Positions 1 to 64,000 of a stretch of 64,000 nt of DNA are shown in pieces (within the stretch, counting starts at the first letter, position 1; every line of letters starts with the position of its first letter). Position numbers and translations under genes: made by a program. The notes below the pieces were generated by a model. The model did no database searches. It was not told where the DNA came from and saw only the letters and a program-made list of their open reading frames with translations. Origin of the DNA: Proteocatella sphenisci DSM 23131 (lineage in GTDB: Bacteria > Bacillota > Clostridia > Peptostreptococcales > Filifactoraceae); the NCBI RefSeq assembly GCF_000423525.1, contig NZ_AUID01000001.1, forward strand, positions 1 through 64,000. The letters run 5' to 3'.

Positions 1-99
1 AAATTATTCAGTGCTCTACATTTTTGTAGATGTTGAATAATCTAGGATTTTTAATTATTAAAGTTTAGGGGTCAAAAAACGTCATTCTCCGACAGCCCC
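1..99. mobile_element. Probable terminal part of an insertion sequence cut by the window edge
   Basis: Read on the minus strand from 99, the sequence begins GGGGCTGTCGGAGAATGACG, which resembles the terminal inverted repeats of IS1182-like elements (typically GGGGCTGTC or GGGACTGTC). A hairpin at 3-41 follows, of the kind often found between an IS end and its transposase start. The transposase itself would lie to the left of the window. The family assignment is from memory of the end sequence only; no transposase residue is visible and the target duplication cannot be tested. Confidence 0.35.
3..41. terminator. Imperfect hairpin near the window edge
   Basis: ATTATTCA (3-10) pairs with TGAATAAT (34-41), and TCTACA (15-20) pairs with TGTAGA (25-30) around a TTTT loop. 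The two stems are separated by an unequal internal loop. A T-rich stretch follows on the plus strand. It could stop transcription entering the putative IS from outside or act as a leader structure of its transposase. Confidence 0.4.
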
Positions 100-135
100 T
101 TATTTAAGATATAAACCGCTATTAATTTTTATAAA

Positions 136-306
136 CTACTCATCTTTAGATTTCAATTTCTTTGCACTGCACAAGTTCTCTTCTTTATTTGCTACTCTTC
201 CGCACTTCTTACAAACATATTTCCCATCTGAAACAAATTTCATATATTCTTTCATATCTTTATCTAGAATATCATCCTTTACAAGTTTACATAGTTTTTT
301 TGACAT
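136..306 (-). CDS. Small zinc-ribbon protein, 56 aa
   Basis: The gene reads MSKKLCKLVKDD at its start and has a near-ideal ribosome site, AAAGGAG, seven bases before the ATG. The C-terminal half holds CxxCG (Cys32, Cys35) followed by RVANKEENLC with Cys46, which looks like one half of a treble-clef or zinc ribbon. Similar short proteins with a KYVCKKCGRVA core recur in clostridial genomes, but I know of no assigned function. It lies alone between the putative IS end and the leuS terminator. The basic, lysine-rich ends suggest nucleic-acid or ribosome contact; that is inference. Confidence 0.75.
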   Translation of the reverse strand: MSKKLCKLVKDDILDKDMKEYMKFVSDGKYVCKKCGRVANKEENLCSAKKLKSKDE

Positions 307-409
307 GAGATTCTCCTTTATAAATATATAACTAATTTCGCTGATGCTTATATAGGATTATTACCCTAATTAATAATAAATATCTACATTTTTAAAATAT
401 AATATATTT

Positions 410-443
410 ATAAAGAAAGAGCCCCCATTTAACCTGGAGCTCT
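410..443 (-). terminator. Rho-independent terminator of leuS
   Basis: On the minus strand AGAGCTCC pairs with GGGGCTCT (418-425 with 436-443, one G-U pair), followed by TTTCTTT. It starts 16 bases past the leuS stop codon. Confidence 0.8.
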
Positions 444-458
444 CATGAAAAATCTAAA

Positions 459-2867
459 TTATTTCAAAACTATATTAAATATTTTACCATTTATAAAGAT
501 TTCTTTTACTACAGTTTTACCTTCCATAAAAGACATAAGCTTGTCATCTTTTTGCAGTGCTTCTTTAGCAATCTCGATATTGGCATATCTTGAAATCAGT
601 ATTGTTCCTCTTACTTTTCCATTAAACTGTACCGGCATTTCAATTTCACTTTCTAAAGTAAGGTCTTCATTCCACTGAGGCCAACTCGTTTGATTTAGCA
701 TTCCTTCAAAACCTTGAATTTCACATATTTCTTCAGTTATGTGAGGAGCGATAGGGTAGAGTATGGTTATAAAGTCTTTAAGTTCATCTTTAGTAATATA
801 CCCACTTGTATTGAATTCATTTATAGCAGACATCATTGCTGCTATTGCAGTGTTATATTTCATGGCTTCGATATCTTGAGATACTTTTTTTATAGTCTTA
901 TGCATAAGTGCCGTGTTTCCCTTAGAGTATCCTTTTTCTTCACTAACCATATCTTGAAGTTTCCAGACTCTGTCAAGGAACCTTTTACAGCCTTTAACGC
1001 TTGAATCTGACCATATAGCCGGTTTTTCGTATTCACCTATAAACATCACATAGGCTCTTAGTGTATCTGCGCCATATTCATCGATTATATCATTAGGATT
1101 GATTACGTTTCCTCTGGATTTTGACATTTTCTCACCGTCGCCGCCCAGTACAAGCCCTTGTGCTGTTCTTTTTGCATATGGCTCCTTGAAAGGTACTGCT
1201 CCTATATCAAATAAAAATCTATGCCAGAATCTTGAGTAAATAAGGTGACGGGTAACGTGCTCCATTCCACCGTTATACCAATCTACTGGTCCCCAGTATT
1301 CAAGATTTTCTTTTGAAGCAAGTTCATTTTCATTATTTGGATCCATATATCTCAAGAAATACCATGAAGAACCTGCCCACTGAGGCATTGTATCAGTTTC
1401 TCTTTTTGCATCACCACCACAGCAAGGACATTTTACATTGACCCATTCAGCCATATTTGCAAGAGGAGATTCTCCTGTTTCTGTAGGTTTAAAGTTTTCT
1501 ATAACTGGAAGTATAAGCGGAAGCTCTGATTCTGGAACTGGGACCATTCCGCATTTTTCACAGTGGATTATTGGAATTGGCTCTCCCCAGTATCTTTGTC
1601 TGTTAAAAGCCCAGTCTTTCATCTTGTAATTTACTTTTTTACATCCAAGATCATTATCATTAAGGTAATTAGTCATCTTTTCTATGGCATCTTTAACTTG
1701 GAGTCCGTCCACAAGTGGTGAATTCACCATAATTCCATTTGCAATATCAGTAAAAGCTTCTTCTTCAATATTTCCACCGCTTATTACTTCTATAATTGGA
1801 ATGTCAAATTTTCTTGCAAATTCCCAGTCTCTCTTATCATGAGCTGGAACTGCCATTATAGCCCCTGTTCCATATCCCATCATAACATAATCAGAAATCC
1901 ATACAGGAATTTCCTGGCCAGAAACCGGATTTATTGCTTTAATTCCCTTAAGTTCTACCCCGGATTTATCTTTTGCAAGTTGAACTCTCTCAAATTCAGT
2001 TTTCTTCTTAGCTTCATTTTTATAATCTTCAACTTCGTCCATATTGTTTATTTCTAAAGACAGAGTATCTATAAGTGGATGTTCCGGGGCTATAACCATA
2101 AATGTTGCACCATAAACAGTATCTGCTCTTGTTGTAAATACAGGTAAGTTCATATCATGATCTTTAATATTAAACTTTATTTCAGCTCCGTATGATCTTC
2201 CTATCCAGTTTTCCTGTTCAAGCTTAATTCTAGGAAGAAAATCAAGGTCTTTGAGCTCATCAAGCAGCTTGTCAGCATATTCTCTTATTCTCAGAAACCA
2301 TACATCTTTTTCCATCTGTACGACTTCGCTTCCACATCTGTCACACACGCCATCTTGTGATTCTTCATTTGCAAGCACAACTTTGCAGCTGTTACAGAAG
2401 TTAACAAACGTTTTATCTTTAAAAGCAAGGTTATGCTTGAACAGTTGAAGGAATATCCACTGAGTCCACTTGTAATACTTTTCATCGGTAGTATCTACAG
2501 TTCTGCTCCAGTCAAAAGAATAACCAGCAGCCTTGAGCTGACTTGTAAATACTTTTATATTTTCATCTGTTACTTCTCTTGGGTGTTTACCTGTTTGAAT
2601 AGCATAGTTTTCTGTAGGGAGACCAAATGCATCCCATCCAATTGGAAATAAAACGTTAAAACCTTCAAGTCTTCTTTTTCTTGAGACCACTTCTAAAGAT
2701 GTGTATGCTCTTATATGACCAACATGAAGACCTGCTCCAGATGGATATGGAAATTCTACGAGATTATAGTATTTCGGCTTGCTTCTGTCGTCAGAAGCTT
2801 TAAATGTTTGATTTTTTTCCCATATATCCTGCCACTTTTTTTCAATAATACTTGGATTATACTCCAT
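459..2867 (-). CDS. leuS: Leucyl-tRNA synthetase
   Basis: Class I aminoacyl-tRNA synthetase that charges tRNA-Leu in the cytoplasm. At 802 aa it has the usual length for the bacterial type. The ATP-site signature HVGH sits at residues 48-51 inside a PYPSGAGLHVGH block, and GEKMSKSRGN lies near residue 580. Between them are the CP1 editing domain (TTRADTVYGATF block) and two CxxC zinc-type pairs (CNSC...CDRC and CEKC...CPCC). The C-terminal anticodon-binding region ends in VQFNGKVRG, as expected. The ATG is preceded by AAAGGAG. It is a single-gene transcript, led by a T-box at 2901-3154 and closed by its own terminator. Nothing is missing. Confidence 0.98.
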   Translation of the reverse strand: MEYNPSIIEKKWQDIWEKNQTFKASDDRSKPKYYNLVEFPYPSGAGLHVGHIRAYTSLEVVSRKRRLEGFNVLFPIGWDAFGLPTENYAIQTGKHPREVTDENIKVFTSQLKAAGYSFDWSRTVDTTDEKYYKWTQWIFLQLFKHNLAFKDKTFVNFCNSCKVVLANEESQDGVCDRCGSEVVQMEKDVWFLRIREYADKLLDELKDLDFLPRIKLEQENWIGRSYGAEIKFNIKDHDMNLPVFTTRADTVYGATFMVIAPEHPLIDTLSLEINNMDEVEDYKNEAKKKTEFERVQLAKDKSGVELKGIKAINPVSGQEIPVWISDYVMMGYGTGAIMAVPAHDKRDWEFARKFDIPIIEVISGGNIEEEAFTDIANGIMVNSPLVDGLQVKDAIEKMTNYLNDNDLGCKKVNYKMKDWAFNRQRYWGEPIPIIHCEKCGMVPVPESELPLILPVIENFKPTETGESPLANMAEWVNVKCPCCGGDAKRETDTMPQWAGSSWYFLRYMDPNNENELASKENLEYWGPVDWYNGGMEHVTRHLIYSRFWHRFLFDIGAVPFKEPYAKRTAQGLVLGGDGEKMSKSRGNVINPNDIIDEYGADTLRAYVMFIGEYEKPAIWSDSSVKGCKRFLDRVWKLQDMVSEEKGYSKGNTALMHKTIKKVSQDIEAMKYNTAIAAMMSAINEFNTSGYITKDELKDFITILYPIAPHITEEICEIQGFEGMLNQTSWPQWNEDLTLESEIEMPVQFNGKVRGTILISRYANIEIAKEALQKDDKLMSFMEGKTVVKEIFINGKIFNIVLK

Positions 2868-2900
2868 AATATAACACTCCTTTTAGAAAAAAATTCAATT

Positions 2901-2933
2901 AAAAAATCTCCATCTCAAAATAGAGACGAAGAT
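2901..2933 (-). terminator. T-box terminator stem
   Basis: ATCTTCGTCTC (2923-2933) pairs with GAGATGGAGAT (2906-2916) as an 11-bp stem with two G-T pairs, then five T residues. The 5' arm adjoins the T-box CCGCG, so antiterminator and terminator are mutually exclusive. Confidence 0.9.
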
Positions 2934-3154
2934 CGCGGTACCACTCTAATTGACAATATGAATACATATCGTCCACTTAAAAGTTTATAACGTAACAACC
3001 CGGCAAAACTATTTATTAATCACAGTAAATTACAGGATTAATTTTCATATTTGCAACTCCCAGGCGAGTTCAGAATAAGTTTTACTGCATTACACCTTGT
3101 TGCAGCTCTCTGTCAAAACTTTTATAACTTACTACTCCTGATCAAAGTTTCATT
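2901..3154 (-). promoter_or_regulatory. T-box riboswitch (leucine) in the leuS leader
   Basis: Reading the minus strand, the leader has AGGAGTAGTAA near its 5' end, GAGAGC at 3105-3110, the GGTGTAATGC segment, and then TGAACTCGCC, in which CUC (3066-3068) fits the specifier position as a leucine codon. The 14-nt T-box AGAGTGGTACCGCG occupies 2934-2947. Its UGGU complements an ACCA tRNA end, which fits the A73 of tRNA-Leu. A terminator follows directly. Uncharged tRNA-Leu is expected to favour the antiterminator and switch leuS on. Confidence 0.93.
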
Positions 3155-3160
3155 TCTAAG

Positions 3161-3189
3161 ATAGTATCATGATATTCAATAAAAATCAA
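3161..3189 (-). promoter_or_regulatory. Promoter of the leuS T-box transcript
   Basis: Minus-strand -35 TTGATT (3184-3189) and -10 TACTAT (3161-3166) are separated by 17 bases. This places transcription start near 3154, just ahead of the T-box stem I, as expected. Confidence 0.65.
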
Positions 3190-3208
3190 CAATATTTTGA
3201 ATCATATG

Positions 3209-3237
3209 TGGAAATATTGTTCAAAACGATATATAAT
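3209..3237 (+). promoter_or_regulatory. Candidate promoter of uvrC-hprK
   Basis: A perfect -10 TATAAT lies at 3232-3237, with a weak -35 TGGAAA at 3209-3214 (17-base spacer). It is divergent from the leuS promoter, with about 20 bases between the two -35 elements. Confidence 0.5.
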
Positions 3238-3285
3238 CATCTTATACAGGCAAAAGTAATGCCAAATTAAAAAAAGAGGTAACAA

Positions 3286-5094
3286 ATGAAAACTGTTTAT
3301 ATTGAAGAACAAATTAAAAACCTTCCAGCAAAACCTGGAGTTTATATAATGAAAGATGAAAACGAAAATATAATATATGTAGGAAAAGCTATCTCTCTAA
3401 AAAATCGTGTAAGACAATATTTTAGAGAAAGCAATGCTGACCCTAAGGTAAGAGCAATGGTTGCAAAAATTAATGAATTTGAATATATAATAACTGATAA
3501 TGAGCTTGAGGCCCTTATACTTGAAAACAACCTTATTAAAAAACATAAACCACATTATAATATATTACTCAAAGATGATAAGACATACCCATATATAAAA
3601 ATTACAAAAGAAGATTATCCTCGGATATTTAAAACCAGGAAGATTTTGAAAGATGGCGCACAATATTTTGGGCCTTATACGAACATCTTTGCTTTGAATG
3701 ACTATATAGACGCAATCAATGATATATTTATGATAAGAGACTGTAATCGAAATATCGAAAAATCTATAAGTAACAGGGAGCGTCCATGTCTCAATTATTA
3801 TATAAAAAAATGCAGCGCACCATGCAATGATAAAATAAGCAAACATGAATATCAAAGTGAGGTAAAACGTGCAATCCAGATATTAGAAGGTAATACTCAG
3901 ATTATAGAAGAATATCTTACACAAAAGATGTACAAGGCTTCAAGTGATCTTAATTTTGAAGAAGCTGCCAAATACCGTGACAAACTTACCAACATGGATA
4001 AGCTCTATGAAAAACAGAAGATAGTCTCAAATGACATAGACAAAAATCAGGATTATATCGTTTACAGCAATGATGATATAAATGTTGTATTTAGTGTATT
4101 TTTTATAAGAAACGGCAAAGTTATGGGCCAGGAAAGCTTTTATTTTGAAAGGAATCTAGACAATATCGATGAAATGTACAATTCATTTCTTATACAATAT
4201 TATTTCGAAAAAGATGCACTGCCTGATGAGATAGTTATAGAAAAAGATATATCAGACAGAGGACTTTTGGAAGAGTATTTGGGTAATAGAAAGAGTAAAA
4301 AGATGAAAATCCTGGTTCCTCAAAAAGGAAAGAAAAAAGATATGCTAGACTTTGCTAAAAAAAATGCTCATGAACAATTTAAAATTAAGAGCATTAAAGA
4401 ACTTAACAATAGATCGCATTTTGAATCTTCACTCAAAGAACTTTCTTCCTTACTTGGACTGGATAATATTTCTGTCATAGAATCATATGATATATCAAAT
4501 ATACAGGGCACCAGTTCAGTGGGCGTTAAAGTTGTATACAAAAAAGGAAAAAAATCTCCAAAAGACTACAGGCGCTATAGAATAAAAAGCCTGACTGACA
4601 AAAGTGATGATTATGCTTCGATGAGAGAGGTTATAGAGAGAAGAATGAAAGATCCTGAACTTCCCGACCTGATTTTGCTTGATGGCGGAAAAGGGCATGT
4701 ATCCACCATAAAAGCTTTGTTTCGTGAATTAAAAATAGAAGTACCTGTTTTTGGAATTTACAAAGATAAAAATCACCGTACCGAGGGACTCTGCAGTGAT
4801 ACTGAGATTATGGAAATCAACAAGAGAAGCTCTTTGTTTAAATTTCTCACTGGAATACAAGATGAAACTCACAGGTTTGCCATAGATTATCACAGAAATA
4901 TTAGAAATAAGAATATGATAAAGTCAGAACTTGATGGAATAAAGGGGATAGGCGAAAAAAGAAAAACTGCACTATTTAACAAATATGGCAGCATAGATAA
5001 TCTTAAAAAAGCGTCTGTCGATGAAATCAGCAGTATCCCTGGATTTAATAAAAATATTGCTGAGAATATATTAAACTATTTTAAGGAGCTATAA
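3286..5094 (+). CDS. uvrC: UvrABC excinuclease subunit C
   Basis: Makes both incisions around DNA lesions after UvrA and UvrB load at the damage. At 602 aa it is full length. The GIY-YIG nuclease domain for the 3' cut covers about residues 10-95 (PGVYIM...YVGKA). A UVR helix pair that contacts UvrB lies near 205-240 (LNFEEAAKYRDKL). The RNase H-like domain for the 5' cut spans about 375-530 (ESYDISNIQG, DLILLDGGKGH), and tandem helix-hairpin-helix motifs end the protein (GIKGIGEKRK, SIPGFNKNIAENI). RAGGT-type site AGAGGT precedes the ATG. hprK starts one base after the stop, so the two are co-transcribed. uvrA and uvrB lie 45 kb away. Confidence 0.97.
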   Translation: MKTVYIEEQIKNLPAKPGVYIMKDENENIIYVGKAISLKNRVRQYFRESNADPKVRAMVAKINEFEYIITDNELEALILENNLIKKHKPHYNILLKDDKTYPYIKITKEDYPRIFKTRKILKDGAQYFGPYTNIFALNDYIDAINDIFMIRDCNRNIEKSISNRERPCLNYYIKKCSAPCNDKISKHEYQSEVKRAIQILEGNTQIIEEYLTQKMYKASSDLNFEEAAKYRDKLTNMDKLYEKQKIVSNDIDKNQDYIVYSNDDINVVFSVFFIRNGKVMGQESFYFERNLDNIDEMYNSFLIQYYFEKDALPDEIVIEKDISDRGLLEEYLGNRKSKKMKILVPQKGKKKDMLDFAKKNAHEQFKIKSIKELNNRSHFESSLKELSSLLGLDNISVIESYDISNIQGTSSVGVKVVYKKGKKSPKDYRRYRIKSLTDKSDDYASMREVIERRMKDPELPDLILLDGGKGHVSTIKALFRELKIEVPVFGIYKDKNHRTEGLCSDTEIMEINKRSSLFKFLTGIQDETHRFAIDYHRNIRNKNMIKSELDGIKGIGEKRKTALFNKYGSIDNLKKASVDEISSIPGFNKNIAENILNYFKEL

Positions 5095-5095
5095 A

Positions 5096-6019
5096 ATGAA
5101 AAATACAATTTCAGTGAAAGAATTGATTGAAGAAATGCACTTAAACTGCGTCAACGCCTCTACAAATGAATACAGGGTGGATTCAGGGGATGTAAACAGA
5201 CCAGGCATGCAATTAATAGGTTACTACATGCATTTTGCTTCAGATAGAATGCAAGTGATTGGGAATGCAGAATTTGCCTACCTGGAAACACTTAGCGATG
5301 ATCATCTACGAATCAAGCTTGATGAGTTTTTATCATATGATTTGCCTGCAATCTGTATAACAAGGGGCCACAAGCCTAATGATATATTTTATGAGCTCAT
5401 AAAAAAACACAATAAAAACCTTATTCTAAGTGACTTGCCTACGACCAAATTTATGAATAAAATTTCTGAATATGCAAATCACAAGCTCGCACCTATAGAA
5501 GTCACTCATGGAGTTTTGGTGGATGTTGATGGAGTGGGGATTTTGATAAAAGGCGACAGCGGAATAGGAAAAAGTGAAACTGCACTTGAGTTAATAAAAA
5601 GAGGACATAGGCTTATATCTGACGATGCTGTTGAAATAAAGCTTTTGGACGATGATCTTCTTATAGGCCAGTCCCCAGAACTCACAAGATATATGATTGA
5701 AATAAGAGGTATAGGACTCTTGGACATAAAGAGTCTTTATGGTGTTGGAGCTGTAAAGCCAACAAAGACTATAGATCTTATTGCATATCTTGAATTATGG
5801 CAAGAAGGCAAATACTATGATCGCCTCGGCATAGATGATGAGCTTGTAGAAGTGCTTGGCATAAAAATACCCAAAATAACAATACCGGTAAAGCCAGGAC
5901 GAAATCTTGCCGTCATTTTGGAAATTGCAGCAAGAAACCAGAGACAGAAGGAAATGGGCTATAATGCGGCACAAGAATTCAACGAAAGATTAATCGTTAA
6001 ACTTACAAAAAACAACTAA
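5096..6019 (+). CDS. hprK: HPr kinase/phosphorylase
   Basis: Phosphorylates and dephosphorylates Ser46 of the phosphotransferase carrier HPr, the switch for carbon catabolite control in low-GC Gram-positives. At 307 aa it has normal length. The C-terminal catalytic domain has a Walker A loop GDSGIGKS at residues 153-160, followed by ELIKRGHRLISDDAVEI and the signature block EIRGIGLLDIKSLYGVGAV. The N-terminal part matches the usual HPrK regulatory domain (RPGMQLIGYY). The ribosome site AAGGAG lies inside the end of uvrC and the gap is one base, so translation is probably coupled. HPr itself is not in the window. Confidence 0.97.
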   Translation: MKNTISVKELIEEMHLNCVNASTNEYRVDSGDVNRPGMQLIGYYMHFASDRMQVIGNAEFAYLETLSDDHLRIKLDEFLSYDLPAICITRGHKPNDIFYELIKKHNKNLILSDLPTTKFMNKISEYANHKLAPIEVTHGVLVDVDGVGILIKGDSGIGKSETALELIKRGHRLISDDAVEIKLLDDDLLIGQSPELTRYMIEIRGIGLLDIKSLYGVGAVKPTKTIDLIAYLELWQEGKYYDRLGIDDELVEVLGIKIPKITIPVKPGRNLAVILEIAARNQRQKEMGYNAAQEFNERLIVKLTKNN

Positions 6020-6051
6020 TAATAAATATATGGCATTATTTGCAATTTTTA

Positions 6052-6081
6052 TTGCATTTTACTGTATTAATATGAGATAAT
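6052..6081 (+). promoter_or_regulatory. Candidate promoter of the zapA-rubredoxin operon
   Basis: -35 TTGCAT (6052-6057) and -10 GATAAT (6076-6081) have an 18-base spacer and a TGA just before the -10. It overlaps the second arm of a short AT-rich hairpin (TGCAAT-TTTT-ATTGCA, 6041-6056) that could be a weak terminator for hprK. Confidence 0.5.
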
Positions 6082-6125
6082 AATATTATATAAAACTGCG
6101 TTTTTTTAGTCACGGGGGAAAATAT

Positions 6126-6620
6126 ATGAACAAAATAATTGTAAAAATTGCAAATCAGGAATATACAATAATCGGAAAAGAAGAAAAAGATTATATCCTT
6201 AGTCTGGCTTCACATGTAGATGAGCAAATTTCAAAAGCTTCTGAGAAGACCCCAAAAACGAACATTGTAACTCCAGTAGTTTTAGCTTCAATAAATATTG
6301 CTGACCAGTATTTCAAATCACTTGAGGATAACAAAAAATTATTAAATGTAATCGAAAATCAAAATTCAGGTGTTCTAAATGAAAAAGACAAGAATTTTCA
6401 ATCACTTAAAGAAAAAGACGAATATATTAATAATATAGAAAAAAAAATCACTGATTTAGATAAACAAAACAGTAATACCAGCCAGGAAATAGAACATTTA
6501 AATAAGGAAATTTCCAATAAAGAAAATGAAATTGAGGATCTTCATATCCTTATAAACAGTTTTCAAAATCATATTTACGAGCTTCAGTTAGAGATAAACA
6601 ATTTAATAGATATAAAATAG
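6126..6620 (+). CDS. zapA: Cell division protein ZapA
   Basis: ZapA bundles FtsZ filaments at the division site. The first ~90 residues fit the family (KIIVKIANQEYTIIGKE, then DYILSLASHVDEQI and VLASINIADQYF). The rest, about residues 95-160, is a long charged coiled coil (KEKDEYINNIEKKITDLDK). At 164 aa it is longer than the ~90-aa Bacillus form, as is common in Clostridia. It lies directly before a U32 peptidase-family gene and mutS2, a frequent clostridial neighbourhood. Its stop codon lies inside a strong hairpin (6612-6643). Translation starts with ATG; the upstream GGGGGA site is close to ideal. Confidence 0.88.
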   Translation: MNKIIVKIANQEYTIIGKEEKDYILSLASHVDEQISKASEKTPKTNIVTPVVLASINIADQYFKSLEDNKKLLNVIENQNSGVLNEKDKNFQSLKEKDEYINNIEKKITDLDKQNSNTSQEIEHLNKEISNKENEIEDLHILINSFQNHIYELQLEINNLIDIK

Positions 6621-6643
6621 TCTCTTCATAGAGGCTATTTTAT
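6612..6643 (+). terminator. 14-bp hairpin spanning the zapA stop codon
   Basis: ATAAAATAGTCTCT (6612-6625) pairs with AGAGGCTATTTTAT (6630-6643), with one T-G pair and a TCAT tetraloop. The stem ends in a TTTTAT tract and is followed within a few bases by the AAGGAG site of the next gene. Because the zapA TAG is in the stem, ribosomes finishing zapA would melt it. It may act as a leaky terminator or attenuator inside the operon. Confidence 0.6.
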
Positions 6644-6656
6644 ATAAAGGAGAATT

Positions 6657-9035
6657 ATGAATAATAAAATAGAATTACTTGCTCCCTCGGGAAGCTATGA
6701 GTCTTTGGTTGCAGCAGTGCAAAACGGAGCAGATGCAGTATACCTTGCAGGAATGAGGTTTGGCGCCAGAGCCAATGCTTCAAATTTTGATAATGACGAG
6801 ATTATAAATGCAGTCAAATATGCACACGAAAGAAACGTCAAGGTCTATGTAACAGTCAATATAATAGTAAATGATGACGAAATTGCAGATTGCATGGAAT
6901 ATATAAGTTTTCTTTATAATAACGACGTAGATGCAGTAATAGTACAAGATATTGGTGTAGCAAATCTGATAAACAAATATTTTCCAGAATTTGAAATACA
7001 CGCGTCAACGCAAATGAGTATTTCAAATTCTTTAGATGCTATGTTTTACAAAAACATGGGTTTTTCAAGATTAGTAGCTGCCAGAGAAAATTCAATAGAA
7101 GAAATCAAAAATATCAAATCATTTTCTGATACTGAAATCGAATCATTTGTTCATGGTGCTTTGTGTGTCTCTTACAGCGGCAAGTGTCTCTTTAGCTTTA
7201 TACAAGGAGGCAGATCGGGAAACAGAGGAAATTGTGCCCAGCCGTGTCGTATGAAATATGATCTTAATTCTCCAAAAGGGGATACCACAATTGAAAACAA
7301 GTACATTTTAAGCATGAAAGATCTAAGCACGATTACAAATATAAAGGAAATCGTCAGCGGCAATATTGATTCACTCAAAATAGAAGGCAGAATGAAAAGA
7401 CCAGAATATGTAGCCATTGTTGTCAAGAATTACAGAAAAGCTATAGATGGGATTTTAAATGATACAATAACACCCGAGGAATTAACCCTACTGGAAAACG
7501 AGATAAAATATGTATTTAACCGCGAATATACTTCGGGACATATCTTGTCCTCACCTCCTGGAAAAATGGCAAATCTTGATTCGCCAAAAAACAAGGGAGT
7601 TTATTTGGGTGAGGTATTAGATGTTGATACAAAAATGAAAAGAATAAAAATAAAACTAGAAGATGACTTGAGCAAGGGCGATGGCCTCAGCATAGGTGAA
7701 TTCGTTGGAAGAATCATTCATAGAAAAGAAATCAAAAATTTCGCAGCAAAAGGCGAAACTATAGAATTAGATTTTATAGGTAATGCTAAAGCTGGTGATA
7801 GAATTTACAAAACTTATAATACTACTATCATGAATGCCGCGACTGAAAGTTATAAAAAAGAATTCATAAAGTCTCCACTTTCATTTAGTTTGAAATTTAA
7901 AATAGGCGAAAATCCTCAAATTTTCATAACTGATAACAGAAACAACAAAGTTAGTTACAAAGATGATGAATATACAGTAGAAGCTGCCATAAACAGACCT
8001 ACAGACGAAGAAACAATAACTAGACAAATGAGCAAGCTTGACAGTACGTCATACTTCCTTAAAGATATAAGTATAGAAAAAGATGAAAATGCAGTAATTC
8101 CGGTATCAATGCTCAATAAACTTAGAAGAGAATCCATCTCGATGATTACTGCAGCAAGAGAAAATATTAATAAAAGAGCTCATTATGACACTTATAAAAT
8201 GATTTCTGATATTAATGATCTCTACAGTGTTAACGTAAGTCAAAATGTAAATTCTGACAACCTGACATCTGATTCTGACTTTAGTATTGCAGTTAAGTGT
8301 TTTAATGAAGATCAGATAAAAGCCTGCATAGATTCAAAGGTAAATAGAATATACATTTCAGATATGGAATTATACAAGAACTATGCCAAAAATGATGACG
8401 CAAACCTTTATCATTTTATTACGCCGGGTATGATGAAAGATAAAGACATAGCCGATCTGCAGGATTTTATCAATGAGTATAACCCTAATATTATGACAAA
8501 CAGCCTGGGTCATGCAAAACATATATCCAAACAGTATCTTGATAAGAATATAAACAATTCTGTAGGAATTGATTATATGGCAAATCTCAATAATAAATTT
8601 TCAATCGATTATACAATTAAATCCTTTGAGGCAAATTTAGATACTTTGAGTCCAGGATTAGAGTATGTTATAAATCAGCAATATTTAGATTATACTTTCT
8701 TTGAATCCCAAAAAAGCAAAATAGAAATTCCTGTTGCGACTCATCCAATCTTAATGATTACTGAGTATTGTCCTTATAAGACAGACGGAGCAAGATGCAA
8801 GTTTCCAAATTGTGTCATAAATGACTCTACTTTAAATGGTGAAAATAACGAGATTTATAAAATTAAAACCGACAGTTTCTGTAAACTGTATATATACAGT
8901 TCTCGTATTGTCGAGTTGCACGTTCAAAGTATAAAAACATTAAAGGAAAGTAACTACAATAGATTTAGAATAGATTTGCTTGATGAAACTTATGATAATA
9001 CTATTAAACTTATTAACAAATATAAGAGAAACTAA
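6657..9035 (+). CDS. U32 family protein (RlhA-like, large form)
   Basis: The family was first called collagenase-like peptidase, but characterised members are iron-sulfur RNA hydroxylation enzymes: RlhA acts on 23S rRNA C2501 and TrhP on tRNA U34, using prephenate. At 792 aa this is the large form. The N-terminal U32 domain covers about residues 1-300 (IELLAPSGSYESL, NGADAVYLAG, FVHGALCVSYSGKC, RGNCAQPCRMKY); its cysteines fit the cluster ligands. A middle region of DUF3656 type (about 380-500) and a C-terminal barrel-like region ending in a Cys-rich TEYCPYK...CKFPNC block follow. Whether it modifies rRNA, as RlhA does, is inferred. It sits between zapA and mutS2. A shorter U32 gene is at 40365-41609. 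Confidence 0.85.
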   Translation: MNNKIELLAPSGSYESLVAAVQNGADAVYLAGMRFGARANASNFDNDEIINAVKYAHERNVKVYVTVNIIVNDDEIADCMEYISFLYNNDVDAVIVQDIGVANLINKYFPEFEIHASTQMSISNSLDAMFYKNMGFSRLVAARENSIEEIKNIKSFSDTEIESFVHGALCVSYSGKCLFSFIQGGRSGNRGNCAQPCRMKYDLNSPKGDTTIENKYILSMKDLSTITNIKEIVSGNIDSLKIEGRMKRPEYVAIVVKNYRKAIDGILNDTITPEELTLLENEIKYVFNREYTSGHILSSPPGKMANLDSPKNKGVYLGEVLDVDTKMKRIKIKLEDDLSKGDGLSIGEFVGRIIHRKEIKNFAAKGETIELDFIGNAKAGDRIYKTYNTTIMNAATESYKKEFIKSPLSFSLKFKIGENPQIFITDNRNNKVSYKDDEYTVEAAINRPTDEETITRQMSKLDSTSYFLKDISIEKDENAVIPVSMLNKLRRESISMITAARENINKRAHYDTYKMISDINDLYSVNVSQNVNSDNLTSDSDFSIAVKCFNEDQIKACIDSKVNRIYISDMELYKNYAKNDDANLYHFITPGMMKDKDIADLQDFINEYNPNIMTNSLGHAKHISKQYLDKNINNSVGIDYMANLNNKFSIDYTIKSFEANLDTLSPGLEYVINQQYLDYTFFESQKSKIEIPVATHPILMITEYCPYKTDGARCKFPNCVINDSTLNGENNEIYKIKTDSFCKLYIYSSRIVELHVQSIKTLKESNYNRFRIDLLDETYDNTIKLINKYKRN

Positions 9036-9050
9036 TAAAGAGTGATAATT

Positions 9051-11423
9051 ATGGAAAAGAAAACATTAAACGTACTAGAATATAACGCTATTATAAACCT
9101 CTTGGAGGATTGCGCGTCTACTGAACTTGGGAAAATAAAAGCCCGCCAGATAGATGCAAGTAACTCTATAGAAGTTGTAAAACAAAGACTTAAAGAAACA
9201 AGTGAAGCTCAAAGTATCATATTAAAAAAAGGGGGTCTGCCCATATACAGTCTTACTGACATCAGAAGATCTTTAAAACTTGCAGAAATAGGATCAACAA
9301 TAGACATTGGAAACATCCTCAAGGTTGGAGAAATTTTAAAAACAGCAAGACTGGTTTATTCAAAAGCTTCTGGAATTGCAAACCTTGAAATAATCCCAGG
9401 TCTTGCATCCAACCTGTATTCTGACCCCGAACTCGAAAACAGAATCTTTATATCAATAATATCTGAGGAAGAAATTTCAGATAATGCAAGTTCGCAGCTA
9501 AAAAAGATTCGAAGAGATATAAGAGTATCAAAAGAACAGATAAGAACTAAAATCGGTTCTATGATCACCTCTAAAGAAAATTCCAAATATTTACAAGAAT
9601 CCATAGTTACAATGAGGCAAGACCGTTTTGTATTGCCTGTAAAAATTGAAAACAGGTCCAATATCCCCGGAATTGTCCATGATACTTCCTCGTCAGGTTC
9701 AACACTTTTTATCGAACCTATGGCTATTGTAGAAATGAACAACAATCTTCGTATACAGATCAATAAAGAACAAGAAGAAATCGAGCGTATAATTATGGCA
9801 TTCTCTAACGAGATAGGATTAATCTCGGGAGCGATTTCTGAAAACATTAAAATTTTAACCGAACTGGATTTTATTATGGCAAAGGGAAAGCTGTCAATAA
9901 AAATGAAAGCTATCGAACCCAACATTAACGATACTTTATCTATAGTCATTAAGAATGCCCGGCATCCTTTAATTGACCCCAAGAGTGTGGTCCCTTTAAA
10001 TATGGAGCTTGGCAACCAATATAAAACACTCATTATCACAGGCCCTAACACTGGCGGAAAAACAGTAGCACTTAAAACTATTGGCTTGCTTTCTCTTATG
10101 TTTCAAAGCGGACTCCATGTGCCATGTGACTATGGGAGCAGCATGTGTATATTTAGAAAAGTATTTGCCGATATTGGCGATGAACAGAGTATAGAAAACA
10201 GTCTTTCTACATTTTCTTCACACATGACTCATATAGTAAAGATTCTGTCTGAAATGGAAGATAATGACCTTATACTGCTTGATGAATTAGGGTCTGGAAC
10301 AGACCCCATAGAAGGTTCTTCTCTAGCTATATCAATATTAGAAACCATAAGAGAAAAAAGTATACTGACAATGGCTACTACACACTACAGCGAACTTAAA
10401 AATTATGCACTCAATAAATACGGAGTTGAAAATGCATCTGTGGAATTTGACATTGAAACACTCAGCCCCACATATAAATTGATAGTGGGTATACCTGGAA
10501 AATCTAATGCTTTTGAAATTTCAAGAAAGTTAGGACTTAGTGATGATATAATAGATTTGGCAAAAGCAAATCTAAGTGAAGAAGAAATAAAAATGGAAGA
10601 TCTTCTTGCTCAAATTGAAAGAGACAGAAAGAGGATTGAAAACGAAAAAGAATATATAATTTCAGCTTCTCAAAAAATCAAAGAAAAAGAAGAAGATTTA
10701 ATTAAAAAAGAAATAAAAACAAAATCCGACAGAGAAAAAATCATACTAGAATCAAAGAAAAAAGCTTCTACAATTCTTAAAGATGCAAAATATGAAAGTG
10801 ATTCAATCATAAAAGAGCTAAACAACATAAAAGCAGATATAGAACAATACAATGTAAACAAAGAAATAGAAAAAGTTCGTACAAAAGTAAAGACAGGACT
10901 TGAAAAATTTGGATATACAGAAGATCTTTTAGGCTTAGATGAGCTTGAAGGCAAAGCCTTACAAAGTGTAGACATTGGACAAAAAGTATTTGTTCCAAGT
11001 TTTAGTCAAGAAGGTCTGATTCTTTCTATAGATAACAATAAAAAAGAAGCTCTTGTTCAAATTGGAATTATGAAAATAAATATGCCTTTCGAAGCCCTTC
11101 AGGGAAAGAATAAAGCAAAAAAAGTAAAAGAGATCAAAAAAAGTGGCATAGGAAAAATAATTAAAGATAAAGCAAGTACAGTGAAGTCAGAAGTTGACGT
11201 TCGAGGTATGGATATGGAAACTGCCAGAATCGAAGTCGAAAAATATCTTGATAATGCTTATCTCTCAGGTATTCCAAGAGTTACAGTTATACATGGTGTC
11301 GGCACAATGGTCCTTAAAACCGGAATTAGCAATATGCTGAAATCTATGAACCATATAAAATCATATAGACCAGGTGGTTATGGAGAAGGCGGAATTGGAG
11401 TAACTATTGTAGAATTTAAATAA
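9051..11423 (+). CDS. mutS2: MutS2 (ribosome-rescue/anti-recombination ATPase)
   Basis: Known for suppressing recombination and, in Bacillus, for splitting collided ribosomes (RqcU). The protein has a MutS-like core and clamp, an ABC ATPase with Walker A GPNTGGKT at residues 331-338 and Walker B LILLDELGSGTDP, a long charged coiled coil (about 505-620) and a C-terminal Smr nuclease-like domain (VDVRGMDMETA...VIHGVGTMVLK). It lacks the mismatch-binding domain I, unlike true MutS, which is also in this window at the right edge. The ATG at 9051 is preferred over the in-frame GTG at 9042 because AAAGAGTG is correctly spaced from it. Length 790 aa is normal. Confidence 0.95.
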   Translation: MEKKTLNVLEYNAIINLLEDCASTELGKIKARQIDASNSIEVVKQRLKETSEAQSIILKKGGLPIYSLTDIRRSLKLAEIGSTIDIGNILKVGEILKTARLVYSKASGIANLEIIPGLASNLYSDPELENRIFISIISEEEISDNASSQLKKIRRDIRVSKEQIRTKIGSMITSKENSKYLQESIVTMRQDRFVLPVKIENRSNIPGIVHDTSSSGSTLFIEPMAIVEMNNNLRIQINKEQEEIERIIMAFSNEIGLISGAISENIKILTELDFIMAKGKLSIKMKAIEPNINDTLSIVIKNARHPLIDPKSVVPLNMELGNQYKTLIITGPNTGGKTVALKTIGLLSLMFQSGLHVPCDYGSSMCIFRKVFADIGDEQSIENSLSTFSSHMTHIVKILSEMEDNDLILLDELGSGTDPIEGSSLAISILETIREKSILTMATTHYSELKNYALNKYGVENASVEFDIETLSPTYKLIVGIPGKSNAFEISRKLGLSDDIIDLAKANLSEEEIKMEDLLAQIERDRKRIENEKEYIISASQKIKEKEEDLIKKEIKTKSDREKIILESKKKASTILKDAKYESDSIIKELNNIKADIEQYNVNKEIEKVRTKVKTGLEKFGYTEDLLGLDELEGKALQSVDIGQKVFVPSFSQEGLILSIDNNKKEALVQIGIMKINMPFEALQGKNKAKKVKEIKKSGIGKIIKDKASTVKSEVDVRGMDMETARIEVEKYLDNAYLSGIPRVTVIHGVGTMVLKTGISNMLKSMNHIKSYRPGGYGEGGIGVTIVEFK

Positions 11424-11450
11424 AAATTTAATTTAATAGTGAGGGTTGAT

Positions 11451-12314
11451 ATGACAACGAATAATAAAGATCTAATAAGTGTAATCCAAAGTGAATTCAC
11501 AAAATTAAGTAAAGGTCAAAAAATCATAGCGCAATATATACTTTCTAATTATGACAAAGCTGCATTTATGACCGCTGCAAAGCTGGGTGAAACAGTTGGA
11601 GTAAGTGAATCTACAGTAGTAAGATTCGCAAACGCAATAGGATATGACGGGTATCCTGATCTTCAGAAATCACTTCAGGAACTTATTAAAACTAAACTGA
11701 CCACTGTTCAGAGAGTAGAAATGTCCAATGAATATTCAAGCGATTTTACAATACTGAAAAAAGTTCTAAAATCAGATATAGATAACATCAAGGGCACTCT
11801 TGATGAGATAGACCCACAGTCTTTTGAAAACGTCATAAACAAGATGGTTTCTGCTAAAAAAATATATATAGTTGGATTGCGAAGTTCTGCAACTATAGGA
11901 GAGTATCTCGGATTTTATCTAAACTTCATACTCGATAACGTTGTACTTGTAAACTATGGTATCAGCGATGTATTCGAACAAATATTAAAAGTTGACAGTA
12001 AAGATCTGGTGATTGGTATTAGTTTCCCAAGATATTCAAAACGTACATTTGAATTGCTTAAATATGCAAAAGAACAAGGAGCCAGTGTGGTGGCAATTAC
12101 TGACAGTAAACTAGCTCCAATATCTACAATTGCAGAAGAAATCCTTATTACAAGAAGTAATATGGCGTCTTTTGTCGATTCTCTGGTAGCACCGTTTAGT
12201 GTTGCAAATGCACTTATTGTATCGGTTGGTATGAGAAAAAAAGCTGACATCAAAGACTCCTTTGATAAGCTCGAAAAAATATGGAAAGAGTACAGAATTT
12301 ATGATGATAAATAA
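11451..12314 (+). CDS. MurR/RpiR family transcriptional regulator
   Basis: Two-domain sugar-phosphate-responsive regulator. Residues 1-80 form the RpiR helix-turn-helix (KGQKIIAQYIL, AKLGETVGVSESTVVRFANAIGYDGYPDLQ). Residues about 120-260 form a SIS domain (KIYIVGLRSSATIGEYL, DLVIGISFPRYSKRT, GASVVAITDS), which in relatives binds a phosphosugar. The ATG at 11451 is chosen over the upstream GTG because GAGGG is placed just before it; this gives 287 aa. Its gene runs into cmk with an overlap and is not next to any sugar operon, so its target cannot be told from context. Confidence 0.9.
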   Translation: MTTNNKDLISVIQSEFTKLSKGQKIIAQYILSNYDKAAFMTAAKLGETVGVSESTVVRFANAIGYDGYPDLQKSLQELIKTKLTTVQRVEMSNEYSSDFTILKKVLKSDIDNIKGTLDEIDPQSFENVINKMVSAKKIYIVGLRSSATIGEYLGFYLNFILDNVVLVNYGISDVFEQILKVDSKDLVIGISFPRYSKRTFELLKYAKEQGASVVAITDSKLAPISTIAEEILITRSNMASFVDSLVAPFSVANALIVSVGMRKKADIKDSFDKLEKIWKEYRIYDDK

Positions 12315-12975
12315 AAACAACTTTATAATAGCTATAGATGGACCAGCTGGAGCAGGTAAAAGTACTGTGGCAAAAAAACTTGCTGAGAATTTAAACTTTC
12401 TATATATAGATACTGGTGCTATGTACAGAGCTATTACTTATAAAATAAATAAAGAAAAAATCGATATAAATGATAAATCTGCGATAAAAAATATGTTAAC
12501 AAAAACCAGGCTTATTTATGAAAATTCTACACTTTATCTCGATGGAAACCCTGTAGGGGATGAAATAAGAAGCAACGAAGTTAATTCTAAAGTATCTACA
12601 GTATCTAGCAATAAATATGTAAGAACTTCAATGACTGACTTACAAAGATGTATAGGTCAGACCACTTCATGCATATTAGATGGCCGTGATATAGGTACAG
12701 TAGTATTTCCAAATGCTGATATAAAGATATTTCTGGTGGCAGATGTGTCAATGAGAGCTCAGAGAAGATATAAAGAAAACCTCGAAAAAGGTATGGACAC
12801 AACTTTTAGTGAAATAAAAAAAAGTATAGTAGAAAGAGACTGTATTGATTCAAAAAGAGAGATAGCTCCTTTGTCAAAAGCAAATGATGCCATAGTGATA
12901 GATACAAGCAGTCTTTCTATAGATGACGTGGTTTCAAAAATAACAAATATATATCTGGAGAAAATAAATGTATAA
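12301..12975 (+). CDS. cmk: Cytidylate kinase
   Basis: Phosphorylates CMP and dCMP to the diphosphates. The P-loop IAIDGPAGAGKST sits at residues 10-22, with GAMYRAIT and DGRDIGTVVFP in the expected order. Start at the ATG 12301 gives 224 aa, the family length; the longer in-frame ORF from 12262 would add 13 unrelated residues. GGAAAGAG ten bases upstream supports 12301. The start overlaps the end of the RpiR gene by 14 bases and the end overlaps plsC by 8, so translation is coupled. Confidence 0.96.
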   Translation: MMINKNNFIIAIDGPAGAGKSTVAKKLAENLNFLYIDTGAMYRAITYKINKEKIDINDKSAIKNMLTKTRLIYENSTLYLDGNPVGDEIRSNEVNSKVSTVSSNKYVRTSMTDLQRCIGQTTSCILDGRDIGTVVFPNADIKIFLVADVSMRAQRRYKENLEKGMDTTFSEIKKSIVERDCIDSKREIAPLSKANDAIVIDTSSLSIDDVVSKITNIYLEKINV

Positions 12976-13558
12976 CTTTTTAAAGAGAACAGTATGGCTG
13001 TTTACAAAGCTGGTATTCAGAATTGAATACCAAGGGCTTGAGAACATCCCTGAAACAGGGGCTTTTATTATAGTTGGAAATCATAAAAACAATTTCGACC
13101 CCATCTTGATTTCATTTACTACCAAACGTCAAATAAGCTACCTTGCAAAAGCAGAGCTTTTTAAAACAAGATTTACAAAATTGTTATTTGAATCAATAAA
13201 TTGTATCAAGATAGACAGAAACAAAACCGATATAACAGCTATAAAAAATGCACTTAGGGTATTGAAAGCTGGCGGAATACTGGGTATATTCCCAGAAGGT
13301 ACCAGAATAAAAGATGGATCAGAAGGTGGTCAGATAAAATCAGGTGCAGTTATGATTGCATCTAAGGGCAAAGTAGACATCCTACCCGTTGCAATAAGTG
13401 GACAATATAAGATGTTTGCCAAAATAAAAATATCTGTGATGCCTATGTATGATATAAAAAAAGCTATGACCGACCACGACGGAGATATAGAAGAAATTTC
13501 ATCAGAAATAATGAGTGTTATATATAGAGAGGTGGATAAAAACAGTAATGAAAATTAA
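12968..13558 (+). CDS. plsC: 1-acyl-sn-glycerol-3-phosphate acyltransferase
   Basis: Adds the second acyl chain to make phosphatidic acid at the cytoplasmic membrane. The catalytic NHxxxxD motif is seen as NHKNNFD with His39 and Asp44, and the glycerol-phosphate binding FPEGTR block lies near residue 115. A hydrophobic N-terminal helix (FLKRTVWLFTKLVF) may anchor it. At 196 aa it is a compact bacterial form. cmk-plsC-ispH-rpsA is a well-known clostridial order. Confidence 0.94.
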   Translation: MYNFLKRTVWLFTKLVFRIEYQGLENIPETGAFIIVGNHKNNFDPILISFTTKRQISYLAKAELFKTRFTKLLFESINCIKIDRNKTDITAIKNALRVLKAGGILGIFPEGTRIKDGSEGGQIKSGAVMIASKGKVDILPVAISGQYKMFAKIKISVMPMYDIKKAMTDHDGDIEEISSEIMSVIYREVDKNSNEN

Positions 13559-14390
13559 AATTGCCGAATTTAGTGGCTACTGCTACGGAGTAAAAAGAGC
13601 AATGGACCTTGCGTGGGAAGAACTCACCACTAATTCAGATAAAAAGGTGTATTCATTAGGTCCACTTATTCATAATGATCAAGCGATGAAAAAATTCACT
13701 GAAAATGGACTTATTGTCGAAGACTCTATAGATAAAATAGAAAAAAAATCCATTGCTATAGTAAGAAGTCATGGACTTCCTAAGGACTTTTATGATAAAA
13801 TGGATATAAACTCAACACAAATAGTTGATGCAACCTGTCCTTTCGTTAAAAAAATTCAGGATATAGTATATGAAAATTATAAATCAGGACACATTATAAT
13901 TCTGATTGGAGATGCGGACCACCCTGAAATAAAAGGAATCAACGGTTGGTCGGATAATTCATCTATAATTATTAATTCAGTTGAGGATGCTGAAGAGTTT
14001 GTTTTTTTGGATAGTGAATCTTATATAGTAGCTGTCCAAACAACCTACAAACTTGAAAAATATCTTCAAATTGAAAAAATATTAAAAAATAGATTAAAAA
14101 AAGTTGAATTCTTCAATACCATATGCTATGCTACAAGAGAAAGACAAGACTCTGCCAGAGAACTATCAAAAACTGTTGATGCTATGATAGTTATCGGTGG
14201 AACAAGCAGTTCAAACACAAAAAAATTAGCAGAAATATGTTCTGAGAATTGCATTACATTTTTAATTGAGACATCAAAGGATATTGACATTAAAAAAATC
14301 TCATCCTTCAATACAATAGGTATTACAGCAGGAGCATCAACCCCTGATTTTATCATTGATGAAGTAAAAGATTTGTTGCTAACAAAATAA
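13548..14390 (+). CDS. ispH: 4-hydroxy-3-methylbut-2-enyl diphosphate reductase
   Basis: Last step of the MEP isoprenoid pathway, producing IPP and DMAPP at an iron-sulfur cluster. Cluster cysteines are seen in SGYCYGVKRA (Cys12), DATCPFVKK and NTICYATRERQ. VRSHGLP, GDADHPEIKG and GGTSSSNTKKLAE complete the family pattern. The ATG at 13548 gives a standard 280 aa; the ORF from 13515 would add residues read out of frame over the end of plsC. It overlaps plsC by 11 bases. In many Clostridia IspH is fused to S1 domains; here the S1 protein is a separate gene 22 bases on. Confidence 0.96.
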   Translation: MKIKIAEFSGYCYGVKRAMDLAWEELTTNSDKKVYSLGPLIHNDQAMKKFTENGLIVEDSIDKIEKKSIAIVRSHGLPKDFYDKMDINSTQIVDATCPFVKKIQDIVYENYKSGHIIILIGDADHPEIKGINGWSDNSSIIINSVEDAEEFVFLDSESYIVAVQTTYKLEKYLQIEKILKNRLKKVEFFNTICYATRERQDSARELSKTVDAMIVIGGTSSSNTKKLAEICSENCITFLIETSKDIDIKKISSFNTIGITAGASTPDFIIDEVKDLLLTK

Positions 14391-14412
14391 ACGTTTAAGG
14401 AGTTGGAAATTA

Positions 14413-15498
14413 ATGATTAGTGAAATGGAAAGATTATTGTTGGAAGAGGAACAAAATTACCAAGAAGTTTACAAAGGGTCAAGAGTAAGAGGAACAGTAG
14501 AGGTTATAAAACCAGATTCATTCTACATTTCTTTAAGTTACAAAACTGATGGAGTTCTTCCAAAATCAGAAGCAGGTGACTGTGAAGATATCAAAGTTGG
14601 AGATTCATTGGATTTGGAAGTTGTAAAAATCGACAAAAACACTGGCGAAATACTATTGTCAAAGAAAAGACTTGATGACTTTAAAGCATGGGATGAAATC
14701 CAAATGGGCGACATTATCAATGTAAAAGTAACAGAAAGAAACGAAAAGGGCCTTATTGCTAAATTCAAAGGATCAATAAGAGGATTCCTTCCACTTAGTC
14801 ACATTGAAACTAGATTCATAGGCGAAGATGCATTAGATAAATATATAGGACAGGAATTTGAAACTGAAATCATTGACCTTGATCCAAAGAAAAGAAGACT
14901 TATCCTTTCAAGAAAGAATATGCTTCTTAAAGAGCAAAATGAGCTTAAAAAAGAATTGATCAACAAAATTGTTGAGGGCGAAGTATTCAAAGGTATCGTA
15001 AAAGATATTAAAGATTACGGTATATTTGTAGATTTAGGTGGAATAACTGGTCTTGTCCACGTTAGTGAACTATCATGGAACAGAAAAGATAACATCGAAA
15101 AATCATATAAGATTGATCAAGAAGTTGAAGTACAAGTATTAAGCTTTGACCAGGAAAAAGAAAGATTATCATTAAGTATCAAAGCTCTAATGCCAAATCC
15201 ATGGGATGTTTTTGTACAAAATAACCATGTTGGAGATATACTATCAGGAGAAGTTAAAAATATCAAAGATTATGGTATATTTGTATCTCTTGGAGATGGA
15301 ATCGACGGATTCGTTCATATATCAAATATTTCATCTGATTTCATAAAAAATCCAGGTGAGGTTGTAAAAGTTGGAGATAAGATTGATGCCAGAATATTAA
15401 ATATTGATTCTCAGGCACAGAAGATCGAATTGACACTTAATCTTGAAGAAAAAGAAGAAGTGATATCTGAAGATATCGAAAATACACAGGAGGTATAA
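14413..15498 (+). CDS. rpsA: 30S ribosomal protein S1-like protein, four S1 domains
   Basis: RNA-binding protein with four S1 (OB-fold) repeats at about residues 15-85, 100-170, 188-258 and 275-345. The third and fourth are the most similar to each other: both contain IKDYGIFV, as [25 protein letters not shown] and [25 protein letters not shown] show in two halves. At 361 aa it is the short Firmicute form, not the six-domain E. coli S1, so its role in translation initiation is less certain. AAGGAG lies ten bases before the ATG. It is followed closely by rubredoxin. Confidence 0.93.
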
Positions 15499-15499
15499 T

Positions 15500-15658
15500 A
15501 TGAAAAATTATGTTTGTGATGTATGTGGTTATGTTTATGATCCAACAGCAGGAGATCCAGATAATGGAGTAGCTCCAGGAACAGCGTTTGAAAATGTACC
15601 AGAAGATTGGGTTTGTCCACTTTGCGGAGTTGGAAAAGATCAGTTTTCAGAAGAATAA
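15500..15658 (+). CDS. Rubredoxin
   Basis: A 52-aa one-iron electron carrier. The two CxxCG knuckles are complete: VCDVCGY (Cys6, Cys9) and VCPLCGV (Cys39, Cys42), with the conserved YDP, PDNGV and PEDWVCP segments. It starts two bases after the rpsA stop, with AGGAGGT overlapping the end of rpsA, so it is translated from the same message. In anaerobes such rubredoxins feed oxygen or superoxide reductases and rubrerythrins; no partner is nearby. A strong terminator follows. Confidence 0.96.
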
Positions 15659-15664
15659 TTAACA

Positions 15665-15694
15665 AAAAAAGAGTGGTTATTGCCACTCTTTTTT
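15665..15694. terminator. Terminator of the zapA-rubredoxin operon
   Basis: AAAAAAGAGTGG (15665-15676) pairs perfectly with CCACTCTTTTTT (15683-15694) around a 6-base loop, six bases after the rubredoxin stop. The A and T runs make it usable in both directions. Confidence 0.9.
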
Positions 15695-15759
15695 AAATTA
15701 AATGAATTTTCATTAATTTTTTGTTTATTTTAAATAAGTAGAAAAGAGGAAAATTTACT

Positions 15760-16170
15760 ATGAGCAGAGTGCTAAAAAAGAATAATGGATTTACATTAAT
15801 TGAACTTCTAATAGTTTTGACAATTTTAGTAGCTTTGACCCTGACTGGTACATATAAATACTTCAATATAATAGAAACCAATAAACAAAAAATAGACATC
15901 AGTAATGCAAACATTTTAGCAGAAGCAGTAAATGTCGCAGAAGCAACGGGACAAATCGAAATAAAATCTTCACCTGTCACAGTAACCTACGAAAATTTAA
16001 AAAATGTCATTAATAAAGAATTGTTCCCTGTGAGCAAACTTTATTCCGGAGAAAGTTCCAAACCCGAATTCGTAATAACAGCATCTAAGAGCAGCAATGA
16101 TTTGATAATAACAGTTTCTGCTAATAAAATAGAACTGTATCCTGTGGCAAAAATAGTAACAACAGAATAA
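15760..16170 (+). CDS. Type IV pilin-like (pseudopilin) protein, orphan
   Basis: The N-terminus has a short basic leader and a class III prepilin signal: NNGFTLIEL, with cleavage expected after Gly10, Phe at +1 and Glu at +5, followed by a hydrophobic helix (LLIVLTILVALTLTGTY). The mature protein would be about 126 aa. The C-terminal part has no cysteines and no family I can name. No pilus ATPase, prepilin peptidase or assembly platform gene is near; the neighbours are rubredoxin and recJ. It may serve a type IV pilus or type II-like machine encoded elsewhere. Upstream AGAGGAAAA is an adequate ribosome site. Confidence 0.82.
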   Translation: MSRVLKKNNGFTLIELLIVLTILVALTLTGTYKYFNIIETNKQKIDISNANILAEAVNVAEATGQIEIKSSPVTVTYENLKNVINKELFPVSKLYSGESSKPEFVITASKSSNDLIITVSANKIELYPVAKIVTTE

Positions 16171-16213
16171 ATATATTTAAAAAAACATAAAATTAAACTT
16201 GCAGAGGTATTAA

Positions 16214-17983
16214 ATGGAAGAATGGATTTTAAAAAGATCTTATTTAGACTACAAAGATATATTAAATGACTTTAAACTCGATAAAGTATCCGCACAACTG
16301 GTATCAAAAAAACAGTTTGAAACAAAATCAGAAATATACAATTATTTAAATCCAGATATCAGCCTCTTTCATGATCCTTTTAAATTAAAAGGTATGGACG
16401 AGGCTGTAAATTTGATTTTGAATGATATAAAAGAGAATAACAATATATTATTATCGCTTGATTATGATGTAGACGGCATAATCAGTGGTGCTATAGCTTT
16501 TTTAGGACTAACTCAAATCGGAGCTAAATGTTCATATATTTTACCTCATCGAATCAAAGATGGCTATGGCATTAATGAAAGAATAATTGAATATGCTAAA
16601 GAAAAATCAATAGATACAATAATCACATTTGATAATGGTATTGCTGCTTTTGACGCAATAGATCTTGCAAAAAAATATGGCATTAAAATAATAGTAACGG
16701 ATCATCATGATATACCATTTAGTTTTGACGAAAGTGCGAAAAAAATATTTAACTATGTAAACGCAGATATTATAATAAACCCCAAACAGCACGAATGTAC
16801 TTATCCTTTCAAAGGACTATGCGGTGGGGCAATAGCCTACAAACTTATACAAGCCCTTTATATAACTTTAAATGAAGATATGAATAAGATGAACGATTTT
16901 ATTTCTCTTGCTGCAATTGCTACTATATGTGATGTTATGGAATTAAAAGATGAAAACAGATCTTTCGTTTCATTGGGTTTGAAAAATATTCAAAACATAC
17001 AAAATCCAGGACTAAAAGAGCTTTTTTTACTATATAACATAGGTGGACCGGTTACCTCGGATGATATCGGTTTTAAGATTGGACCCTGTTTTAATTCCAG
17101 TGGAAGACTTAGTACGGCAGCAAAAAGTCTTGAACTTTTGACCTCTCATCTACACAGTAAATCTTCAAATTTATATAATATCAAAAACTTAGCCGAAGAA
17201 TTGTTTGAACTTAATCAAAAAAGAAAAGAAATTACAGCTCATGCTTTTGAAAAAGCAATTTCTATAATTGAATCCGAATATATATATAACGAAAATATTA
17301 TTCTTGTATACATTGAAGACGTTCACGAAAGTATTGCCGGCATAGTTGCCAGTAGAGTTAAGGAAAAATATAATAAGCCTGTAATAGTCTTTACGGATTC
17401 AGAAGAAATAATAAAGGGTTCAGCAAGATCAATAGAATCTGTTGATATGTTTGAGCTTATCTCTAATCACAAAGATCTTTTGTTGAAATTCGGAGGACAT
17501 CCTATGGCGGCTGGTATGAGTCTGGAAAAGACCAATCTCTCTGTTTTTTTCTCAAATCTTAAAACTAGTATATCTGAGTATTCAATACCCCAAAATAAGA
17601 TTCATAAAGTAGATATGCTTTTAAAATTTGAACAACTCGACTTAAAACTTGCAAATGCTTTAAAAAAATTCGAACCTTACGGAAAAGGTAATGAAAAAAT
17701 CATATTTTCAAGCTTAAATGTGACAATCAGAGATTTTAAAATAATTGGAAAAAATTCAAATGTGTTAAAATTGCAAATTTCTCAATCCGAAGTATTTAGA
17801 GGATTTATTTGCTTTACAAATATAGATTCCATATTGATAAAAATAAAAAACAAAGTGCAAACAAATCAGTATAATGATATAATAATTGATGAAAACAATA
17901 CTTTTGATATAATATATACCATTGGCAAAAATGTATTCAATGGTTCAGAAAAACTTCAGCTCGAACTCATAAGTATTCGATAG
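16214..17983 (+). CDS. recJ: Single-stranded-DNA-specific exonuclease RecJ
   Basis: 5'-3' single-strand DNA exonuclease used in recombination and repair. It is a DHH phosphoesterase: DYDVDG metal ligands at residues 83-88, VTDHHD with DHH at 163-165, and the DHHA1 domain ending GGHPMAAGMS near 430-440. The C-terminal OB-like region (about 460-589) is less conserved. At 589 aa it is on the short side but has all core motifs. It is followed by apt, as in many Clostridia, where recJ, apt and rel are grouped. The ATG has AGAGGT upstream. Confidence 0.94.
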   Translation: MEEWILKRSYLDYKDILNDFKLDKVSAQLVSKKQFETKSEIYNYLNPDISLFHDPFKLKGMDEAVNLILNDIKENNNILLSLDYDVDGIISGAIAFLGLTQIGAKCSYILPHRIKDGYGINERIIEYAKEKSIDTIITFDNGIAAFDAIDLAKKYGIKIIVTDHHDIPFSFDESAKKIFNYVNADIIINPKQHECTYPFKGLCGGAIAYKLIQALYITLNEDMNKMNDFISLAAIATICDVMELKDENRSFVSLGLKNIQNIQNPGLKELFLLYNIGGPVTSDDIGFKIGPCFNSSGRLSTAAKSLELLTSHLHSKSSNLYNIKNLAEELFELNQKRKEITAHAFEKAISIIESEYIYNENIILVYIEDVHESIAGIVASRVKEKYNKPVIVFTDSEEIIKGSARSIESVDMFELISNHKDLLLKFGGHPMAAGMSLEKTNLSVFFSNLKTSISEYSIPQNKIHKVDMLLKFEQLDLKLANALKKFEPYGKGNEKIIFSSLNVTIRDFKIIGKNSNVLKLQISQSEVFRGFICFTNIDSILIKIKNKVQTNQYNDIIIDENNTFDIIYTIGKNVFNGSEKLQLELISIR

Positions 17984-18012
17984 TATTAATACAATATAAA
18001 AGGAGATTTCAT

Positions 18013-18525
18013 ATGAATTTAGAATCATTCGTAAGAACAATAGAAGACTATCCTCAACCAGGTATCAGCTTTAAAGATATAACCACTTTACTAAAAGATG
18101 GCGAGGCGTTTAAATATGCTGTAGATCAAATGATAAATAATCTAAAGAATAAAGAAGTGGATTATATAATTGGAATGGATGCCCGTGGATTTATTTTTGG
18201 AGCCGCAGTTGCATATGGACTTGGCGTAGGTTTTATACCTGCAAGAAAACCAAACAAACTTCCATCTGAAGTTATTGGGTGTGAATATGAACTTGAATAT
18301 GGTAAAAATACAATAGAAATCCATAAAGATGCTATAAATCCTGGAGATAAGATAGTTATAATTGATGATTTGCTGGCTACAGGAGGTACTGCTGGAGCAG
18401 TAGAAAAACTTGTTCAAAGTCTTAAGGGAGAATTGGTGGGTTTTGAATTTCTCATAGAACTTGATGGTCTTGAAGGCAGAAAAAATCTGGAAAATAAAAA
18501 TATAAACGTATTAATACACTACTAA
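18013..18525 (+). CDS. apt: Adenine phosphoribosyltransferase
   Basis: Salvages adenine to AMP with PRPP. The PRPP loop VIIDDLLATGGTAG has its acidic pair at Asp118-Asp119. GMDARGFIFG and the flexible-hood RKPNKLPSE also match. At 170 aa it is a typical length. AAGGAG is well placed. It closes the pilin-recJ-apt run, with a strong terminator 18 bases on. Confidence 0.97.
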   Translation: MNLESFVRTIEDYPQPGISFKDITTLLKDGEAFKYAVDQMINNLKNKEVDYIIGMDARGFIFGAAVAYGLGVGFIPARKPNKLPSEVIGCEYELEYGKNTIEIHKDAINPGDKIVIIDDLLATGGTAGAVEKLVQSLKGELVGFEFLIELDGLEGRKNLENKNINVLIHY

Positions 18526-18542
18526 ATTACATTATAGTATAA

Positions 18543-18590
18543 AAGATATTAAAAGACTTTCGTTTTTCTACGAAAGTCTTTTAATATCTT
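18543..18590 (+). terminator. Terminator after apt, perfect 21-bp stem
   Basis: A 21-base arm (18543-18563, beginning AAGATATTAAAAGAC) pairs without mismatch with 18570-18590 around the loop TTTTCT. The 3' arm contains TCTTTTAAT. It may work in both directions and lies just before the rel promoter. Confidence 0.85.
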
Positions 18591-18601
18591 ACAATTTGTT
18601 A

Positions 18602-18607
18602 TATAAT
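18602..18607 (+). promoter_or_regulatory. -10 element of the rel-dtd-hemZ-hisS-aspS operon
   Basis: A perfect TATAAT lies 36 bases before the chosen rel start. The -35 position (about 18579-18584, TTTTAA) falls in the 3' arm of the apt terminator and is poor, so the promoter may need an activator or have a different spacer. Confidence 0.45.
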
Positions 18608-18643
18608 GAGTAAATACAGTTTATTATGAAGAGTGGTGATATA

Positions 18644-20830
18644 GTGCTAGAAAACTTACTATTAAGAATAGAACAATACAATCCTGATGCTGATTTGAAG
18701 CTGCTTATAAAAGCATATAACTACGCGTCCAGTGCTCACGAAAACCAATATAGAAAGTCCGGCGAAAAATATATTATTCATCCAGTTGAAGTGGCAAAAA
18801 TACTTGCTGAACTAGAACTTGATGTAGATACAATAGCAGCTGGCTTGCTTCATGATGTAATAGAAGATACAGCTATTACATTTGAAGAAATAGAACGTGA
18901 ATTCAATCTCGATATTGCAATGCTTACTGATGGTGTCACTAAACTTGGCAAGCTCGAATATAAAAGTAAGGAAGAAACTCAGGCTGAAAATATGAGAAAA
19001 ATGTTTTTAGCCATGGGTAAAGATATTAGAGTAGTTCTAATAAAACTTGCAGACAGACTTCATAATATGAGAACATTGAAACATATGTCTCCTGAAAAAG
19101 CTATAGAAAAATCTTTGGAGACAATCGAAATATACGCACCTATTGCAAACAGGCTGGGTATCTCAAAGGTAAAGCTTGAAATGGAAGACCTGGCGCTAAG
19201 ATATCTTGACCCTGAGGGATATTATGATTTAGTCGAAAAAATAGCAAGAAAAAAAGCTGAAAGAGACGAGTATATACAAAAAGTAATATCAGAAATAAAA
19301 ATAAAACTTAACGATTCTTCTATATATGCAGACATTACTGGCCGGGCAAAGCATTTTTATAGTATATATAAAAAGATGAAAAGTCAGAATAAGGAGTTTG
19401 ACGAGATTTTCGACCTTATGGCTGTACGAGTTTTGGTTGAAAGTGTAAAAGATTGCTATGCTTCACTTGGATTAGTTCATACAATATGGCGACCTATTCC
19501 TGGTCGGTTCAAAGATTATATTGCCATGCCTAAACCTAATATGTACCAATCTCTTCATACTACAGTTATCGGACCAGACGGAGAGCCTCTGGAAATCCAG
19601 ATAAGGACCATAGATATGCACAGGACCGCTGAATTTGGTATAGCAGCTCACTGGAAATATAAAGAAGGTAAAATTAATCAAGAATCATCGGATATGGAAT
19701 CTAAGTTACTTTGGCTAAGGCAGATGATGGAATGGCAAAAAGAAGTCTCGGATCCAAAAGAATTTATGGATTCATTAAAAATGGACTTATTTACCACTGA
19801 AGTTTATGTTTTCACGCCCAAGGGCGAGGTTATCGAGCTTCCAGCAAGTTCAATTCCGCTTGATTTTGCCTATAAAGTCCACTCAGATGTTGGAAATCGT
19901 TGTGTAGGAGCAAAAATAAACGGCAAAATAGTACCTATGACATATACTCTTCAAAATGGGGACCTTATAGAGATCTTAACCTCATCAAACTCCAATGGGC
20001 CATCGCGTGACTGGCTTAATATGGTAAAGAGTTCTCATGCAAAAAGCAAGATAAGACAATGGTTCAAAAAAGAACGTCGAGAAGAGAATATCCAAAAAGG
20101 AAGAGAACTTCTCGAACGTGAAGCAAAGAGACAGGGATATTCCCAGTCTGAACTTTTAAAACACAAATATCTTTCTCCAATAATGAAATCTCTTTCTCTG
20201 CCAAATGATGAAGATTTTTATGCAGCTATTGGATATGGGGGTATAACTCTTTCACAGGTTATGCCTAAGTTAAAAGAAAAATATGACCTGGAAAACAAAG
20301 ACAAAGATAAAGATATTAAAAACAAAAAAGCAGTCGAGCCCGAACCGGCTGTACCAAGCAAAAAACCACCTGCCCACGACTATAAGGGTGTTTATGTAAA
20401 AGGAATAGACAACCTTCTTATGAGGTTTGCAAAATGTTGCAACCCTCTGCCAGGAGACGAGATAGTAGGGTATGTTACAAAGGGCCGCGGGGTATCAATT
20501 CACAGGGCTGATTGTGATAATATAGATATAAATACCGAAGCACCAAGCGACAAATTGATCGAAGTAGGATGGGATCAAAATTACAACAACCTGAAATCTT
20601 TTGAAGTTGAAATTCTTATACTGGCTAATGACAGAAGAGGTCTCTTTGTTGATGTCAGCAGAGTATTAGCTGACGAGAAAATACAGGTAAATGGTATTAA
20701 TGCGCGCAATAATAAAGACGGGCTTGTCAATATGAATACAATAATTGTCGTTGCTTCAAAGGATCAGTTGAAATCTGTAAAAAATAAAATCAAAAGAATA
20801 GAAGGGGTAATCTCTGTAGATAGATTATAA
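18644..20830 (+). CDS. rel: Bifunctional (p)ppGpp synthetase/hydrolase
   Basis: Makes and breaks the stringent-response alarmone. Order of domains: HD hydrolase with LLHDVIEDT (His70-Asp71, residues about 45-150), RelA/SpoT synthetase (about 230-350, with MPKPNMYQSLHTT), TGS (about 385-445), a Cys-rich helical/zinc region (KCCNPLPGDEIVGYVTKGRG) and a C-terminal ACT domain. Both catalytic halves look intact. The GTG at 18644 is preferred, since GTGGTGA lies at the right distance and homologs begin xLENLLxxI; an ATG at 18626 would add six residues without a ribosome site. First gene of a six-gene run. Confidence 0.96.
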   Translation: MLENLLLRIEQYNPDADLKLLIKAYNYASSAHENQYRKSGEKYIIHPVEVAKILAELELDVDTIAAGLLHDVIEDTAITFEEIEREFNLDIAMLTDGVTKLGKLEYKSKEETQAENMRKMFLAMGKDIRVVLIKLADRLHNMRTLKHMSPEKAIEKSLETIEIYAPIANRLGISKVKLEMEDLALRYLDPEGYYDLVEKIARKKAERDEYIQKVISEIKIKLNDSSIYADITGRAKHFYSIYKKMKSQNKEFDEIFDLMAVRVLVESVKDCYASLGLVHTIWRPIPGRFKDYIAMPKPNMYQSLHTTVIGPDGEPLEIQIRTIDMHRTAEFGIAAHWKYKEGKINQESSDMESKLLWLRQMMEWQKEVSDPKEFMDSLKMDLFTTEVYVFTPKGEVIELPASSIPLDFAYKVHSDVGNRCVGAKINGKIVPMTYTLQNGDLIEILTSSNSNGPSRDWLNMVKSSHAKSKIRQWFKKERREENIQKGRELLEREAKRQGYSQSELLKHKYLSPIMKSLSLPNDEDFYAAIGYGGITLSQVMPKLKEKYDLENKDKDKDIKNKKAVEPEPAVPSKKPPAHDYKGVYVKGIDNLLMRFAKCCNPLPGDEIVGYVTKGRGVSIHRADCDNIDINTEAPSDKLIEVGWDQNYNNLKSFEVEILILANDRRGLFVDVSRVLADEKIQVNGINARNNKDGLVNMNTIIVVASKDQLKSVKNKIKRIEGVISVDRL

Positions 20831-20836
20831 ATAATT

Positions 20837-21295
20837 ATGAGAGCAATCATTCAAAGAGTAAAATACTCAAGTGTAGAGTTTATAAGAAATGACGAAAAAA
20901 TAAAAAACGAAATATCCAAAGGACTTCAAGTTCTTGTCGGAATAACGCATGACGATACAAGCAAGGACGTTGAATATATTGTCGATAAAATTACAGGGCT
21001 TAGAATATTTGAAGATGAAAATCACAAAATGAATCTTTCTATCAACGATATATCTGGAGAAATACTTTTGGTCTCCCAGTTTACTCTATATGGCGATGCC
21101 AGAAAAGGGAAAAGACCCAGTTTCTCTGATGCCGCAAAACCAGACCTTGCTATCCCTTTGTATGAGTCTATGATAGACAATATAAAAGATAAGGGTATAG
21201 TGTGTAAAACAGGCGAATTTGGAGCTGATATGGATGTTACAATCATCAACGATGGGCCAGTTACAATTATGCTTGACAGTAAAAAACAATTTTAG
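20837..21295 (+). CDS. dtd: D-aminoacyl-tRNA deacylase
   Basis: Frees tRNA from D-amino acids such as D-Tyr. Family blocks are clear: MRAIIQRVKYSSV at the start, ILLVSQFTLYGDARKGKRPSF in the middle and NDGPVTIMLDSK at the end, where the Gly-Pro pair makes the chiral filter. At 152 aa it is standard. The start lies six bases after rel; no strong ribosome site is visible, so coupling is likely. Confidence 0.96.
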   Translation: MRAIIQRVKYSSVEFIRNDEKIKNEISKGLQVLVGITHDDTSKDVEYIVDKITGLRIFEDENHKMNLSINDISGEILLVSQFTLYGDARKGKRPSFSDAAKPDLAIPLYESMIDNIKDKGIVCKTGEFGADMDVTIINDGPVTIMLDSKKQF

Positions 21296-21309
21296 ATATG
21301 AGGTAAATT

Positions 21310-21927
21310 ATGTTTTTAGAAACTTTAGGAAGAAATAAATTTGGAATAAACACTTATATTTTAGCTGATGATAAAAAAAATGCAGTTGTCATAGATCCAG
21401 GAATAAATTATGAATCTATCGTATACAGCCTTAAAGAGAATCAACTGAATGTAAAGGCCATACTATTGACCCATGGCCACTGTGATCATATAGCAGATGT
21501 ACAAAAAATAAAAGAAAAATTTGATATACCTGTATATTGTCATATTAAAGATAATGAACTTCTTATGCATGCTAAATACAATTACTCCAAAGATTTTGGA
21601 ATGGGTTCAATCGAATTTAGCGCAGATGTATTGGTTAAAGACGGAGAATCTATTAATTTAGATGAACTTGATTTGAAAGTAATCCATACTCCCGGACACA
21701 CAAAAGGAGGGGTATGTTATATGTATAAAGAAATATTATTTACAGGTGATACATTATTTGCAGGATCTATGGGCAGAACTGACCTTTATGGCGGAAATGA
21801 AGAACATATGGCAGCATCTCTTCGTAAACTTTCTCAGCTTAGCGATAATATAACCATATATCCCGGCCATGGTCCAAAATCCACTATAAAAATAGAAAAG
21901 GAAACGAACCCGTTTTTAAGGTTATAA
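21310..21927 (+). CDS. Metallo-beta-lactamase fold hydrolase (glyoxalase II-like)
   Basis: Binuclear-metal hydrolase of the hydroxyacylglutathione hydrolase group. The metal motif THGHCDHIAD is at about residues 55-64; further ligands fall in HTPGHTKGG, GDTLFAGSMGRTDLYGG and GHGPKST. At 205 aa it lacks the C-terminal HAGH domain, so the substrate is probably another thioester or an unknown compound. The gene between dtd and hemZ is conserved in Clostridia, but its cellular role is not known to me. Confidence 0.9.
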   Translation: MFLETLGRNKFGINTYILADDKKNAVVIDPGINYESIVYSLKENQLNVKAILLTHGHCDHIADVQKIKEKFDIPVYCHIKDNELLMHAKYNYSKDFGMGSIEFSADVLVKDGESINLDELDLKVIHTPGHTKGGVCYMYKEILFTGDTLFAGSMGRTDLYGGNEEHMAASLRKLSQLSDNITIYPGHGPKSTIKIEKETNPFLRL

Positions 21928-21928
21928 A

Positions 21929-23404
21929 ATGAAAGTATATATTAAAAATGTTAAATACGAATATGAATTAAAAATGTTATATCACAGTTTCTCAAGAAAA
22001 GAAGTCGATTTTTATAGCATTTCAGATCATATAGAATCTGATAAGGGTGATTACATCGCTATTCACGAAGAATCGGGGTCAAATCCTTCAACAATAAACG
22101 TATCTGTGACATCAAATATAGATAATAACAATTATTATTATACAGAAGTGTGTCCTGACATTAGTAAAGAGGTTAAAAACGCTTACAAAAGATGTTTATA
22201 CAGAGTTCTTTCCTCAGTCTTTAACAGGAATCTCCCATGGGGAATACTGACCGGAATAAGGCCTGTTAAGATATACAACGAGCTCAGAAAAACCGCTTCG
22301 GTCTTGCCTTATTTGACTGAAGACTCTATCAAAAATGAAATTTCATCAAAACATTTGATTTCTGATGAAAAAATAGAGCTTATGAAAACCATATCAAATA
22401 TTCAAAAGCCTGTCATAGATTCTATAAACGATCAGAGCTACAGCATATATATATGTATTCCATTTTGTCCGAGCCGATGTAACTACTGTTCTTTTTTCTC
22501 CAATGATATAAATAAAAAAGGACATTTAAGAGATTCTTATATTGATGCACTGGAAACAGAGATCAATTCTGTTATGCAAGAAGAATGGGTGCAAGGCAAG
22601 CGACTTGACAGCATCTATGTCGGTGGAGGAACGCCGACAGCTCTTAAAGACTATCAGATTGAAAAACTGATGATTTTTTTGAATAGTAAATTTGACTTCA
22701 GCAAAATAAAAGAAATCACTTATGAAGCAGGAAGACCAGACACCATAACAGAGGCTAACCTTAGAATACTAAAAAAATATGGTGTTAACAGAATATCTAT
22801 AAATCCTCAAAGCATGGTAGATGAAACTCTTAAAAAAATAGGAAGACTTCATAATTCCTCAGAAATAGAACAAGTCTTTAATCTAGCCAGAGAAGTAGGT
22901 TTTGACAATATAAATATGGACATCATTCTGGGTTTGCAAGACGAAGATGTGACCAGTGTAAGGCATACTCTTTCAAAAATCAGAGACTTAAATCCTGATT
23001 CCATAACAATGCACACTTTGTCAATAAAGAAAGCTTCAACTTTGCACCAAAATATTGATTATGAAGAACTCGAAAGACAAGAGCACAATATACAGCAAAT
23101 GGTTGAAATCGTTTACGAATGCATGAATAACATGAATTTTACACCCTATTATCTATACAGACAAAAAAACATACTGGGCGGATTCGAAAATGTTGGATTT
23201 TCAAGACCAGGAAAAGAGTCCTGGTATAACATTATAATAATGGAAGAACTCCAAAATATACTGGCATTTGGTTCAGGAAGTGTTTCAAGGTTTGTATATC
23301 CTGAAGAAAACAGGATTGAGAAAGTAACTAATATCAGAAATCTTGAAGAATACATTAACAGGACACAAGATATGGTAAACAGAAAAAGACTGGAGATGAA
23401 ATAA
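21929..23404 (+). CDS. hemZ: Oxygen-independent coproporphyrinogen III oxidase-like radical SAM protein HemZ
   Basis: Radical SAM enzyme related to HemN. The cluster motif CxxxCxxC is seen as CIPFCPSRCNYC near residues 175-186, followed by IYVGGGTPTAL and the substrate-region blocks (GVNRISINPQSM, NMDIILGLQDE). The ~170-residue N-terminal extension (LPWGILTGIRPVKI) is typical of HemZ rather than HemN. At 491 aa it is full length. No other haem gene is in the window, so coproporphyrinogen oxidation here is inferred from the family; HemW-like haem handling is an alternative. Its stop overlaps the hisS start. Confidence 0.85.
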   Translation: MKVYIKNVKYEYELKMLYHSFSRKEVDFYSISDHIESDKGDYIAIHEESGSNPSTINVSVTSNIDNNNYYYTEVCPDISKEVKNAYKRCLYRVLSSVFNRNLPWGILTGIRPVKIYNELRKTASVLPYLTEDSIKNEISSKHLISDEKIELMKTISNIQKPVIDSINDQSYSIYICIPFCPSRCNYCSFFSNDINKKGHLRDSYIDALETEINSVMQEEWVQGKRLDSIYVGGGTPTALKDYQIEKLMIFLNSKFDFSKIKEITYEAGRPDTITEANLRILKKYGVNRISINPQSMVDETLKKIGRLHNSSEIEQVFNLAREVGFDNINMDIILGLQDEDVTSVRHTLSKIRDLNPDSITMHTLSIKKASTLHQNIDYEELERQEHNIQQMVEIVYECMNNMNFTPYYLYRQKNILGGFENVGFSRPGKESWYNIIIMEELQNILAFGSGSVSRFVYPEENRIEKVTNIRNLEEYINRTQDMVNRKRLEMK

Positions 23405-24690
23405 TGAAAATTCAAAAACCAAAAGGCACCGAAGATATATTACCTTCATCCATTGGCAAATGGTACTATGTTGAAAACATGTTCAAAAAAGTATGTGAAG
23501 ATTTTGCATACAGAGAAATCAGAACTCCTATGTTTGAATTCACTGATCTCTTCAATCGTGGGGTAGGAGAGACTACTGATATAGTTCAAAAAGAAATGTT
23601 TAGTCTCGAGCAAAGAATTAATCCAGGCTCAAAAAAGAAACCTGAATCTTTTTCTCTTAAGCCCGAAGGCACAGCCCCTGTAGTAAGAGCTTATATAGAA
23701 AACAGTCTCTACGCCAATCCTCAACCTACAAAATTATTCTATATAACCCCATGTTTTAGATACGAGCAGCCACAAGAAGGAAGAAAAAGAGCTTTCCATC
23801 AGTTTGGAGTCGAAGTCTTCTCGAGCTCTAACACTTACACTGATGCCGAAGTCATATCACTGGCCATGGAATTTTTCAGAAGACTTGGAATAGACAAGTA
23901 TGTTGAACTGAGAATAAATTCAGTAGGTACCTCAGAAAGCAGAAAATCGTACTCAGATAAACTGAGATCGTTTTTACAAGACGATTTTAACCAGCTCTGC
24001 GATACATGTAAAGAAAGATTTTACAAAAATCCAATAAGGATTATAGACTGTAAAAATGAAAAATGCCACACTATAGCTGAGGGAGCTCCACTTATGATAG
24101 ATAATCTAAGTGAAGAAAGTGAAAAAAACTTTGAAGAATTAAAACACAATTTGGATTTAATGGGAATAAAATATACTGTTGACCCTTACATAGTAAGAGG
24201 CCTTGATTATTACACAGATACAGCATTTGAAATAGTATCTAATGACATAGGCAGTCAATCCACTGTATGTGGCGGGGGCAGATACAATGGTTTAGTGGAG
24301 CAGTTAGAAGGCCCAGTAACTCCAGGTATAGGTTTTGGTTTGGGTATCGAACGCCTCATCATGGTATTAGAGAATCTAAATATTGAATTCCCACAAGATA
24401 AAGGCTTAGATTTGTTTGTTATTTCTATTGGTGACAAAGCCGACTCTATATCTACTAAAATAGTACATGAGCTTCGTAAAAAAGGTGTCTCATCAGACAA
24501 AGATCACCTTCGCAGAAGTATCAAAGCCCAATTTAAATATGCAGATAAATTAAACACAAGATATACAGCTGTTATTGGCGATGATGAAATAGAGTCTAAG
24601 TCAATAATACTCAAGAACATGAATAATTCTACTCAGGAAAAACTGAATTTAGAAAATTTTACGGAAGATTTTTTCAATATCATAAAATAA
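23404..24690 (+). CDS. hisS: Histidyl-tRNA synthetase
   Basis: Class II synthetase for tRNA-His. Motif 2 is FRYEQPQEGRKRAFHQFG and motif 3 lies in GIGFGLGIERL; the histidine-specific blocks VRGLDYYTDTAFEI and CGGGRYNGLVEQL are present. The C-terminal anticodon-binding domain ends the protein (RKKGVSSDKDHLRRSIKAQFKYAD). At 428 aa it is standard. The ATG overlaps the hemZ stop (TAATG), so translation is coupled. No T-box is visible ahead of it. Confidence 0.98.
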   Translation: MKIQKPKGTEDILPSSIGKWYYVENMFKKVCEDFAYREIRTPMFEFTDLFNRGVGETTDIVQKEMFSLEQRINPGSKKKPESFSLKPEGTAPVVRAYIENSLYANPQPTKLFYITPCFRYEQPQEGRKRAFHQFGVEVFSSSNTYTDAEVISLAMEFFRRLGIDKYVELRINSVGTSESRKSYSDKLRSFLQDDFNQLCDTCKERFYKNPIRIIDCKNEKCHTIAEGAPLMIDNLSEESEKNFEELKHNLDLMGIKYTVDPYIVRGLDYYTDTAFEIVSNDIGSQSTVCGGGRYNGLVEQLEGPVTPGIGFGLGIERLIMVLENLNIEFPQDKGLDLFVISIGDKADSISTKIVHELRKKGVSSDKDHLRRSIKAQFKYADKLNTRYTAVIGDDEIESKSIILKNMNNSTQEKLNLENFTEDFFNIIK

Positions 24691-24713
24691 AATGCGAAAT
24701 ACGGAGACTAATT

Positions 24714-26486
24714 ATGGAAACCTTAAAAGGATTAAAAAGAAGCAATTATTGTTCAACATTAAGAATAACAGACATTGACAAAGAAGTTACACTCATGGGA
24801 TGGATACAAAAATCCAGAAACCTTGGAGGACTCATATTTGCAGACATAAGAGACACCTCAGGACTTTGTCAGGTAGTTTTTGATATAAACATAAACAAAG
24901 AACTTTTTGAAAAAGCAGAAACTTTAGGATCAGAATATGTAGTTGCAGTAAAAGGTATTGTAAAAGAAAGACAGGCAAAAAATCCAAATATTGAAACTGG
25001 GGATATAGAAATAATAGCAAATGAACTCAGAATACTCAACACTTCTGAAACTCCACCTATATATATTAAAGATGATGACGATGTTTCTGAATCACTCAGA
25101 TTGAAATACAGATATCTGGACCTTAGAAAACCAAAGATGCAAAACAATTTAAAAATGAGACATAAAGTATGTCAGATTGTAAGAAACTTTCTTTCTGATG
25201 AAAATTTTGTTGAAATAGAAACTCCAGTACTTGCAAAGCCTACACCAGAAGGAGCAAGAGACTATCTTGTGCCAAGCAGAGTGAACCCAGGAAATTTCTA
25301 TGGGCTTCCACAATCTCCACAACTCTTTAAGCAGCTTCTCATGGTTTCGGGAATGGACAGATATTTTCAAATAGTAAAATGTTTCCGAGATGAAGACCTT
25401 CGTGCAGACAGGCAACCAGAATTTACACAAATCGACTGCGAAATGTCTTTTGTTGAAATGGAAGATGTAATGCAAGTTATGGAAAAGCTTATACAAAAGG
25501 TATTTAAAGAAACTATAAATGTCGATGTTGCGCTTCCACTACAAAGAATGACTTATAAAGAAGCTATGGATAGATTCGGATCAGACAAACCAGACCTTAG
25601 ATTTGGATTTGAAATAAAAGATTTAAGTCCTATAGTTCAAAAATGTGGATTTTCTGTTTTTGAAAATGCCCTTGAGAGCGGTGGATCTGTACGCGCAATA
25701 AACGTAAATGGCTATGAATCCCAGTTTACGAGAAAAAATATAACTGAACTTGAAAATGTGGCTAAATTGTTTGGAGCCAAAGGTCTTGCCTGGATGAAAA
25801 TTACAGGTGAAGGTATTTCTTCGCCTATAGCTAAGTTTATGACTGAAGAAACTATAAATAACATTATATCTTCAATGGATGCTAAAGCAGGTGACCTTAT
25901 ACTCTTTGTTGCAGATAAGAACACTGTAGTATTTAACGCGCTTGGACATGTAAGAATTGAAGCTGCTAAAAAACTAGATATCATTGATAAAGATGCATTT
26001 AATTTCCTTTATGTAACAGAATTTCCATTATTTGAATTCGATGAAGAAGAGAACAGATACTTCTCAATGCATCATCCATTTACTTCACCACTGGATGAAG
26101 ACTTTGATAAATTTGAATCAGATCCTGGAAGCATGAGGGCAAAAGCATATGATATGGTCCTAAACGGAGTTGAACTCGGTGGCGGAAGTATCAGAATATA
26201 TGATTCAAATGTTCAAAGTACTATGTTTAAAGCTTTAGGGTTCTCAGAAGAAGAAGCACAAAACCAATTTGGATTCTTACTTGACGCTTTCAAATACGGA
26301 ACTCCGCCTCATGGTGGACTGGCATTTGGTCTGGATAGAATAATGATGCTGCTTCTAAATCTGGAAAGTATAAGAGAAGTCATTGCTTTCCCAAAAAATC
26401 AGAATGCAGTTTGTCCGCTTACAAATGCACCAGGGAAGGCTGATCCAAAATCATTGGAAGAGCTAAATATCAAATTTGAAATTTAA
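24714..26486 (+). CDS. aspS: Aspartyl-tRNA synthetase
   Basis: Class II synthetase of the bacterial type. An N-terminal OB-fold anticodon domain (VTLMGWIQKSRNLGGLIFADIRD), the catalytic core with FRDEDLRADRQPEFTQID, an inserted GAD domain (about 290-420) and the motif 3 block GGLAFGLDRIMMLL near the end are all present. At 590 aa it is full length. Whether it also charges tRNA-Asn cannot be decided from the sequence. Last gene of the rel operon. Confidence 0.98.
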   Translation: METLKGLKRSNYCSTLRITDIDKEVTLMGWIQKSRNLGGLIFADIRDTSGLCQVVFDININKELFEKAETLGSEYVVAVKGIVKERQAKNPNIETGDIEIIANELRILNTSETPPIYIKDDDDVSESLRLKYRYLDLRKPKMQNNLKMRHKVCQIVRNFLSDENFVEIETPVLAKPTPEGARDYLVPSRVNPGNFYGLPQSPQLFKQLLMVSGMDRYFQIVKCFRDEDLRADRQPEFTQIDCEMSFVEMEDVMQVMEKLIQKVFKETINVDVALPLQRMTYKEAMDRFGSDKPDLRFGFEIKDLSPIVQKCGFSVFENALESGGSVRAINVNGYESQFTRKNITELENVAKLFGAKGLAWMKITGEGISSPIAKFMTEETINNIISSMDAKAGDLILFVADKNTVVFNALGHVRIEAAKKLDIIDKDAFNFLYVTEFPLFEFDEEENRYFSMHHPFTSPLDEDFDKFESDPGSMRAKAYDMVLNGVELGGGSIRIYDSNVQSTMFKALGFSEEEAQNQFGFLLDAFKYGTPPHGGLAFGLDRIMMLLLNLESIREVIAFPKNQNAVCPLTNAPGKADPKSLEELNIKFEI

Positions 26487-26497
26487 TATTGTGAAAA

Positions 26498-26528
26498 TAA
26501 TATTGCCAGCCTAAAACTGGCAATATTA
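26498..26528 (+). terminator. Hairpin after aspS without a T-run
   Basis: TAATATTGCCAG (26498-26509) pairs perfectly with CTGGCAATATTA (26517-26528) around a 7-base loop, 11 bases after the aspS stop. The 3' flank is ACAAACACTG, not T-rich, so it may be an mRNA 3'-end stabiliser rather than a classic intrinsic terminator. Confidence 0.5.
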
Positions 26529-26537
26529 CAAACACTG

Positions 26538-26575
26538 GCAACTATTCTTTAAATGTATATTTTGCGAATAGTTGC
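26538..26575 (+). repeat. 10-bp inverted repeat in the leader of the recombinase gene
   Basis: GCAACTATTC (26538-26547) and GAATAGTTGC (26566-26575) are exact inverted copies with an 18-base AT-rich centre. The second copy ends just before the AAGGAGG ribosome site. It could be an operator, a hairpin controlling translation, or a recombinase binding site. The word CTGGCAA also occurs twice nearby (26517-26523 and 26535-26541). Confidence 0.7.
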
Positions 26576-26593
26576 ATAAGGAGGCCCCCAAAA

Positions 26594-27685
26594 ATGAAGA
26601 TTCATAACAAATCTGGTAAACCCATGAATATTGTAATATCTGAGAATAAGCTGATTGAAAAATGTATAGAACTAGAAACTCAAATGCCAGTTTTTCTAAA
26701 AGACTATTTTATTTTTATAAAAAATGCCGTGTCTTTAAGTACCAGATATGCATACCTTAAGGATATTCATTTCTTTTTAAATTATCTTTTAATTGATAAT
26801 TCCCATATCAAATCAATTGTAGATATTAAGCCTCAGCTTATAAATGATTTCACTGCCCGTGATTTTAACTATTTTATAGGCGAATACTGTTCACGTTACG
26901 AGGTTGATAAAAATGGCAGCCGAATCATCTACGAAAATCACAACAGATCACTCTCTCGAAAAAAATCCTCATTATTGTCTTTATTGAAGTTCTTATACAG
27001 AAACGAACAAATTACCAGTAATATAATCGAAGGTTTAAATCCAATAAAAACGCCCAAACCACAGCCAGATGCTATAAAAAAGCTTTCTGTTGAAGAAGCT
27101 GGAAAACTTATTGAAATTGTAAATACTGGTAAAGGTCTTACAGAAAAAGAGCTTGATTTTTGGAGACTTACACAGCAAAGAGACCGCCTTATAATTCTGC
27201 TTTTTATAATATATGGACTGAGAATTTCAGAACTCCAGTCATTAAATGTTTCATCTTTTAATCTAAACAGAAATGAGTTTAAAATTTTTAGAAAAAGAGG
27301 CAAAGAAGTTGATATGCCCTTGGACGAAAAAGTTAAGAAGTATCTTGTAGAATATCTGGAAACTGAGCTTAAAAATAACAAAGTCTCTGATAAAGATTCT
27401 GACGCACTTTTTCTTTCAAGGCAAGGTACAAGGCTTACTTCAAGAGCTATACAGAATTTGATCAAAAAATATACTTCTGTAGCAATGCAAACCAGTCGCA
27501 GCAACGGATATTCCCCACATAAGCTGCGAGCAACAGCCGCCAGCTCCATGATAGAATTCGGATTTTCTATCTATGATGTCCAAAATCTACTCGATCATGA
27601 CAGTGTACTTACTACTCAGCTCTATGCAGCTCACAGAAAAAATGCAAAAAAAGAAATAATTGAAAATTTAAACTGGATTAAATAA
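26594..27685 (+). CDS. Tyrosine recombinase (XerC/D-like)
   Basis: Site-specific recombinase with the full catalytic set: Arg210 (YGLRISEL), His309 and Arg312 (HKLRATAA), His335 (LLDHDSV) and the nucleophile Tyr344 (TQLYAAH). An N-terminal SAM-like DNA-binding domain fills about residues 30-160, with an insertion near 105-115. At 363 aa it is longer than the ~300-aa XerC/XerD, and DHDS replaces the usual GHxS. Flanks are housekeeping genes, with no phage or transposon genes. It could be a chromosome dimer resolvase or a domesticated integrase. AAGGAGG lies before the ATG. Confidence 0.85.
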   Translation: MKIHNKSGKPMNIVISENKLIEKCIELETQMPVFLKDYFIFIKNAVSLSTRYAYLKDIHFFLNYLLIDNSHIKSIVDIKPQLINDFTARDFNYFIGEYCSRYEVDKNGSRIIYENHNRSLSRKKSSLLSLLKFLYRNEQITSNIIEGLNPIKTPKPQPDAIKKLSVEEAGKLIEIVNTGKGLTEKELDFWRLTQQRDRLIILLFIIYGLRISELQSLNVSSFNLNRNEFKIFRKRGKEVDMPLDEKVKKYLVEYLETELKNNKVSDKDSDALFLSRQGTRLTSRAIQNLIKKYTSVAMQTSRSNGYSPHKLRATAASSMIEFGFSIYDVQNLLDHDSVLTTQLYAAHRKNAKKEIIENLNWIK

Positions 27686-27714
27686 AAAATCATCAGATTG
27701 ATTGCTGTCAAAGA

Positions 27715-27765
27715 ATCAAAAAAACACAAAAATGCTTAAAGATAGCAAATTTTGTGTTTTTGATT
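27715..27765. terminator. Bidirectional terminator between recombinase gene and nadE
   Basis: CACAAAA (27725-27731) pairs with TTTTGTG (27750-27756), continued inward by TGCT/AGCA with a small bulge and outward by A and T runs on both sides. It serves the plus-strand recombinase gene and the minus-strand nadE, which converge here. Confidence 0.75.
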
Positions 27766-27789
27766 GTTTTATTTTTTCTTACTAGTCTA

Positions 27790-28530
27790 CTAAAATAAAG
27801 GTGGATGAGGTGGAGATGTTCTCTTGTGCTCAGACCTGGCATTTAATCTTTCGATTACGACTTTATCTTCTTGAGGAATTTCTTTACCCTGAAGATACAT
27901 ATCTATATATTTATAGGTCGTGCCCATTTCTTTCTCGTCTGTCTGGCCTTCCCAAAGACCAGCAGTTGGAGCTTTTGCAAGTATATTTTCAGGAACGTTG
28001 AAATATCTCCCCCACTCATATACTTCGTTTTTTAAAAGATTGGCAAGAGGTAAAATATCGACTCCCCCATCACCATATTTTGTAAAGTATCCAGTTAACA
28101 ATTCCGCAGCATTGTCTGTTCCCACAACAAGATAATTAAGATTGTTAGCTATGGAATAAAGTGCTGTCATTCTCAGCCTTGCTCTCATATTCGCATCGAC
28201 AATTTTTTTATTTTCTTTAATAAAAAGTTCTTTCATCTCAGATTCAACTTTGTCTAATATTGATTCATTCTCATGAGAAAGATCAATTGTTAATTTTTTT
28301 ATGTCACACGATTCACAAAGCGCATTGGCATCCACCAGATCTTCCGAAGAATTGTGTATTGGAAGTATAACTCCCAGACAATTATCGGGTGAAGCCAATT
28401 TTATAAGATTTGCAACTACAGCAGAATCAATTCCTCCAGAAACCCCAACAAGTAAACCTTTGGTTTTTGTTTCTTTCATCTTATCTTTCAGCCAGTTTAC
28501 TGTACTTAAAATTTTCTCTTCAGTCGTCAT
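27790..28530 (-). CDS. nadE: NAD synthetase (ammonia-dependent type)
   Basis: Last step of NAD synthesis, amidating nicotinate adenine dinucleotide. The PP-loop SGGIDS is at residues 31-36; NMRARLRMTALY, VVGTDNAAELLTGYFTKYGDGG and LPLANLLKNEVYEW match the family. At 246 aa it has only the synthetase domain; the glutaminase domain of longer forms is absent. The C-terminal SEHKRTSPPHPPLF-type tail is typical. It is the last gene of the dnaG-rpoD run, 23 bases after yigZ. Confidence 0.96.
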   Translation of the reverse strand: MTTEEKILSTVNWLKDKMKETKTKGLLVGVSGGIDSAVVANLIKLASPDNCLGVILPIHNSSEDLVDANALCESCDIKKLTIDLSHENESILDKVESEMKELFIKENKKIVDANMRARLRMTALYSIANNLNYLVVGTDNAAELLTGYFTKYGDGGVDILPLANLLKNEVYEWGRYFNVPENILAKAPTAGLWEGQTDEKEMGTTYKYIDMYLQGKEIPQEDKVVIERLNARSEHKRTSPPHPPLF

Positions 28531-28553
28531 TTTAAAACCTTTCTAAATTATAA

Positions 28554-29192
28554 CTAATCTATTATTTTATCATTAAAAAACCTTACAAAAACATTGTCCA
28601 ATTCATCTATGTTAACTAAAGATGAAGTTATATCAACTAATTCATTTAATATCATTATTTCTTCTTCATTAATATACACCATGAATTTTACATTTTCAAG
28701 ATATTGTATATCTTTTACAATCACACCACTGTTTTTAAATCTGTGTTGTATTTTGGGTGCGATATCATAAGTACAAGTTATCAAGTAGCATTTCATTTGT
28801 CTGCATTCGATTATTTTGGAGGCTTCCATTCCCATTTTAGCAGATTCGGTATAGGCCCTTACCAGTCCTCCAGTACCAAGTTTTATGCCACCAAAATATC
28901 TGGTAATAACTATACAGATATCCGTCATTCCTTTTTTTAACATGACATCGAGTATTGGCATGCCAGCTGTTCCAGACGGTTCTCCATCATCTGAGTACCT
29001 CTTTATATCCGAGGCTTCTCCTACTACATAAGCGCTTACGTTATGAGACGCATTATAATTAAGCTTTTTAATCTTGGCAATGAAATCTATCGCTTCACTT
29101 TCTTCGTGTACAGGTTTTGTGTAAGAAATAAACCTCGATTTTTCAACTATATATTCCACTTGTGAATAATCTAATACTGAATAATAGTTCAA
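28554..29192 (-). CDS. yigZ: YigZ/IMPACT family protein (UPF0029)
   Basis: The conserved IMPACT N-terminal domain spans about residues 1-130: EYIVEKSRFISY, the SAYVVG strand, the family mark SDDGEPSGTAGMPIL and the TRYFGGIKLGTGGLVRAY block. A small C-terminal ferredoxin-like domain (DUF1949 type) completes 212 aa. The molecular role in bacteria is not established; eukaryotic IMPACT regulates Gcn2. Translation begins at TTG, supported by AAGGAAGG seven bases upstream. Four bases separate it from the HEAT-repeat gene. Confidence 0.9.
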   Translation of the reverse strand: MNYYSVLDYSQVEYIVEKSRFISYTKPVHEESEAIDFIAKIKKLNYNASHNVSAYVVGEASDIKRYSDDGEPSGTAGMPILDVMLKKGMTDICIVITRYFGGIKLGTGGLVRAYTESAKMGMEASKIIECRQMKCYLITCTYDIAPKIQHRFKNSGVIVKDIQYLENVKFMVYINEEEIMILNELVDITSSLVNIDELDNVFVRFFNDKIID

Positions 29193-29196
29193 TTTA

Positions 29197-29811
29197 TTAT
29201 CCTTCCTTTACTATTCTCAGAATAATATCTTTATTATATTCAACAGTTTCGCTCTTATACACTTTTCTCAAAAAATCTATTTTATCCTCTGTATTATATT
29301 TTGAAAAAGATTTGATTGCATAAGAACGAACCTGTGGCTTGTTATCTTTACATCCTTGTTTTAAATACGGAATAAATTCTTCATCATATATTTTACCCAT
29401 ACTGGAAAATGCCATTCTTTTAATATTACCATTATAGCTAAATGATAATTTTTTAAGGTAATCGTTGAATTTTTCAAGTTTTAACTCGCCAATTATCCAT
29501 ACAACCATAGACAAATCTTCTGCATTGTTTTTTTCATGATTTAAAAAAACTGAAATTTCATTTACGAGTTCTTTTTTAAAATCAAAAGTTATATTTTGAA
29601 GAAAATTGATTCTGTCTGCCTTTTCCATGAGTAACAGCTTTTTAAGCGTAGTATTGTTTTGAGGCTGCAGCTTTATATTTAAGCTTAAACTGAGCTTTGC
29701 ATCAATAATATGCTGCCTTACTTGATTTTCATCAATTTCAAGTATCTTAGATATTTCAGAAATATTTTTTCCGGCCTTATATAATTTATATGATTCTTCC
29801 TGATAGTTCAA
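29197..29811 (-). CDS. Unrecognised protein: HTH followed by HEAT-like helical repeats
   Basis: 204 aa. Residues 1-40 (YKLYKAGKNISEISKILEID, then ENQVRQHIIDA) look like the helix-turn-helix found at the C-terminus of some RecQ helicases. About residues 85-200 form paired helices of HEAT type (DLSMVVWIIGELK, IKRMAFSSMGKIYDEEFIPYL, PQVRSYAIKSFSKY). No catalytic motif or membrane segment is seen. It starts with TTG behind GGAG and lies between hflX and yigZ in the dnaG-rpoD run. A scaffold or DNA/RNA-binding adaptor is plausible, but I cannot assign a function. Confidence 0.75.
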   Translation of the reverse strand: MNYQEESYKLYKAGKNISEISKILEIDENQVRQHIIDAKLSLSLNIKLQPQNNTTLKKLLLMEKADRINFLQNITFDFKKELVNEISVFLNHEKNNAEDLSMVVWIIGELKLEKFNDYLKKLSFSYNGNIKRMAFSSMGKIYDEEFIPYLKQGCKDNKPQVRSYAIKSFSKYNTEDKIDFLRKVYKSETVEYNKDIILRIVKEG

Positions 29812-29824
29812 ATTATCAGTCTCC

Positions 29825-31120
29825 TTATATTAAAATATATTCATTATATTTTCTGATATCATCCTGGGTCAACTTTAAGGTTATGCTTATTCCATTTTCT
29901 TGGTATTCAGTTGCTACATTTGAATATTTATCGTGAATTTCATTTATAAGATTGCCTTCATTATATGGAATGAGCAAAGTTTTTTCTTCTATATCTGGTA
30001 TTATTGTTTCTTCTATCATATCTAATAATCTTTTTATATCGTCAGGATTATTTGCCGATATGTTAATGCTCTTTACCTCAGCGCTGCCTACAACAAAATC
30101 GCCAGATAGCAAATCTATTTTATTATTTACAATTATCTTTGCTTTGTCGGCGCATCCTATTTCTTTTAGCACATCTTCTGTAGTCTCTCTTTGCAGTTCA
30201 TAATTCTTATCCGATGCATCAAGAATATGAAGCACCAGGTCTGCAAACAATGCTTCTTCAAGTGTGGATTTGAAAGCTTTTACAAGAGAGTGAGGAAGTC
30301 TTGAAACAAATCCAACTGTATCTATAACTAAAAAATCATTTCCATTTGTAAACTTGGCTTTTCGAAGTGATGTGTCGAGTGTAGCAAAGAGCATATCTTT
30401 AACAAAAACTTCTTTTTCTGGATCATGTAGTTCATTTCGCTTTATTATTTCATTTGTAATTGTTGATTTGCCTGCATTTGTGTACCCAACTAAGGCAACG
30501 ATCGGTAAATTGGATTTCATTCTCTGGCTTCTTTGAACATCCCTGTTTTTAACTATTTCAGCAAGTTCTTTTTCTATTTCCAGTATTCTTGCATTTATGT
30601 GTCTTTTGTCTGTCTCAAGTTTTTTTTCACCAGGTCCTCTTCCGCCTATGCCGCCTCCCATTCTAGAGAGTTTTCCACCTATCCCAGCCAGCCTTGGGAG
30701 TCTGTATTTTAACTGAGCCAGCTCAACTTGAAGCTTTCCGTCTTTAGTGATAGCACGGTTAGCGAATATTTCCTGTATTAGCATGGTTCTGTCAATAACG
30801 TCTACATCTAAGGCATTCTCCAGGTTTCTTATCTGAGAACCTGATAGTTCATGGTTGAATATTACGAGATTTACATTCATATTCTCTGAATATGTTTTAA
30901 TCTCTTCTACTTTACCTTTTCCTATAAAATATGTTACGTCTACGCTTTGCTTGTTTTGGACCATATTTCCTAAGACTTCAACATTCGCGGCCAAAGCAAG
31001 TTCATTAAATTCAGTCATTGACGCTTCAATATCTTCAATATAATCCTTGCTTTTTTTGTCTGCAATGTTGAGTGTCACCAGTATAGCCTTGTAATCTATC
31101 TTTTCTGTTGTTTTTTCCAT
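29825..31120 (-). CDS. hflX: GTPase HflX
   Basis: Ribosome-associated GTPase that splits stalled or heat-damaged ribosomes. The N-terminal HflX domain ends in the glycine-rich signature LSRMGGGIGGRGPGE, followed by a coiled coil. The G domain has G1 GYTNAGKST (about residue 212 on), G3 DTVGFVSRLPH and G4 NKID. The short C-terminal domain gives 431 aa in total, standard length. Ten bases separate it from rpoD, so it is part of that operon; AAGGAA lies before the ATG. Confidence 0.95.
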   Translation of the reverse strand: MEKTTEKIDYKAILVTLNIADKKSKDYIEDIEASMTEFNELALAANVEVLGNMVQNKQSVDVTYFIGKGKVEEIKTYSENMNVNLVIFNHELSGSQIRNLENALDVDVIDRTMLIQEIFANRAITKDGKLQVELAQLKYRLPRLAGIGGKLSRMGGGIGGRGPGEKKLETDKRHINARILEIEKELAEIVKNRDVQRSQRMKSNLPIVALVGYTNAGKSTITNEIIKRNELHDPEKEVFVKDMLFATLDTSLRKAKFTNGNDFLVIDTVGFVSRLPHSLVKAFKSTLEEALFADLVLHILDASDKNYELQRETTEDVLKEIGCADKAKIIVNNKIDLLSGDFVVGSAEVKSINISANNPDDIKRLLDMIEETIIPDIEEKTLLIPYNEGNLINEIHDKYSNVATEYQENGISITLKLTQDDIRKYNEYILI

Positions 31121-31129
31121 AATTATTCC

Positions 31130-32260
31130 TTAATCTAAATAGTCTTTCAATTTTTTAGATCTGCTCGGATGTCTAAGTTTCCTGAGAGCTTTAGCTTCAA
31201 TCTGTCTTATTCTCTCTCTGGTTACTTCAAACTCTTTTCCTACTTCTTCAAGAGTTCTCGCTCTTCCGTCTTCCAAACCAAATCTTAACCTTAAAACTTT
31301 TTGTTCTCTCTCATTAAGAGAAGTTAACACCTCATCAAGCTGTTCTTTGAGAAGTGAATATGCTGCAGCCTCTGCGGGCGCAGGTGCATCTTCATCTGGT
31401 ATAAAATCTCCAAGATGACTGTCTTCTTCTTCTCCGATTGGAGTTTCCAAAGAAACGGGTTCTTGTGAAATTTTTTGAATTTCTCTTACTTTCTCAACTG
31501 GCATATCCATTTTCTTTGCAAGTTCTTCTGGACTTGGATCTCTTCCCAGCTCTTGCATCAATTGTCTGGAAATCCTTACAAGTTTATTTATTGTTTCGAC
31601 CATATGAACCGGAATCCTAATAGTCCTCGCCTGGTCAGCTATTGCTCTTGTTATAGCCTGCCTGATCCACCATGTCGCATAAGTTGAAAATTTAAATCCT
31701 TTTTTATAATCAAATTTGTCAACTGCTTTAATAAGTCCAAGATTACCTTCTTGAATCAAATCAAGAAATAGCATTCCCCTTCCAACATATCTTTTTGCTA
31801 TAGAAACTACAAGTCTTAGGTTAGCCTCAACAAGTAAAGACTTTACTGAATCATCACCTTCATCCATTCTTTGAGCAAGACTTGACTCTTCTTCTGGGGA
31901 AAGCAGAGGTATTCTTCCTATTTCCTTAAGATACATCCTGACTGGATCATCTATAGACACTCCTTTTGGTGCAGACAAATCTAAAGCCTCTGCTTTGACT
32001 TCTTCGGCTATTACATTTTCTTTCTCATAGTCTATATCTTCAATCAAATCCAGCTGATTCTCTTTGTTCTCCTCATCTACTACCTCTATACCCAGTTGAC
32101 TAAGGGTCTCATAGGTATTTTCAATTACATCTTTATCCATATCAAACGTGGATAGAGCTTCAGTAATTTCTGAAAAAGTAAGTGTTCCTGTTTCTTTTCC
32201 TTTTTCAAGCAAATTTTTGATCGTTGTAGCTTCAGAAGCCCTGTTTTCATTATTTTCCAT
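31130..32260 (-). CDS. rpoD: Primary sigma factor RpoD (SigA)
   Basis: Housekeeping sigma factor. Region 1.1 covers about residues 1-60; region 1.2 is [16 protein letters not shown]; region 2 holds [37 protein letters not shown] and [14 protein letters not shown], which read the -10 element; region 3 contains [14 protein letters not shown]; region 4.2 is [20 protein letters not shown], the -35 reader. The ATG at 32260 (376 aa) is chosen because GGAGAG is five bases upstream; the in-frame TTG at 32263 is too close. dnaG lies immediately upstream, the conserved macromolecular-synthesis arrangement. Confidence 0.98.
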
Positions 32261-32292
32261 CAATACTCTCCTAATTAGTAGTTACTTTAAGT

Positions 32293-34020
32293 TTATTTAT
32301 TAATTTTTTTGTTATTCAGATTTATTATATGTTGTCCTATAGTTAAAGCCAGGTCTAAAGTAGACTCATCTATCGATTCCAAAAGTCTAAGCTGTATTTC
32401 TTCAAATTTATTTATCTGTTTGTCCAGCGATATATTTCTCATGTTTTTTTTCAAAATATACATTTCTTCAGACTCTATCTTTGAATAATACTCTTTTAAG
32501 TGATCAGTTTCCTTTGAATTCTTGTGGAATATATTAGCATAAATCATCCGGTTTTCTCTTGTACTGAAATCATTGATTGAAAAATACTCTAACTCTATAT
32601 TACCCATTATTATATTAGCTAAAATCATTTTTTCTTTTTTATCTATTTCAAACTCGTCAAAATACATTACCTTATTTAAGTCGGAACGAGATGGTTTTCT
32701 CTCAATCTCATCATTTTTGCTAAACTGTTTAATGCTGAAATACTTTCCAAATATGTCCTGGCCAATAGCTTTAATAGAGTATCCACTCTCAGTTGCAAGA
32801 AAGTAAATTGCATTTTCTACAAAGATATGACTGGAATTATATTTATTTAAATATTTTTTAATAAATTCTACGGATTCTTTTAAAAAATCTATCTTTTGTG
32901 ATTCCAGGTCTGTTTTATATTTATTTTTTATGTTTTTAATATTAAAAATCAAATAGTCATCAGCTTTATCAAGTAGTTTTTCAAATGAAACATTTCCAAA
33001 TTTAGAAAGAAATTCATCTGGATCTTTCGCCTCTAATATAGACACTACCTTGACTTCCAGGCCTTCTTGTAAAGCTATTTCCAGCGCTCTCAGGCTCGCC
33101 TGAATCCCAGCATTGTCTGAATCATATATTATATATAGTTTATCTGCTGTTTTCTTAATCAATTTTGCCTGCTCTATAGTAAGAGAGGTTCCCAGTGATG
33201 CAACCGTATTTTTATATCCAAACTGATGCATCTTTATTACATCCATATACCCTTCTACAAGAAATATACTTTTGTTTATCAAATTTTTCTTTGCAATATG
33301 GAACCCATAAAGATTGTCTTTTTTTAAAAATATTTTTGTCTCAGGCGAATTTAGATATTTGGGACCATAATCATCCATCTGCCTTCCCCCAAAAGCAATT
33401 ACTTTATTTCTTGAATCAAAAATAGGAAACATTATTCTATTTCGGAATCTTGAATATATCTTTTCGTTTTTTTGTACAAACACCCCACTTCCAATTAAAC
33501 TTTCTGTTGGAAATGTCTTTTTTAGCATGTTTAATAAGTCAAAGCTGTTATCTGCGTAGCCTATTCCAAATTCTTTTATCATTTCCGGAAGTATGCCTCT
33601 GTTTTTCAGATAATCTATTGCAGTAGGTGTGTTTATAAGATTTTTATAAAAAAACCGTGCTGATTCAGTATTTATTTCTTTTAACTCGGCATTGGCCTTT
33701 TCATAAGTCGAATAACCTTCCTTATTGTTTTGTGGCAATTCAATGTTTAACTTTTCAGCAAGAATCTTTAATGCTTCTATAAAGTCCACATTCTCAATTT
33801 CTTCTATAAATTTTATTACATCTCCACTCTTCCCGCATCCAAAACATTTGAAAATTTGTTTATTTTCACTTACAACAAAAGATGGAGTATTTTCATTATG
33901 AAATGGACAACATGATTTGTAATTTGAACCATTGTTTTTAAGATCTACATAATTAGAAATTATATCCACTATGTTAGCTTTATCCTTTACTTCATTAATA
34001 AAGTTATTATCTATACTCAT
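32293..34020 (-). CDS. dnaG: DNA primase
   Basis: Makes RNA primers for replication. The N-terminal CHC2 zinc finger is complete (CCPFHNENTPSF...FKCFGCGKSGD, about residues 35-65). The catalytic core has the RNAP-like basic block (YSRFRNRIMFPIFD) and a TOPRIM fold (IFLVEGYMDVIKMHQ, YIIYDSDNAGIQAS). The C-terminal DnaB-binding region is poorly conserved, as usual. The ATG at 34020 (575 aa, MSIDNNFINEV) fits the family start and lies about 24 bases after the predicted transcription start; the ATG at 34035 would leave almost no leader. Confidence 0.96.
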   Translation of the reverse strand: MSIDNNFINEVKDKANIVDIISNYVDLKNNGSNYKSCCPFHNENTPSFVVSENKQIFKCFGCGKSGDVIKFIEEIENVDFIEALKILAEKLNIELPQNNKEGYSTYEKANAELKEINTESARFFYKNLINTPTAIDYLKNRGILPEMIKEFGIGYADNSFDLLNMLKKTFPTESLIGSGVFVQKNEKIYSRFRNRIMFPIFDSRNKVIAFGGRQMDDYGPKYLNSPETKIFLKKDNLYGFHIAKKNLINKSIFLVEGYMDVIKMHQFGYKNTVASLGTSLTIEQAKLIKKTADKLYIIYDSDNAGIQASLRALEIALQEGLEVKVVSILEAKDPDEFLSKFGNVSFEKLLDKADDYLIFNIKNIKNKYKTDLESQKIDFLKESVEFIKKYLNKYNSSHIFVENAIYFLATESGYSIKAIGQDIFGKYFSIKQFSKNDEIERKPSRSDLNKVMYFDEFEIDKKEKMILANIIMGNIELEYFSINDFSTRENRMIYANIFHKNSKETDHLKEYYSKIESEEMYILKKNMRNISLDKQINKFEEIQLRLLESIDESTLDLALTIGQHIINLNNKKINK

Positions 34021-34050
34021 TTTCTCTCCATTCATTGCCTCAACTATACA

Positions 34051-34075
34051 ATTCTACAACAGCAGGGATTTTCCT
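34051..34075 (-). promoter_or_regulatory. Candidate sigma-H-type promoter of dnaG-rpoD
   Basis: Read on the minus strand, AGGAAAA (34069-34075), an 11-base gap and GTAGAAT (34051-34057) match the sigma-H pattern AGGAWWW-N11-RnnGAAT. The predicted start is near 34044, giving a leader of about 24 bases to the dnaG ATG. A TATAGT at 34043-34048 could be a sigma-A -10, but no fitting -35 is present. In Bacillus subtilis the sigA operon has a sigma-H promoter, which makes this plausible. It is pattern matching only. Confidence 0.5.
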
Positions 34076-34095
34076 TCTGAATTTACAAAAAAAAT

Positions 34096-34125
34096 AAAAA
34101 TTTAAAGGAAAGCCTTTAAATTTTT
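34096..34125 (-). terminator. Terminator of the DAHP synthase operon
   Basis: AAAAATTTAAAGG (34096-34108) pairs with CCTTTAAATTTTT (34113-34125) as a perfect 13-bp stem; on the minus strand it is followed by TATTTTTTTT. The DAHP synthase stop codon is inside the stem. Confidence 0.85.
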
Positions 34126-34883
34126 TTCATAAGTTGTTTGAAATCAGAAAAATCTATAGTCTGTTCTTTATCTGAAAGAGCTTCTTCTGGTTTTTTATGA
34201 ACTTCTACAATTATTCCATCAGCACCTGCCGCCAGCGATGCACATGACATGGGTATAACGAGGTCTCTAATCCCAGTTCCATGGCTTGGGTCGGCAATCA
34301 CAGTAAGTCCTGTTTCTTTTTTTATAATTGGAATTGCAGCTATATCCATTGTATTGCGTGTATAATCATTAAATGTTCTAATTCCTCTTTCACACATTAT
34401 GATGTCAGAGTTTCCTGATTCGTATATATATTCTGCCGCTCTTATCCATTCATATATGGTTGCTGCCATTCCTCTTTTAAGGAGTACTGGTTTCCCATAT
34501 TTTCCTGCTTCTCGCAAAAGCGTAAAATTTTGCATGTTTCTTGAACCTATTTGAATTATATCACTGACTTGTGCTACACTCTCAAGAGACTCCGTATCTA
34601 CAGCTTCTGTGACAACTTTTATTCCTACATTTTCTCTGACTCTTTTAAGAATTTGAAGTCCTTCGTATTTTAAACCCTGAAAGTCTCTGTTTGAAGTCCG
34701 AGGTTTATAAGCCCCGCCTCTCAATACGGTAGCCCCATTATTTTTAACAAATTCAGCTATTTCTAACAACTGCTCCTCAGACTCTATTGAACATGGTCCA
34801 GCAATTATTATCTTATTTTTTTCTTTATTATAAAGATCATCTAATCGATTAATCTTCAATTTTTTAAAATCATTTTTAATCAT
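34116..34883 (-). CDS. aroF: 3-deoxy-7-phosphoheptulonate (DAHP) synthase, type I-beta
   Basis: First step of the shikimate pathway: PEP plus erythrose 4-phosphate. Family blocks are [47 protein letters not shown] and [14 protein letters not shown] with [19 protein letters not shown]. At 255 aa it is the bare barrel, without the N-terminal ferredoxin-like/ACT regulatory domain or the chorismate mutase domain found in many relatives. The gene just upstream encodes a free ACT protein, which may supply feedback control; that is inference. KDO8P synthase is a related alternative, but the I-beta motifs favour DAHP. Confidence 0.93.
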
Positions 34884-34903
34884 AATTTTTATATTCCCTG
34901 CAC

Positions 34904-35338
34904 TTATTCAAGTGCCAATAACTCAGATTTCACTACGCCATTTAATACTTTCAAATTTTCTATAAGTGTATCGATGTCTGTCTCCATCTTTGATATTTCT
35001 ATTGTTATAGATACATTTGCAATTTTATTTATTGGCAAATCCTGATTTATTGTCAAAATGTTTACATTGTTATTTGAAAGATGTTTTAAAATTGAAGACA
35101 AGGTTCCTCTTTCATCCTTAAGAAGAAAAGATAATATTGCCTTGTTACCAACCATACCTTCTGAAAGCCCAAATACATAATCCTTATATTTATAAAATGT
35201 GCTTCTTGAGATATCTACTTTTTTAACTGCCTCTGATATCCCTTTTACACTGTTGGTCCTTAGCAGTTCTTTTGCGGTTAAAACTTTTTCAAAAACATCC
35301 GGTAAAACACTGCTGTCAATTACTAAAAATTTCTTCAA
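34904..35338 (-). CDS. HTH/ACT domain protein (UPF0735, PheB-like)
   Basis: Residues about 1-65 carry a helix-turn-helix ([23 protein letters not shown] in two parts, followed by FYKYKDYVF). Residues about 70-144 form an ACT domain ([37 protein letters not shown]), which in relatives binds an amino acid such as phenylalanine. The TTG at 35338 is preferred because GGGGGAT is eight bases upstream; an ATG at 35353 gives five more residues but has no ribosome site. It overlaps the GIY-YIG gene and precedes DAHP synthase, so it is a likely aromatic amino acid sensor. Confidence 0.85.
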
Positions 35339-35615
35339 CTGGAAATCCCCCATTCAATTTATTTACATTTATCATTTCTATTTTTTTATCTCTTGTCATG
35401 CGCTTTATCTGTCCTTCTCTTTTTAAGGCCTCACTCATAGAAGAAAACTCTTCTGAGTAAACAAGTTTTACAGGAATTCTGCCACGTGTATACTTAGCAC
35501 CCTTTGCGCAGTTGTGCGCGCCAATCCTTTGGTTTAAATCCACCGTATAGCCTGTGTATAGTGTGTCATCCGCACATTTAACTATATATATATAATGCTT
35601 TTTATTTTGTCCCAT
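35316..35615 (-). CDS. GIY-YIG domain protein (UPF0213, YazA-like)
   Basis: A 99-aa stand-alone GIY-YIG domain. YIYIVKCADDTLYTGYTVDLNQRI gives the GIY and YIG-like strands with the catalytic Arg; AKYTRGRIPVKLVYSEEF and the EALKREGQIKRM helix with its Glu complete the fold. Function is not established for this group; nuclease activity has been shown for some relatives. Its ATG overlaps the stop of the upstream membrane protein gene (TAATG), and its end overlaps the HTH/ACT gene, so all are translated from one message. Confidence 0.9.
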   Translation of the reverse strand: MGQNKKHYIYIVKCADDTLYTGYTVDLNQRIGAHNCAKGAKYTRGRIPVKLVYSEEFSSMSEALKREGQIKRMTRDKKIEMINVNKLNGGFPVEEIFSN

Positions 35616-36874
35616 TAGGTAAATATTCTCACTTTAATTATCCTGTTTTTAGATACAAGTTCTACAATGAATTTATAATTATAATAGTTTACAATCTCTC
35701 CATTTTTAGGAAGTCTTCCCAGAACACCTATGATAAATCCCCCAAAAGACTCAAACTCTTCAGATTCAAACGTTGTCCCTATAAGGTCGTTAAGTTCATC
35801 TAATTTTATATTACCATTTACTACATACTCATCTTCTTTTATTACTTCTATATCACTCTCGATGCTTTCATCGAATTCATCATTTATTTCACCAAATATA
35901 CTTTCAATAATATCTTCCATAGTCACCAGACCCGCAACCCCACCATACTCATCTAAAACTATAGCTATATGGTTTCTGTCGCCTTTCATCTGTTTAAAGA
36001 AATCAGAAATTTTAATGAATTCAAAAGTCATAAGAGGATCTCTCATATAATCTTCAACTTTAAAATTGAGTGAAAAGTCTTTTTCTGATATGTTGCTGAA
36101 AAAAAGGTCTTTCGCATATAACATGCCCGAGATATTATCAATAGTATCATCATATACTGGCAATCTCGAGAACTTCTTGGTATTGAAAATTTCCAGAACT
36201 TCATCATAACTTGCATCTTTGGATATAGCCAGTACGTCCATTCTTTGGATCATTAAATCACCTACCCGCAGATCTCCAAATTCAAAGATGTTATATATCA
36301 TGTCTTTTTCTTCTTTTTCAAGTATACCTTCTTTGCTTGATACATCTACAATTGTCTTTAACTCTTCGTGAGTAATAAATGGTTTTTTATCATCCGGAGT
36401 ACCACCTAAAAGCTTGATGATACGATTTGTCAATTTAGTAAGAACATATAGCAGAGGCGAAAATATTACCGAAAGAAAGTTTATAATAGGTGCAACTAGT
36501 AATGCGAATTTTTCAGGGTACTGCATAGCAAGACTTTTCGGAGTTATTTCTCCAAATATAAGTATCAACACTGTCATAGATATAGTTGCAAGCCCTACCC
36601 CCCTGGTTCCAAAAATAGAAATCGCCAATACCGTAGCAACTGCTGATGCACCAGTATTGACCGCGTTATTACCCAGAAGAATGGCTCCCAGCATTTTATT
36701 AGGTGTGTTTAGCATTTTCTCTATTGTATCTGCATTTTTAACTTTAGATTCCACCATATGTCTTAACCGTATTTTACTTAAAGACATAAGCGATGTTTCT
36801 GAGGCTGAAAAAAAACCCGAAACAAATATCAATATAATAAGCAAGATTAGTTGCATATATGTATTTACTTCCAT
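35615..36874 (-). CDS. CNNM/CorC-type membrane protein (hemolysin family)
   Basis: Three modules: an N-terminal DUF21 membrane domain with about four hydrophobic segments (residues 1-190, LILLIILIFVSGFFSASET, AILLGNNAVNTGASA, FGEITPKSLA), a CBS pair (about 205-330) and a C-terminal CorC/HlyC domain (about 345-419). Relatives of the CNNM group export magnesium or affect cobalt and magnesium resistance; the old name hemolysin is misleading. AAGGAG precedes the ATG. It heads the run that ends with DAHP synthase. A magnesium transporter gene, corA, lies 2 kb away on the other strand. Confidence 0.92.
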   Translation of the reverse strand: MEVNTYMQLILLIILIFVSGFFSASETSLMSLSKIRLRHMVESKVKNADTIEKMLNTPNKMLGAILLGNNAVNTGASAVATVLAISIFGTRGVGLATISMTVLILIFGEITPKSLAMQYPEKFALLVAPIINFLSVIFSPLLYVLTKLTNRIIKLLGGTPDDKKPFITHEELKTIVDVSSKEGILEKEEKDMIYNIFEFGDLRVGDLMIQRMDVLAISKDASYDEVLEIFNTKKFSRLPVYDDTIDNISGMLYAKDLFFSNISEKDFSLNFKVEDYMRDPLMTFEFIKISDFFKQMKGDRNHIAIVLDEYGGVAGLVTMEDIIESIFGEINDEFDESIESDIEVIKEDEYVVNGNIKLDELNDLIGTTFESEEFESFGGFIIGVLGRLPKNGEIVNYYNYKFIVELVSKNRIIKVRIFT

Positions 36875-36978
36875 ACTTTCTCCTTAATTTAATAATAGAA
36901 TTTATTTGTAAATATTTCTTCACTGAATTAAATTATACAACAGAATCAAACAAATTGCACTATAAAGCAATATTAAAA

Positions 36979-37007
36979 TTGTAAATTTTTCATATGATTG
37001 ATATAAT
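36979..37007 (+). promoter_or_regulatory. Promoter of the pyrophosphatase-corA pair
   Basis: -35 TTGTAA (36979-36984) and a perfect -10 TATAAT (37002-37007) with a 17-base spacer. The start would be near 37014, just at the GGAGG ribosome site, so the leader is only about 13 bases. Confidence 0.75.
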
Positions 37008-37026
37008 GTCAATGGAGGTAATAATT

Positions 37027-38652
37027 ATGAAAACACTTATTTTTGGACACAAGAACCCAGATACAGATTCAGTCTGCAGCGCTATAGCATATTCTCACTT
37101 AAAAAATTCAATGAATGAAAATACCGAGCCCAGAGTTCTTGGAGAAATTAAGAACGAAGCTAAATACGTATTAGACTATTTTAAATTACCCTACCCTGAA
37201 ATTTTAGATAATGTAAAGTCTCAGCTAAAAGACGCTCCCTATCATAGATCCCTGCCTGTAGACGAACACAACTCCTACCTTAAGGCTTTTAAAACTATGG
37301 ATCTAAATGCTTTGAATACCATAGCCATAACAGACAAAAACAACTATCTAACTGGAATTCTAAGCATAAAAGATATAGCTATGGAACTCATTAAAGGTGA
37401 TTTTAAAAACCTTAATTCAGTCTTTAATAATATAGTAGTACAAATCGATGCAAAAATCCTTGTTTGTGCAGGTCTTAATGAATCATCTCCTGTTATAGGT
37501 AATATTTCCGTTGCCGCAGACTATTATAAGTCTTTAAATGACACTTACAATGAAAATGACATTGTAATCACAGGTGATGTGTTCCCACTAATTGAAAAGC
37601 TACTTGAATATAATGTAAGGCTTGTGATAATATGTAGTGAAACATTAATTCCCGATGAAATTATAAATATAGCTGACAAAAAAAACATAGCCATAATTCA
37701 GACCAATAAAGATACTTATGCTGTGAGTAAGATAATACAGCAATGTAATTCCGTAAAAAATATAATGAAAAACAATGATATAGTAAAGCTGAGCATAAAT
37801 GATTATATTACTGATGTCAAAGAGGAAATTTCCAACACTAATTATAGAAATTATCCTATTGTAGATTCGGATGGTAAATATCTTGGATTTATTGACAGAA
37901 AGTCGTTATCTGCTACTTCTAGAAAAAAAGTGATACTCGTGGACCATAACGAGGAAAATCAAAGTGTATACGGACTTAATGAAGCTAGCGTTTTGGAAAT
38001 TATAGATCATCACAAACTTGGAGGGCTGACATCTATCGAGCCCATACACTTTTTGAATTATCCAGTTGGTTCCACATGCACCATAGTGTTTCAACAATTC
38101 GAATTTAACAAAATAAGTATACCTGCAGATATAGCGGGAATACTCATAAGTGGTATATTATCTGATACACTTTCATTTAAGTCACCTACATGTACACATC
38201 ATGATATTGTGGCAGTCAAGGAATTAAATAAAATAGCAAAACTTAATATAGAAGAACATTTTTCAAATATGTACAAAGCCGCCTGTTCGACAGAAAATCT
38301 TACAATAGAAGAACTACTCTACACCGATTCAAAAGAATTTACAAATGTAAATGAAAAGTTCAGAATTTCACAGTTCTTTACGTCAGACCTGACTTTTATG
38401 GAAAATAATAAATTAGAAATCCTAAAAAAACTCAAAAGTGAATCCTCTGATAATAATTACTTTATATTCTTGCTCACAATAACTGATATAATAAATGAAG
38501 GTTCTTTTTTATATTATTTCTGCAAAGATCATAATTTTATATCAAGAGCATTTGACTGTAATGATACACAAGGTACTTTCGTTGAAAATATTGTTTCTAG
38601 AAAGAAACAAATTATTCCACAGATAATATCTGAACTTAACAGTAAGATGTAA
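37027..38652 (+). CDS. ppaC: Manganese-dependent inorganic pyrophosphatase with CBS/DRTGG insert
   Basis: Family II (DHH) pyrophosphatase. HKNPDTDSVCSAIAY near the N-terminus carries metal ligands; VDHNE and EIIDHHKLGG (DHH) follow the insert; the DHHA2 domain forms the C-terminus. Between about residues 60 and 295 lies a regulatory insert: CBS, DRTGG-like and CBS segments (TIAITDKNNYLTGILSIKDI, RNYPIVDSDGKYLGFIDRKSL). In related clostridial enzymes this insert binds adenine nucleotides and adjusts activity. The ATG at 37027 has GGAGG upstream; the longer ORF from 36994 would start inside the promoter. Length 541 aa. Confidence 0.93.
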   Translation: MKTLIFGHKNPDTDSVCSAIAYSHLKNSMNENTEPRVLGEIKNEAKYVLDYFKLPYPEILDNVKSQLKDAPYHRSLPVDEHNSYLKAFKTMDLNALNTIAITDKNNYLTGILSIKDIAMELIKGDFKNLNSVFNNIVVQIDAKILVCAGLNESSPVIGNISVAADYYKSLNDTYNENDIVITGDVFPLIEKLLEYNVRLVIICSETLIPDEIINIADKKNIAIIQTNKDTYAVSKIIQQCNSVKNIMKNNDIVKLSINDYITDVKEEISNTNYRNYPIVDSDGKYLGFIDRKSLSATSRKKVILVDHNEENQSVYGLNEASVLEIIDHHKLGGLTSIEPIHFLNYPVGSTCTIVFQQFEFNKISIPADIAGILISGILSDTLSFKSPTCTHHDIVAVKELNKIAKLNIEEHFSNMYKAACSTENLTIEELLYTDSKEFTNVNEKFRISQFFTSDLTFMENNKLEILKKLKSESSDNNYFIFLLTITDIINEGSFLYYFCKDHNFISRAFDCNDTQGTFVENIVSRKKQIIPQIISELNSKM

Positions 38653-38664
38653 TAGGAGCTATTT

Positions 38665-39606
38665 ATGCTAAAAATTTATAAGACAATTAATGATGCCACA
38701 AAAGAGATCAGCACACTCGATGATGGGGTATGGATTAACATGATTAATCCTACTCAGGAAGAACTTGCAAATATAAGACTGCGATATAATATAGAAGAGA
38801 GCCACCTTAAAGCAGCACTTGACGATGAAGAAAGCCCACGTATAGATGTAGAAGACGAAAGTACTCTCTTTATAATAGACGTTCCTATACCATTTGAAGA
38901 CGTCACTCTTCAAGGATCAAGAATATATGGTACCGTTCCTATAGGAATAATTATTTCAGCACATGCCATAATAACCGTGTCCACAATAGAGGTAAAGCTT
39001 CTCAATGATTTTATAAAAATGAGAGTCAAAGGATTTCATACTGGAAAAAAGACTCGAATAATCCTTCAGATGATGTACAAAAATGCGACTTATTATCTAT
39101 TTTATCTTAAACAAATCGACAGACTAAGTGAATCTATGCAAAAAGAGTTGCATAAATCCATGAAAAATGAAGAACTGCTCCAGCTTCTTTCTCTTGAAAA
39201 ATCTCTAGTATACTTTACTACCTCACTTAAATCAAATGAAATTGTATTTGAAAAAATGATGAGGCTGGATGTCATTAAACAGTATTCAGATGACAAAGAT
39301 CTTCTTGAGGATGTAATAATTGAGAATAAGCAGGCCATAGATATGTCACAGACCTACAGTAATATACTAAATGGAACCATGGCCGTTGTCGGATCTGTCA
39401 TATCTAACAATCTTAACATAGTTATGAAAGTTCTTACCTCTCTAACTATAATACTTGCTATACCTACCATAGTAGCCAGTTTTATGGGCATGAATGTGCC
39501 TGTACCAATGGCAGGAAATCCAGCTGGATTTTTAATAATCATATTGATAACTATAGTAATTACAGCTGCCTTTACCTTGTTTATGCTTAAGAAAAAACTT
39601 TTTTGA
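38665..39606 (+). CDS. corA: Magnesium/cobalt transporter CorA
   Basis: Pentameric divalent cation channel of the inner membrane. A long N-terminal cytoplasmic domain (residues 1-250) leads to two C-terminal transmembrane helices (VLTSLTIILAIPTIVASF and LIIILITIVITAAFTLF). The pore signature GMN is present as FMGMNVPVP between them. The last residues KKKLF fit the basic cytoplasmic tail. At 313 aa it is standard. Twelve bases after the pyrophosphatase gene, so probably co-transcribed; both proteins depend on or move divalent metals. Confidence 0.95.
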   Translation: MLKIYKTINDATKEISTLDDGVWINMINPTQEELANIRLRYNIEESHLKAALDDEESPRIDVEDESTLFIIDVPIPFEDVTLQGSRIYGTVPIGIIISAHAIITVSTIEVKLLNDFIKMRVKGFHTGKKTRIILQMMYKNATYYLFYLKQIDRLSESMQKELHKSMKNEELLQLLSLEKSLVYFTTSLKSNEIVFEKMMRLDVIKQYSDDKDLLEDVIIENKQAIDMSQTYSNILNGTMAVVGSVISNNLNIVMKVLTSLTIILAIPTIVASFMGMNVPVPMAGNPAGFLIIILITIVITAAFTLFMLKKKLF

Positions 39607-39618
39607 AATTATAAAATT

Positions 39619-39666
39619 AAAAGCTGTGTAAGATACCCTCTAAAGGAATTCATACACAGCTTTTTT
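39619..39666. terminator. Bidirectional terminator between corA and mtnN
   Basis: AAAAGCTGTGTA (39619-39630) pairs perfectly with TACACAGCTTTT (39653-39664), with T residues following on the plus strand and an AATTTTAT tract on the minus strand. The 22-base loop is longer than usual. The two genes converge here. Confidence 0.8.
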
Positions 39667-39670
39667 GTTT

Positions 39671-40363
39671 TTACATATTTTTCAATAGTCCTTCTATTAT
39701 ACGGATAGAGTTGTCTACTGCCAGAGGAACAAATTTTTGAAAATCTACACTTGCTCCTGTATTTGCATTATCTGATATAGATCTTATGACTATAAAAGGG
39801 ACATTGTTCTGATGCGACACTTGCGCTATACTTCCGCCTTCCATTTCTACGGCTGCTGCACTAAAAGTTTCATCCAACCATTTAACTTTATTGTTATCCG
39901 CAATAAATTGGTCTCCAGTCGCTATTATTCCTACCATAGTCTTGTTTGATTCGCTCTTTAATTCAACATTTTTAGCAATATTTATCATTGCCTGGTCGCA
40001 TTTGAAATCTAATACATCCATCCTTGGAATTTGACCATGTTTTTCTCCAAAAGCTGTACAATCTACATCATGCTGTACAAGTGAGCTCGCTATTACAACA
40101 TCTCCTGGATTGGCATCTAGACTTACGCCGCCTGCCACTCCGACGTTTATTATTTTATCAACATCAAACATGTCTACCAGTATCTGCGTACAGATTGCAG
40201 CATTAACTTTGCCTATACCACTCACTACTACTACTGCATCATGTCCCCATAATTGTCCTTCAAAAAATTCCATGCCAGCCTTATTCATAGTATCTTCGAC
40301 TTTCATTATTTTTTTAAGACTTTCTACCTCTTCTGACATTGCTCCTATTATACCTATCACCAT
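39671..40363 (-). CDS. mtnN: 5'-methylthioadenosine/S-adenosylhomocysteine nucleosidase
   Basis: Cleaves adenine from MTA, SAH and 5'-deoxyadenosine, clearing by-products of SAM-using enzymes. IGIIGAMSEEVE at the start, VVVSGIGKVNAAICTQIL, NVGVAGGVSLDANPGDVVIAS and the C-terminal EMEGGSIAQVSHQNNVPF with SDNA match the family; the glutamates of EMEG and the SDN Asp are catalytic. The ATG at 40363 (230 aa) follows AGGGGGA; an upstream start at 40390 would add nine residues inside the U32 gene. Its place beside trmR, a SAM-dependent methyltransferase, fits a recycling role. Confidence 0.95.
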   Translation of the reverse strand: MVIGIIGAMSEEVESLKKIMKVEDTMNKAGMEFFEGQLWGHDAVVVVSGIGKVNAAICTQILVDMFDVDKIINVGVAGGVSLDANPGDVVIASSLVQHDVDCTAFGEKHGQIPRMDVLDFKCDQAMINIAKNVELKSESNKTMVGIIATGDQFIADNNKVKWLDETFSAAAVEMEGGSIAQVSHQNNVPFIVIRSISDNANTGASVDFQKFVPLAVDNSIRIIEGLLKNM

Positions 40364-40364
40364 C

Positions 40365-41609
40365 TTAATTTTCCCCCTGATTTTCAACACTTACTTTTCT
40401 TATAATATAATTTTCTTTTACTTCATATCCAAAATCAATCCATACCTGTTCTTTTGGCCTTGGGGCTACGTCCATACTCTCCATATTTTCATTATAAATA
40501 GCCTTTACTGTCGTATATATAGTCTCACAGTCAGGGCCAATTATTTCAACCTTATCTCCAAGGAAAATTCTGTTTCTTACATCGATTTTAGCCATATTTT
40601 TATCAGTATCATACAAAGTTACCAGACCCATAAAATCATAATTTCTTATATATGAACTAGTTCCGTAATTCTGAGATTCTCCATCTGGTTTATCAAGATA
40701 AAAACCGCTCGTGAAATCTCTATAGCTGGCCTTTTTTACCTCTTCCATCCAAGAAGGATCGGATTTATAGTTATCCGGATTTTTATAGTACTCGTCTATT
40801 GCCATTCTATAGGCCCTTACTACTGTTGCCACATAATAAGGTGTCTTTACCCTGCCTTCTATTTTAAAACTGCTTACGCCTGCTTCTATGAGCTCTTTTA
40901 CATACTCAATCATGCACAGGTCTTTGGAGTTAAAGAAATACGTACCTCTTTCATCTTCTTCGATTGGAAAATATTCGCCAGGTCTCTTTTCTTCTACAAG
41001 TGAGTATTTCCATCTGCATGGATGCGCACATGATCCTCTGTTTGCATCTCTTCCCGTCATATAGTTGCTCATAAGACAGCGCCCTGAATATGAAATGCAC
41101 ATTGCTCCATGTACAAATGATTCTATATCCATATCTTCTGGTATTTCATCACGTATTTTTTTTATTTCTTCAAAAGATAACTCTCTTGCTGTAACAACTC
41201 TTTTTACACCTTGTCTGTACCAAAAATTCGCACTGTTAAAGTTTGTATTATTCGCCTGCGTGCTCAGATGAATTTCCATATCAGGAACTGTATCTTTTGC
41301 TATCATAAGGACACCTGGATCGGCCACAATAATTGCATCTATTCCTATTTCTTCAAGGTATTTAAGGTAATTTTCCAAACCTTCAAAATCATCGTTGTGA
41401 GGTATGATATTACAAGTTACATATATTTTTTTATTATTTTTCTTTACAAAATCTACAGCCTCTTTCATTTGCTCTTCAGTGAAATTCTTTGATGCCGTTC
41501 TAAGCCCAAAATTTTCACCCGCAATATAGACTGCATCTGCTCCATATAGTATGGCCATTTTCAATTTTTCTAAATCACCTGCTGGAGCTAATAACTCAAT
41601 TTTATTCAT
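40365..41609 (-). CDS. trhP2: U32 family tRNA hydroxylation protein (TrhP2-like)
   Basis: In Bacillus subtilis the U32 proteins YrrN and YrrO (TrhP1, TrhP2) work with prephenate to form 5-hydroxyuridine at tRNA position 34, and TrmR (YrrM) then methylates it. This 414-aa protein follows trmR, as YrrO does. IELLAPAGDLEKLKMAI, YGADAVYIAGENFGLR, FVHGAMCISYSGRC and NRGSCAHPCRWKYSL give the barrel with its cluster cysteines. The ATG at 41609 has AAAGGA six bases upstream and fits the family start. No separate TrhP1-like gene is here. E. coli TrhP (YegQ) is a single protein of similar kind. Confidence 0.85.
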   Translation of the reverse strand: MNKIELLAPAGDLEKLKMAILYGADAVYIAGENFGLRTASKNFTEEQMKEAVDFVKKNNKKIYVTCNIIPHNDDFEGLENYLKYLEEIGIDAIIVADPGVLMIAKDTVPDMEIHLSTQANNTNFNSANFWYRQGVKRVVTARELSFEEIKKIRDEIPEDMDIESFVHGAMCISYSGRCLMSNYMTGRDANRGSCAHPCRWKYSLVEEKRPGEYFPIEEDERGTYFFNSKDLCMIEYVKELIEAGVSSFKIEGRVKTPYYVATVVRAYRMAIDEYYKNPDNYKSDPSWMEEVKKASYRDFTSGFYLDKPDGESQNYGTSSYIRNYDFMGLVTLYDTDKNMAKIDVRNRIFLGDKVEIIGPDCETIYTTVKAIYNENMESMDVAPRPKEQVWIDFGYEVKENYIIRKVSVENQGEN

Positions 41610-41652
41610 TGCAAATCCTTTCATATTTAAATGTGATATATTGAAAATATAA

Positions 41653-42309
41653 TTATCTTTTATAGGTTATTGCCAATCCATCACCAATTGGTACTAAAGT
41701 TGTATAAAACGACTCATTTTCAGTCGTAAGGTAATCCAGATATTGGTTCATTCTTCTATATATGGTCCTTTGTCTTCGTTCTACTGAACAAATTTCCGGT
41801 TCACAGACCATAGCTTTGTGAAAAATATTATCAGATATTATTATGCCTCCAGATCTTACTTTTTCAAATATCATATCAAAGAATAGCCTGTATTGGCCTT
41901 TTGCTGCATCTATAAATACCAGATCATATAAACCATTTTCAATTATAGCTCCTGCCTCAAGGACATCCACATTAATAATATCTATTTCATCCTGGAAACC
42001 AGCTCTTTTAACATATTCGATTGCTTTCAAATATCTTTTTTCATTTCTCTCTATTGTGGTTATCTTACAGTTTCCTTTTAATTCTGTACATATCATTATA
42101 GATGAGTATCCTATGGCTGTCCCAAATTCGAGTATATTATAAGGTTTGTTTATATGCACAATTGTTTTCAAAAGAGCCAGTGTATCTCTGGTAACTATAG
42201 GTACTACATTTTCTTTTGCGTACAATTCCATCTCTTCTTGAATATTAGAAACTGCATGAGTTCTCTCAGTTATATATTTCTCTACTTTGTCATTTGTAAT
42301 ATTACTCAT
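41653..42309 (-). CDS. trmR: tRNA 5-hydroxyuridine methyltransferase TrmR
   Basis: SAM-dependent O-methyltransferase of the YrrM group (class I fold). The SAM motif is ILEFGTAIGYSSIMI; KITTIERNEKRYL is the acidic second strand; YDLVFIDAAKGQYRLFF and GGIIISDNIFHKAMV hold the metal-binding residues of the catechol-methyltransferase-like family. At 218 aa it is standard. It forms 5-methoxyuridine at wobble position 34 in Bacillus; the order mltG-trmR-U32 matches yrrL-yrrM-yrrN/O, which supports the call. GGAAGGA precedes the ATG. Confidence 0.9.
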   Translation of the reverse strand: MSNITNDKVEKYITERTHAVSNIQEEMELYAKENVVPIVTRDTLALLKTIVHINKPYNILEFGTAIGYSSIMICTELKGNCKITTIERNEKRYLKAIEYVKRAGFQDEIDIINVDVLEAGAIIENGLYDLVFIDAAKGQYRLFFDMIFEKVRSGGIIISDNIFHKAMVCEPEICSVERRQRTIYRRMNQYLDYLTTENESFYTTLVPIGDGLAITYKR

Positions 42310-42324
42310 TTTATTCCTTCCACT

Positions 42325-43335
42325 TTAATTTCCGAGATATTTGGCTTTATTTTTTAGATGCTCTTCGTACGTTTCACTATATACCTGTTCTCCGCTTCCA
42401 TCATTTTTTGCAAGAAAATACAGATATTGTGTATCTGCAGGCTGAAGCACAGCCATAATAGCTTTTTCGCCAGGAGAGGCTATGGCAGTTTTGGGAAGTC
42501 CCTTGTACATGTAGGTATTGTATGGGGAATCTATACTTATGTCTTCATAAGATAGAATCGGTTTTCTTTCTCCTAAAATGTACTGTACTGTTGCACAAGA
42601 CTGAAGTGACATGTCTATATCAAGTCTTTTGATAAAAACAGATGCAACAAGAGGCATCTCTTCTTCTATCGCCGCTTCTCTTTCGACTATAGATGCCAGT
42701 ATTATAACTTGATTTACGCTCATACCTGTAGATTCTATATTTGAAGCTATATTTTTTTTATAAATAATATCAAATTGGGAAAGCATCTTGTCTGCAATTT
42801 CTTCAGAAGGCGTATTTTCTTTAAAATGATACGTTCTTGGGAATAAATAGCCTTCTAAAGTTGTTATATTTTCATCTTTTAAAAATTCATATTTATCTCT
42901 GAATATGTCCGGGTCATTAACAACCCTCATAAAATCGGCACCACTTCCAATACCGGCTTCCTCTATTTTTCTCGATATTTGAATAGCCTCATATCCTTCT
43001 GGAACGGTTAGTTTTTTCCCTTGATAATTATCACCGTCAATAAATTTTTGCAGTATTTCACTTGCTTTCATTGATTTCGTTATTATATATTCACCAGCTT
43101 GTATATTGGTTTTGTCATTTTCTGTCGCATATTTTTTAAGTGCTTTGGCATTTTTAATATATCCATATTCTTCCAACTCACTCGCAACTGTAGTTACATT
43201 TGTTCCCGATTTTACTTCATATATAATTTCTTCACTGTCATTTGCATCTACAGCCGACAACTTGTCTTCTTGAGAACATCCAGAAATAACTAAAGAAGAA
43301 ATTAATAAAAGAGAAATTAATATTTTTTTTATCAT
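42325..43335 (-). CDS. mltG: Endolytic transglycosylase MltG, lipoprotein form
   Basis: Cuts nascent glycan strands and so limits peptidoglycan length. The N-terminus is a lipoprotein signal (hydrophobic stretch, then LVISGC with Cys20 for lipidation), whereas many MltG proteins have a transmembrane anchor. A LysM-like segment (about 40-110) and the YceG domain follow: TLEGYLFPRTYHF, NQVIILASIVEREA with the catalytic Glu, and SPYNTYMYKGLPKTAIASPGE in two parts. At 336 aa it is standard. It overlaps the upstream Nudix gene by four bases. Confidence 0.92.
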   Translation of the reverse strand: MIKKILISLLLISSLVISGCSQEDKLSAVDANDSEEIIYEVKSGTNVTTVASELEEYGYIKNAKALKKYATENDKTNIQAGEYIITKSMKASEILQKFIDGDNYQGKKLTVPEGYEAIQISRKIEEAGIGSGADFMRVVNDPDIFRDKYEFLKDENITTLEGYLFPRTYHFKENTPSEEIADKMLSQFDIIYKKNIASNIESTGMSVNQVIILASIVEREAAIEEEMPLVASVFIKRLDIDMSLQSCATVQYILGERKPILSYEDISIDSPYNTYMYKGLPKTAIASPGEKAIMAVLQPADTQYLYFLAKNDGSGEQVYSETYEEHLKNKAKYLGN

Positions 43336-43877
43336 ATTATAGATTCCTTTTCAATGTAATCACTGTACATCATTACGCCAAGTATAGTTTTTGCATCAAC
43401 AATTTCCTTGCTGTAAATCATTTTTTTCGTTTCTTCAAGGGAAAGCTCTATTATCTCAATATCTTCATCTTCATCAAAATTGGTACTTCCCTTGTCTGTA
43501 GCATCCAAAAAGTAAATATGCCCAACTTCATTAGAAAATCCTGGAGTAGTATAAAAATATGTCATATATCTAAGATTTTCTATATCGTATCCAGTTTCTT
43601 CTTTAAATTCTCTTACTATTGCATCATCAGGCTTTTCTCCTGGCTCCAATTTTCCTGCTGGAATCTCTAGTATTTCTTTCTCAATCGATTTTCTGAATTG
43701 CTTTACCAGAACAAGCTTTTTATACCTGGTCACTCCTACTGCACAAACTGCACCACAGTGATTGACAATCTCTCTGACTGAAGTTTTCCCTTCTGAGATT
43801 TCGACTATATCTACCTTTAAAGATACTACCTTACCGTCATATATCTGTTTAGTGCTCAAAGTTTTCTCTTTTGTCAT
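43332..43877 (-). CDS. nudF: Nudix hydrolase, probable ADP-ribose pyrophosphatase
   Basis: The Nudix box GX5EX7REUXEEXGU is complete at residues 75-97 (GKLEPGE...REFKEETGY). The preceding strands VREIVNHCGAVCAVGV and KQFRKSIEKEILEIPAG, and VGHIYFLDATD after the box, place it with the ADP-ribose pyrophosphatases of YqkG/NudF type. At 181 aa it is typical. Substrate is inferred. It lies between recN and mltG with three-base spacing to one and a four-base overlap with the other. Confidence 0.92.
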   Translation of the reverse strand: MTKEKTLSTKQIYDGKVVSLKVDIVEISEGKTSVREIVNHCGAVCAVGVTRYKKLVLVKQFRKSIEKEILEIPAGKLEPGEKPDDAIVREFKEETGYDIENLRYMTYFYTTPGFSNEVGHIYFLDATDKGSTNFDEDEDIEIIELSLEETKKMIYSKEIVDAKTILGVMMYSDYIEKESII

Positions 43878-43879
43878 TA

Positions 43880-45559
43880 TTATATACTCCTGTTGTTTTT
43901 GGATATCAGTTCTTTTGCATTATCAATTGTGGTTTTTGTAATATTTAGTCCACCTATCATTTTTGCCAGTTCTGTCACTCTCTGATCATAATCTAATTTA
44001 GACACTACTGTTTCGGTAGATATGTCTGTATCAAATTTTTCTACAAGATAATGCCTGTCCGCATAGCTGGCAATTTGGGGAAGGTGAGTAATACATAGCA
44101 CTTGTCTGTGCCTGCTTATTTCTTTAAGTTTATCACCTATGGTTTGTGCTGCAACGCCACTTACTCCCGTGTCAATTTCATCGAAAATAAGAGTTTCAAT
44201 ATCATCTGTTTCTGATATTACATTTTTCAAGGCCAGCATGAATCTGGAGATTTCTCCCCCAGACGCTATTTTGTTTATTGATTTAAGCACATCACCTTTA
44301 TTAAAATTAACCATAAACTCTATATTATCAGATCCAGCTTCATTATACTGGGTTTCATTAAAATCAATTCTGAATTGTGTATTATTCATTTTCAGCGAAC
44401 AAAGTTCTTTTATTATTTTTTCTGTTAATTCCAGGCCTATTTGTTTTCTTGAATTTGAAAGTTTCTCAGCTTCTTCGGATAACCTTATTTCGATTATCTT
44501 CAGCTCTTTCTTGTATTTTTCAATAAGCTCATCTCTCAGTATTATTTCTTCCAGTCTCTTTGATGATTTGTCTCTAAATTCAATGACCTTCTCATAACTG
44601 TTTCCGTATTTCCTGTATAGGGTATTTATTTTGTCTATTCTCTGGTTTAGCTCATCTATCAATGAAGGATCAAACTCAAAACTATTTTTCTTAGACCTTA
44701 TTTCATTTGCAACATCATCTAATCTATAATAACAGTCTTTAATTACATCGTTCCATTGCTTGATGTCCTTATCAAAGTCTTCAATCTGGTCAAACTTGTT
44801 AAGACTGTTTGAAAGTATAGATAAAACAGATTCCGAACTTCCATATATAGAGTCATAACTTGTTGACAATATGCTTTGTATCTTTTCTGTATTCTCGACT
44901 TTTTTCAGTTCTTTTGTAAGTTCCTGTTTTTCATCTTTTGATAAGTTTGCAGTTTTAATTTCTTCTATTTCATATTTAATCAAATCAATTTCTCTTTGTA
45001 ATTTACTGGGCTCTTCATAATTATTAAGCTTAGATATTTTCTTTTTCAAATCAATATATTCATCATAAATATTCTTATAAGAGCGTTTCTTATCATACAG
45101 AATTTCTCCGCCAAAGAGATCAAGAAGATTCAGCTGATTATTAGAGTTCATTATTTGTTCGTACTCGTTTTGTCCGTGTATGGTTATTAGCTGAGTTGAA
45201 ATCTGTTTTAATATAGACTTACTTACGCTTCGGTTGTTTATCCTGCTAAGAGTCTTACCTTCTGCGCTTATTTCTCTTGTTATTATTATCTCTTCTTCAG
45301 CATCGTCTATTCCAAGGTCGCAAAGCGACTTTATTATTTCAGAGTTTTTACAGCTGAAAACTGCCTCAATTACTGCCTTGGAGCTTCCATTTCTGACATA
45401 TGATCTATCACCTTTTTTCCCAAGCGCCATAGACAAAGCATCAATCAGGATAGATTTTCCTGATCCAGTCTCTCCTGTGATGATATTTAATCCCTCTTTA
45501 AATTTAATTCTATTTTCATCAATTAACGCAAAGTTTTTTATATAGATTTCATGTAACAT
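43880..45559 (-). CDS. recN: DNA repair protein RecN
   Basis: SMC-like ATPase acting early in double-strand break repair. Walker A TGETGSGKS is at residues 28-36; the long middle is coiled coil (about 150-370); the C-terminal half-site holds IASGGEISRFMLALKNVI (ABC signature), LIFDEIDTGVSG (Walker B) and CITHLPQIA with the switch His. At 559 aa it is standard. No SOS box was recognised nearby; it lies within the ispA-mtnN run. Start ATG has AGAGGT. tlyA lies directly upstream, a common clostridial order. Confidence 0.96.
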   Translation of the reverse strand: MLHEIYIKNFALIDENRIKFKEGLNIITGETGSGKSILIDALSMALGKKGDRSYVRNGSSKAVIEAVFSCKNSEIIKSLCDLGIDDAEEEIIITREISAEGKTLSRINNRSVSKSILKQISTQLITIHGQNEYEQIMNSNNQLNLLDLFGGEILYDKKRSYKNIYDEYIDLKKKISKLNNYEEPSKLQREIDLIKYEIEEIKTANLSKDEKQELTKELKKVENTEKIQSILSTSYDSIYGSSESVLSILSNSLNKFDQIEDFDKDIKQWNDVIKDCYYRLDDVANEIRSKKNSFEFDPSLIDELNQRIDKINTLYRKYGNSYEKVIEFRDKSSKRLEEIILRDELIEKYKKELKIIEIRLSEEAEKLSNSRKQIGLELTEKIIKELCSLKMNNTQFRIDFNETQYNEAGSDNIEFMVNFNKGDVLKSINKIASGGEISRFMLALKNVISETDDIETLIFDEIDTGVSGVAAQTIGDKLKEISRHRQVLCITHLPQIASYADRHYLVEKFDTDISTETVVSKLDYDQRVTELAKMIGGLNITKTTIDNAKELISKNNRSI

Positions 45560-45574
45560 AATTACCTCTTAAGT

Positions 45575-46381
45575 CTATTTATCCAATTTAAAATGTGCAC
45601 TTTTTACAACATTCTCCGCTTCTTGGTTTGTGTCAGTGATTTCATTCTCCGAGTTATTGCTTAATAACATAAGAAATTCTATATTTCCCTTAGGACCTTT
45701 TATTGGTGAGTAATCGAGGCCAGTAAGGTGCAGCCCGATTTCAAGAGCATGGCCTATGCACTTGACTATAGCTTTTAAGTGTTTTTCAGGATCTCTTACA
45801 ACTCCATTTTTCCCAACTTCTTCTCTGCCTACCTCAAATTGTGGCTTTATTAAAGCTATACATTCAAAATTGTCGTCTCCAAGCTCTTTGATTTTGGGAA
45901 GTACAAGTTTGAGAGATATAAAAGAGACATCTATGCTGAAAAACTGAATTTTATCTTCAAGATTTTCTAAAGTAACATTTCTTATATTAGTTCTTTCCAT
46001 AACTTTTACTCTGCTGTCGTTTCTTAATTTCCAGTCAAGTTGTCCATATCCTACATCAACAGCATAAACCTTTTTTGCTCCATTTTGCAGCATACAGTCT
46101 GTAAATCCGCCAGTAGATGACCCAATATCCATGCAGACTTTGTTATCAAGACTTATTTCCAATGAATTCATTACTTTCTCAAGCTTTAACCCACCTCTTG
46201 AAACATATGGTATAGCGTCATTTTTAATTCGGATTTCAGCTTCCGTGTCAATCAAAAAGCCGGCTTTGTCAATTACCATGTTGTTCACAAGAACTGTTCC
46301 TGCCATGATATTTTTTTTGGCTCTTTCTCTTGAATCAAAAAGACCTCTGTCAACAAGAATTTTATCTATTCTTTCTTTCAT
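45575..46381 (-). CDS. tlyA: TlyA family rRNA 2'-O-methyltransferase
   Basis: An S4 RNA-binding domain (residues 1-60, ERIDKILVDRGLFDSRERAKK) is joined to an FtsJ-like methyltransferase (about 65-245) with the SAM motif MDIGSSTGGFTDCMLQNGAKKV and a KPQFEVGREEVGK block. Mycobacterial TlyA methylates 16S C1409 and 23S C1920; the exact site here is inferred. At 268 aa it has normal length plus a ~20-residue polar tail. The name hemolysin used for this family is not supported by its enzymology. Confidence 0.93.
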   Translation of the reverse strand: MKERIDKILVDRGLFDSRERAKKNIMAGTVLVNNMVIDKAGFLIDTEAEIRIKNDAIPYVSRGGLKLEKVMNSLEISLDNKVCMDIGSSTGGFTDCMLQNGAKKVYAVDVGYGQLDWKLRNDSRVKVMERTNIRNVTLENLEDKIQFFSIDVSFISLKLVLPKIKELGDDNFECIALIKPQFEVGREEVGKNGVVRDPEKHLKAIVKCIGHALEIGLHLTGLDYSPIKGPKGNIEFLMLLSNNSENEITDTNQEAENVVKSAHFKLDK

Positions 46382-46396
46382 TATTATCCTTTCTGA

Positions 46397-46840
46397 TTAC
46401 AGCATAATAACTGCTATAAGCACTCCCAGTATACCACCAGCTATAACTTCTTTGGGTGTATGACCGATTAGTTCTTTCAATTTTTCTTCTTTAAATGTAA
46501 ACTTGTGTTCTTGTATATCTGTAAGCATTTGGTTCAAGATTTTAGCCTGTGCCCCAACTGCATATCTCACACCCGCTGCATCATACATTGTAATGCAAGT
46601 TACTGCAAAGGCAAGTGCAAATATTGGCGAATTAAATCCTTCAGTTATTCCAACAGCAGTAGTCATACTCGTCACTAAAGATGAGTGAGAACTGGGCATT
46701 CCCCCTGAACCTACAAATCTTGAAAAATCAACTTTTTTTGTCGAAATCAAAGTGAATATAACTTTTAAAAGCTGCGCTATAAACCATCCCCAGAAGGTGA
46801 CTTTTAGAACATCATTGCTAAATATCCCGTTTATTCCCAA
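46397..46840 (-). CDS. Divergent PAP2 family membrane protein (DUF212, YuiD-like)
   Basis: A 147-aa membrane protein with about four hydrophobic segments. VGSGGMPSSHSSLVTSM carries the SGxxSSHS-like phosphatase motif; VRYAVGAQAKILNQML and KELIGHTPKEVIAGGILGV hold further acidic and His residues. Relatives are called divergent PAP2 phosphatases; substrate unknown, but a lipid phosphate is plausible next to ispA, which makes prenyl diphosphates. Translation starts at TTG, eight bases after AGGAGG. Confidence 0.88.
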   Translation of the reverse strand: MGINGIFSNDVLKVTFWGWFIAQLLKVIFTLISTKKVDFSRFVGSGGMPSSHSSLVTSMTTAVGITEGFNSPIFALAFAVTCITMYDAAGVRYAVGAQAKILNQMLTDIQEHKFTFKEEKLKELIGHTPKEVIAGGILGVLIAVIML

Positions 46841-46856
46841 GTTTTTTACCTCCTAA

Positions 46857-47747
46857 TTAGTTTTTCCTTAAGACGATGAATCTTGCAAGTTCTTCAAGAA
46901 ATACACGATTTTTAGAATCGAATATATCTAAAGATTTAATTGCATCTTCAAGACATTCTTGAGCAAGCAGCCTTGCTTTTTCTATACCAAACAATGATAC
47001 ATAGGTTGATTTTTCATTTTCCTTATCACTTCCGGTGTTTTTTCCAAGATCTTTGCTATCTCCTACAACATCAAGTATATCATCAGCTATCTGAAACGCC
47101 AGTCCTATATTTTGGGCATACCGCTTTACTGCGTCTATTTCTTTTTCATCTGCTCCGGCAAGATATGCTCCAGCTATAACAGAGGCTTCTATGAGAGCTC
47201 CAGTTTTTTTGCTGTGCAGATATCTCAATTCCTCATAAGATATGGTTTTTCCTTCTGACTCAATATCTACAATCTGACCGGCAATCATACCATTTATTCC
47301 TGCACATTTTGAAATAACATTCATAGCTTTTATTGAGCCTGCTGAGTTGTTTTTAAGAATTTCATCAGACATTATCTCAAAAGCCGAATTAAGCAGTCCG
47401 TCTCCAGAAAGTATTGCAATGGCTTCACCAAAAACTTTGTGATTTGTCGGTTTTCCTCTTCTTAAATCATCATCATCCATAGCTGGAAGATCATCATGAA
47501 TAAGTGAATATGTGTGAATATATTCCACTGCGCACGCAAAGGCAAGTCCTGATGTATAATTTCCGCCCAGCATTTTCAAAGTCTCGAGTAAAAGCACCGG
47601 TCTTATTCTCTTTCCACCCGCCTCAAGGCTGTATATCATCGATTCAAATATTGTTTTTTGGGGTGTTCCGGCTATATGATCTATAAAAGAAATCAAATTT
47701 TCTTCAACGTCTTTTTTTGTAGCATTATATTGTTGGGTAAATTTCAT
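46857..47747 (-). CDS. ispA: Polyprenyl synthetase (farnesyl/geranylgeranyl diphosphate synthase)
   Basis: Chain-elongating trans-prenyltransferase. The first Asp-rich motif DDLPAMDDDD is at residues 85-94 with RRGKPTNH after it; the second is FQIADDILD near residue 220. EAGGKRIRPVLLLE binds the diphosphate. The insert of two residues in the first Asp motif (DDxxxxD) is that of bacterial FPP synthases. At 296 aa it is standard. xseA-xseB-ispA is a classic bacterial order, and IspH, which supplies IPP and DMAPP, is encoded at 13.5 kb. Confidence 0.94.
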   Translation of the reverse strand: MKFTQQYNATKKDVEENLISFIDHIAGTPQKTIFESMIYSLEAGGKRIRPVLLLETLKMLGGNYTSGLAFACAVEYIHTYSLIHDDLPAMDDDDLRRGKPTNHKVFGEAIAILSGDGLLNSAFEIMSDEILKNNSAGSIKAMNVISKCAGINGMIAGQIVDIESEGKTISYEELRYLHSKKTGALIEASVIAGAYLAGADEKEIDAVKRYAQNIGLAFQIADDILDVVGDSKDLGKNTGSDKENEKSTYVSLFGIEKARLLAQECLEDAIKSLDIFDSKNRVFLEELARFIVLRKN

Positions 47748-47775
47748 TCTTATCTCCTAAATTCATTTATTTAAT

Positions 47776-47804
47776 ATTATATCAAAAATTAATGTTATTG
47801 TCTT
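47776..47804 (-). promoter_or_regulatory. Candidate promoter of ispA
   Basis: Minus-strand -35 AAGACA (47799-47804) and perfect -10 TATAAT (47776-47781) have a 17-base spacer in the 59-base gap between xseB and ispA. It suggests that ispA and the genes after it can be expressed apart from the ctpA-uvrBA-xseAB group. Confidence 0.5.
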
Positions 47805-47806
47805 TT

Positions 47807-48004
47807 TTATTCAATTATTATATTTTCTCCATCTACGGTTTTTATACTTAATTCAAGATTTTTCAGTTCTTCCGAGCATTCATGATATAATTTGATTCCA
47901 TCTTTATATAATTCGATTGAATCTTCAAGTCCTATATTGCTTTCTTGAAGTTTTTTTATTATGGTATCTAGATTTTTTATTTTTGATTCATATTTAGTTT
48001 TCAT
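47807..48004 (-). CDS. xseB: Exodeoxyribonuclease VII small subunit
   Basis: Small subunit that binds the XseA large subunit several copies at a time. YESKIKNLDTIIKKLQ, GLEDSIELYKDGIKL and the YHECSEELKNLE helix fit the family. The ATG at 48004 (65 aa) has GGAGG five bases upstream, inside the end of xseA, so the genes overlap by 11 bases; an upstream start at 48016 is less likely. Confidence 0.93.
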   Translation of the reverse strand: MKTKYESKIKNLDTIIKKLQESNIGLEDSIELYKDGIKLYHECSEELKNLELSIKTVDGENIIIE

Positions 48005-49205
48005 TATTACCTCCAATTACTTTTGCAGTAACTTTACCATCGTAAAATCTTATGTTTATAATATAGTCTTTTTCAAGTTCTGATGATCTTGTTATGAGTC
48101 CGCGACTTTCGCTGTAAACGGTTGTATACCCTCTGTCAAGCAAATTAAGTGGATTAAGCGCGACCAGCTGTTCTCTTCTTGAATTCAAAATCAGATTGCT
48201 GGTTTCTATCATTCTGTAAATTTGATTTTGAAGGTCATATCTCATCTTATCAAGTTCTTCTTTATTTCTCATTAATGTAGAGAGTGGATTGTAAATCTCA
48301 ATAGTGTTTTTAATGTTATATAATTTTTCATAGTTTGATTCAAAGATTCTGCTGGCTTCACGGTTAAGGTGATTTTTCATGTTCTCCAGATCTCTTTTCA
48401 AAGTTAGCATTGATGGCACCGCAAGTTCGCCGGCCATTGAAGGTGTTGATGCTCTTAGATCTGACACAAAGTCTGCAATAGTAAAATCATTTTCATGTCC
48501 GATTGCCGATACTACAGGAATTTTTGAATTAAAAATTTCATAGGCCAGCTCTTCATTGTTGAAAGTAGAAAGTTCTTCAAAAGAACCTCCGCCTCGGGCT
48601 ATTATTATAAGATCTGGCATTTCTTTCTTATTAGCGCTGTTGAAATACTTGAGTCCTGATATTACATCCTCATACGCCCTGTCCCCTTGGACAAGAGCCG
48701 GGTATAATAAAATCTCCACTTTAGGAAATCTATTGTTTATCACATTATATATATCTCTTATAACTGCCCCTGTAGGAGAAGTTATAACGCCTATCTTTGA
48801 AGGGATATATGGTATTTCTTTTTTATGTTTTTGATCAAAAATTCCTTCTTTTTCGAGTTTTAATTTCAGCTCTATAAACCTCTTATACAATTCCCCAATT
48901 CCTGTTTTTTCAGTTTTAGAGACTATAATGCTGACATGTGCGTCTCTTTCATAGAAATTCACTTTTCCCTGACATATAATTCTGTCTCCTTCGTTCAATT
49001 CCTCCGTGATATAGGCATCAGCAAAGACTATACAGTTTATTTTGCTATTGTCATCTTTGAGCGTGAAGTATATATTCCCTCCAGAGTGAAATTTTAAATT
49101 TGATACTTCTCCTTCTACTCTTACACTCTGCGATATTGGATCTGCCTTTATGAAATTAGATATATAGCGGTTAAGCTCACTTATAGTAAGGGTACGCATT
49201 CTCAT
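47994..49205 (-). CDS. xseA: Exodeoxyribonuclease VII large subunit
   Basis: Degrades single-stranded DNA in both directions together with XseB. An N-terminal OB fold (VEGEVSNLKFHSGGNIYFTLKD) is followed by the nuclease domain with IGVITSPTGAVIRDI, LIIIARGGGSFEEL and VSAIGHENDFTIAD, then a coiled-coil region with a C-terminal NPLNLLDRGYTTV block. At 403 aa it is standard. The ribosome site (AAAGAGACG) is only moderate. 28 bases separate it from uvrA. Confidence 0.96.
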   Translation of the reverse strand: MRMRTLTISELNRYISNFIKADPISQSVRVEGEVSNLKFHSGGNIYFTLKDDNSKINCIVFADAYITEELNEGDRIICQGKVNFYERDAHVSIIVSKTEKTGIGELYKRFIELKLKLEKEGIFDQKHKKEIPYIPSKIGVITSPTGAVIRDIYNVINNRFPKVEILLYPALVQGDRAYEDVISGLKYFNSANKKEMPDLIIIARGGGSFEELSTFNNEELAYEIFNSKIPVVSAIGHENDFTIADFVSDLRASTPSMAGELAVPSMLTLKRDLENMKNHLNREASRIFESNYEKLYNIKNTIEIYNPLSTLMRNKEELDKMRYDLQNQIYRMIETSNLILNSRREQLVALNPLNLLDRGYTTVYSESRGLITRSSELEKDYIINIRFYDGKVTAKVIGGNNEN

Positions 49206-49233
49206 ATTATCGTCTCTTTCTTTAATGTGGTTG

Positions 49234-52065
49234 CTATTTATAAATATGTTTCTTTAAAAAATAACCAGTGTATGAATCTGAGTTTTCCATAACTTCTTCA
49301 GGCGTTCCTTTGGCTATAACTTCTCCACCTTTGTCTCCTCCACCTGGTCCAAGATCTATTATATAGTCTGCAGTTTTTATTACATCAAGGTTATGTTCAA
49401 TCACAACAACTGTATTCCCATTATCTGCAAGTTTGTTTAGCATCATTATCAATTTATCTACATCGGCTATATGAAGCCCTGTCGTAGGCTCATCAAGAAT
49501 GTACAGAGTCTTTCCTGTTTGCTTCTTGCTGAGTTCTGTAGATAGTTTTATCCTTTGCGCTTCCCCTCCGGAAAGCTGGGTAGAAGGCTGCCCCAGTTTA
49601 ATATATGATAAACCTACATCCACAAGTGTCTCCAGCTTTCTTTTTATAGCTGGTATTTTTTCAAAAAATTCATGTGCTTCTTCTACGTTCATGTTTAACA
49701 CATCAGAAATACTCTTTCCTTTATATTTGACTTGCAGCGTCTCTCTGTTATAGCGCTCTCCTTTGCATACTTCGCAGGGAACATATACATCAGGCAGAAA
49801 GTGCATTTCAATCTTCAATATTCCATCGCCCTTACATGCCTCGCATCTTCCACCCTTAACGTTAAAGCTGAATCTGCCCTTCTTATAGCCCTTAGATTTT
49901 GCATCTATCGTGGTTGCAAAAAGATCACGGATCGGATCAAATACGCCTGTATAAGTAGCTGGATTTGAACGAGGGGTTCTTCCTATTGGGCTTTGGTCTA
50001 TATCTATAACTTTATCAATTCTATCAAGTCCAATAATTTCTTTGTACTTACCTGGCTTTAATCTTGATCGGTTTGCATGATTTGAAGCCGCTTTATACAG
50101 TATTTCGTTTATAAGTGAACTTTTACCTGATCCTGAAACTCCAGTTACGCAGGTTAACACTGACAGAGGAAATTTTACATCTATATTTTTAAGATTGTTC
50201 TCTTGTACTCCTTTTATTTCTATAAGGTTCTCCCAATTTATCGGTCTTCTATTTTCTGGAATTTCAATTTTCATTTTCCCACTGAGATATTGGCCTGTAA
50301 GCGATTTTTCACATTTGAGCATCTCATCTACAGTCCCTTGAAATACTATTTCTCCTCCGTGAAGTCCTGCCCCTGGGCCAATGTCTACTATTTGATCCGC
50401 AGCATACATAGTATCCTCGTCATGCTCAACTACAATAAGAGTGTTCCCTATGTCTGTCAGACCTCTGAGTGTCTTTAACAAGCGTTCATTATCTTTTTGA
50501 TGGAGGCCTATGCTCGGTTCATCAAGTACATATAAAACACCTACAAGCGCAGACCCTATCTGTGTTGCAAGCCTTATCCTTTGAGACTCTCCACCAGAAA
50601 GTGATCCTGATTGTCTTGCAAGAGTGAGGTAGTCAAGCCCTACGTCTTTTAAAAAATTTAGTCTTTGATTAATTTCTTTTGTGATTTCACCTGCAATTAT
50701 TTCTTCGTTTTTGCTAAGCTTTAATGATTCCAGGACTTTTATATGTTCTCCAACCGAAAGTTCTGTTAGCTCAGTTATGTTTTTATCTCCTATAGTTACG
50801 GCTAAGACCTCAGGTTTAAGTTTTTTTCCATTGCATACCCTGCATGGACTTTCAAACATATAGTGCTCTATCTTTGTTCTTATGAATTCCGAGGGCGTTT
50901 CTTTATATCTTCTTTCCAGATTGTTTATCACGCCTTCAAAGGTTGATTCGTAAGCTCTGTAACCATCAGAAAATCTGCTTTCATAATTAAATTTAAGTTT
51001 GTCCTCTGATCCAAACAACAGTTTTTTCTTGAAATCTTCTGGAAGGTCTTTGTAGGCAACATCCATGGATACCTCGTTAGCCTCTGCCAAAGCTTTTATC
51101 ATACTAAAATATATACTGCTCTCACTTTTGTCGCTGGAAGCCCATGCCGCAACGGCATTTTCTCTAAGTGTAAGATTTTCATCAGGAACTACGAGTGAGG
51201 GGTCTACGTTTTTATTCATTCCCAGGCCATTACACTCTGGACAAGCCCCATATGGAGCATTGAAGGAAAATACTCTAGGAGATATTTCTTCAAGCGTTAT
51301 CCCGTGTTCAGGACATGCAAATTTAGTTGAGAACATCATCTCCTCTTTGTCAATTATATTTACTATCACCAAACCTTCAGTTAATTTCAGGGCCGTCTCA
51401 ATGGAATCATTTAATCTGCTTTCTATTGAATCTTTGATTATTATACGGTCGACTATGACATCTACATCGTGTTTTTTATTTTTTTCCAGATTTATTTCAT
51501 CTCCAATTTCAAGGTTTTCCCCATCTATTCTTATTCTTATATAGCCTTCATTTTTTATGGCTTCTAGCACTTTCTCGTGTCTGCCTTTTTTCCCCCTTAC
51601 TACTGGAGCTATTATCTGTATCCTTGAACCCTTTTCAATATCCATTACCTTATCTACAATTTCTTGAACTGTCATCTGCTGAATTGTTTTGCCACAATGT
51701 ATACAGTGAGGCACTCCTACATTTGCATAAAGGAGTCTCAGATAGTCATATATTTCTGTAACCGTTCCAACTGTAGATCTTGGATTTTTTGAAGTTGTTT
51801 TTTGATCGATCGATATAGCAGGAGAAAGTCCCTCTATATAATCTACGTTGGGCTTTTCCATTTGACCAAGGAACTGTCTTGCATACGAAGAAAGACTTTC
51901 TACGTATCTTCTTTGTCCTTCGGCGTAAATAGTATCAAACGCAAGAGAAGATTTTCCCGACCCTGACAGCCCTGTAAATACAATTAATTTGTTTCTTGGT
52001 AAAGTTATATCTATATTTTTCAGATTATGCTCTTTTGCTCCTCTAATTACTATCTGATCGTTCAT
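49234..52065 (-). CDS. uvrA: UvrABC excinuclease subunit A
   Basis: Damage-sensing ATPase of nucleotide excision repair. Two ABC modules: Walker A1 [10 protein letters not shown] at residues 31-40 and A2 [11 protein letters not shown] near 640; ABC signatures [13 protein letters not shown] and [13 protein letters not shown]; Walker [14 protein letters not shown] and [12 protein letters not shown]. Zinc modules are visible as CIHC, CRVC and CEAC...CEVC pairs. At 943 aa it is full length. Its ATG overlaps the uvrB stop, so uvrB-uvrA are coupled. Confidence 0.98.
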
Positions 52066-54029
52066 TATATTTTCCTTTCCAGCTCTCTTATTCTGTCTCT
52101 TACTCTTGCTGCATCCTCAAATTTAAGTTGTTCTGCAAGTTCAAACATTTTCTCAGTTAATTCAATTATTTCTTTTTCTATTTTTTCTGACTTTATAGTT
52201 TCTTTTACATTGTATTTCTTTCCTTCATCTGCTACAAGTGTAGAAATTTTATCTCTTATTTCTTTCTTTATAGTTTCTGGCGTAATATTGTGATCAATAT
52301 TATATTGCTCCTGCACAGCTCTTCTTCTATTTGTTTCGTTTATAGCAGCCTCCATGGATCTTGTGATCCGGTCTGCATACATTATGACTCTTCCCTGAGC
52401 ATTTCTTGCTGCTCTTCCTATGGTCTGTATAAGAGATGTTTCAGATCTTAAAAAACCTTCTTTATCAGCGTCTAAAATTGCAATCAGGGAAACCTCTGGG
52501 ATATCAAGGCCTTCTCTCAAGAGGTTTATACCTACCAAGACATCAAATATCCCAAGTCTTAAATCCCTTATTATTTCAATTCTTTGCATGGTAACTATAT
52601 CAGAATGCAAATACCTTACTTTAATGCCATTCTTTTCAAGATACTCTGTCAGGCTTTCTGACATCTTCTTGGTAAGAGTAGTAACTAATACTCTCCTGTT
52701 TTTAGACACTGCCTCGTTTATCTCGTGAATAAGATTATCTATCTGATTATTAGTTGGTTTGATTTCTATTACAGGGTCTAAAAGTCCTGTAGGCCTTATT
52801 ATCTGTTCGGCAAAGCCTTGGGAATTTTCCATCTCAAACTTTGAAGGAGTGGCTGACACGAATAAAATCTGATTTGAAACCTCAAGAAACTCTTCATACT
52901 TTAGGGGTCTGTTATCTATGGCAGATGGAAGTCTAAATCCATACTCTACCAGAGATTTTTTTCTGGACTGGTCTCCTGCGTACATTGCGTGTATTTGCGG
53001 CAGGGTAACATGAGACTCATCTATTATTATGAGATAGTTATCCGGAAAAAAGTCCATGAGTGTCAGGGCTCTTTCTCCAGGCTGGCGTCCAGTCAAATGC
53101 CTTGAGTAGTTCTCAATCCCTTTGCATGTACCTATTTCCTTTAACATTTCTATATCATATCTGGTTCTTTGTTCTATCCTTTGAGCTTCGAGGTACATAT
53201 CATTTTCTTTATAATATTTCAGCCTGTCTTCAAGTTCTGCTTCTATTGACACTATAGCTTTTTCTAGTTTTTCTTTACTTGTTACATAGTGTGAAGCTGG
53301 AAATATAGAAACATGTGTTCTAGTTCCAATAACTTCTCCTGTGAGATGATCTATTTCCACTATACGTTCAATTTCGTCTCCAAAAAACTCTATTCGTAAT
53401 CCTTTTACATCTGTATTGGCAGGCAGTATTTCTAATATATCACCCTTTACCCTGAATGTCCCTCTTACAAAATTCATATCGTTTCTTTCATATTGGATTT
53501 CAATCAGAGATTTGATTACCTCATCGCGATCTTTCTCCATTCCAGGCCTTAAAGAAACCATCATGTGTTTGTACTCATCTGGATCACCAAGTCCGTATAT
53601 GCACGATACTGATGCGACTATAATCACGTCGTCTCTCTCAAGTACAGATGCTGTGGCGCTGTGTCTTAACTTGTCTATCTCTTCATTTATGGATGAATCT
53701 TTTTCAATATATGTGTCTGTAGATACTACATATGCTTCTGGTTGATAGTAATCATAATAACTTACAAAAAATTCAACTCTGTTTTCAGGGAAGAATTCTC
53801 TAAACTCAGAATATAACTGAGCTGCCAGAGTCTTATTATGCGCTATTATGAGTGTTGGCTTTTTAGTTTGTTTAATAATATTTGCCATTGTAAAAGTTTT
53901 TCCAGAACCAGTCACTCCCAGCAGGGTTTGGAATTTATTATCATTATTTATCGATTTAACTATTTCTTCTATTGCTGCAGGCTGATCCCCTGTAGGCGAA
54001 AATTCAGATATCAATTGAAAATCCATCAT
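52065..54029 (-). CDS. uvrB: UvrABC excinuclease subunit B
   Basis: Helicase-like damage verifier. Walker [11 protein letters not shown] ends at Thr45; the beta-hairpin region [11 protein letters not shown] lies near residue 95; the DESH-type box is [11 protein letters not shown]; motif VI is [14 protein letters not shown]; a C-terminal UVR motif ([15 protein letters not shown]) binds UvrC. At 654 aa it is standard. GGAG precedes a double ATG. The start overlaps the end of ctpA by four bases. Confidence 0.98.
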
Positions 54030-55222
54030 TTTTCTCCTTTTAATAATTTTTTAGCTTTTTCTATTTGCATCTCATAATCTTTTACTTCATAATCTGGTAT
54101 GACTCCCTTTTTGTGTATTGAGGCACCGTTTGGCGAAAAATACTCACTGGTAGTCAGTTTATATCCAGTTCCGTCCGCAAGATTGTAAGTGGTTTGAACT
54201 ATTCCTTTTCCAAAGGTTTTGACTCCCACCACTTTCGCACCAATGTGTTCTCTCAAAGCAAGTGTCATTGCTTCTGCTGCAGAAGCAGAGTTTTCGTTTA
54301 CAAGAATACATACCTCGCCTTCAAAAATTTTCTCGCTTTTTGAAATATATTTTATTTCTTCATCAGTTCTGTTTTTTATATATATTACAGTTTCTTTTCC
54401 TGTAAGATATCCCGTTGCTTCTACCAAAGAGTCTAAAAGCCCGCCGGGATTATCTCTTAAATCCAGTATTAGCTTTTCGATTTTTTCCTTGTTTAAATAT
54501 TCAATAGCTTCTTGAAAATAATCAGAGGTATCTTTGATAAACCTGTCTATTTTTATATAACCAATTTTGTCAATTACTTCATATGAAATTGCTCTGTCAA
54601 TCATCTTTTTTCTTTCCACATCAAGACTAATAATTGTTTCTTCTCTTTTGATCACAATTTTTATATGGGGGTAATCACCAAATATAATGAATTCTTTATT
54701 GTCTTTTCCAATAATATTTATAGCCTCAAAAATATTATCTCTATTTAATTTTACATCATCAATTTCCACTATTATATCACCCGGCATTATACCTGCTTTA
54801 TGTGCAGTTCCGGTTTCATCAACGGATATTATCTTTATTTTACCGTCCTCAAGTATTTCTATGCCTATCCCTATCCCTATCAAAATTCCTTTTTCGCTGT
54901 TTTGCTTTGTCTTTAACTCTTCTTTAGAGATGTAGTATGAGTAATTATCGTTGAGTGAATTAAACATACCTCTTATAGCGCCTTCTGTTAGTTCTTCATC
55001 ATCTGTTTCTTTGTAATATAAGTCCTCTATTTTTTGCTTTAATTCTAAAACTTTCTTCATCTGTATATATTCCTGATACTGGGTATTTGTTATTACCGCT
55101 TTTTCAAAGTAGGGTATCTTAAAACCAAATACAAGAGATGACAAAATAACAGCATTTAAAATAAATACTATTATAAAAACTGAAAGTAAAATTGTCCTAA
55201 AAACTTTATTATTCCTACTCAT
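54026..55222 (-). CDS. ctpA: Carboxyl-terminal processing peptidase (S41 family)
   Basis: Extracytoplasmic serine protease. One N-terminal membrane anchor ([19 protein letters not shown]) is followed by a PDZ domain (about 105-185, [33 protein letters not shown]) and the S41 domain (about 200-370) with the Ser in [18 protein letters not shown] and the Lys in [12 protein letters not shown], a Ser-Lys dyad. The ATG at 55222 (398 aa) follows GCGAGG; the TTG at 55228 is less likely. ctpA before uvrBA is a known clostridial order; in other bacteria the order is ftsX-ctpA, but no ftsEX is here. Confidence 0.92.
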
Positions 55223-55257
55223 TTCCAAGGCCTCGCTTTATTTGACTTATAATAACA

Positions 55258-55291
55258 AAAGACTCTAAGTTTATTTAAACTTAGAGTCTTT
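55258..55291 (-). terminator. Terminator of the rnf operon
   Basis: AAAGACTCTAAGTTT (55258-55272) pairs perfectly with AAACTTAGAGTCTTT (55277-55291) around ATTT; on the minus strand TTTTGTTATTAT follows. It lies 10 bases after the rnfB stop and isolates rnf from ctpA. Confidence 0.9.
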
Positions 55292-55301
55292 GATATACAA
55301 A

Positions 55302-56282
55302 TTATATCATATTTATAGCTTTTTTAGGGCATTTTTTTGCACAAACTCCACAACCGATACATTTATCTTTATCGACTACATGAACTTGTTTAAGTTCTCC
55401 TGCTATTGCATCCACAGGACAATTTTTAGCACATATTGTACATCCGATACAAAGATCAGGCACTATATCAGCTTTCTTTCTATTTTTCAGATCTCCTGCT
55501 ATAGCTTTAGTAGGACATTTTTCTACGCATATCATGCAGCTTGTACACTTTGAATAGTCTATTCTGGCAATGTTGTTTTCAACGTGTATTGCATCAAATG
55601 GACAGTTCTTTTCGCATATACCACAAGCTATACATCCCACACTGCAGTTAACCTTAACTTCTTTACCTTTATTTTTATTTATACAGTCAACTACAACTTC
55701 TTTAGATGCTGGAACCAGCTCTATTATACTCTTAGGACAAGCTTCTATACACTTTCCACAAGCAACACATTTTTCTGGATCAACGTGAGCAATCCCATCA
55801 TCAAGTACATGAATTGCATCAAATGGACATACATTTTCGCATGTTCCAAATCCCATACATCCATATTCACAAGATTTTGGTCCTCCACCTGAAACCATAG
55901 CTGCTGCTTTACAATCTAATATACCACTGTATTTTGATTTGTCTGTAGCATTTTGCTTTGTACCATTACATAACACTCTTGCAACAATTCTTTCTCCTGC
56001 TGAAGCTTCTACTCCCATAATTATACTTATGGCTTCTGCAACAGGTGCTCCCCCTACCGGGCAGGCATTAACTGGAGCGTTTCCCTGAGCTATTGCTGTT
56101 GCAAGTCCTCCACAACCGGGAAAACCACAACCTCCGCAGTTTGCACCAGGTAAGGCGTCCAAGATGGCTGCTTCTTTTTCATCAACTTCTACTGCGAATT
56201 TTTGTGATGCATAAGCCAAGCCTGCACCAAAAACAAGTCCCATAGCTGATAAACTAATTACTGAATTTACAATTGGATTCAC
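55302..56282 (-). CDS. rnfB: Rnf complex subunit B (multi-cluster ferredoxin)
   Basis: Electron entry subunit of the ion-pumping ferredoxin:NAD+ oxidoreductase. An N-terminal membrane segment (residues about 5-25) is followed by the RnfB Cys-rich domain ANCGGCGFPGCGGLA. Six ferredoxin-like CxxCxxCxxxCP motifs then follow, the first being a CEYGCMGFGTCENVCP variant and the last CIGCGVCAKKCP. With the N-terminal cluster this means up to seven [4Fe-4S] sites; six to eight is usual in clostridial RnfB. The start is GTG with AGGAGG upstream. Last gene of rnfCDGEAB. 326 aa. Confidence 0.96.
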   Translation of the reverse strand: MNPIVNSVISLSAMGLVFGAGLAYASQKFAVEVDEKEAAILDALPGANCGGCGFPGCGGLATAIAQGNAPVNACPVGGAPVAEAISIIMGVEASAGERIVARVLCNGTKQNATDKSKYSGILDCKAAAMVSGGGPKSCEYGCMGFGTCENVCPFDAIHVLDDGIAHVDPEKCVACGKCIEACPKSIIELVPASKEVVVDCINKNKGKEVKVNCSVGCIACGICEKNCPFDAIHVENNIARIDYSKCTSCMICVEKCPTKAIAGDLKNRKKADIVPDLCIGCTICAKNCPVDAIAGELKQVHVVDKDKCIGCGVCAKKCPKKAINMI

Positions 56283-56293
56283 TATATAACCTC

Positions 56294-56872
56294 CTATTTT
56301 ACAAGTCCACTAAAACCTAAAAACGCAATAGACATAAGTCCTGCAGTAATCAGTGCGATAGGGAAACCTTGAAATGATTTAGGAACATTTGATATTTCGA
56401 GTCTCTCTCTGATACCTGCAAATAACACTATCGAAAGAGTAAATCCTACAGCTGCTCCAAATCCATTGAATAAAGTCTCTACCAGATTGTAGTTACTTTG
56501 AATATTCAATATGGCAACTCCAAGAACCGCACAGTTTGTGGTAATAAGCGGAAGAAAAACTCCAAGCGCCTGATAAAGAGTTGGAGACATCTTTTGAATT
56601 ACCATCTCAACAAACTGAACAAGTGATGCTATTACAAGAATAAATGCTATAGTCTGTAAGTATTCTATTCCTAATGGAATTAAAATCAATTTTTGAATCA
56701 GATAAGTAAACAGAGATGCTATAGTCATTACGAATGTAACTGCCATTCCCATACCAAGTGCTGTTTCGATTTTTTTTGAAACTCCAAGGAAAGGACATAT
56801 TCCAAGGAATTTTGACATTACAAAGTTATTAACAAATATTGAACTTAATAATATTATAAATATTGATTTCAC
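56294..56872 (-). CDS. rnfA: Rnf complex subunit A
   Basis: Membrane subunit with about six transmembrane helices, sister of RnfE in inverted topology. [20 protein letters not shown] carries the conserved Cys that helps bind the [2Fe-2S] site in the membrane; the second half has [15 protein letters not shown] with the partner Cys. At 192 aa it is standard. The start is GTG with GGGAGG upstream. Confidence 0.96.
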
Positions 56873-56887
56873 TTTTTTTCCTCCCTG

Positions 56888-57487
56888 TTAATTAGTAGAC
56901 TTCTTAGATTTCACTTTATTAATTAAAGCCAAAATCATACCTAAAGCTAAGAATGCACCTGGAGGCAATATCATAATAAGTGCTGGTTGAAAACCTGCGC
57001 CAAACATTGACATTCCAAAAATGCTGCCGTTACCTAAAATTTCTCTTACAGAACCAAGAAGCGTTAATGCCAAAGAGAATCCAAGGCCCATACCTATACC
57101 ATCTGCTATTGATAAAACAGGGTTGTTTTTTGAGGCAAAGCTCTCTGCTCTTGCAAGAATTATACAGTTAACAACTATAAGCGGAATAAATAGTCCCAGT
57201 GCCGCATCAAGTGCTGGTACATATGCTTTCATGAGCATACCTACTACAGTTACAAATGATGCAATTACTACTACATATGCCGGAATCCTTATTTTCGAAG
57301 GAATAACCTTTCTTAAAAGAGATATAACAAAGTTTGACAATATAAGTACCGCTGTAGTTGCAAGGCCCATACCTAATCCGTTGATTGCTGACGTTGTAAC
57401 TGCCAGTGTAGGACACATTCCAAGAACTTGTGTAAAAGTCGGGTTATCATCTATCAACCCATTTTTTATTACTTGAAAGAAGTTCAT
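56888..57487 (-). CDS. rnfE: Rnf complex subunit E
   Basis: Membrane subunit with about six helices, homologous to RnfA. LGMCPTLAVTTSAINGLGMG and LFIPLIVVNCIILARAE hold the conserved cysteines that share the intramembrane [2Fe-2S] cluster with RnfA. At 199 aa it is standard. The GGAGG site is about ten bases before the ATG. Confidence 0.96.
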   Translation of the reverse strand: MNFFQVIKNGLIDDNPTFTQVLGMCPTLAVTTSAINGLGMGLATTAVLILSNFVISLLRKVIPSKIRIPAYVVVIASFVTVVGMLMKAYVPALDAALGLFIPLIVVNCIILARAESFASKNNPVLSIADGIGMGLGFSLALTLLGSVREILGNGSIFGMSMFGAGFQPALIMILPPGAFLALGMILALINKVKSKKSTN

Positions 57488-57501
57488 TTAGACTCACCCT
57501 C

Positions 57502-58059
57502 CTATTTAAAGTTTTCATTAAAAACGTTTACTGCAAGATTTATACCATCTGTTACTGCCTGCGATGTAATAGTTGCACCTGATATTGCCACTATTTCGTT
57601 ATCAGCACCAGTATCACTCTTTGAAACAACAATTTCATTTTCTATAGATTTTCCATTGTACTGAGATATAAATGGCTGATCCTGAGCTTTTGCTCCAAGT
57701 CCAGGTGTCTCTGTCATAGATCCAATAACGGCTCCGGCAATAGTACCATCATTTTTTATTCCAGATATGATCTGTATATCTCCGCCATATCCTTTAGAAA
57801 TTGTTTTTATTATATACGCCAGATTCTCAGAACCTGACATTGCTTTGTATACCTCTACTACATTTTCACCAAATTCTCCTTCAACTTCTTCAAAAGAATC
57901 AGCTTCTGGTATTATTTGTTTTCTCGCAGCATCATTTGCTGCCATTTGCTGAGCCGCTATTATTGGAGTAGTAACATCGTTTACCATAGCCAGCAGTCCC
58001 GATGCGATAAGTGAAATCACACAGAGGATCAATCCTAATCTTACTATATCATTTTTCAT
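57502..58059 (-). CDS. rnfG: Rnf complex subunit G (covalent FMN)
   Basis: Single-pass membrane protein with an extracytoplasmic FMN-binding domain. The N-terminal helix (LGLILCVISLIASGLLAMV) is followed by the flavin site SGATITSQAV near residue 165, in which a Thr carries FMN through a phosphoester bond. ETPGLGAKAQ matches the family. At 185 aa it is standard. The ATG overlaps the rnfD stop (TAATG). Confidence 0.96.
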   Translation of the reverse strand: MKNDIVRLGLILCVISLIASGLLAMVNDVTTPIIAAQQMAANDAARKQIIPEADSFEEVEGEFGENVVEVYKAMSGSENLAYIIKTISKGYGGDIQIISGIKNDGTIAGAVIGSMTETPGLGAKAQDQPFISQYNGKSIENEIVVSKSDTGADNEIVAISGATITSQAVTDGINLAVNVFNENFK

Positions 58060-59000
58060 TATTTCGCTACCTCCCCAAATACTTTTGGCACTAAATATTT
58101 ATCTAGTAATGGAGCCGCTACGTTCATTAATAAAATCGAGTAAGAAACTCCTTCTGGATACCCACCAAAGTATCTAATAACCGTTGTCAACAAACCGCAC
58201 CCAAGAGCATATACTATCTGCGCTTTAGTATTTACCGGAGAACTCGCATAATCAGTAGCCATAAAGAATGCTCCCAGCATTAAGCCTCCTGCAAGAACGT
58301 TATATGAAATCGCAGTTACCTGGAATCCAGAAAATAAGAAGCTGAGTACAGCAACTGTAGCTATATATACAGCAGGTATATGATATGAGATTACACCTCT
58401 GTATATAAGGTAGATTCCTCCTAGAAGAAGGAGTATAGCCGATGTTTCACCAATACATCCACCTGTGTTACCAATAAGCATATCTGTAATGTTAGCAGCT
58501 TGTGTTCCCTCAATCCCCTTTAAAACAGCCAGAGGTGTTGCAGCAGAAACTGCATCCGCACCAGGAGAAGTCCAATTTGTCATCTGAACTGGCCAAGAAG
58601 CAAGCATTACAGCTCTTGCAGCAAGAGCAGGGTTCATAAAGTTATGACCTAGTCCTCCAAAAATCTGTTTTACTACTATAATTGCAAAAACTGCACCAAT
58701 AAGAGTTATCCACCAAGGCAGACTTGCCGGTACGTTCATCGCAAGAAGCAGGCCTGTTACTGCTGCTGAAAAGTCTTTAACAGTCACTTCGCGTTTCATC
58801 AGTTTTTGTACTGCATACTCTGCCGCAACCGCACCAAATACTGCTACTACTATATTTATTAAAGCAGGTACCCTGAAATAATATACTCCAGCAAGAGCTG
58901 CAGGTAGTAACGCTATAAATACATCTTTCATCACTGAAGAAACATTTTTGCTGGTTCTAATATGTGGCGATGAAGATATGGTTAAATTAATTTTTTCCAC
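58059..59000 (-). CDS. rnfD: Rnf complex subunit D
   Basis: Polytopic membrane subunit, about eight to ten helices, related to NqrB; part of the ion path. GHNFMNPALAARAVMLASWP and DAVSAATPLAVL contain the family blocks, the latter with the Thr that carries covalent FMN. The C-terminal block AYLALGCG-like VYALGCGLLTTVIRYFGGYPEGVSYSI is split over two conserved helices. At 313 aa it is standard. The start is GTG with GGGAGG upstream. Confidence 0.95.
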   Translation of the reverse strand: MEKINLTISSSPHIRTSKNVSSVMKDVFIALLPAALAGVYYFRVPALINIVVAVFGAVAAEYAVQKLMKREVTVKDFSAAVTGLLLAMNVPASLPWWITLIGAVFAIIVVKQIFGGLGHNFMNPALAARAVMLASWPVQMTNWTSPGADAVSAATPLAVLKGIEGTQAANITDMLIGNTGGCIGETSAILLLLGGIYLIYRGVISYHIPAVYIATVAVLSFLFSGFQVTAISYNVLAGGLMLGAFFMATDYASSPVNTKAQIVYALGCGLLTTVIRYFGGYPEGVSYSILLMNVAAPLLDKYLVPKVFGEVAK

Positions 59001-59013
59001 TGTATATTCCTCC

Positions 59014-60342
59014 CTATTTACTAGCTTTTCTTCGTTGTGCCAATATTTCTTTTTTTGCCACTCTTATAGATTGTAGCAGCGGCCTTCTCGCTGGACACAC
59101 AAATGAACATGAGCCACACTCTATACAATCCAGAGCCTTGTATTCTTCTGCTTTATCGTAATTATACATCAGTGAATACGCACTTATAAACATAGGCTGA
59201 ATTCTAGCCGGGCAAATAGTTATACATTTACCACATCTGATACAATTGCTTGACTCTTCACAGTTTACTTCTTCTGCAGACATACACAGAATTCCAGAAC
59301 TTCCTTTTGTAGAAGGCACTTCGAGTTTAGTCTGTGCAAGACCCATCATTGGTCCTCCACTTATAACTTTCGCTGGATCCACTGTGAAACCACCACATTG
59401 TTCAATTAACTCAGAATACAAAGTTCCATTTTTAATAAACAAGTTCTTTGGTTCTTTGATAACTGAACCTGTAACTGTACAGATTCTTTCAATTAGTGGT
59501 AGACCTGTTTTTAAAGTCTTTCCTATCTGAGCTGCTGTTGCAACGTTTGATACAACAAGACCAATATCCATTGGAAGTCCACCAGAAGGCACTTCTCTGT
59601 TTGTGCAGGCAGCTATCAGCTGTTTTTCTGCCCCTTGTGGATATTTTGTTTTAAATGAAACAACTTCAATTTTAGAATCATTTTTAGCTGCTTCTTCCAT
59701 TACTTTAAGACATTCAGGTTTATTATCTTCGATTCCTATATAGCCCTTTTTAACATCAAGTATTTTCATAATAACTTGAAGTCCTGTAACTATATCTTGT
59801 GGAGACTCAAGCATAAGCCTGTGGTCTGCAGTAAGGTATGGTTCACACTCTGCACCATTAAGTATCGCTACGTCTATGTTCTTCTCTTTAGGTGGCGACA
59901 GTTTTACGTGAGTAGGGAACGTAGCTCCTCCCATACCAACTATACCCGCATCCTTTACCATGTTCAGAAGTTCTTCTCTAGACATGCTGTCAATTCCAGG
60001 ATAAGGTTTTATTTCTTCAAAAAGCTCTTCATTAAAATCATTTTCGATTTCAATACACATTGTTTTCTGGCCACCAGGAACTGTCATTGCTTTTAAAGAT
60101 TTTACTGTTCCTGATACTGAAGAGTGAACAGGTGCTGAAACAAATCCACCTGGCTCTCCGATTTTTTGCCCTTTTTTAACTACATCTCCAACTTTAACAA
60201 GCGCTGTACAAGGAGCACCAATATGCTGTGAAAGAGGTATGTATACAGACTTAGGCTGTACTGCTACTTCCACGCTTTTGTTCTCTGTACTAGACTTATG
60301 ATGCGGTGGATGTATTCCTCCGTTGAAAGTAAGAACTCTCAT
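59014..60342 (-). CDS. rnfC: Rnf complex subunit C (NADH/flavin-binding)
   Basis: Peripheral subunit where NAD+ is reduced. An N-terminal barrel-sandwich domain (VYIPLSQHIGAPCTALVKVGD in two parts), the flavin/NADH domain with VGMGGATFPTHVKL and LNGAECEPYLTADHRLM, and two C-terminal [4Fe-4S] motifs (CIRCGKCITICP and CIECGSCSFVCP). The ATG at 60342 (442 aa) follows GGAGG; the longer ORF from 60420 would start over the promoter. First gene of rnfCDGEAB, which drives an Na+ or H+ gradient from reduced ferredoxin. Confidence 0.96.
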   Translation of the reverse strand: MRVLTFNGGIHPPHHKSSTENKSVEVAVQPKSVYIPLSQHIGAPCTALVKVGDVVKKGQKIGEPGGFVSAPVHSSVSGTVKSLKAMTVPGGQKTMCIEIENDFNEELFEEIKPYPGIDSMSREELLNMVKDAGIVGMGGATFPTHVKLSPPKEKNIDVAILNGAECEPYLTADHRLMLESPQDIVTGLQVIMKILDVKKGYIGIEDNKPECLKVMEEAAKNDSKIEVVSFKTKYPQGAEKQLIAACTNREVPSGGLPMDIGLVVSNVATAAQIGKTLKTGLPLIERICTVTGSVIKEPKNLFIKNGTLYSELIEQCGGFTVDPAKVISGGPMMGLAQTKLEVPSTKGSSGILCMSAEEVNCEESSNCIRCGKCITICPARIQPMFISAYSLMYNYDKAEEYKALDCIECGSCSFVCPARRPLLQSIRVAKKEILAQRRKASK

Positions 60343-60425
60343 TATAAATCCTCCTAAACAATTAAAATTTTTTATATCTGCGAACTTTATCAATAAACTG
60401 ATATTCAGCCAAATGACCAATAATT

Positions 60426-60454
60426 AGTATACTACAAAAATTATATAAAATCAC
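60426..60454 (-). promoter_or_regulatory. Candidate promoter of the rnf operon
   Basis: Minus-strand -10 TATACT (60426-60431) with a 17-base spacer to a weak -35 GTGATT (60449-60454). The -10 is part of a palindrome TAGTATACTA (60425-60434). A second possible -10, TATAAT, lies at 60440-60445 without a usable -35. Leader length would be about 77 bases. Confidence 0.35.
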
Positions 60455-60475
60455 TATTTCTGATATATTTTTCTC

Positions 60476-60489
60476 ATAATCATGATTAT
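60476..60489. promoter_or_regulatory. 14-bp perfect palindrome upstream of the rnf promoter
   Basis: ATAATCATGATTAT lies between the miaA stop and the rnf promoter. Its centre would be about 64 bases before the predicted rnfC transcription start, a common place for an activator. As a hairpin it would be only a 5-bp stem and a weak terminator for miaA. Confidence 0.4.
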
Positions 60490-60492
60490 TTA

Positions 60493-61410
60493 TTATTTGT
60501 CAATCAAGCCAGACTCATTAATTATAATCTCGGCTACCTGTTTGGGGTCCAAAGAATCCACGTCTATCCAAATTGCATTTTCATATCGCTTGAACCATGT
60601 AAGCTGTCTTTTTGCATATCTTCGTGAATCTCTCTTTATAATGTCAACCGCTGTTTTTAGGTCATATTCACCTTCCAAATATGATATTATCTGACGGTAT
60701 CCAATTGCTTTCATTGACTGGCATTCTTTGCTTAACCCTTTTGCTAATAATTCTTTAACTTCTTCAACAAGGCCGTTATTTATCATGTAATCAACTCGTT
60801 TGTTAATCATCTCATAAAGAATGGCCCTGTCTTTACAGAGCACAAACATATTAATCTTATATTTGTTCTTAAACTTCATTTCTGAAAAAGCTTTAACTTT
60901 CCCATGATTTTTTGCAATTTCAATCGCTCTTATTACTCTTTTTATATTTTGTTTTTCAACTTTAGCCTCAGAGTCATATTTTAACAACATGTTGTACAAC
61001 TCGTCTTCTCCATTTTTTTCATAGAAATCCCAAAGTTCTTTTCTGAGTGCAATGTCTATATCAGACTCGTTATAATCCATATCATAAATTATAGAATTGA
61101 TATAAAGTCCCGTACCGCCAACTATTATGGGGGTTTTAGACCTGCTTATTATGTCATTTATAGCTATATCTGACATTTCATCGAAATCTCTTACGCTAAA
61201 TTCTTCATCCGGATTTATTATATCTATGAGATGATGTGGTATATCTTCCATCTCAAACGCCATAATTTTAGCTGTGCCTATATCCATCTCCTTATATATC
61301 TGCATTGAATCAGCCGATATTATTTCTCCGTCAATTTTCTTTGCAGTCTCTAACGATGAAGATGTTTTCCCAACTCCTGTTGGTCCGACAATTAATATGA
61401 TGTTATCCAT
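60493..61410 (-). CDS. miaA: tRNA dimethylallyltransferase
   Basis: Adds a prenyl group to A37 of tRNAs that read UNN codons. The P-loop ILIVGPTGVGKT is at residues 5-16; ISADSMQIYKEMDIGTAK, HHLIDIINPDEEFSV, PIIVGGTGLYINSIIYD and RQLTWFKR are all present. The ATG at 61410 (305 aa) is chosen: AAAGGA precedes it and the family starts just before the P-loop; the ORF to 61554 would overlap mutL by 125 bases. mutS-mutL-miaA is the usual order. Its substrate DMAPP is made by IspH. Confidence 0.96.
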   Translation of the reverse strand: MDNIILIVGPTGVGKTSSSLETAKKIDGEIISADSMQIYKEMDIGTAKIMAFEMEDIPHHLIDIINPDEEFSVRDFDEMSDIAINDIISRSKTPIIVGGTGLYINSIIYDMDYNESDIDIALRKELWDFYEKNGEDELYNMLLKYDSEAKVEKQNIKRVIRAIEIAKNHGKVKAFSEMKFKNKYKINMFVLCKDRAILYEMINKRVDYMINNGLVEEVKELLAKGLSKECQSMKAIGYRQIISYLEGEYDLKTAVDIIKRDSRRYAKRQLTWFKRYENAIWIDVDSLDPKQVAEIIINESGLIDK

Positions 61411-61429
61411 TTTGTTTTTCCTTTTCTGA

Positions 61430-63277
61430 CTATGCATTTTTTCGTTTGAACATTTTTTCGATTTCGTATTTTGTAAACTTGACAAATATGGGTCTGCCGT
61501 GCGGGCAGGTATATTTGTTTTCACAGGTGTTGAGTTTTTGAAAAAGGCTGTCAATTTCTATTAGTTCGATTTTTTGATTTGCTTTTATGGCTTTTTTGCA
61601 TGCCATTGTAGCAAGTTTGTCTCTGAATTTATCATTAAGATCAATCTTGCCTTCTCTTATTATTATATCTTTAAGCTCTTCAAAAAAATCCGATGTCTGC
61701 TCTGTGTTAAATATAAGGGGAAGTGACCGAAGGGCAATATTTCCAAAACCAAAATCATCAATCTTGAGTCCAAAAAAATCGAAGATATGTCTATTATCCA
61801 AAATAACATGGTATTCATCCATAGTGAACTCTTTTATAATAGGAATAAGCAGCTCTTGGGATTCAAACCGTGCCTTGTCATTCTCTTTGTTCAGCTTATA
61901 TTGATTTATAAACTTTTCATACATTATTCTTTCGTGGGCTGCATGCTGGTCAATAAGATACATGTCTCCTTTGTAGGTTGCCACTATATAAGTTTCAAAG
62001 ACAACCCCTGATGGTACAAACTGATTGTAGTTAAACACATCACCTTCAATTATTTCAGTTTGTATGGTTTCAGGTTCATCCTTAATAGTATCCTTTGCCG
62101 ACATTTTCTCAAGTATTCTGCTAAAAGGAATTTCTATATCTTCTACATCACTTTGCTGTTTTACAACAAACTCTTCTTCTATTTTGTCACTTTGCTTATA
62201 TACAAAACCTGAGCTGTTTTCGAGATTTTCTTTTAAAATCGTAATTTCAGAATCTTTAGGCTTGTACTCTGGTATTAGATTTTCGCTTGATTTGAATATA
62301 TTGTCTCTTACATTATTGTTTATAAGATCATCTAATAAGACTGAATCATCAACTTTGACCTCTGTCTTGGAAGGATGTATGTTAGGATCTATAAATTCTG
62401 GCAGTATTTCTATATCGAGAATAAAGACAGGATATTTCCCTATAGGTATTATCTCTTTGTATGCATTTTCAATTACATAGTTTAATTTGTTTAACTTTAT
62501 ATATCTTTTGTTAATAAATATATTTTGTTTCTTTCTATTTGAAGTATAAAGTGAGGTATTGGAGATATAGCCTTTTACTTTTATATATTGATTTGAAAAT
62601 CCTATTTTTATGAGATTTGAAGCAACATTTTTCCCATATACAGTTCTTGTCACATTAAGTAATGACCCATCTCCTTCAGTAGAAAGAAGTTCTTTTCCAT
62701 CTGATATAAGTTTGAATCTTATACTAGAATTCACTAGAGCTAACCTATTTACAATATCTATTATAACTCCAGCTTCTCTGCTCCCTGATTTTAAAAATTT
62801 CTTTCTGGCCGGGGTGTTGTAAAATAGGTCTGTAACTGATATCGTAGTTCCTTTACGCACCCCAATCTCTGATATATCGCTTACTCTTGAGTCAATTATT
62901 TTTGCTTTTACTCCAAAGCTGTCATTTGAAGTATTTGTAATAATATCAATTTTTGAAACAGAAGATATGGACGAAAGCGCTTCTCCTCTAAATCCATTTG
63001 TGTTTAAGGTCTGCACATCTTCTATTTTATGGATTTTGCTTGTAGCATGCCTTGTAAATGCAAGTTCGATCTGGTCAGAGCTTATTCCATATCCATCATC
63101 GCTGATCTTTATGATTTCTTTTCCACCGTCTTTTATCTCAATTTGTATTTGCATGGCTCCTGCATCTATAGAGTTTTCAATCAGTTCTTTTACTATTGAA
63201 GCCGGCCGCTCCACAACTTCTCCCGCAGCTATTTTGTTTATGGTAATTTCATCCAAAATCGTAATATTATTTTTCAT
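61430..63277 (-). CDS. mutL: DNA mismatch repair protein MutL
   Basis: GHKL ATPase plus C-terminal endonuclease. N-terminal motifs: ELIENSIDAG (about 32-41), DDGYGIS, TNGFRGEALSSIS. The C-terminal domain carries the metal-binding DQHAAHERIMYE and the CPHGRPIFVKF block, both expected for nicking MutL proteins of bacteria without MutH. The linker (about 335-420) is poorly conserved. At 615 aa it is standard. It follows mutS by 12 bases. Confidence 0.97.
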   Translation of the reverse strand: MKNNITILDEITINKIAAGEVVERPASIVKELIENSIDAGAMQIQIEIKDGGKEIIKISDDGYGISSDQIELAFTRHATSKIHKIEDVQTLNTNGFRGEALSSISSVSKIDIITNTSNDSFGVKAKIIDSRVSDISEIGVRKGTTISVTDLFYNTPARKKFLKSGSREAGVIIDIVNRLALVNSSIRFKLISDGKELLSTEGDGSLLNVTRTVYGKNVASNLIKIGFSNQYIKVKGYISNTSLYTSNRKKQNIFINKRYIKLNKLNYVIENAYKEIIPIGKYPVFILDIEILPEFIDPNIHPSKTEVKVDDSVLLDDLINNNVRDNIFKSSENLIPEYKPKDSEITILKENLENSSGFVYKQSDKIEEEFVVKQQSDVEDIEIPFSRILEKMSAKDTIKDEPETIQTEIIEGDVFNYNQFVPSGVVFETYIVATYKGDMYLIDQHAAHERIMYEKFINQYKLNKENDKARFESQELLIPIIKEFTMDEYHVILDNRHIFDFFGLKIDDFGFGNIALRSLPLIFNTEQTSDFFEELKDIIIREGKIDLNDKFRDKLATMACKKAIKANQKIELIEIDSLFQKLNTCENKYTCPHGRPIFVKFTKYEIEKMFKRKNA

Positions 63278-63289
63278 ATGATATACTCT

Positions 63290-64000
63290 CTATCTCAACA
63301 TATTCTTAAGTTCATTTAGAATATTCATTGCCTGTACTGGAGTTATGTTGTTAATATCTATTTCCTCTACCTTCGATTCTATTGGACTTGGATTAGCTCC
63401 CTTGTTAAATTCAAAGATAGAAATTTGACTGTTGTCTTGTGTTCTGTTTTTTTTGTTTACTATTTTATTCAATTTGCTTTCGTAGACTATTTCATTTTCC
63501 TTTACTTCCAGCTCTTCTAATTTTATATTTGCATCTAAGATAACTTCATCCGCAATACCTGCAAGCTTTGCAACATGTATTCCATAACTCTTGTCTATTT
63601 TTCCGGGAAATATTTTTCTCATAAATACAATAGTGTCGTCTCTTTCATCTACAGATACATAATAGTTTTTTATATTGGAAAACTCATTTTCGAGCTCGGT
63701 TATTTCATGGTAATGAGTTGAAAATAAAGTTATACAGTTTAGATTAGAAGCTATATGTTTTAATATAGCCCATGCTATGCTCAATCCATCAAATGTGCTT
63801 GTTCCTCTGCCAACTTCATCAAGCAGGACAAGACTCTTAGAGCTGGCGTTTTTTAGTATATATGAGACTTCATTCATCTCGACCATAAATGTACTTTGAC
63901 CCTGGCTTAAATCATCCGAAGCCCCGACTCTGGTGTATACGGCATCAAGAATCGGTATATTTGCATATGAAGCACTAACAAAACAGCCTATATGTGCCAT
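63290..64000 (-). CDS. mutS: DNA mismatch repair protein MutS, C-terminal part (cut by window edge)
   Basis: The visible 236 residues are the C-terminal end of the MutS ATPase domain. DLSQGQSTFMVEMNEVSYIL is the signature region, LVLLDEVGRGTSTFDGLSIAWAI is Walker B and D-loop, and TLFSTHYHEITELE is the switch His. A linker and a short C-terminal dimer/beta-clamp region (ITPVQAMNILNELKNML) follow. Walker A and the mismatch-binding domain lie beyond 64000. The M at the edge is internal, not a start. Confidence 0.97.
   Translation of the reverse strand: MAHIGCFVSASYANIPILDAVYTRVGASDDLSQGQSTFMVEMNEVSYILKNASSKSLVLLDEVGRGTSTFDGLSIAWAILKHIASNLNCITLFSTHYHEITELENEFSNIKNYYVSVDERDDTIVFMRKIFPGKIDKSYGIHVAKLAGIADEVILDANIKLEELEVKENEIVYESKLNKIVNKKNRTQDNSQISIFEFNKGANPSPIESKVEEIDINNITPVQAMNILNELKNMLR

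Follow-up and report, generated by a model that had tools for sequence, protein, structure and literature searches.

A 27-base element in front of dnaG in Proteocatella sphenisci DSM 23131 is very probably a promoter that would be read by the SigH form of RNA polymerase, driving the genes for DNA primase (dnaG) and the housekeeping sigma factor (rpoD), together with several genes further downstream by read-through. The element lies in the 64,000-nucleotide stretch of contig NZ_AUID01000001.1 that was analyzed here, hereafter called the window. It corresponds closely to promoters that SigH is reported to use in other Firmicutes, and its presence before dnaG across the order Peptostreptococcales is associated with the presence of sigH.

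The element is located within the 95 bases that separate aroF from dnaG, where the minus strand reads GAAGGAAAA-N11-GTAGAAT from 34077 to 34051. A preliminary description of this DNA had noted AGGAAAA-N11-GTAGAAT on that strand (34075-34069 and 34057-34051) as sigma-H-like, and the match to AGGAWWW-N11-RNNGAAT was confirmed to be exact. To score such sites, a sigma-H two-box matrix with spacing was built from 38 of the 40 C. difficile SigH promoters tabulated in Table 3 of PMC7438776, two rows marked as low-score having been dropped; because dnaG is absent from the promoters of that table, the matrix is independent of the dnaG finding. The dnaG leader site attains 20.2 bits with this matrix, the top value among 119 dnaG leaders scored, and the second-best site on either strand of the window reaches 16.0 bits. 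In 5000 dinucleotide-shuffled versions of the 340-base leader, 20.2 bits was never attained (best shuffle, 19.5), and base composition predicts about 0.00017 exact matches on one strand of a 60-base leader. For the 2.41-Mb genome as a whole, about 13 exact matches at one spacer length are expected by chance, and the position of the site therefore counts for more than the match alone.

In the entire genome, AGGAWWW-N10-12-RNNGAAT occurs 62 times, versus 40 for the reversed pattern, and nearly all of the occurrences fall inside ORFs; the consensus thus shows no strong global excess, and its count is by itself uninformative about function. The dnaG site scores highest among these 62 strict matches. 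A GAAA variant of the consensus yields 85 matches versus 40, and among the 62 strict matches and the best-scoring 40 of the 85 variants, which were placed relative to crude ORF calls, only the dnaG site is positioned as a promoter. Likewise, 53 of the 60 distinct sites of at least 13 bits, found in approximately 346 kb scanned (overlaps counted), are inside ORFs. Seven other intergenic-looking matches were set aside. At L060, L059, and L067 the match overlaps both a ribosome-binding site and a start codon, and the same was judged for L246 and L251 on the basis of the site string; the L238 match falls where one gene ends against a convergent neighbor; and one match at L205 is just 2 bases away from the start of an ORF. 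Upstream of the genome's own spoVG, a gene reported as a SigH target in C. difficile (PMC7438776), no SigH-type site above 12 bits was found, and the best SigH-type matches in the flanks of the type II/IV secretion-pilus ATPase genes likewise do not exceed 12 bits. The notion that the dnaG site is itself a chance match in an A-rich leader draws on the number of exact matches expected genome-wide and on the 62 that were found, nearly all within ORFs or overlapping a ribosome-binding site; set against the shuffled leaders, the minute expectation for so short a leader, and the recurrence of the site before dnaG within the family and across the order, its probability is practically negligible, and conservation already contradicts it.

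The surroundings of the element are consistent with a promoter for a multigene transcript (Table 1). A predicted terminator, seen by folding and not listed by a simple terminator scan, separates the upstream gene aroF from dnaG. The 24-base leader earlier proposed for dnaG holds if translation starts at ATG 34020, which is preceded by GGAG at 34029-34026, and fails if it starts at the upstream in-frame ATG 34035, where the longest dnaG open frame begins; the DnaG N-termini of the relatives G002 (MDNEF..), G005 (MSMIDDNF..), and G008 (MSNIDDNF..) favor the former. Because successive genes are separated by just 29, 9, 13, 4, and 23 bases, with a predicted terminator behind nadE, a single transcript covering dnaG-rpoD-hflX-HEAT-yigZ-nadE is likely; it is from these short gaps (4-29 bases) and this terminator that hflX and nadE would appear to be co-transcribed with dnaG. 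The presumed operon also includes, between hflX and yigZ, a gene for a 204-residue HEAT-repeat protein, which has a weak N-terminal helix-turn-helix match (PF14493, 25.5 bits, below the cut-off of 27) and no NCBIfam match above cut-off.

Table 1. Predicted features of the dnaG promoter region and the presumed operon, in window positions.
Feature	Position	Strand	Basis
Predicted intrinsic terminator of aroF	34087..34125	-	13-pair stem, T-rich tail; -10.1 kcal/mol, z -3.6
-35 element GAAGGAAAA	34069..34077	-	Core AGGAAAA 34075-34069; sequence and matrix score
-10 element GTAGAAT	34051..34057	-	11 bases past -35 element; sequence and matrix score
Predicted transcription start region	34040..34046	-	Inferred from distance to -10 element
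Ribosome-binding site GGAGAG for dnaG ATG 34020	34024..34029	-	Sequence
dnaG, DNA primase, first gene behind promoter	32293..34020	-	TIGR01391, 448 bits, cut-off 283.6
rpoD (sigA), housekeeping sigma factor	31130..32263	-	NF006666, 628.8 bits, cut-off 572; 29-base gap to dnaG
hflX, GTPase, probably same transcript	29825..31120	-	TIGR03156, 430.3 bits, cut-off 216.75; 9-base gap
HEAT-repeat protein gene, 204 residues, probably same transcript	29197..29811	-	PF13646, 47 bits, cut-off 27.7; 13-base gap
YigZ/IMPACT family gene, probably same transcript	28554..29192	-	TIGR00257, 182.7 bits, cut-off 167.95; 4-base gap
nadE, NAD synthase, probable last gene of transcript	27790..28530	-	TIGR00552, 254.1 bits, cut-off 63.65; 23-base gap
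Predicted terminator after nadE	27718..27761	-	-14.1 kcal/mol, z -4.3, T-run

Conservation of the site was followed in 118 genomes of the order with at least 90% completeness, in which dnaG was found in 116 and sigH in 103. The addition of G004, G006, and G047 gave 119 scored leaders, 105 from sigH-positive genomes (own genome included) and 14 from sigH-negative ones. Leaders were left out for G050 and G094 (no dnaG match), for G039 (dnaG match present), and for G001, G009, G028, G054, and G055 (no or only fragmentary dnaG matches); in the assembly of G001, which belongs to the same genus as the host, dnaG was not found and an aroF relative was. SigH labels were assigned by a profile search at E 1e-20, with those of G004 and G047 taken from a separate profile search, and assembly gaps can produce false sigH minuses. 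No sigH was found in the 84% complete assembly of G006, which was counted as negative. For each leader, only the highest-scoring site was taken into account.

A site of at least 14 bits precedes dnaG in 90 of the 105 sigH-positive genomes versus 2 of the 14 sigH-negative ones (Fisher p 1.3e-7), and the median best leader score is 17.8 bits in the former versus 5.4 in the latter. Both boxes are thus conserved in relatives, and the separation holds across thresholds (sigH-positive/sigH-negative: 95/3 at 12 bits, 72/1 at 16 bits, and 48/0 at 18 bits). At 14 bits, controls gave sites in 1.4% of shuffled leaders and in 0 of 119 on the opposite strand. Permuting the sigH label within families returned p ~1e-4, and with one vote per genus and sigH state the site was found in 54 of 66 versus 2 of 10 (p 2e-4). 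In the window's own family, all five sigH-positive genomes have the site versus none of four sigH-negative ones, and it recurs before dnaG in the relatives G002, G004, G005, and G008. Conservation extends to the individual bases: in the remaining 89 sites that reach 14 bits, the -35 box contains AGG in 89 and A as the next base in 83, the -10 box contains GAA in 88 and a final T in 58, and the spacer measures 11 bases in 74 and 12 bases in 15.

Genera of mixed sigH state offer a closer comparison, and in two of three the member lacking sigH scores lowest: G006 has 4.3 bits versus 17.7 in G002, and G077 has 7.7 bits versus 19.1, 12.4, and 11.2 in its congeners. The third genus is reversed, with 15.3 bits in G032, for which no sigH was found, versus 12.1 in the sigH-bearing G021, its sole congener in the set; the G032 assembly is fragmented (370 contigs, 90% complete). 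Fifteen of the 105 sigH-positive genomes fall below 14 bits, and by eye several of these carry near-consensus variants with a GAAC ending or AGGAG. A separate case is G089, an assembly rated 100% complete in which no sigH was detected and a 17.8-bit site precedes dnaG (leader L126); recent loss of sigH or the use of another sigma factor is possible there. In addition, four leaders (L017, L018, L020, and L024) each appear by eye to have two SigH-like sites, the far one ending in GTCGAAT or GTCGAAC and the nearer one having GAAA, GAAG, or GAAT.

A relic, or a conserved site bound by another factor, could resemble a sigma-H promoter and be lost together with sigH in reduced genomes. Consistent with this, 12 of 15 sigH-less genomes are small (1.5-2.2 Mb), such that co-loss could reflect general reduction, and the host clade's SigH has a diverged helix for reading the -35 box, as described below. 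Small sigH-positive genomes can, however, retain the site (e.g., G048 and G068, 1.7-1.9 Mb, with 17.7 and 19.1 bits), and the spacing and both boxes fit a SigH matrix derived from other genes. This explanation is accordingly held to be highly improbable, and recognition by SigH is preferred.

The sigH gene whose presence the preliminary description had called for is indeed in the genome, at C22:432-998 (L001), where it adjoins yacP (PF05991, 161 bits) and rlmB (TIGR00186, 260.5 bits) in the order rlmB-yacP-sigH; rlmB, named by eye, is also found in the sigH loci of the three relatives viewed (L084, L090, and L093). The five best NCBIfam matches of the encoded protein are all SigH-type models, all below their curated cut-offs (e.g., 184.6 bits versus a cut-off of 294.8, and 192.3 versus 212). 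An alignment to 12 high-scoring SigH proteins from the order showed the segment around CITRQI.TA.K...RQKHIPLN, which we take to be region 2.3-2.4, reading the -10 box, to be nearly intact. The C-terminal helix, presumably region 4.2, reading the -35 box, has ISDKGISSTLQRAKKKL where SigH proteins of the order have RHVKSIDNALQRVKRKL; the change is shared with the congener G001, and related changes are present in G002 and G009. Such divergence could alter reading of the -35 box, and it constitutes the main sequence-level doubt about a sigma-H promoter. In this clade, then, the -35-reading helix of SigH has diverged, yet its putative dnaG target retains a perfect -35 box. SigH-like factors are reported to diverge more in non-sporulating bacteria (PMC3364868).

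Control of dnaG-rpoD by sigma-H is already known from B. subtilis and Listeria. In the yqxD-dnaG-sigA operon of B. subtilis, two of the seven promoters are reported to be sigma-H-dependent (PMC2824700). There, as would be the case here, a sigma-H promoter feeds dnaG and the housekeeping sigma gene, although B. subtilis is a spore former whose operon begins with yqxD and has two sigma-A promoters, whereas in P. sphenisci dnaG comes first, one recognizable promoter occupies the leader, and no Spo0A was found (see below). Listeria offers a non-sporulating host with a sigma-H promoter before dnaG-rpoD. Its LMRG_00908-dnaG-rpoD operon was raised upon SigH overexpression and has a sigma-H promoter with GAAGGACTT and GGCGAAT or GTCGAAT boxes; it is described as one of two sigma-H promoters in all five species and as the sole one termed highly conserved (PMC4754846). 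Listeria differs in belonging to the Bacilli, in having an extra first gene with the promoter 151 bases upstream of LMRG_00908, and in a SigH that also drives com genes. A search of open-licence PMC papers found no record of order-wide conservation of this promoter across Clostridia, of its co-loss with sigH, or of its retention without Spo0A, and the evolutionary pattern described here is broader than the one found in print in those papers.

Within the same order, the reported C. difficile SigH regulon has the same boxes and spacing, and it includes a SigH-driven sigA2 (PMC7438776). The core of the C. difficile spo0A sigma-H promoter is found letter for letter in four of nine genomes tested, all of the genus g41, and the six g41 genomes have GAAGGATAT-N11-GTCGAATT before dnaG. 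The C. difficile genus differs from P. sphenisci in that a sigma-A-like TTGACA-16-TAGAAT lies downstream of the SigH-like site before dnaG, which fits the assignment of an earlier-mapped C. difficile dnaG start to SigA; later 5'-end RNA-seq, as reported, did not map the dnaG start (PMC7438776). Together with the absence of dnaG from the tabulated SigH promoters, these reports weigh against the sigma-H reading, as does the spoVG result above.

This precedent lends something to the view that the P. sphenisci element is instead a weak sigma-A promoter, in which TAGAAT or TATAGT would act as the -10 box with a poor -35 box and the AGGA would be incidental. TAGAAT is a fair -10 box, and some supply of sigma-A is needed in exponential growth. 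Against this, and in agreement with the original reading that no good sigma-A -35 box is visible, positions 34020-34180 contain no sigma-70/sigma-A-type pair of at least 9/12 with boxes 16-18 bases apart; AGG is invariant in the other sites; the presence of the site tracks sigH; and a sigma-A-like 10/12 site at or downstream of the SigH-type site is found in only 22 of the 90 sigH-positive genomes that have the latter. A sigma-A promoter of this sort is therefore considered improbable.

The preliminary description further suggested a tie to stationary phase or to the onset of sporulation, and for the latter the evidence gives no support. The host assembly, which is 98.68% complete, yields 18 Spo0A matches, none above the 200-bit cut-off, and the best of them (E 5.5e-20) is in the range of receiver-only matches in other genomes; G008, of the same family, has a Spo0A above cut-off (E 2.4e-74). 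The SigH profile, a weak detector of sporulation sigma factors, picks out SigH, RpoD, and FliA alone in the host genome, versus 7-11 matches in many Spo0A-bearing relatives; because several other Spo0A-bearing relatives (G008, G011, and the f7 genomes among them) show just 2-4, this profile count does not prove absence of SigE, SigF, SigG, and SigK. Spo0A was cross-tabulated for 52 of 59 genomes, those with a scored dnaG leader, and G038, in which spo0A is split between contigs, was counted as positive. Of the genomes with both SigH and Spo0A, 23 of 24 have the site; it is present in 18 of 20 with SigH and no Spo0A, and in 1 of 8 with neither. The dnaG site thus tracks SigH and not Spo0A, and of the original reading, the sigma-H part is well supported, whereas the sporulation part lacks support.

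Taken as a whole, these observations suggest a scheme in which SigH-polymerase reads the 27-base element between the aroF terminator and dnaG, and the promoter drives dnaG-rpoD and, by read-through, hflX, the HEAT-repeat gene, yigZ, and nadE. The sequence match, its conservation, and its association with sigH are observed directly, whereas binding by SigH, the start site, the extent of the transcript, and the physiological signal to which the operon would respond are inferred. With the housekeeping sigma factor encoded by rpoD in second position, active SigH would be expected to provide a supply of sigma-A as well as of primase. Transcription of dnaG in exponential phase might then come from a poor sigma-A promoter, from read-through, or from SigH itself. 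The element would appear to be old: the majority of genomes in the order that carry sigH have it, it is independent of Spo0A, and where sigH is absent it is mostly absent as well.

Accounts of SigH usually present it as a factor of transition phase and sporulation. It is tempting to go further and propose that, in a lineage without Spo0A, SigH has been retained chiefly to make sigma-A and primase, that its holoenzyme is the principal, perhaps the sole, means by which a promoter for dnaG-rpoD is recognized, and that sigma-A is thereby placed under an alternative sigma factor that growth may require. On this view that role, rather than sporulation, would be the original and longest-lasting function of SigH in the order. 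This bolder proposal is speculative and, on balance, unlikely. Nevertheless, if the dnaG-rpoD promoter is among the most durable targets of SigH, surviving the loss of Spo0A and absent where sigH is absent, this would help to explain why sigH is retained in many Clostridia that lack Spo0A, and the dnaG leader would serve to mark a functional SigH even in genomes whose SigH protein scores below the curated profile cut-offs.
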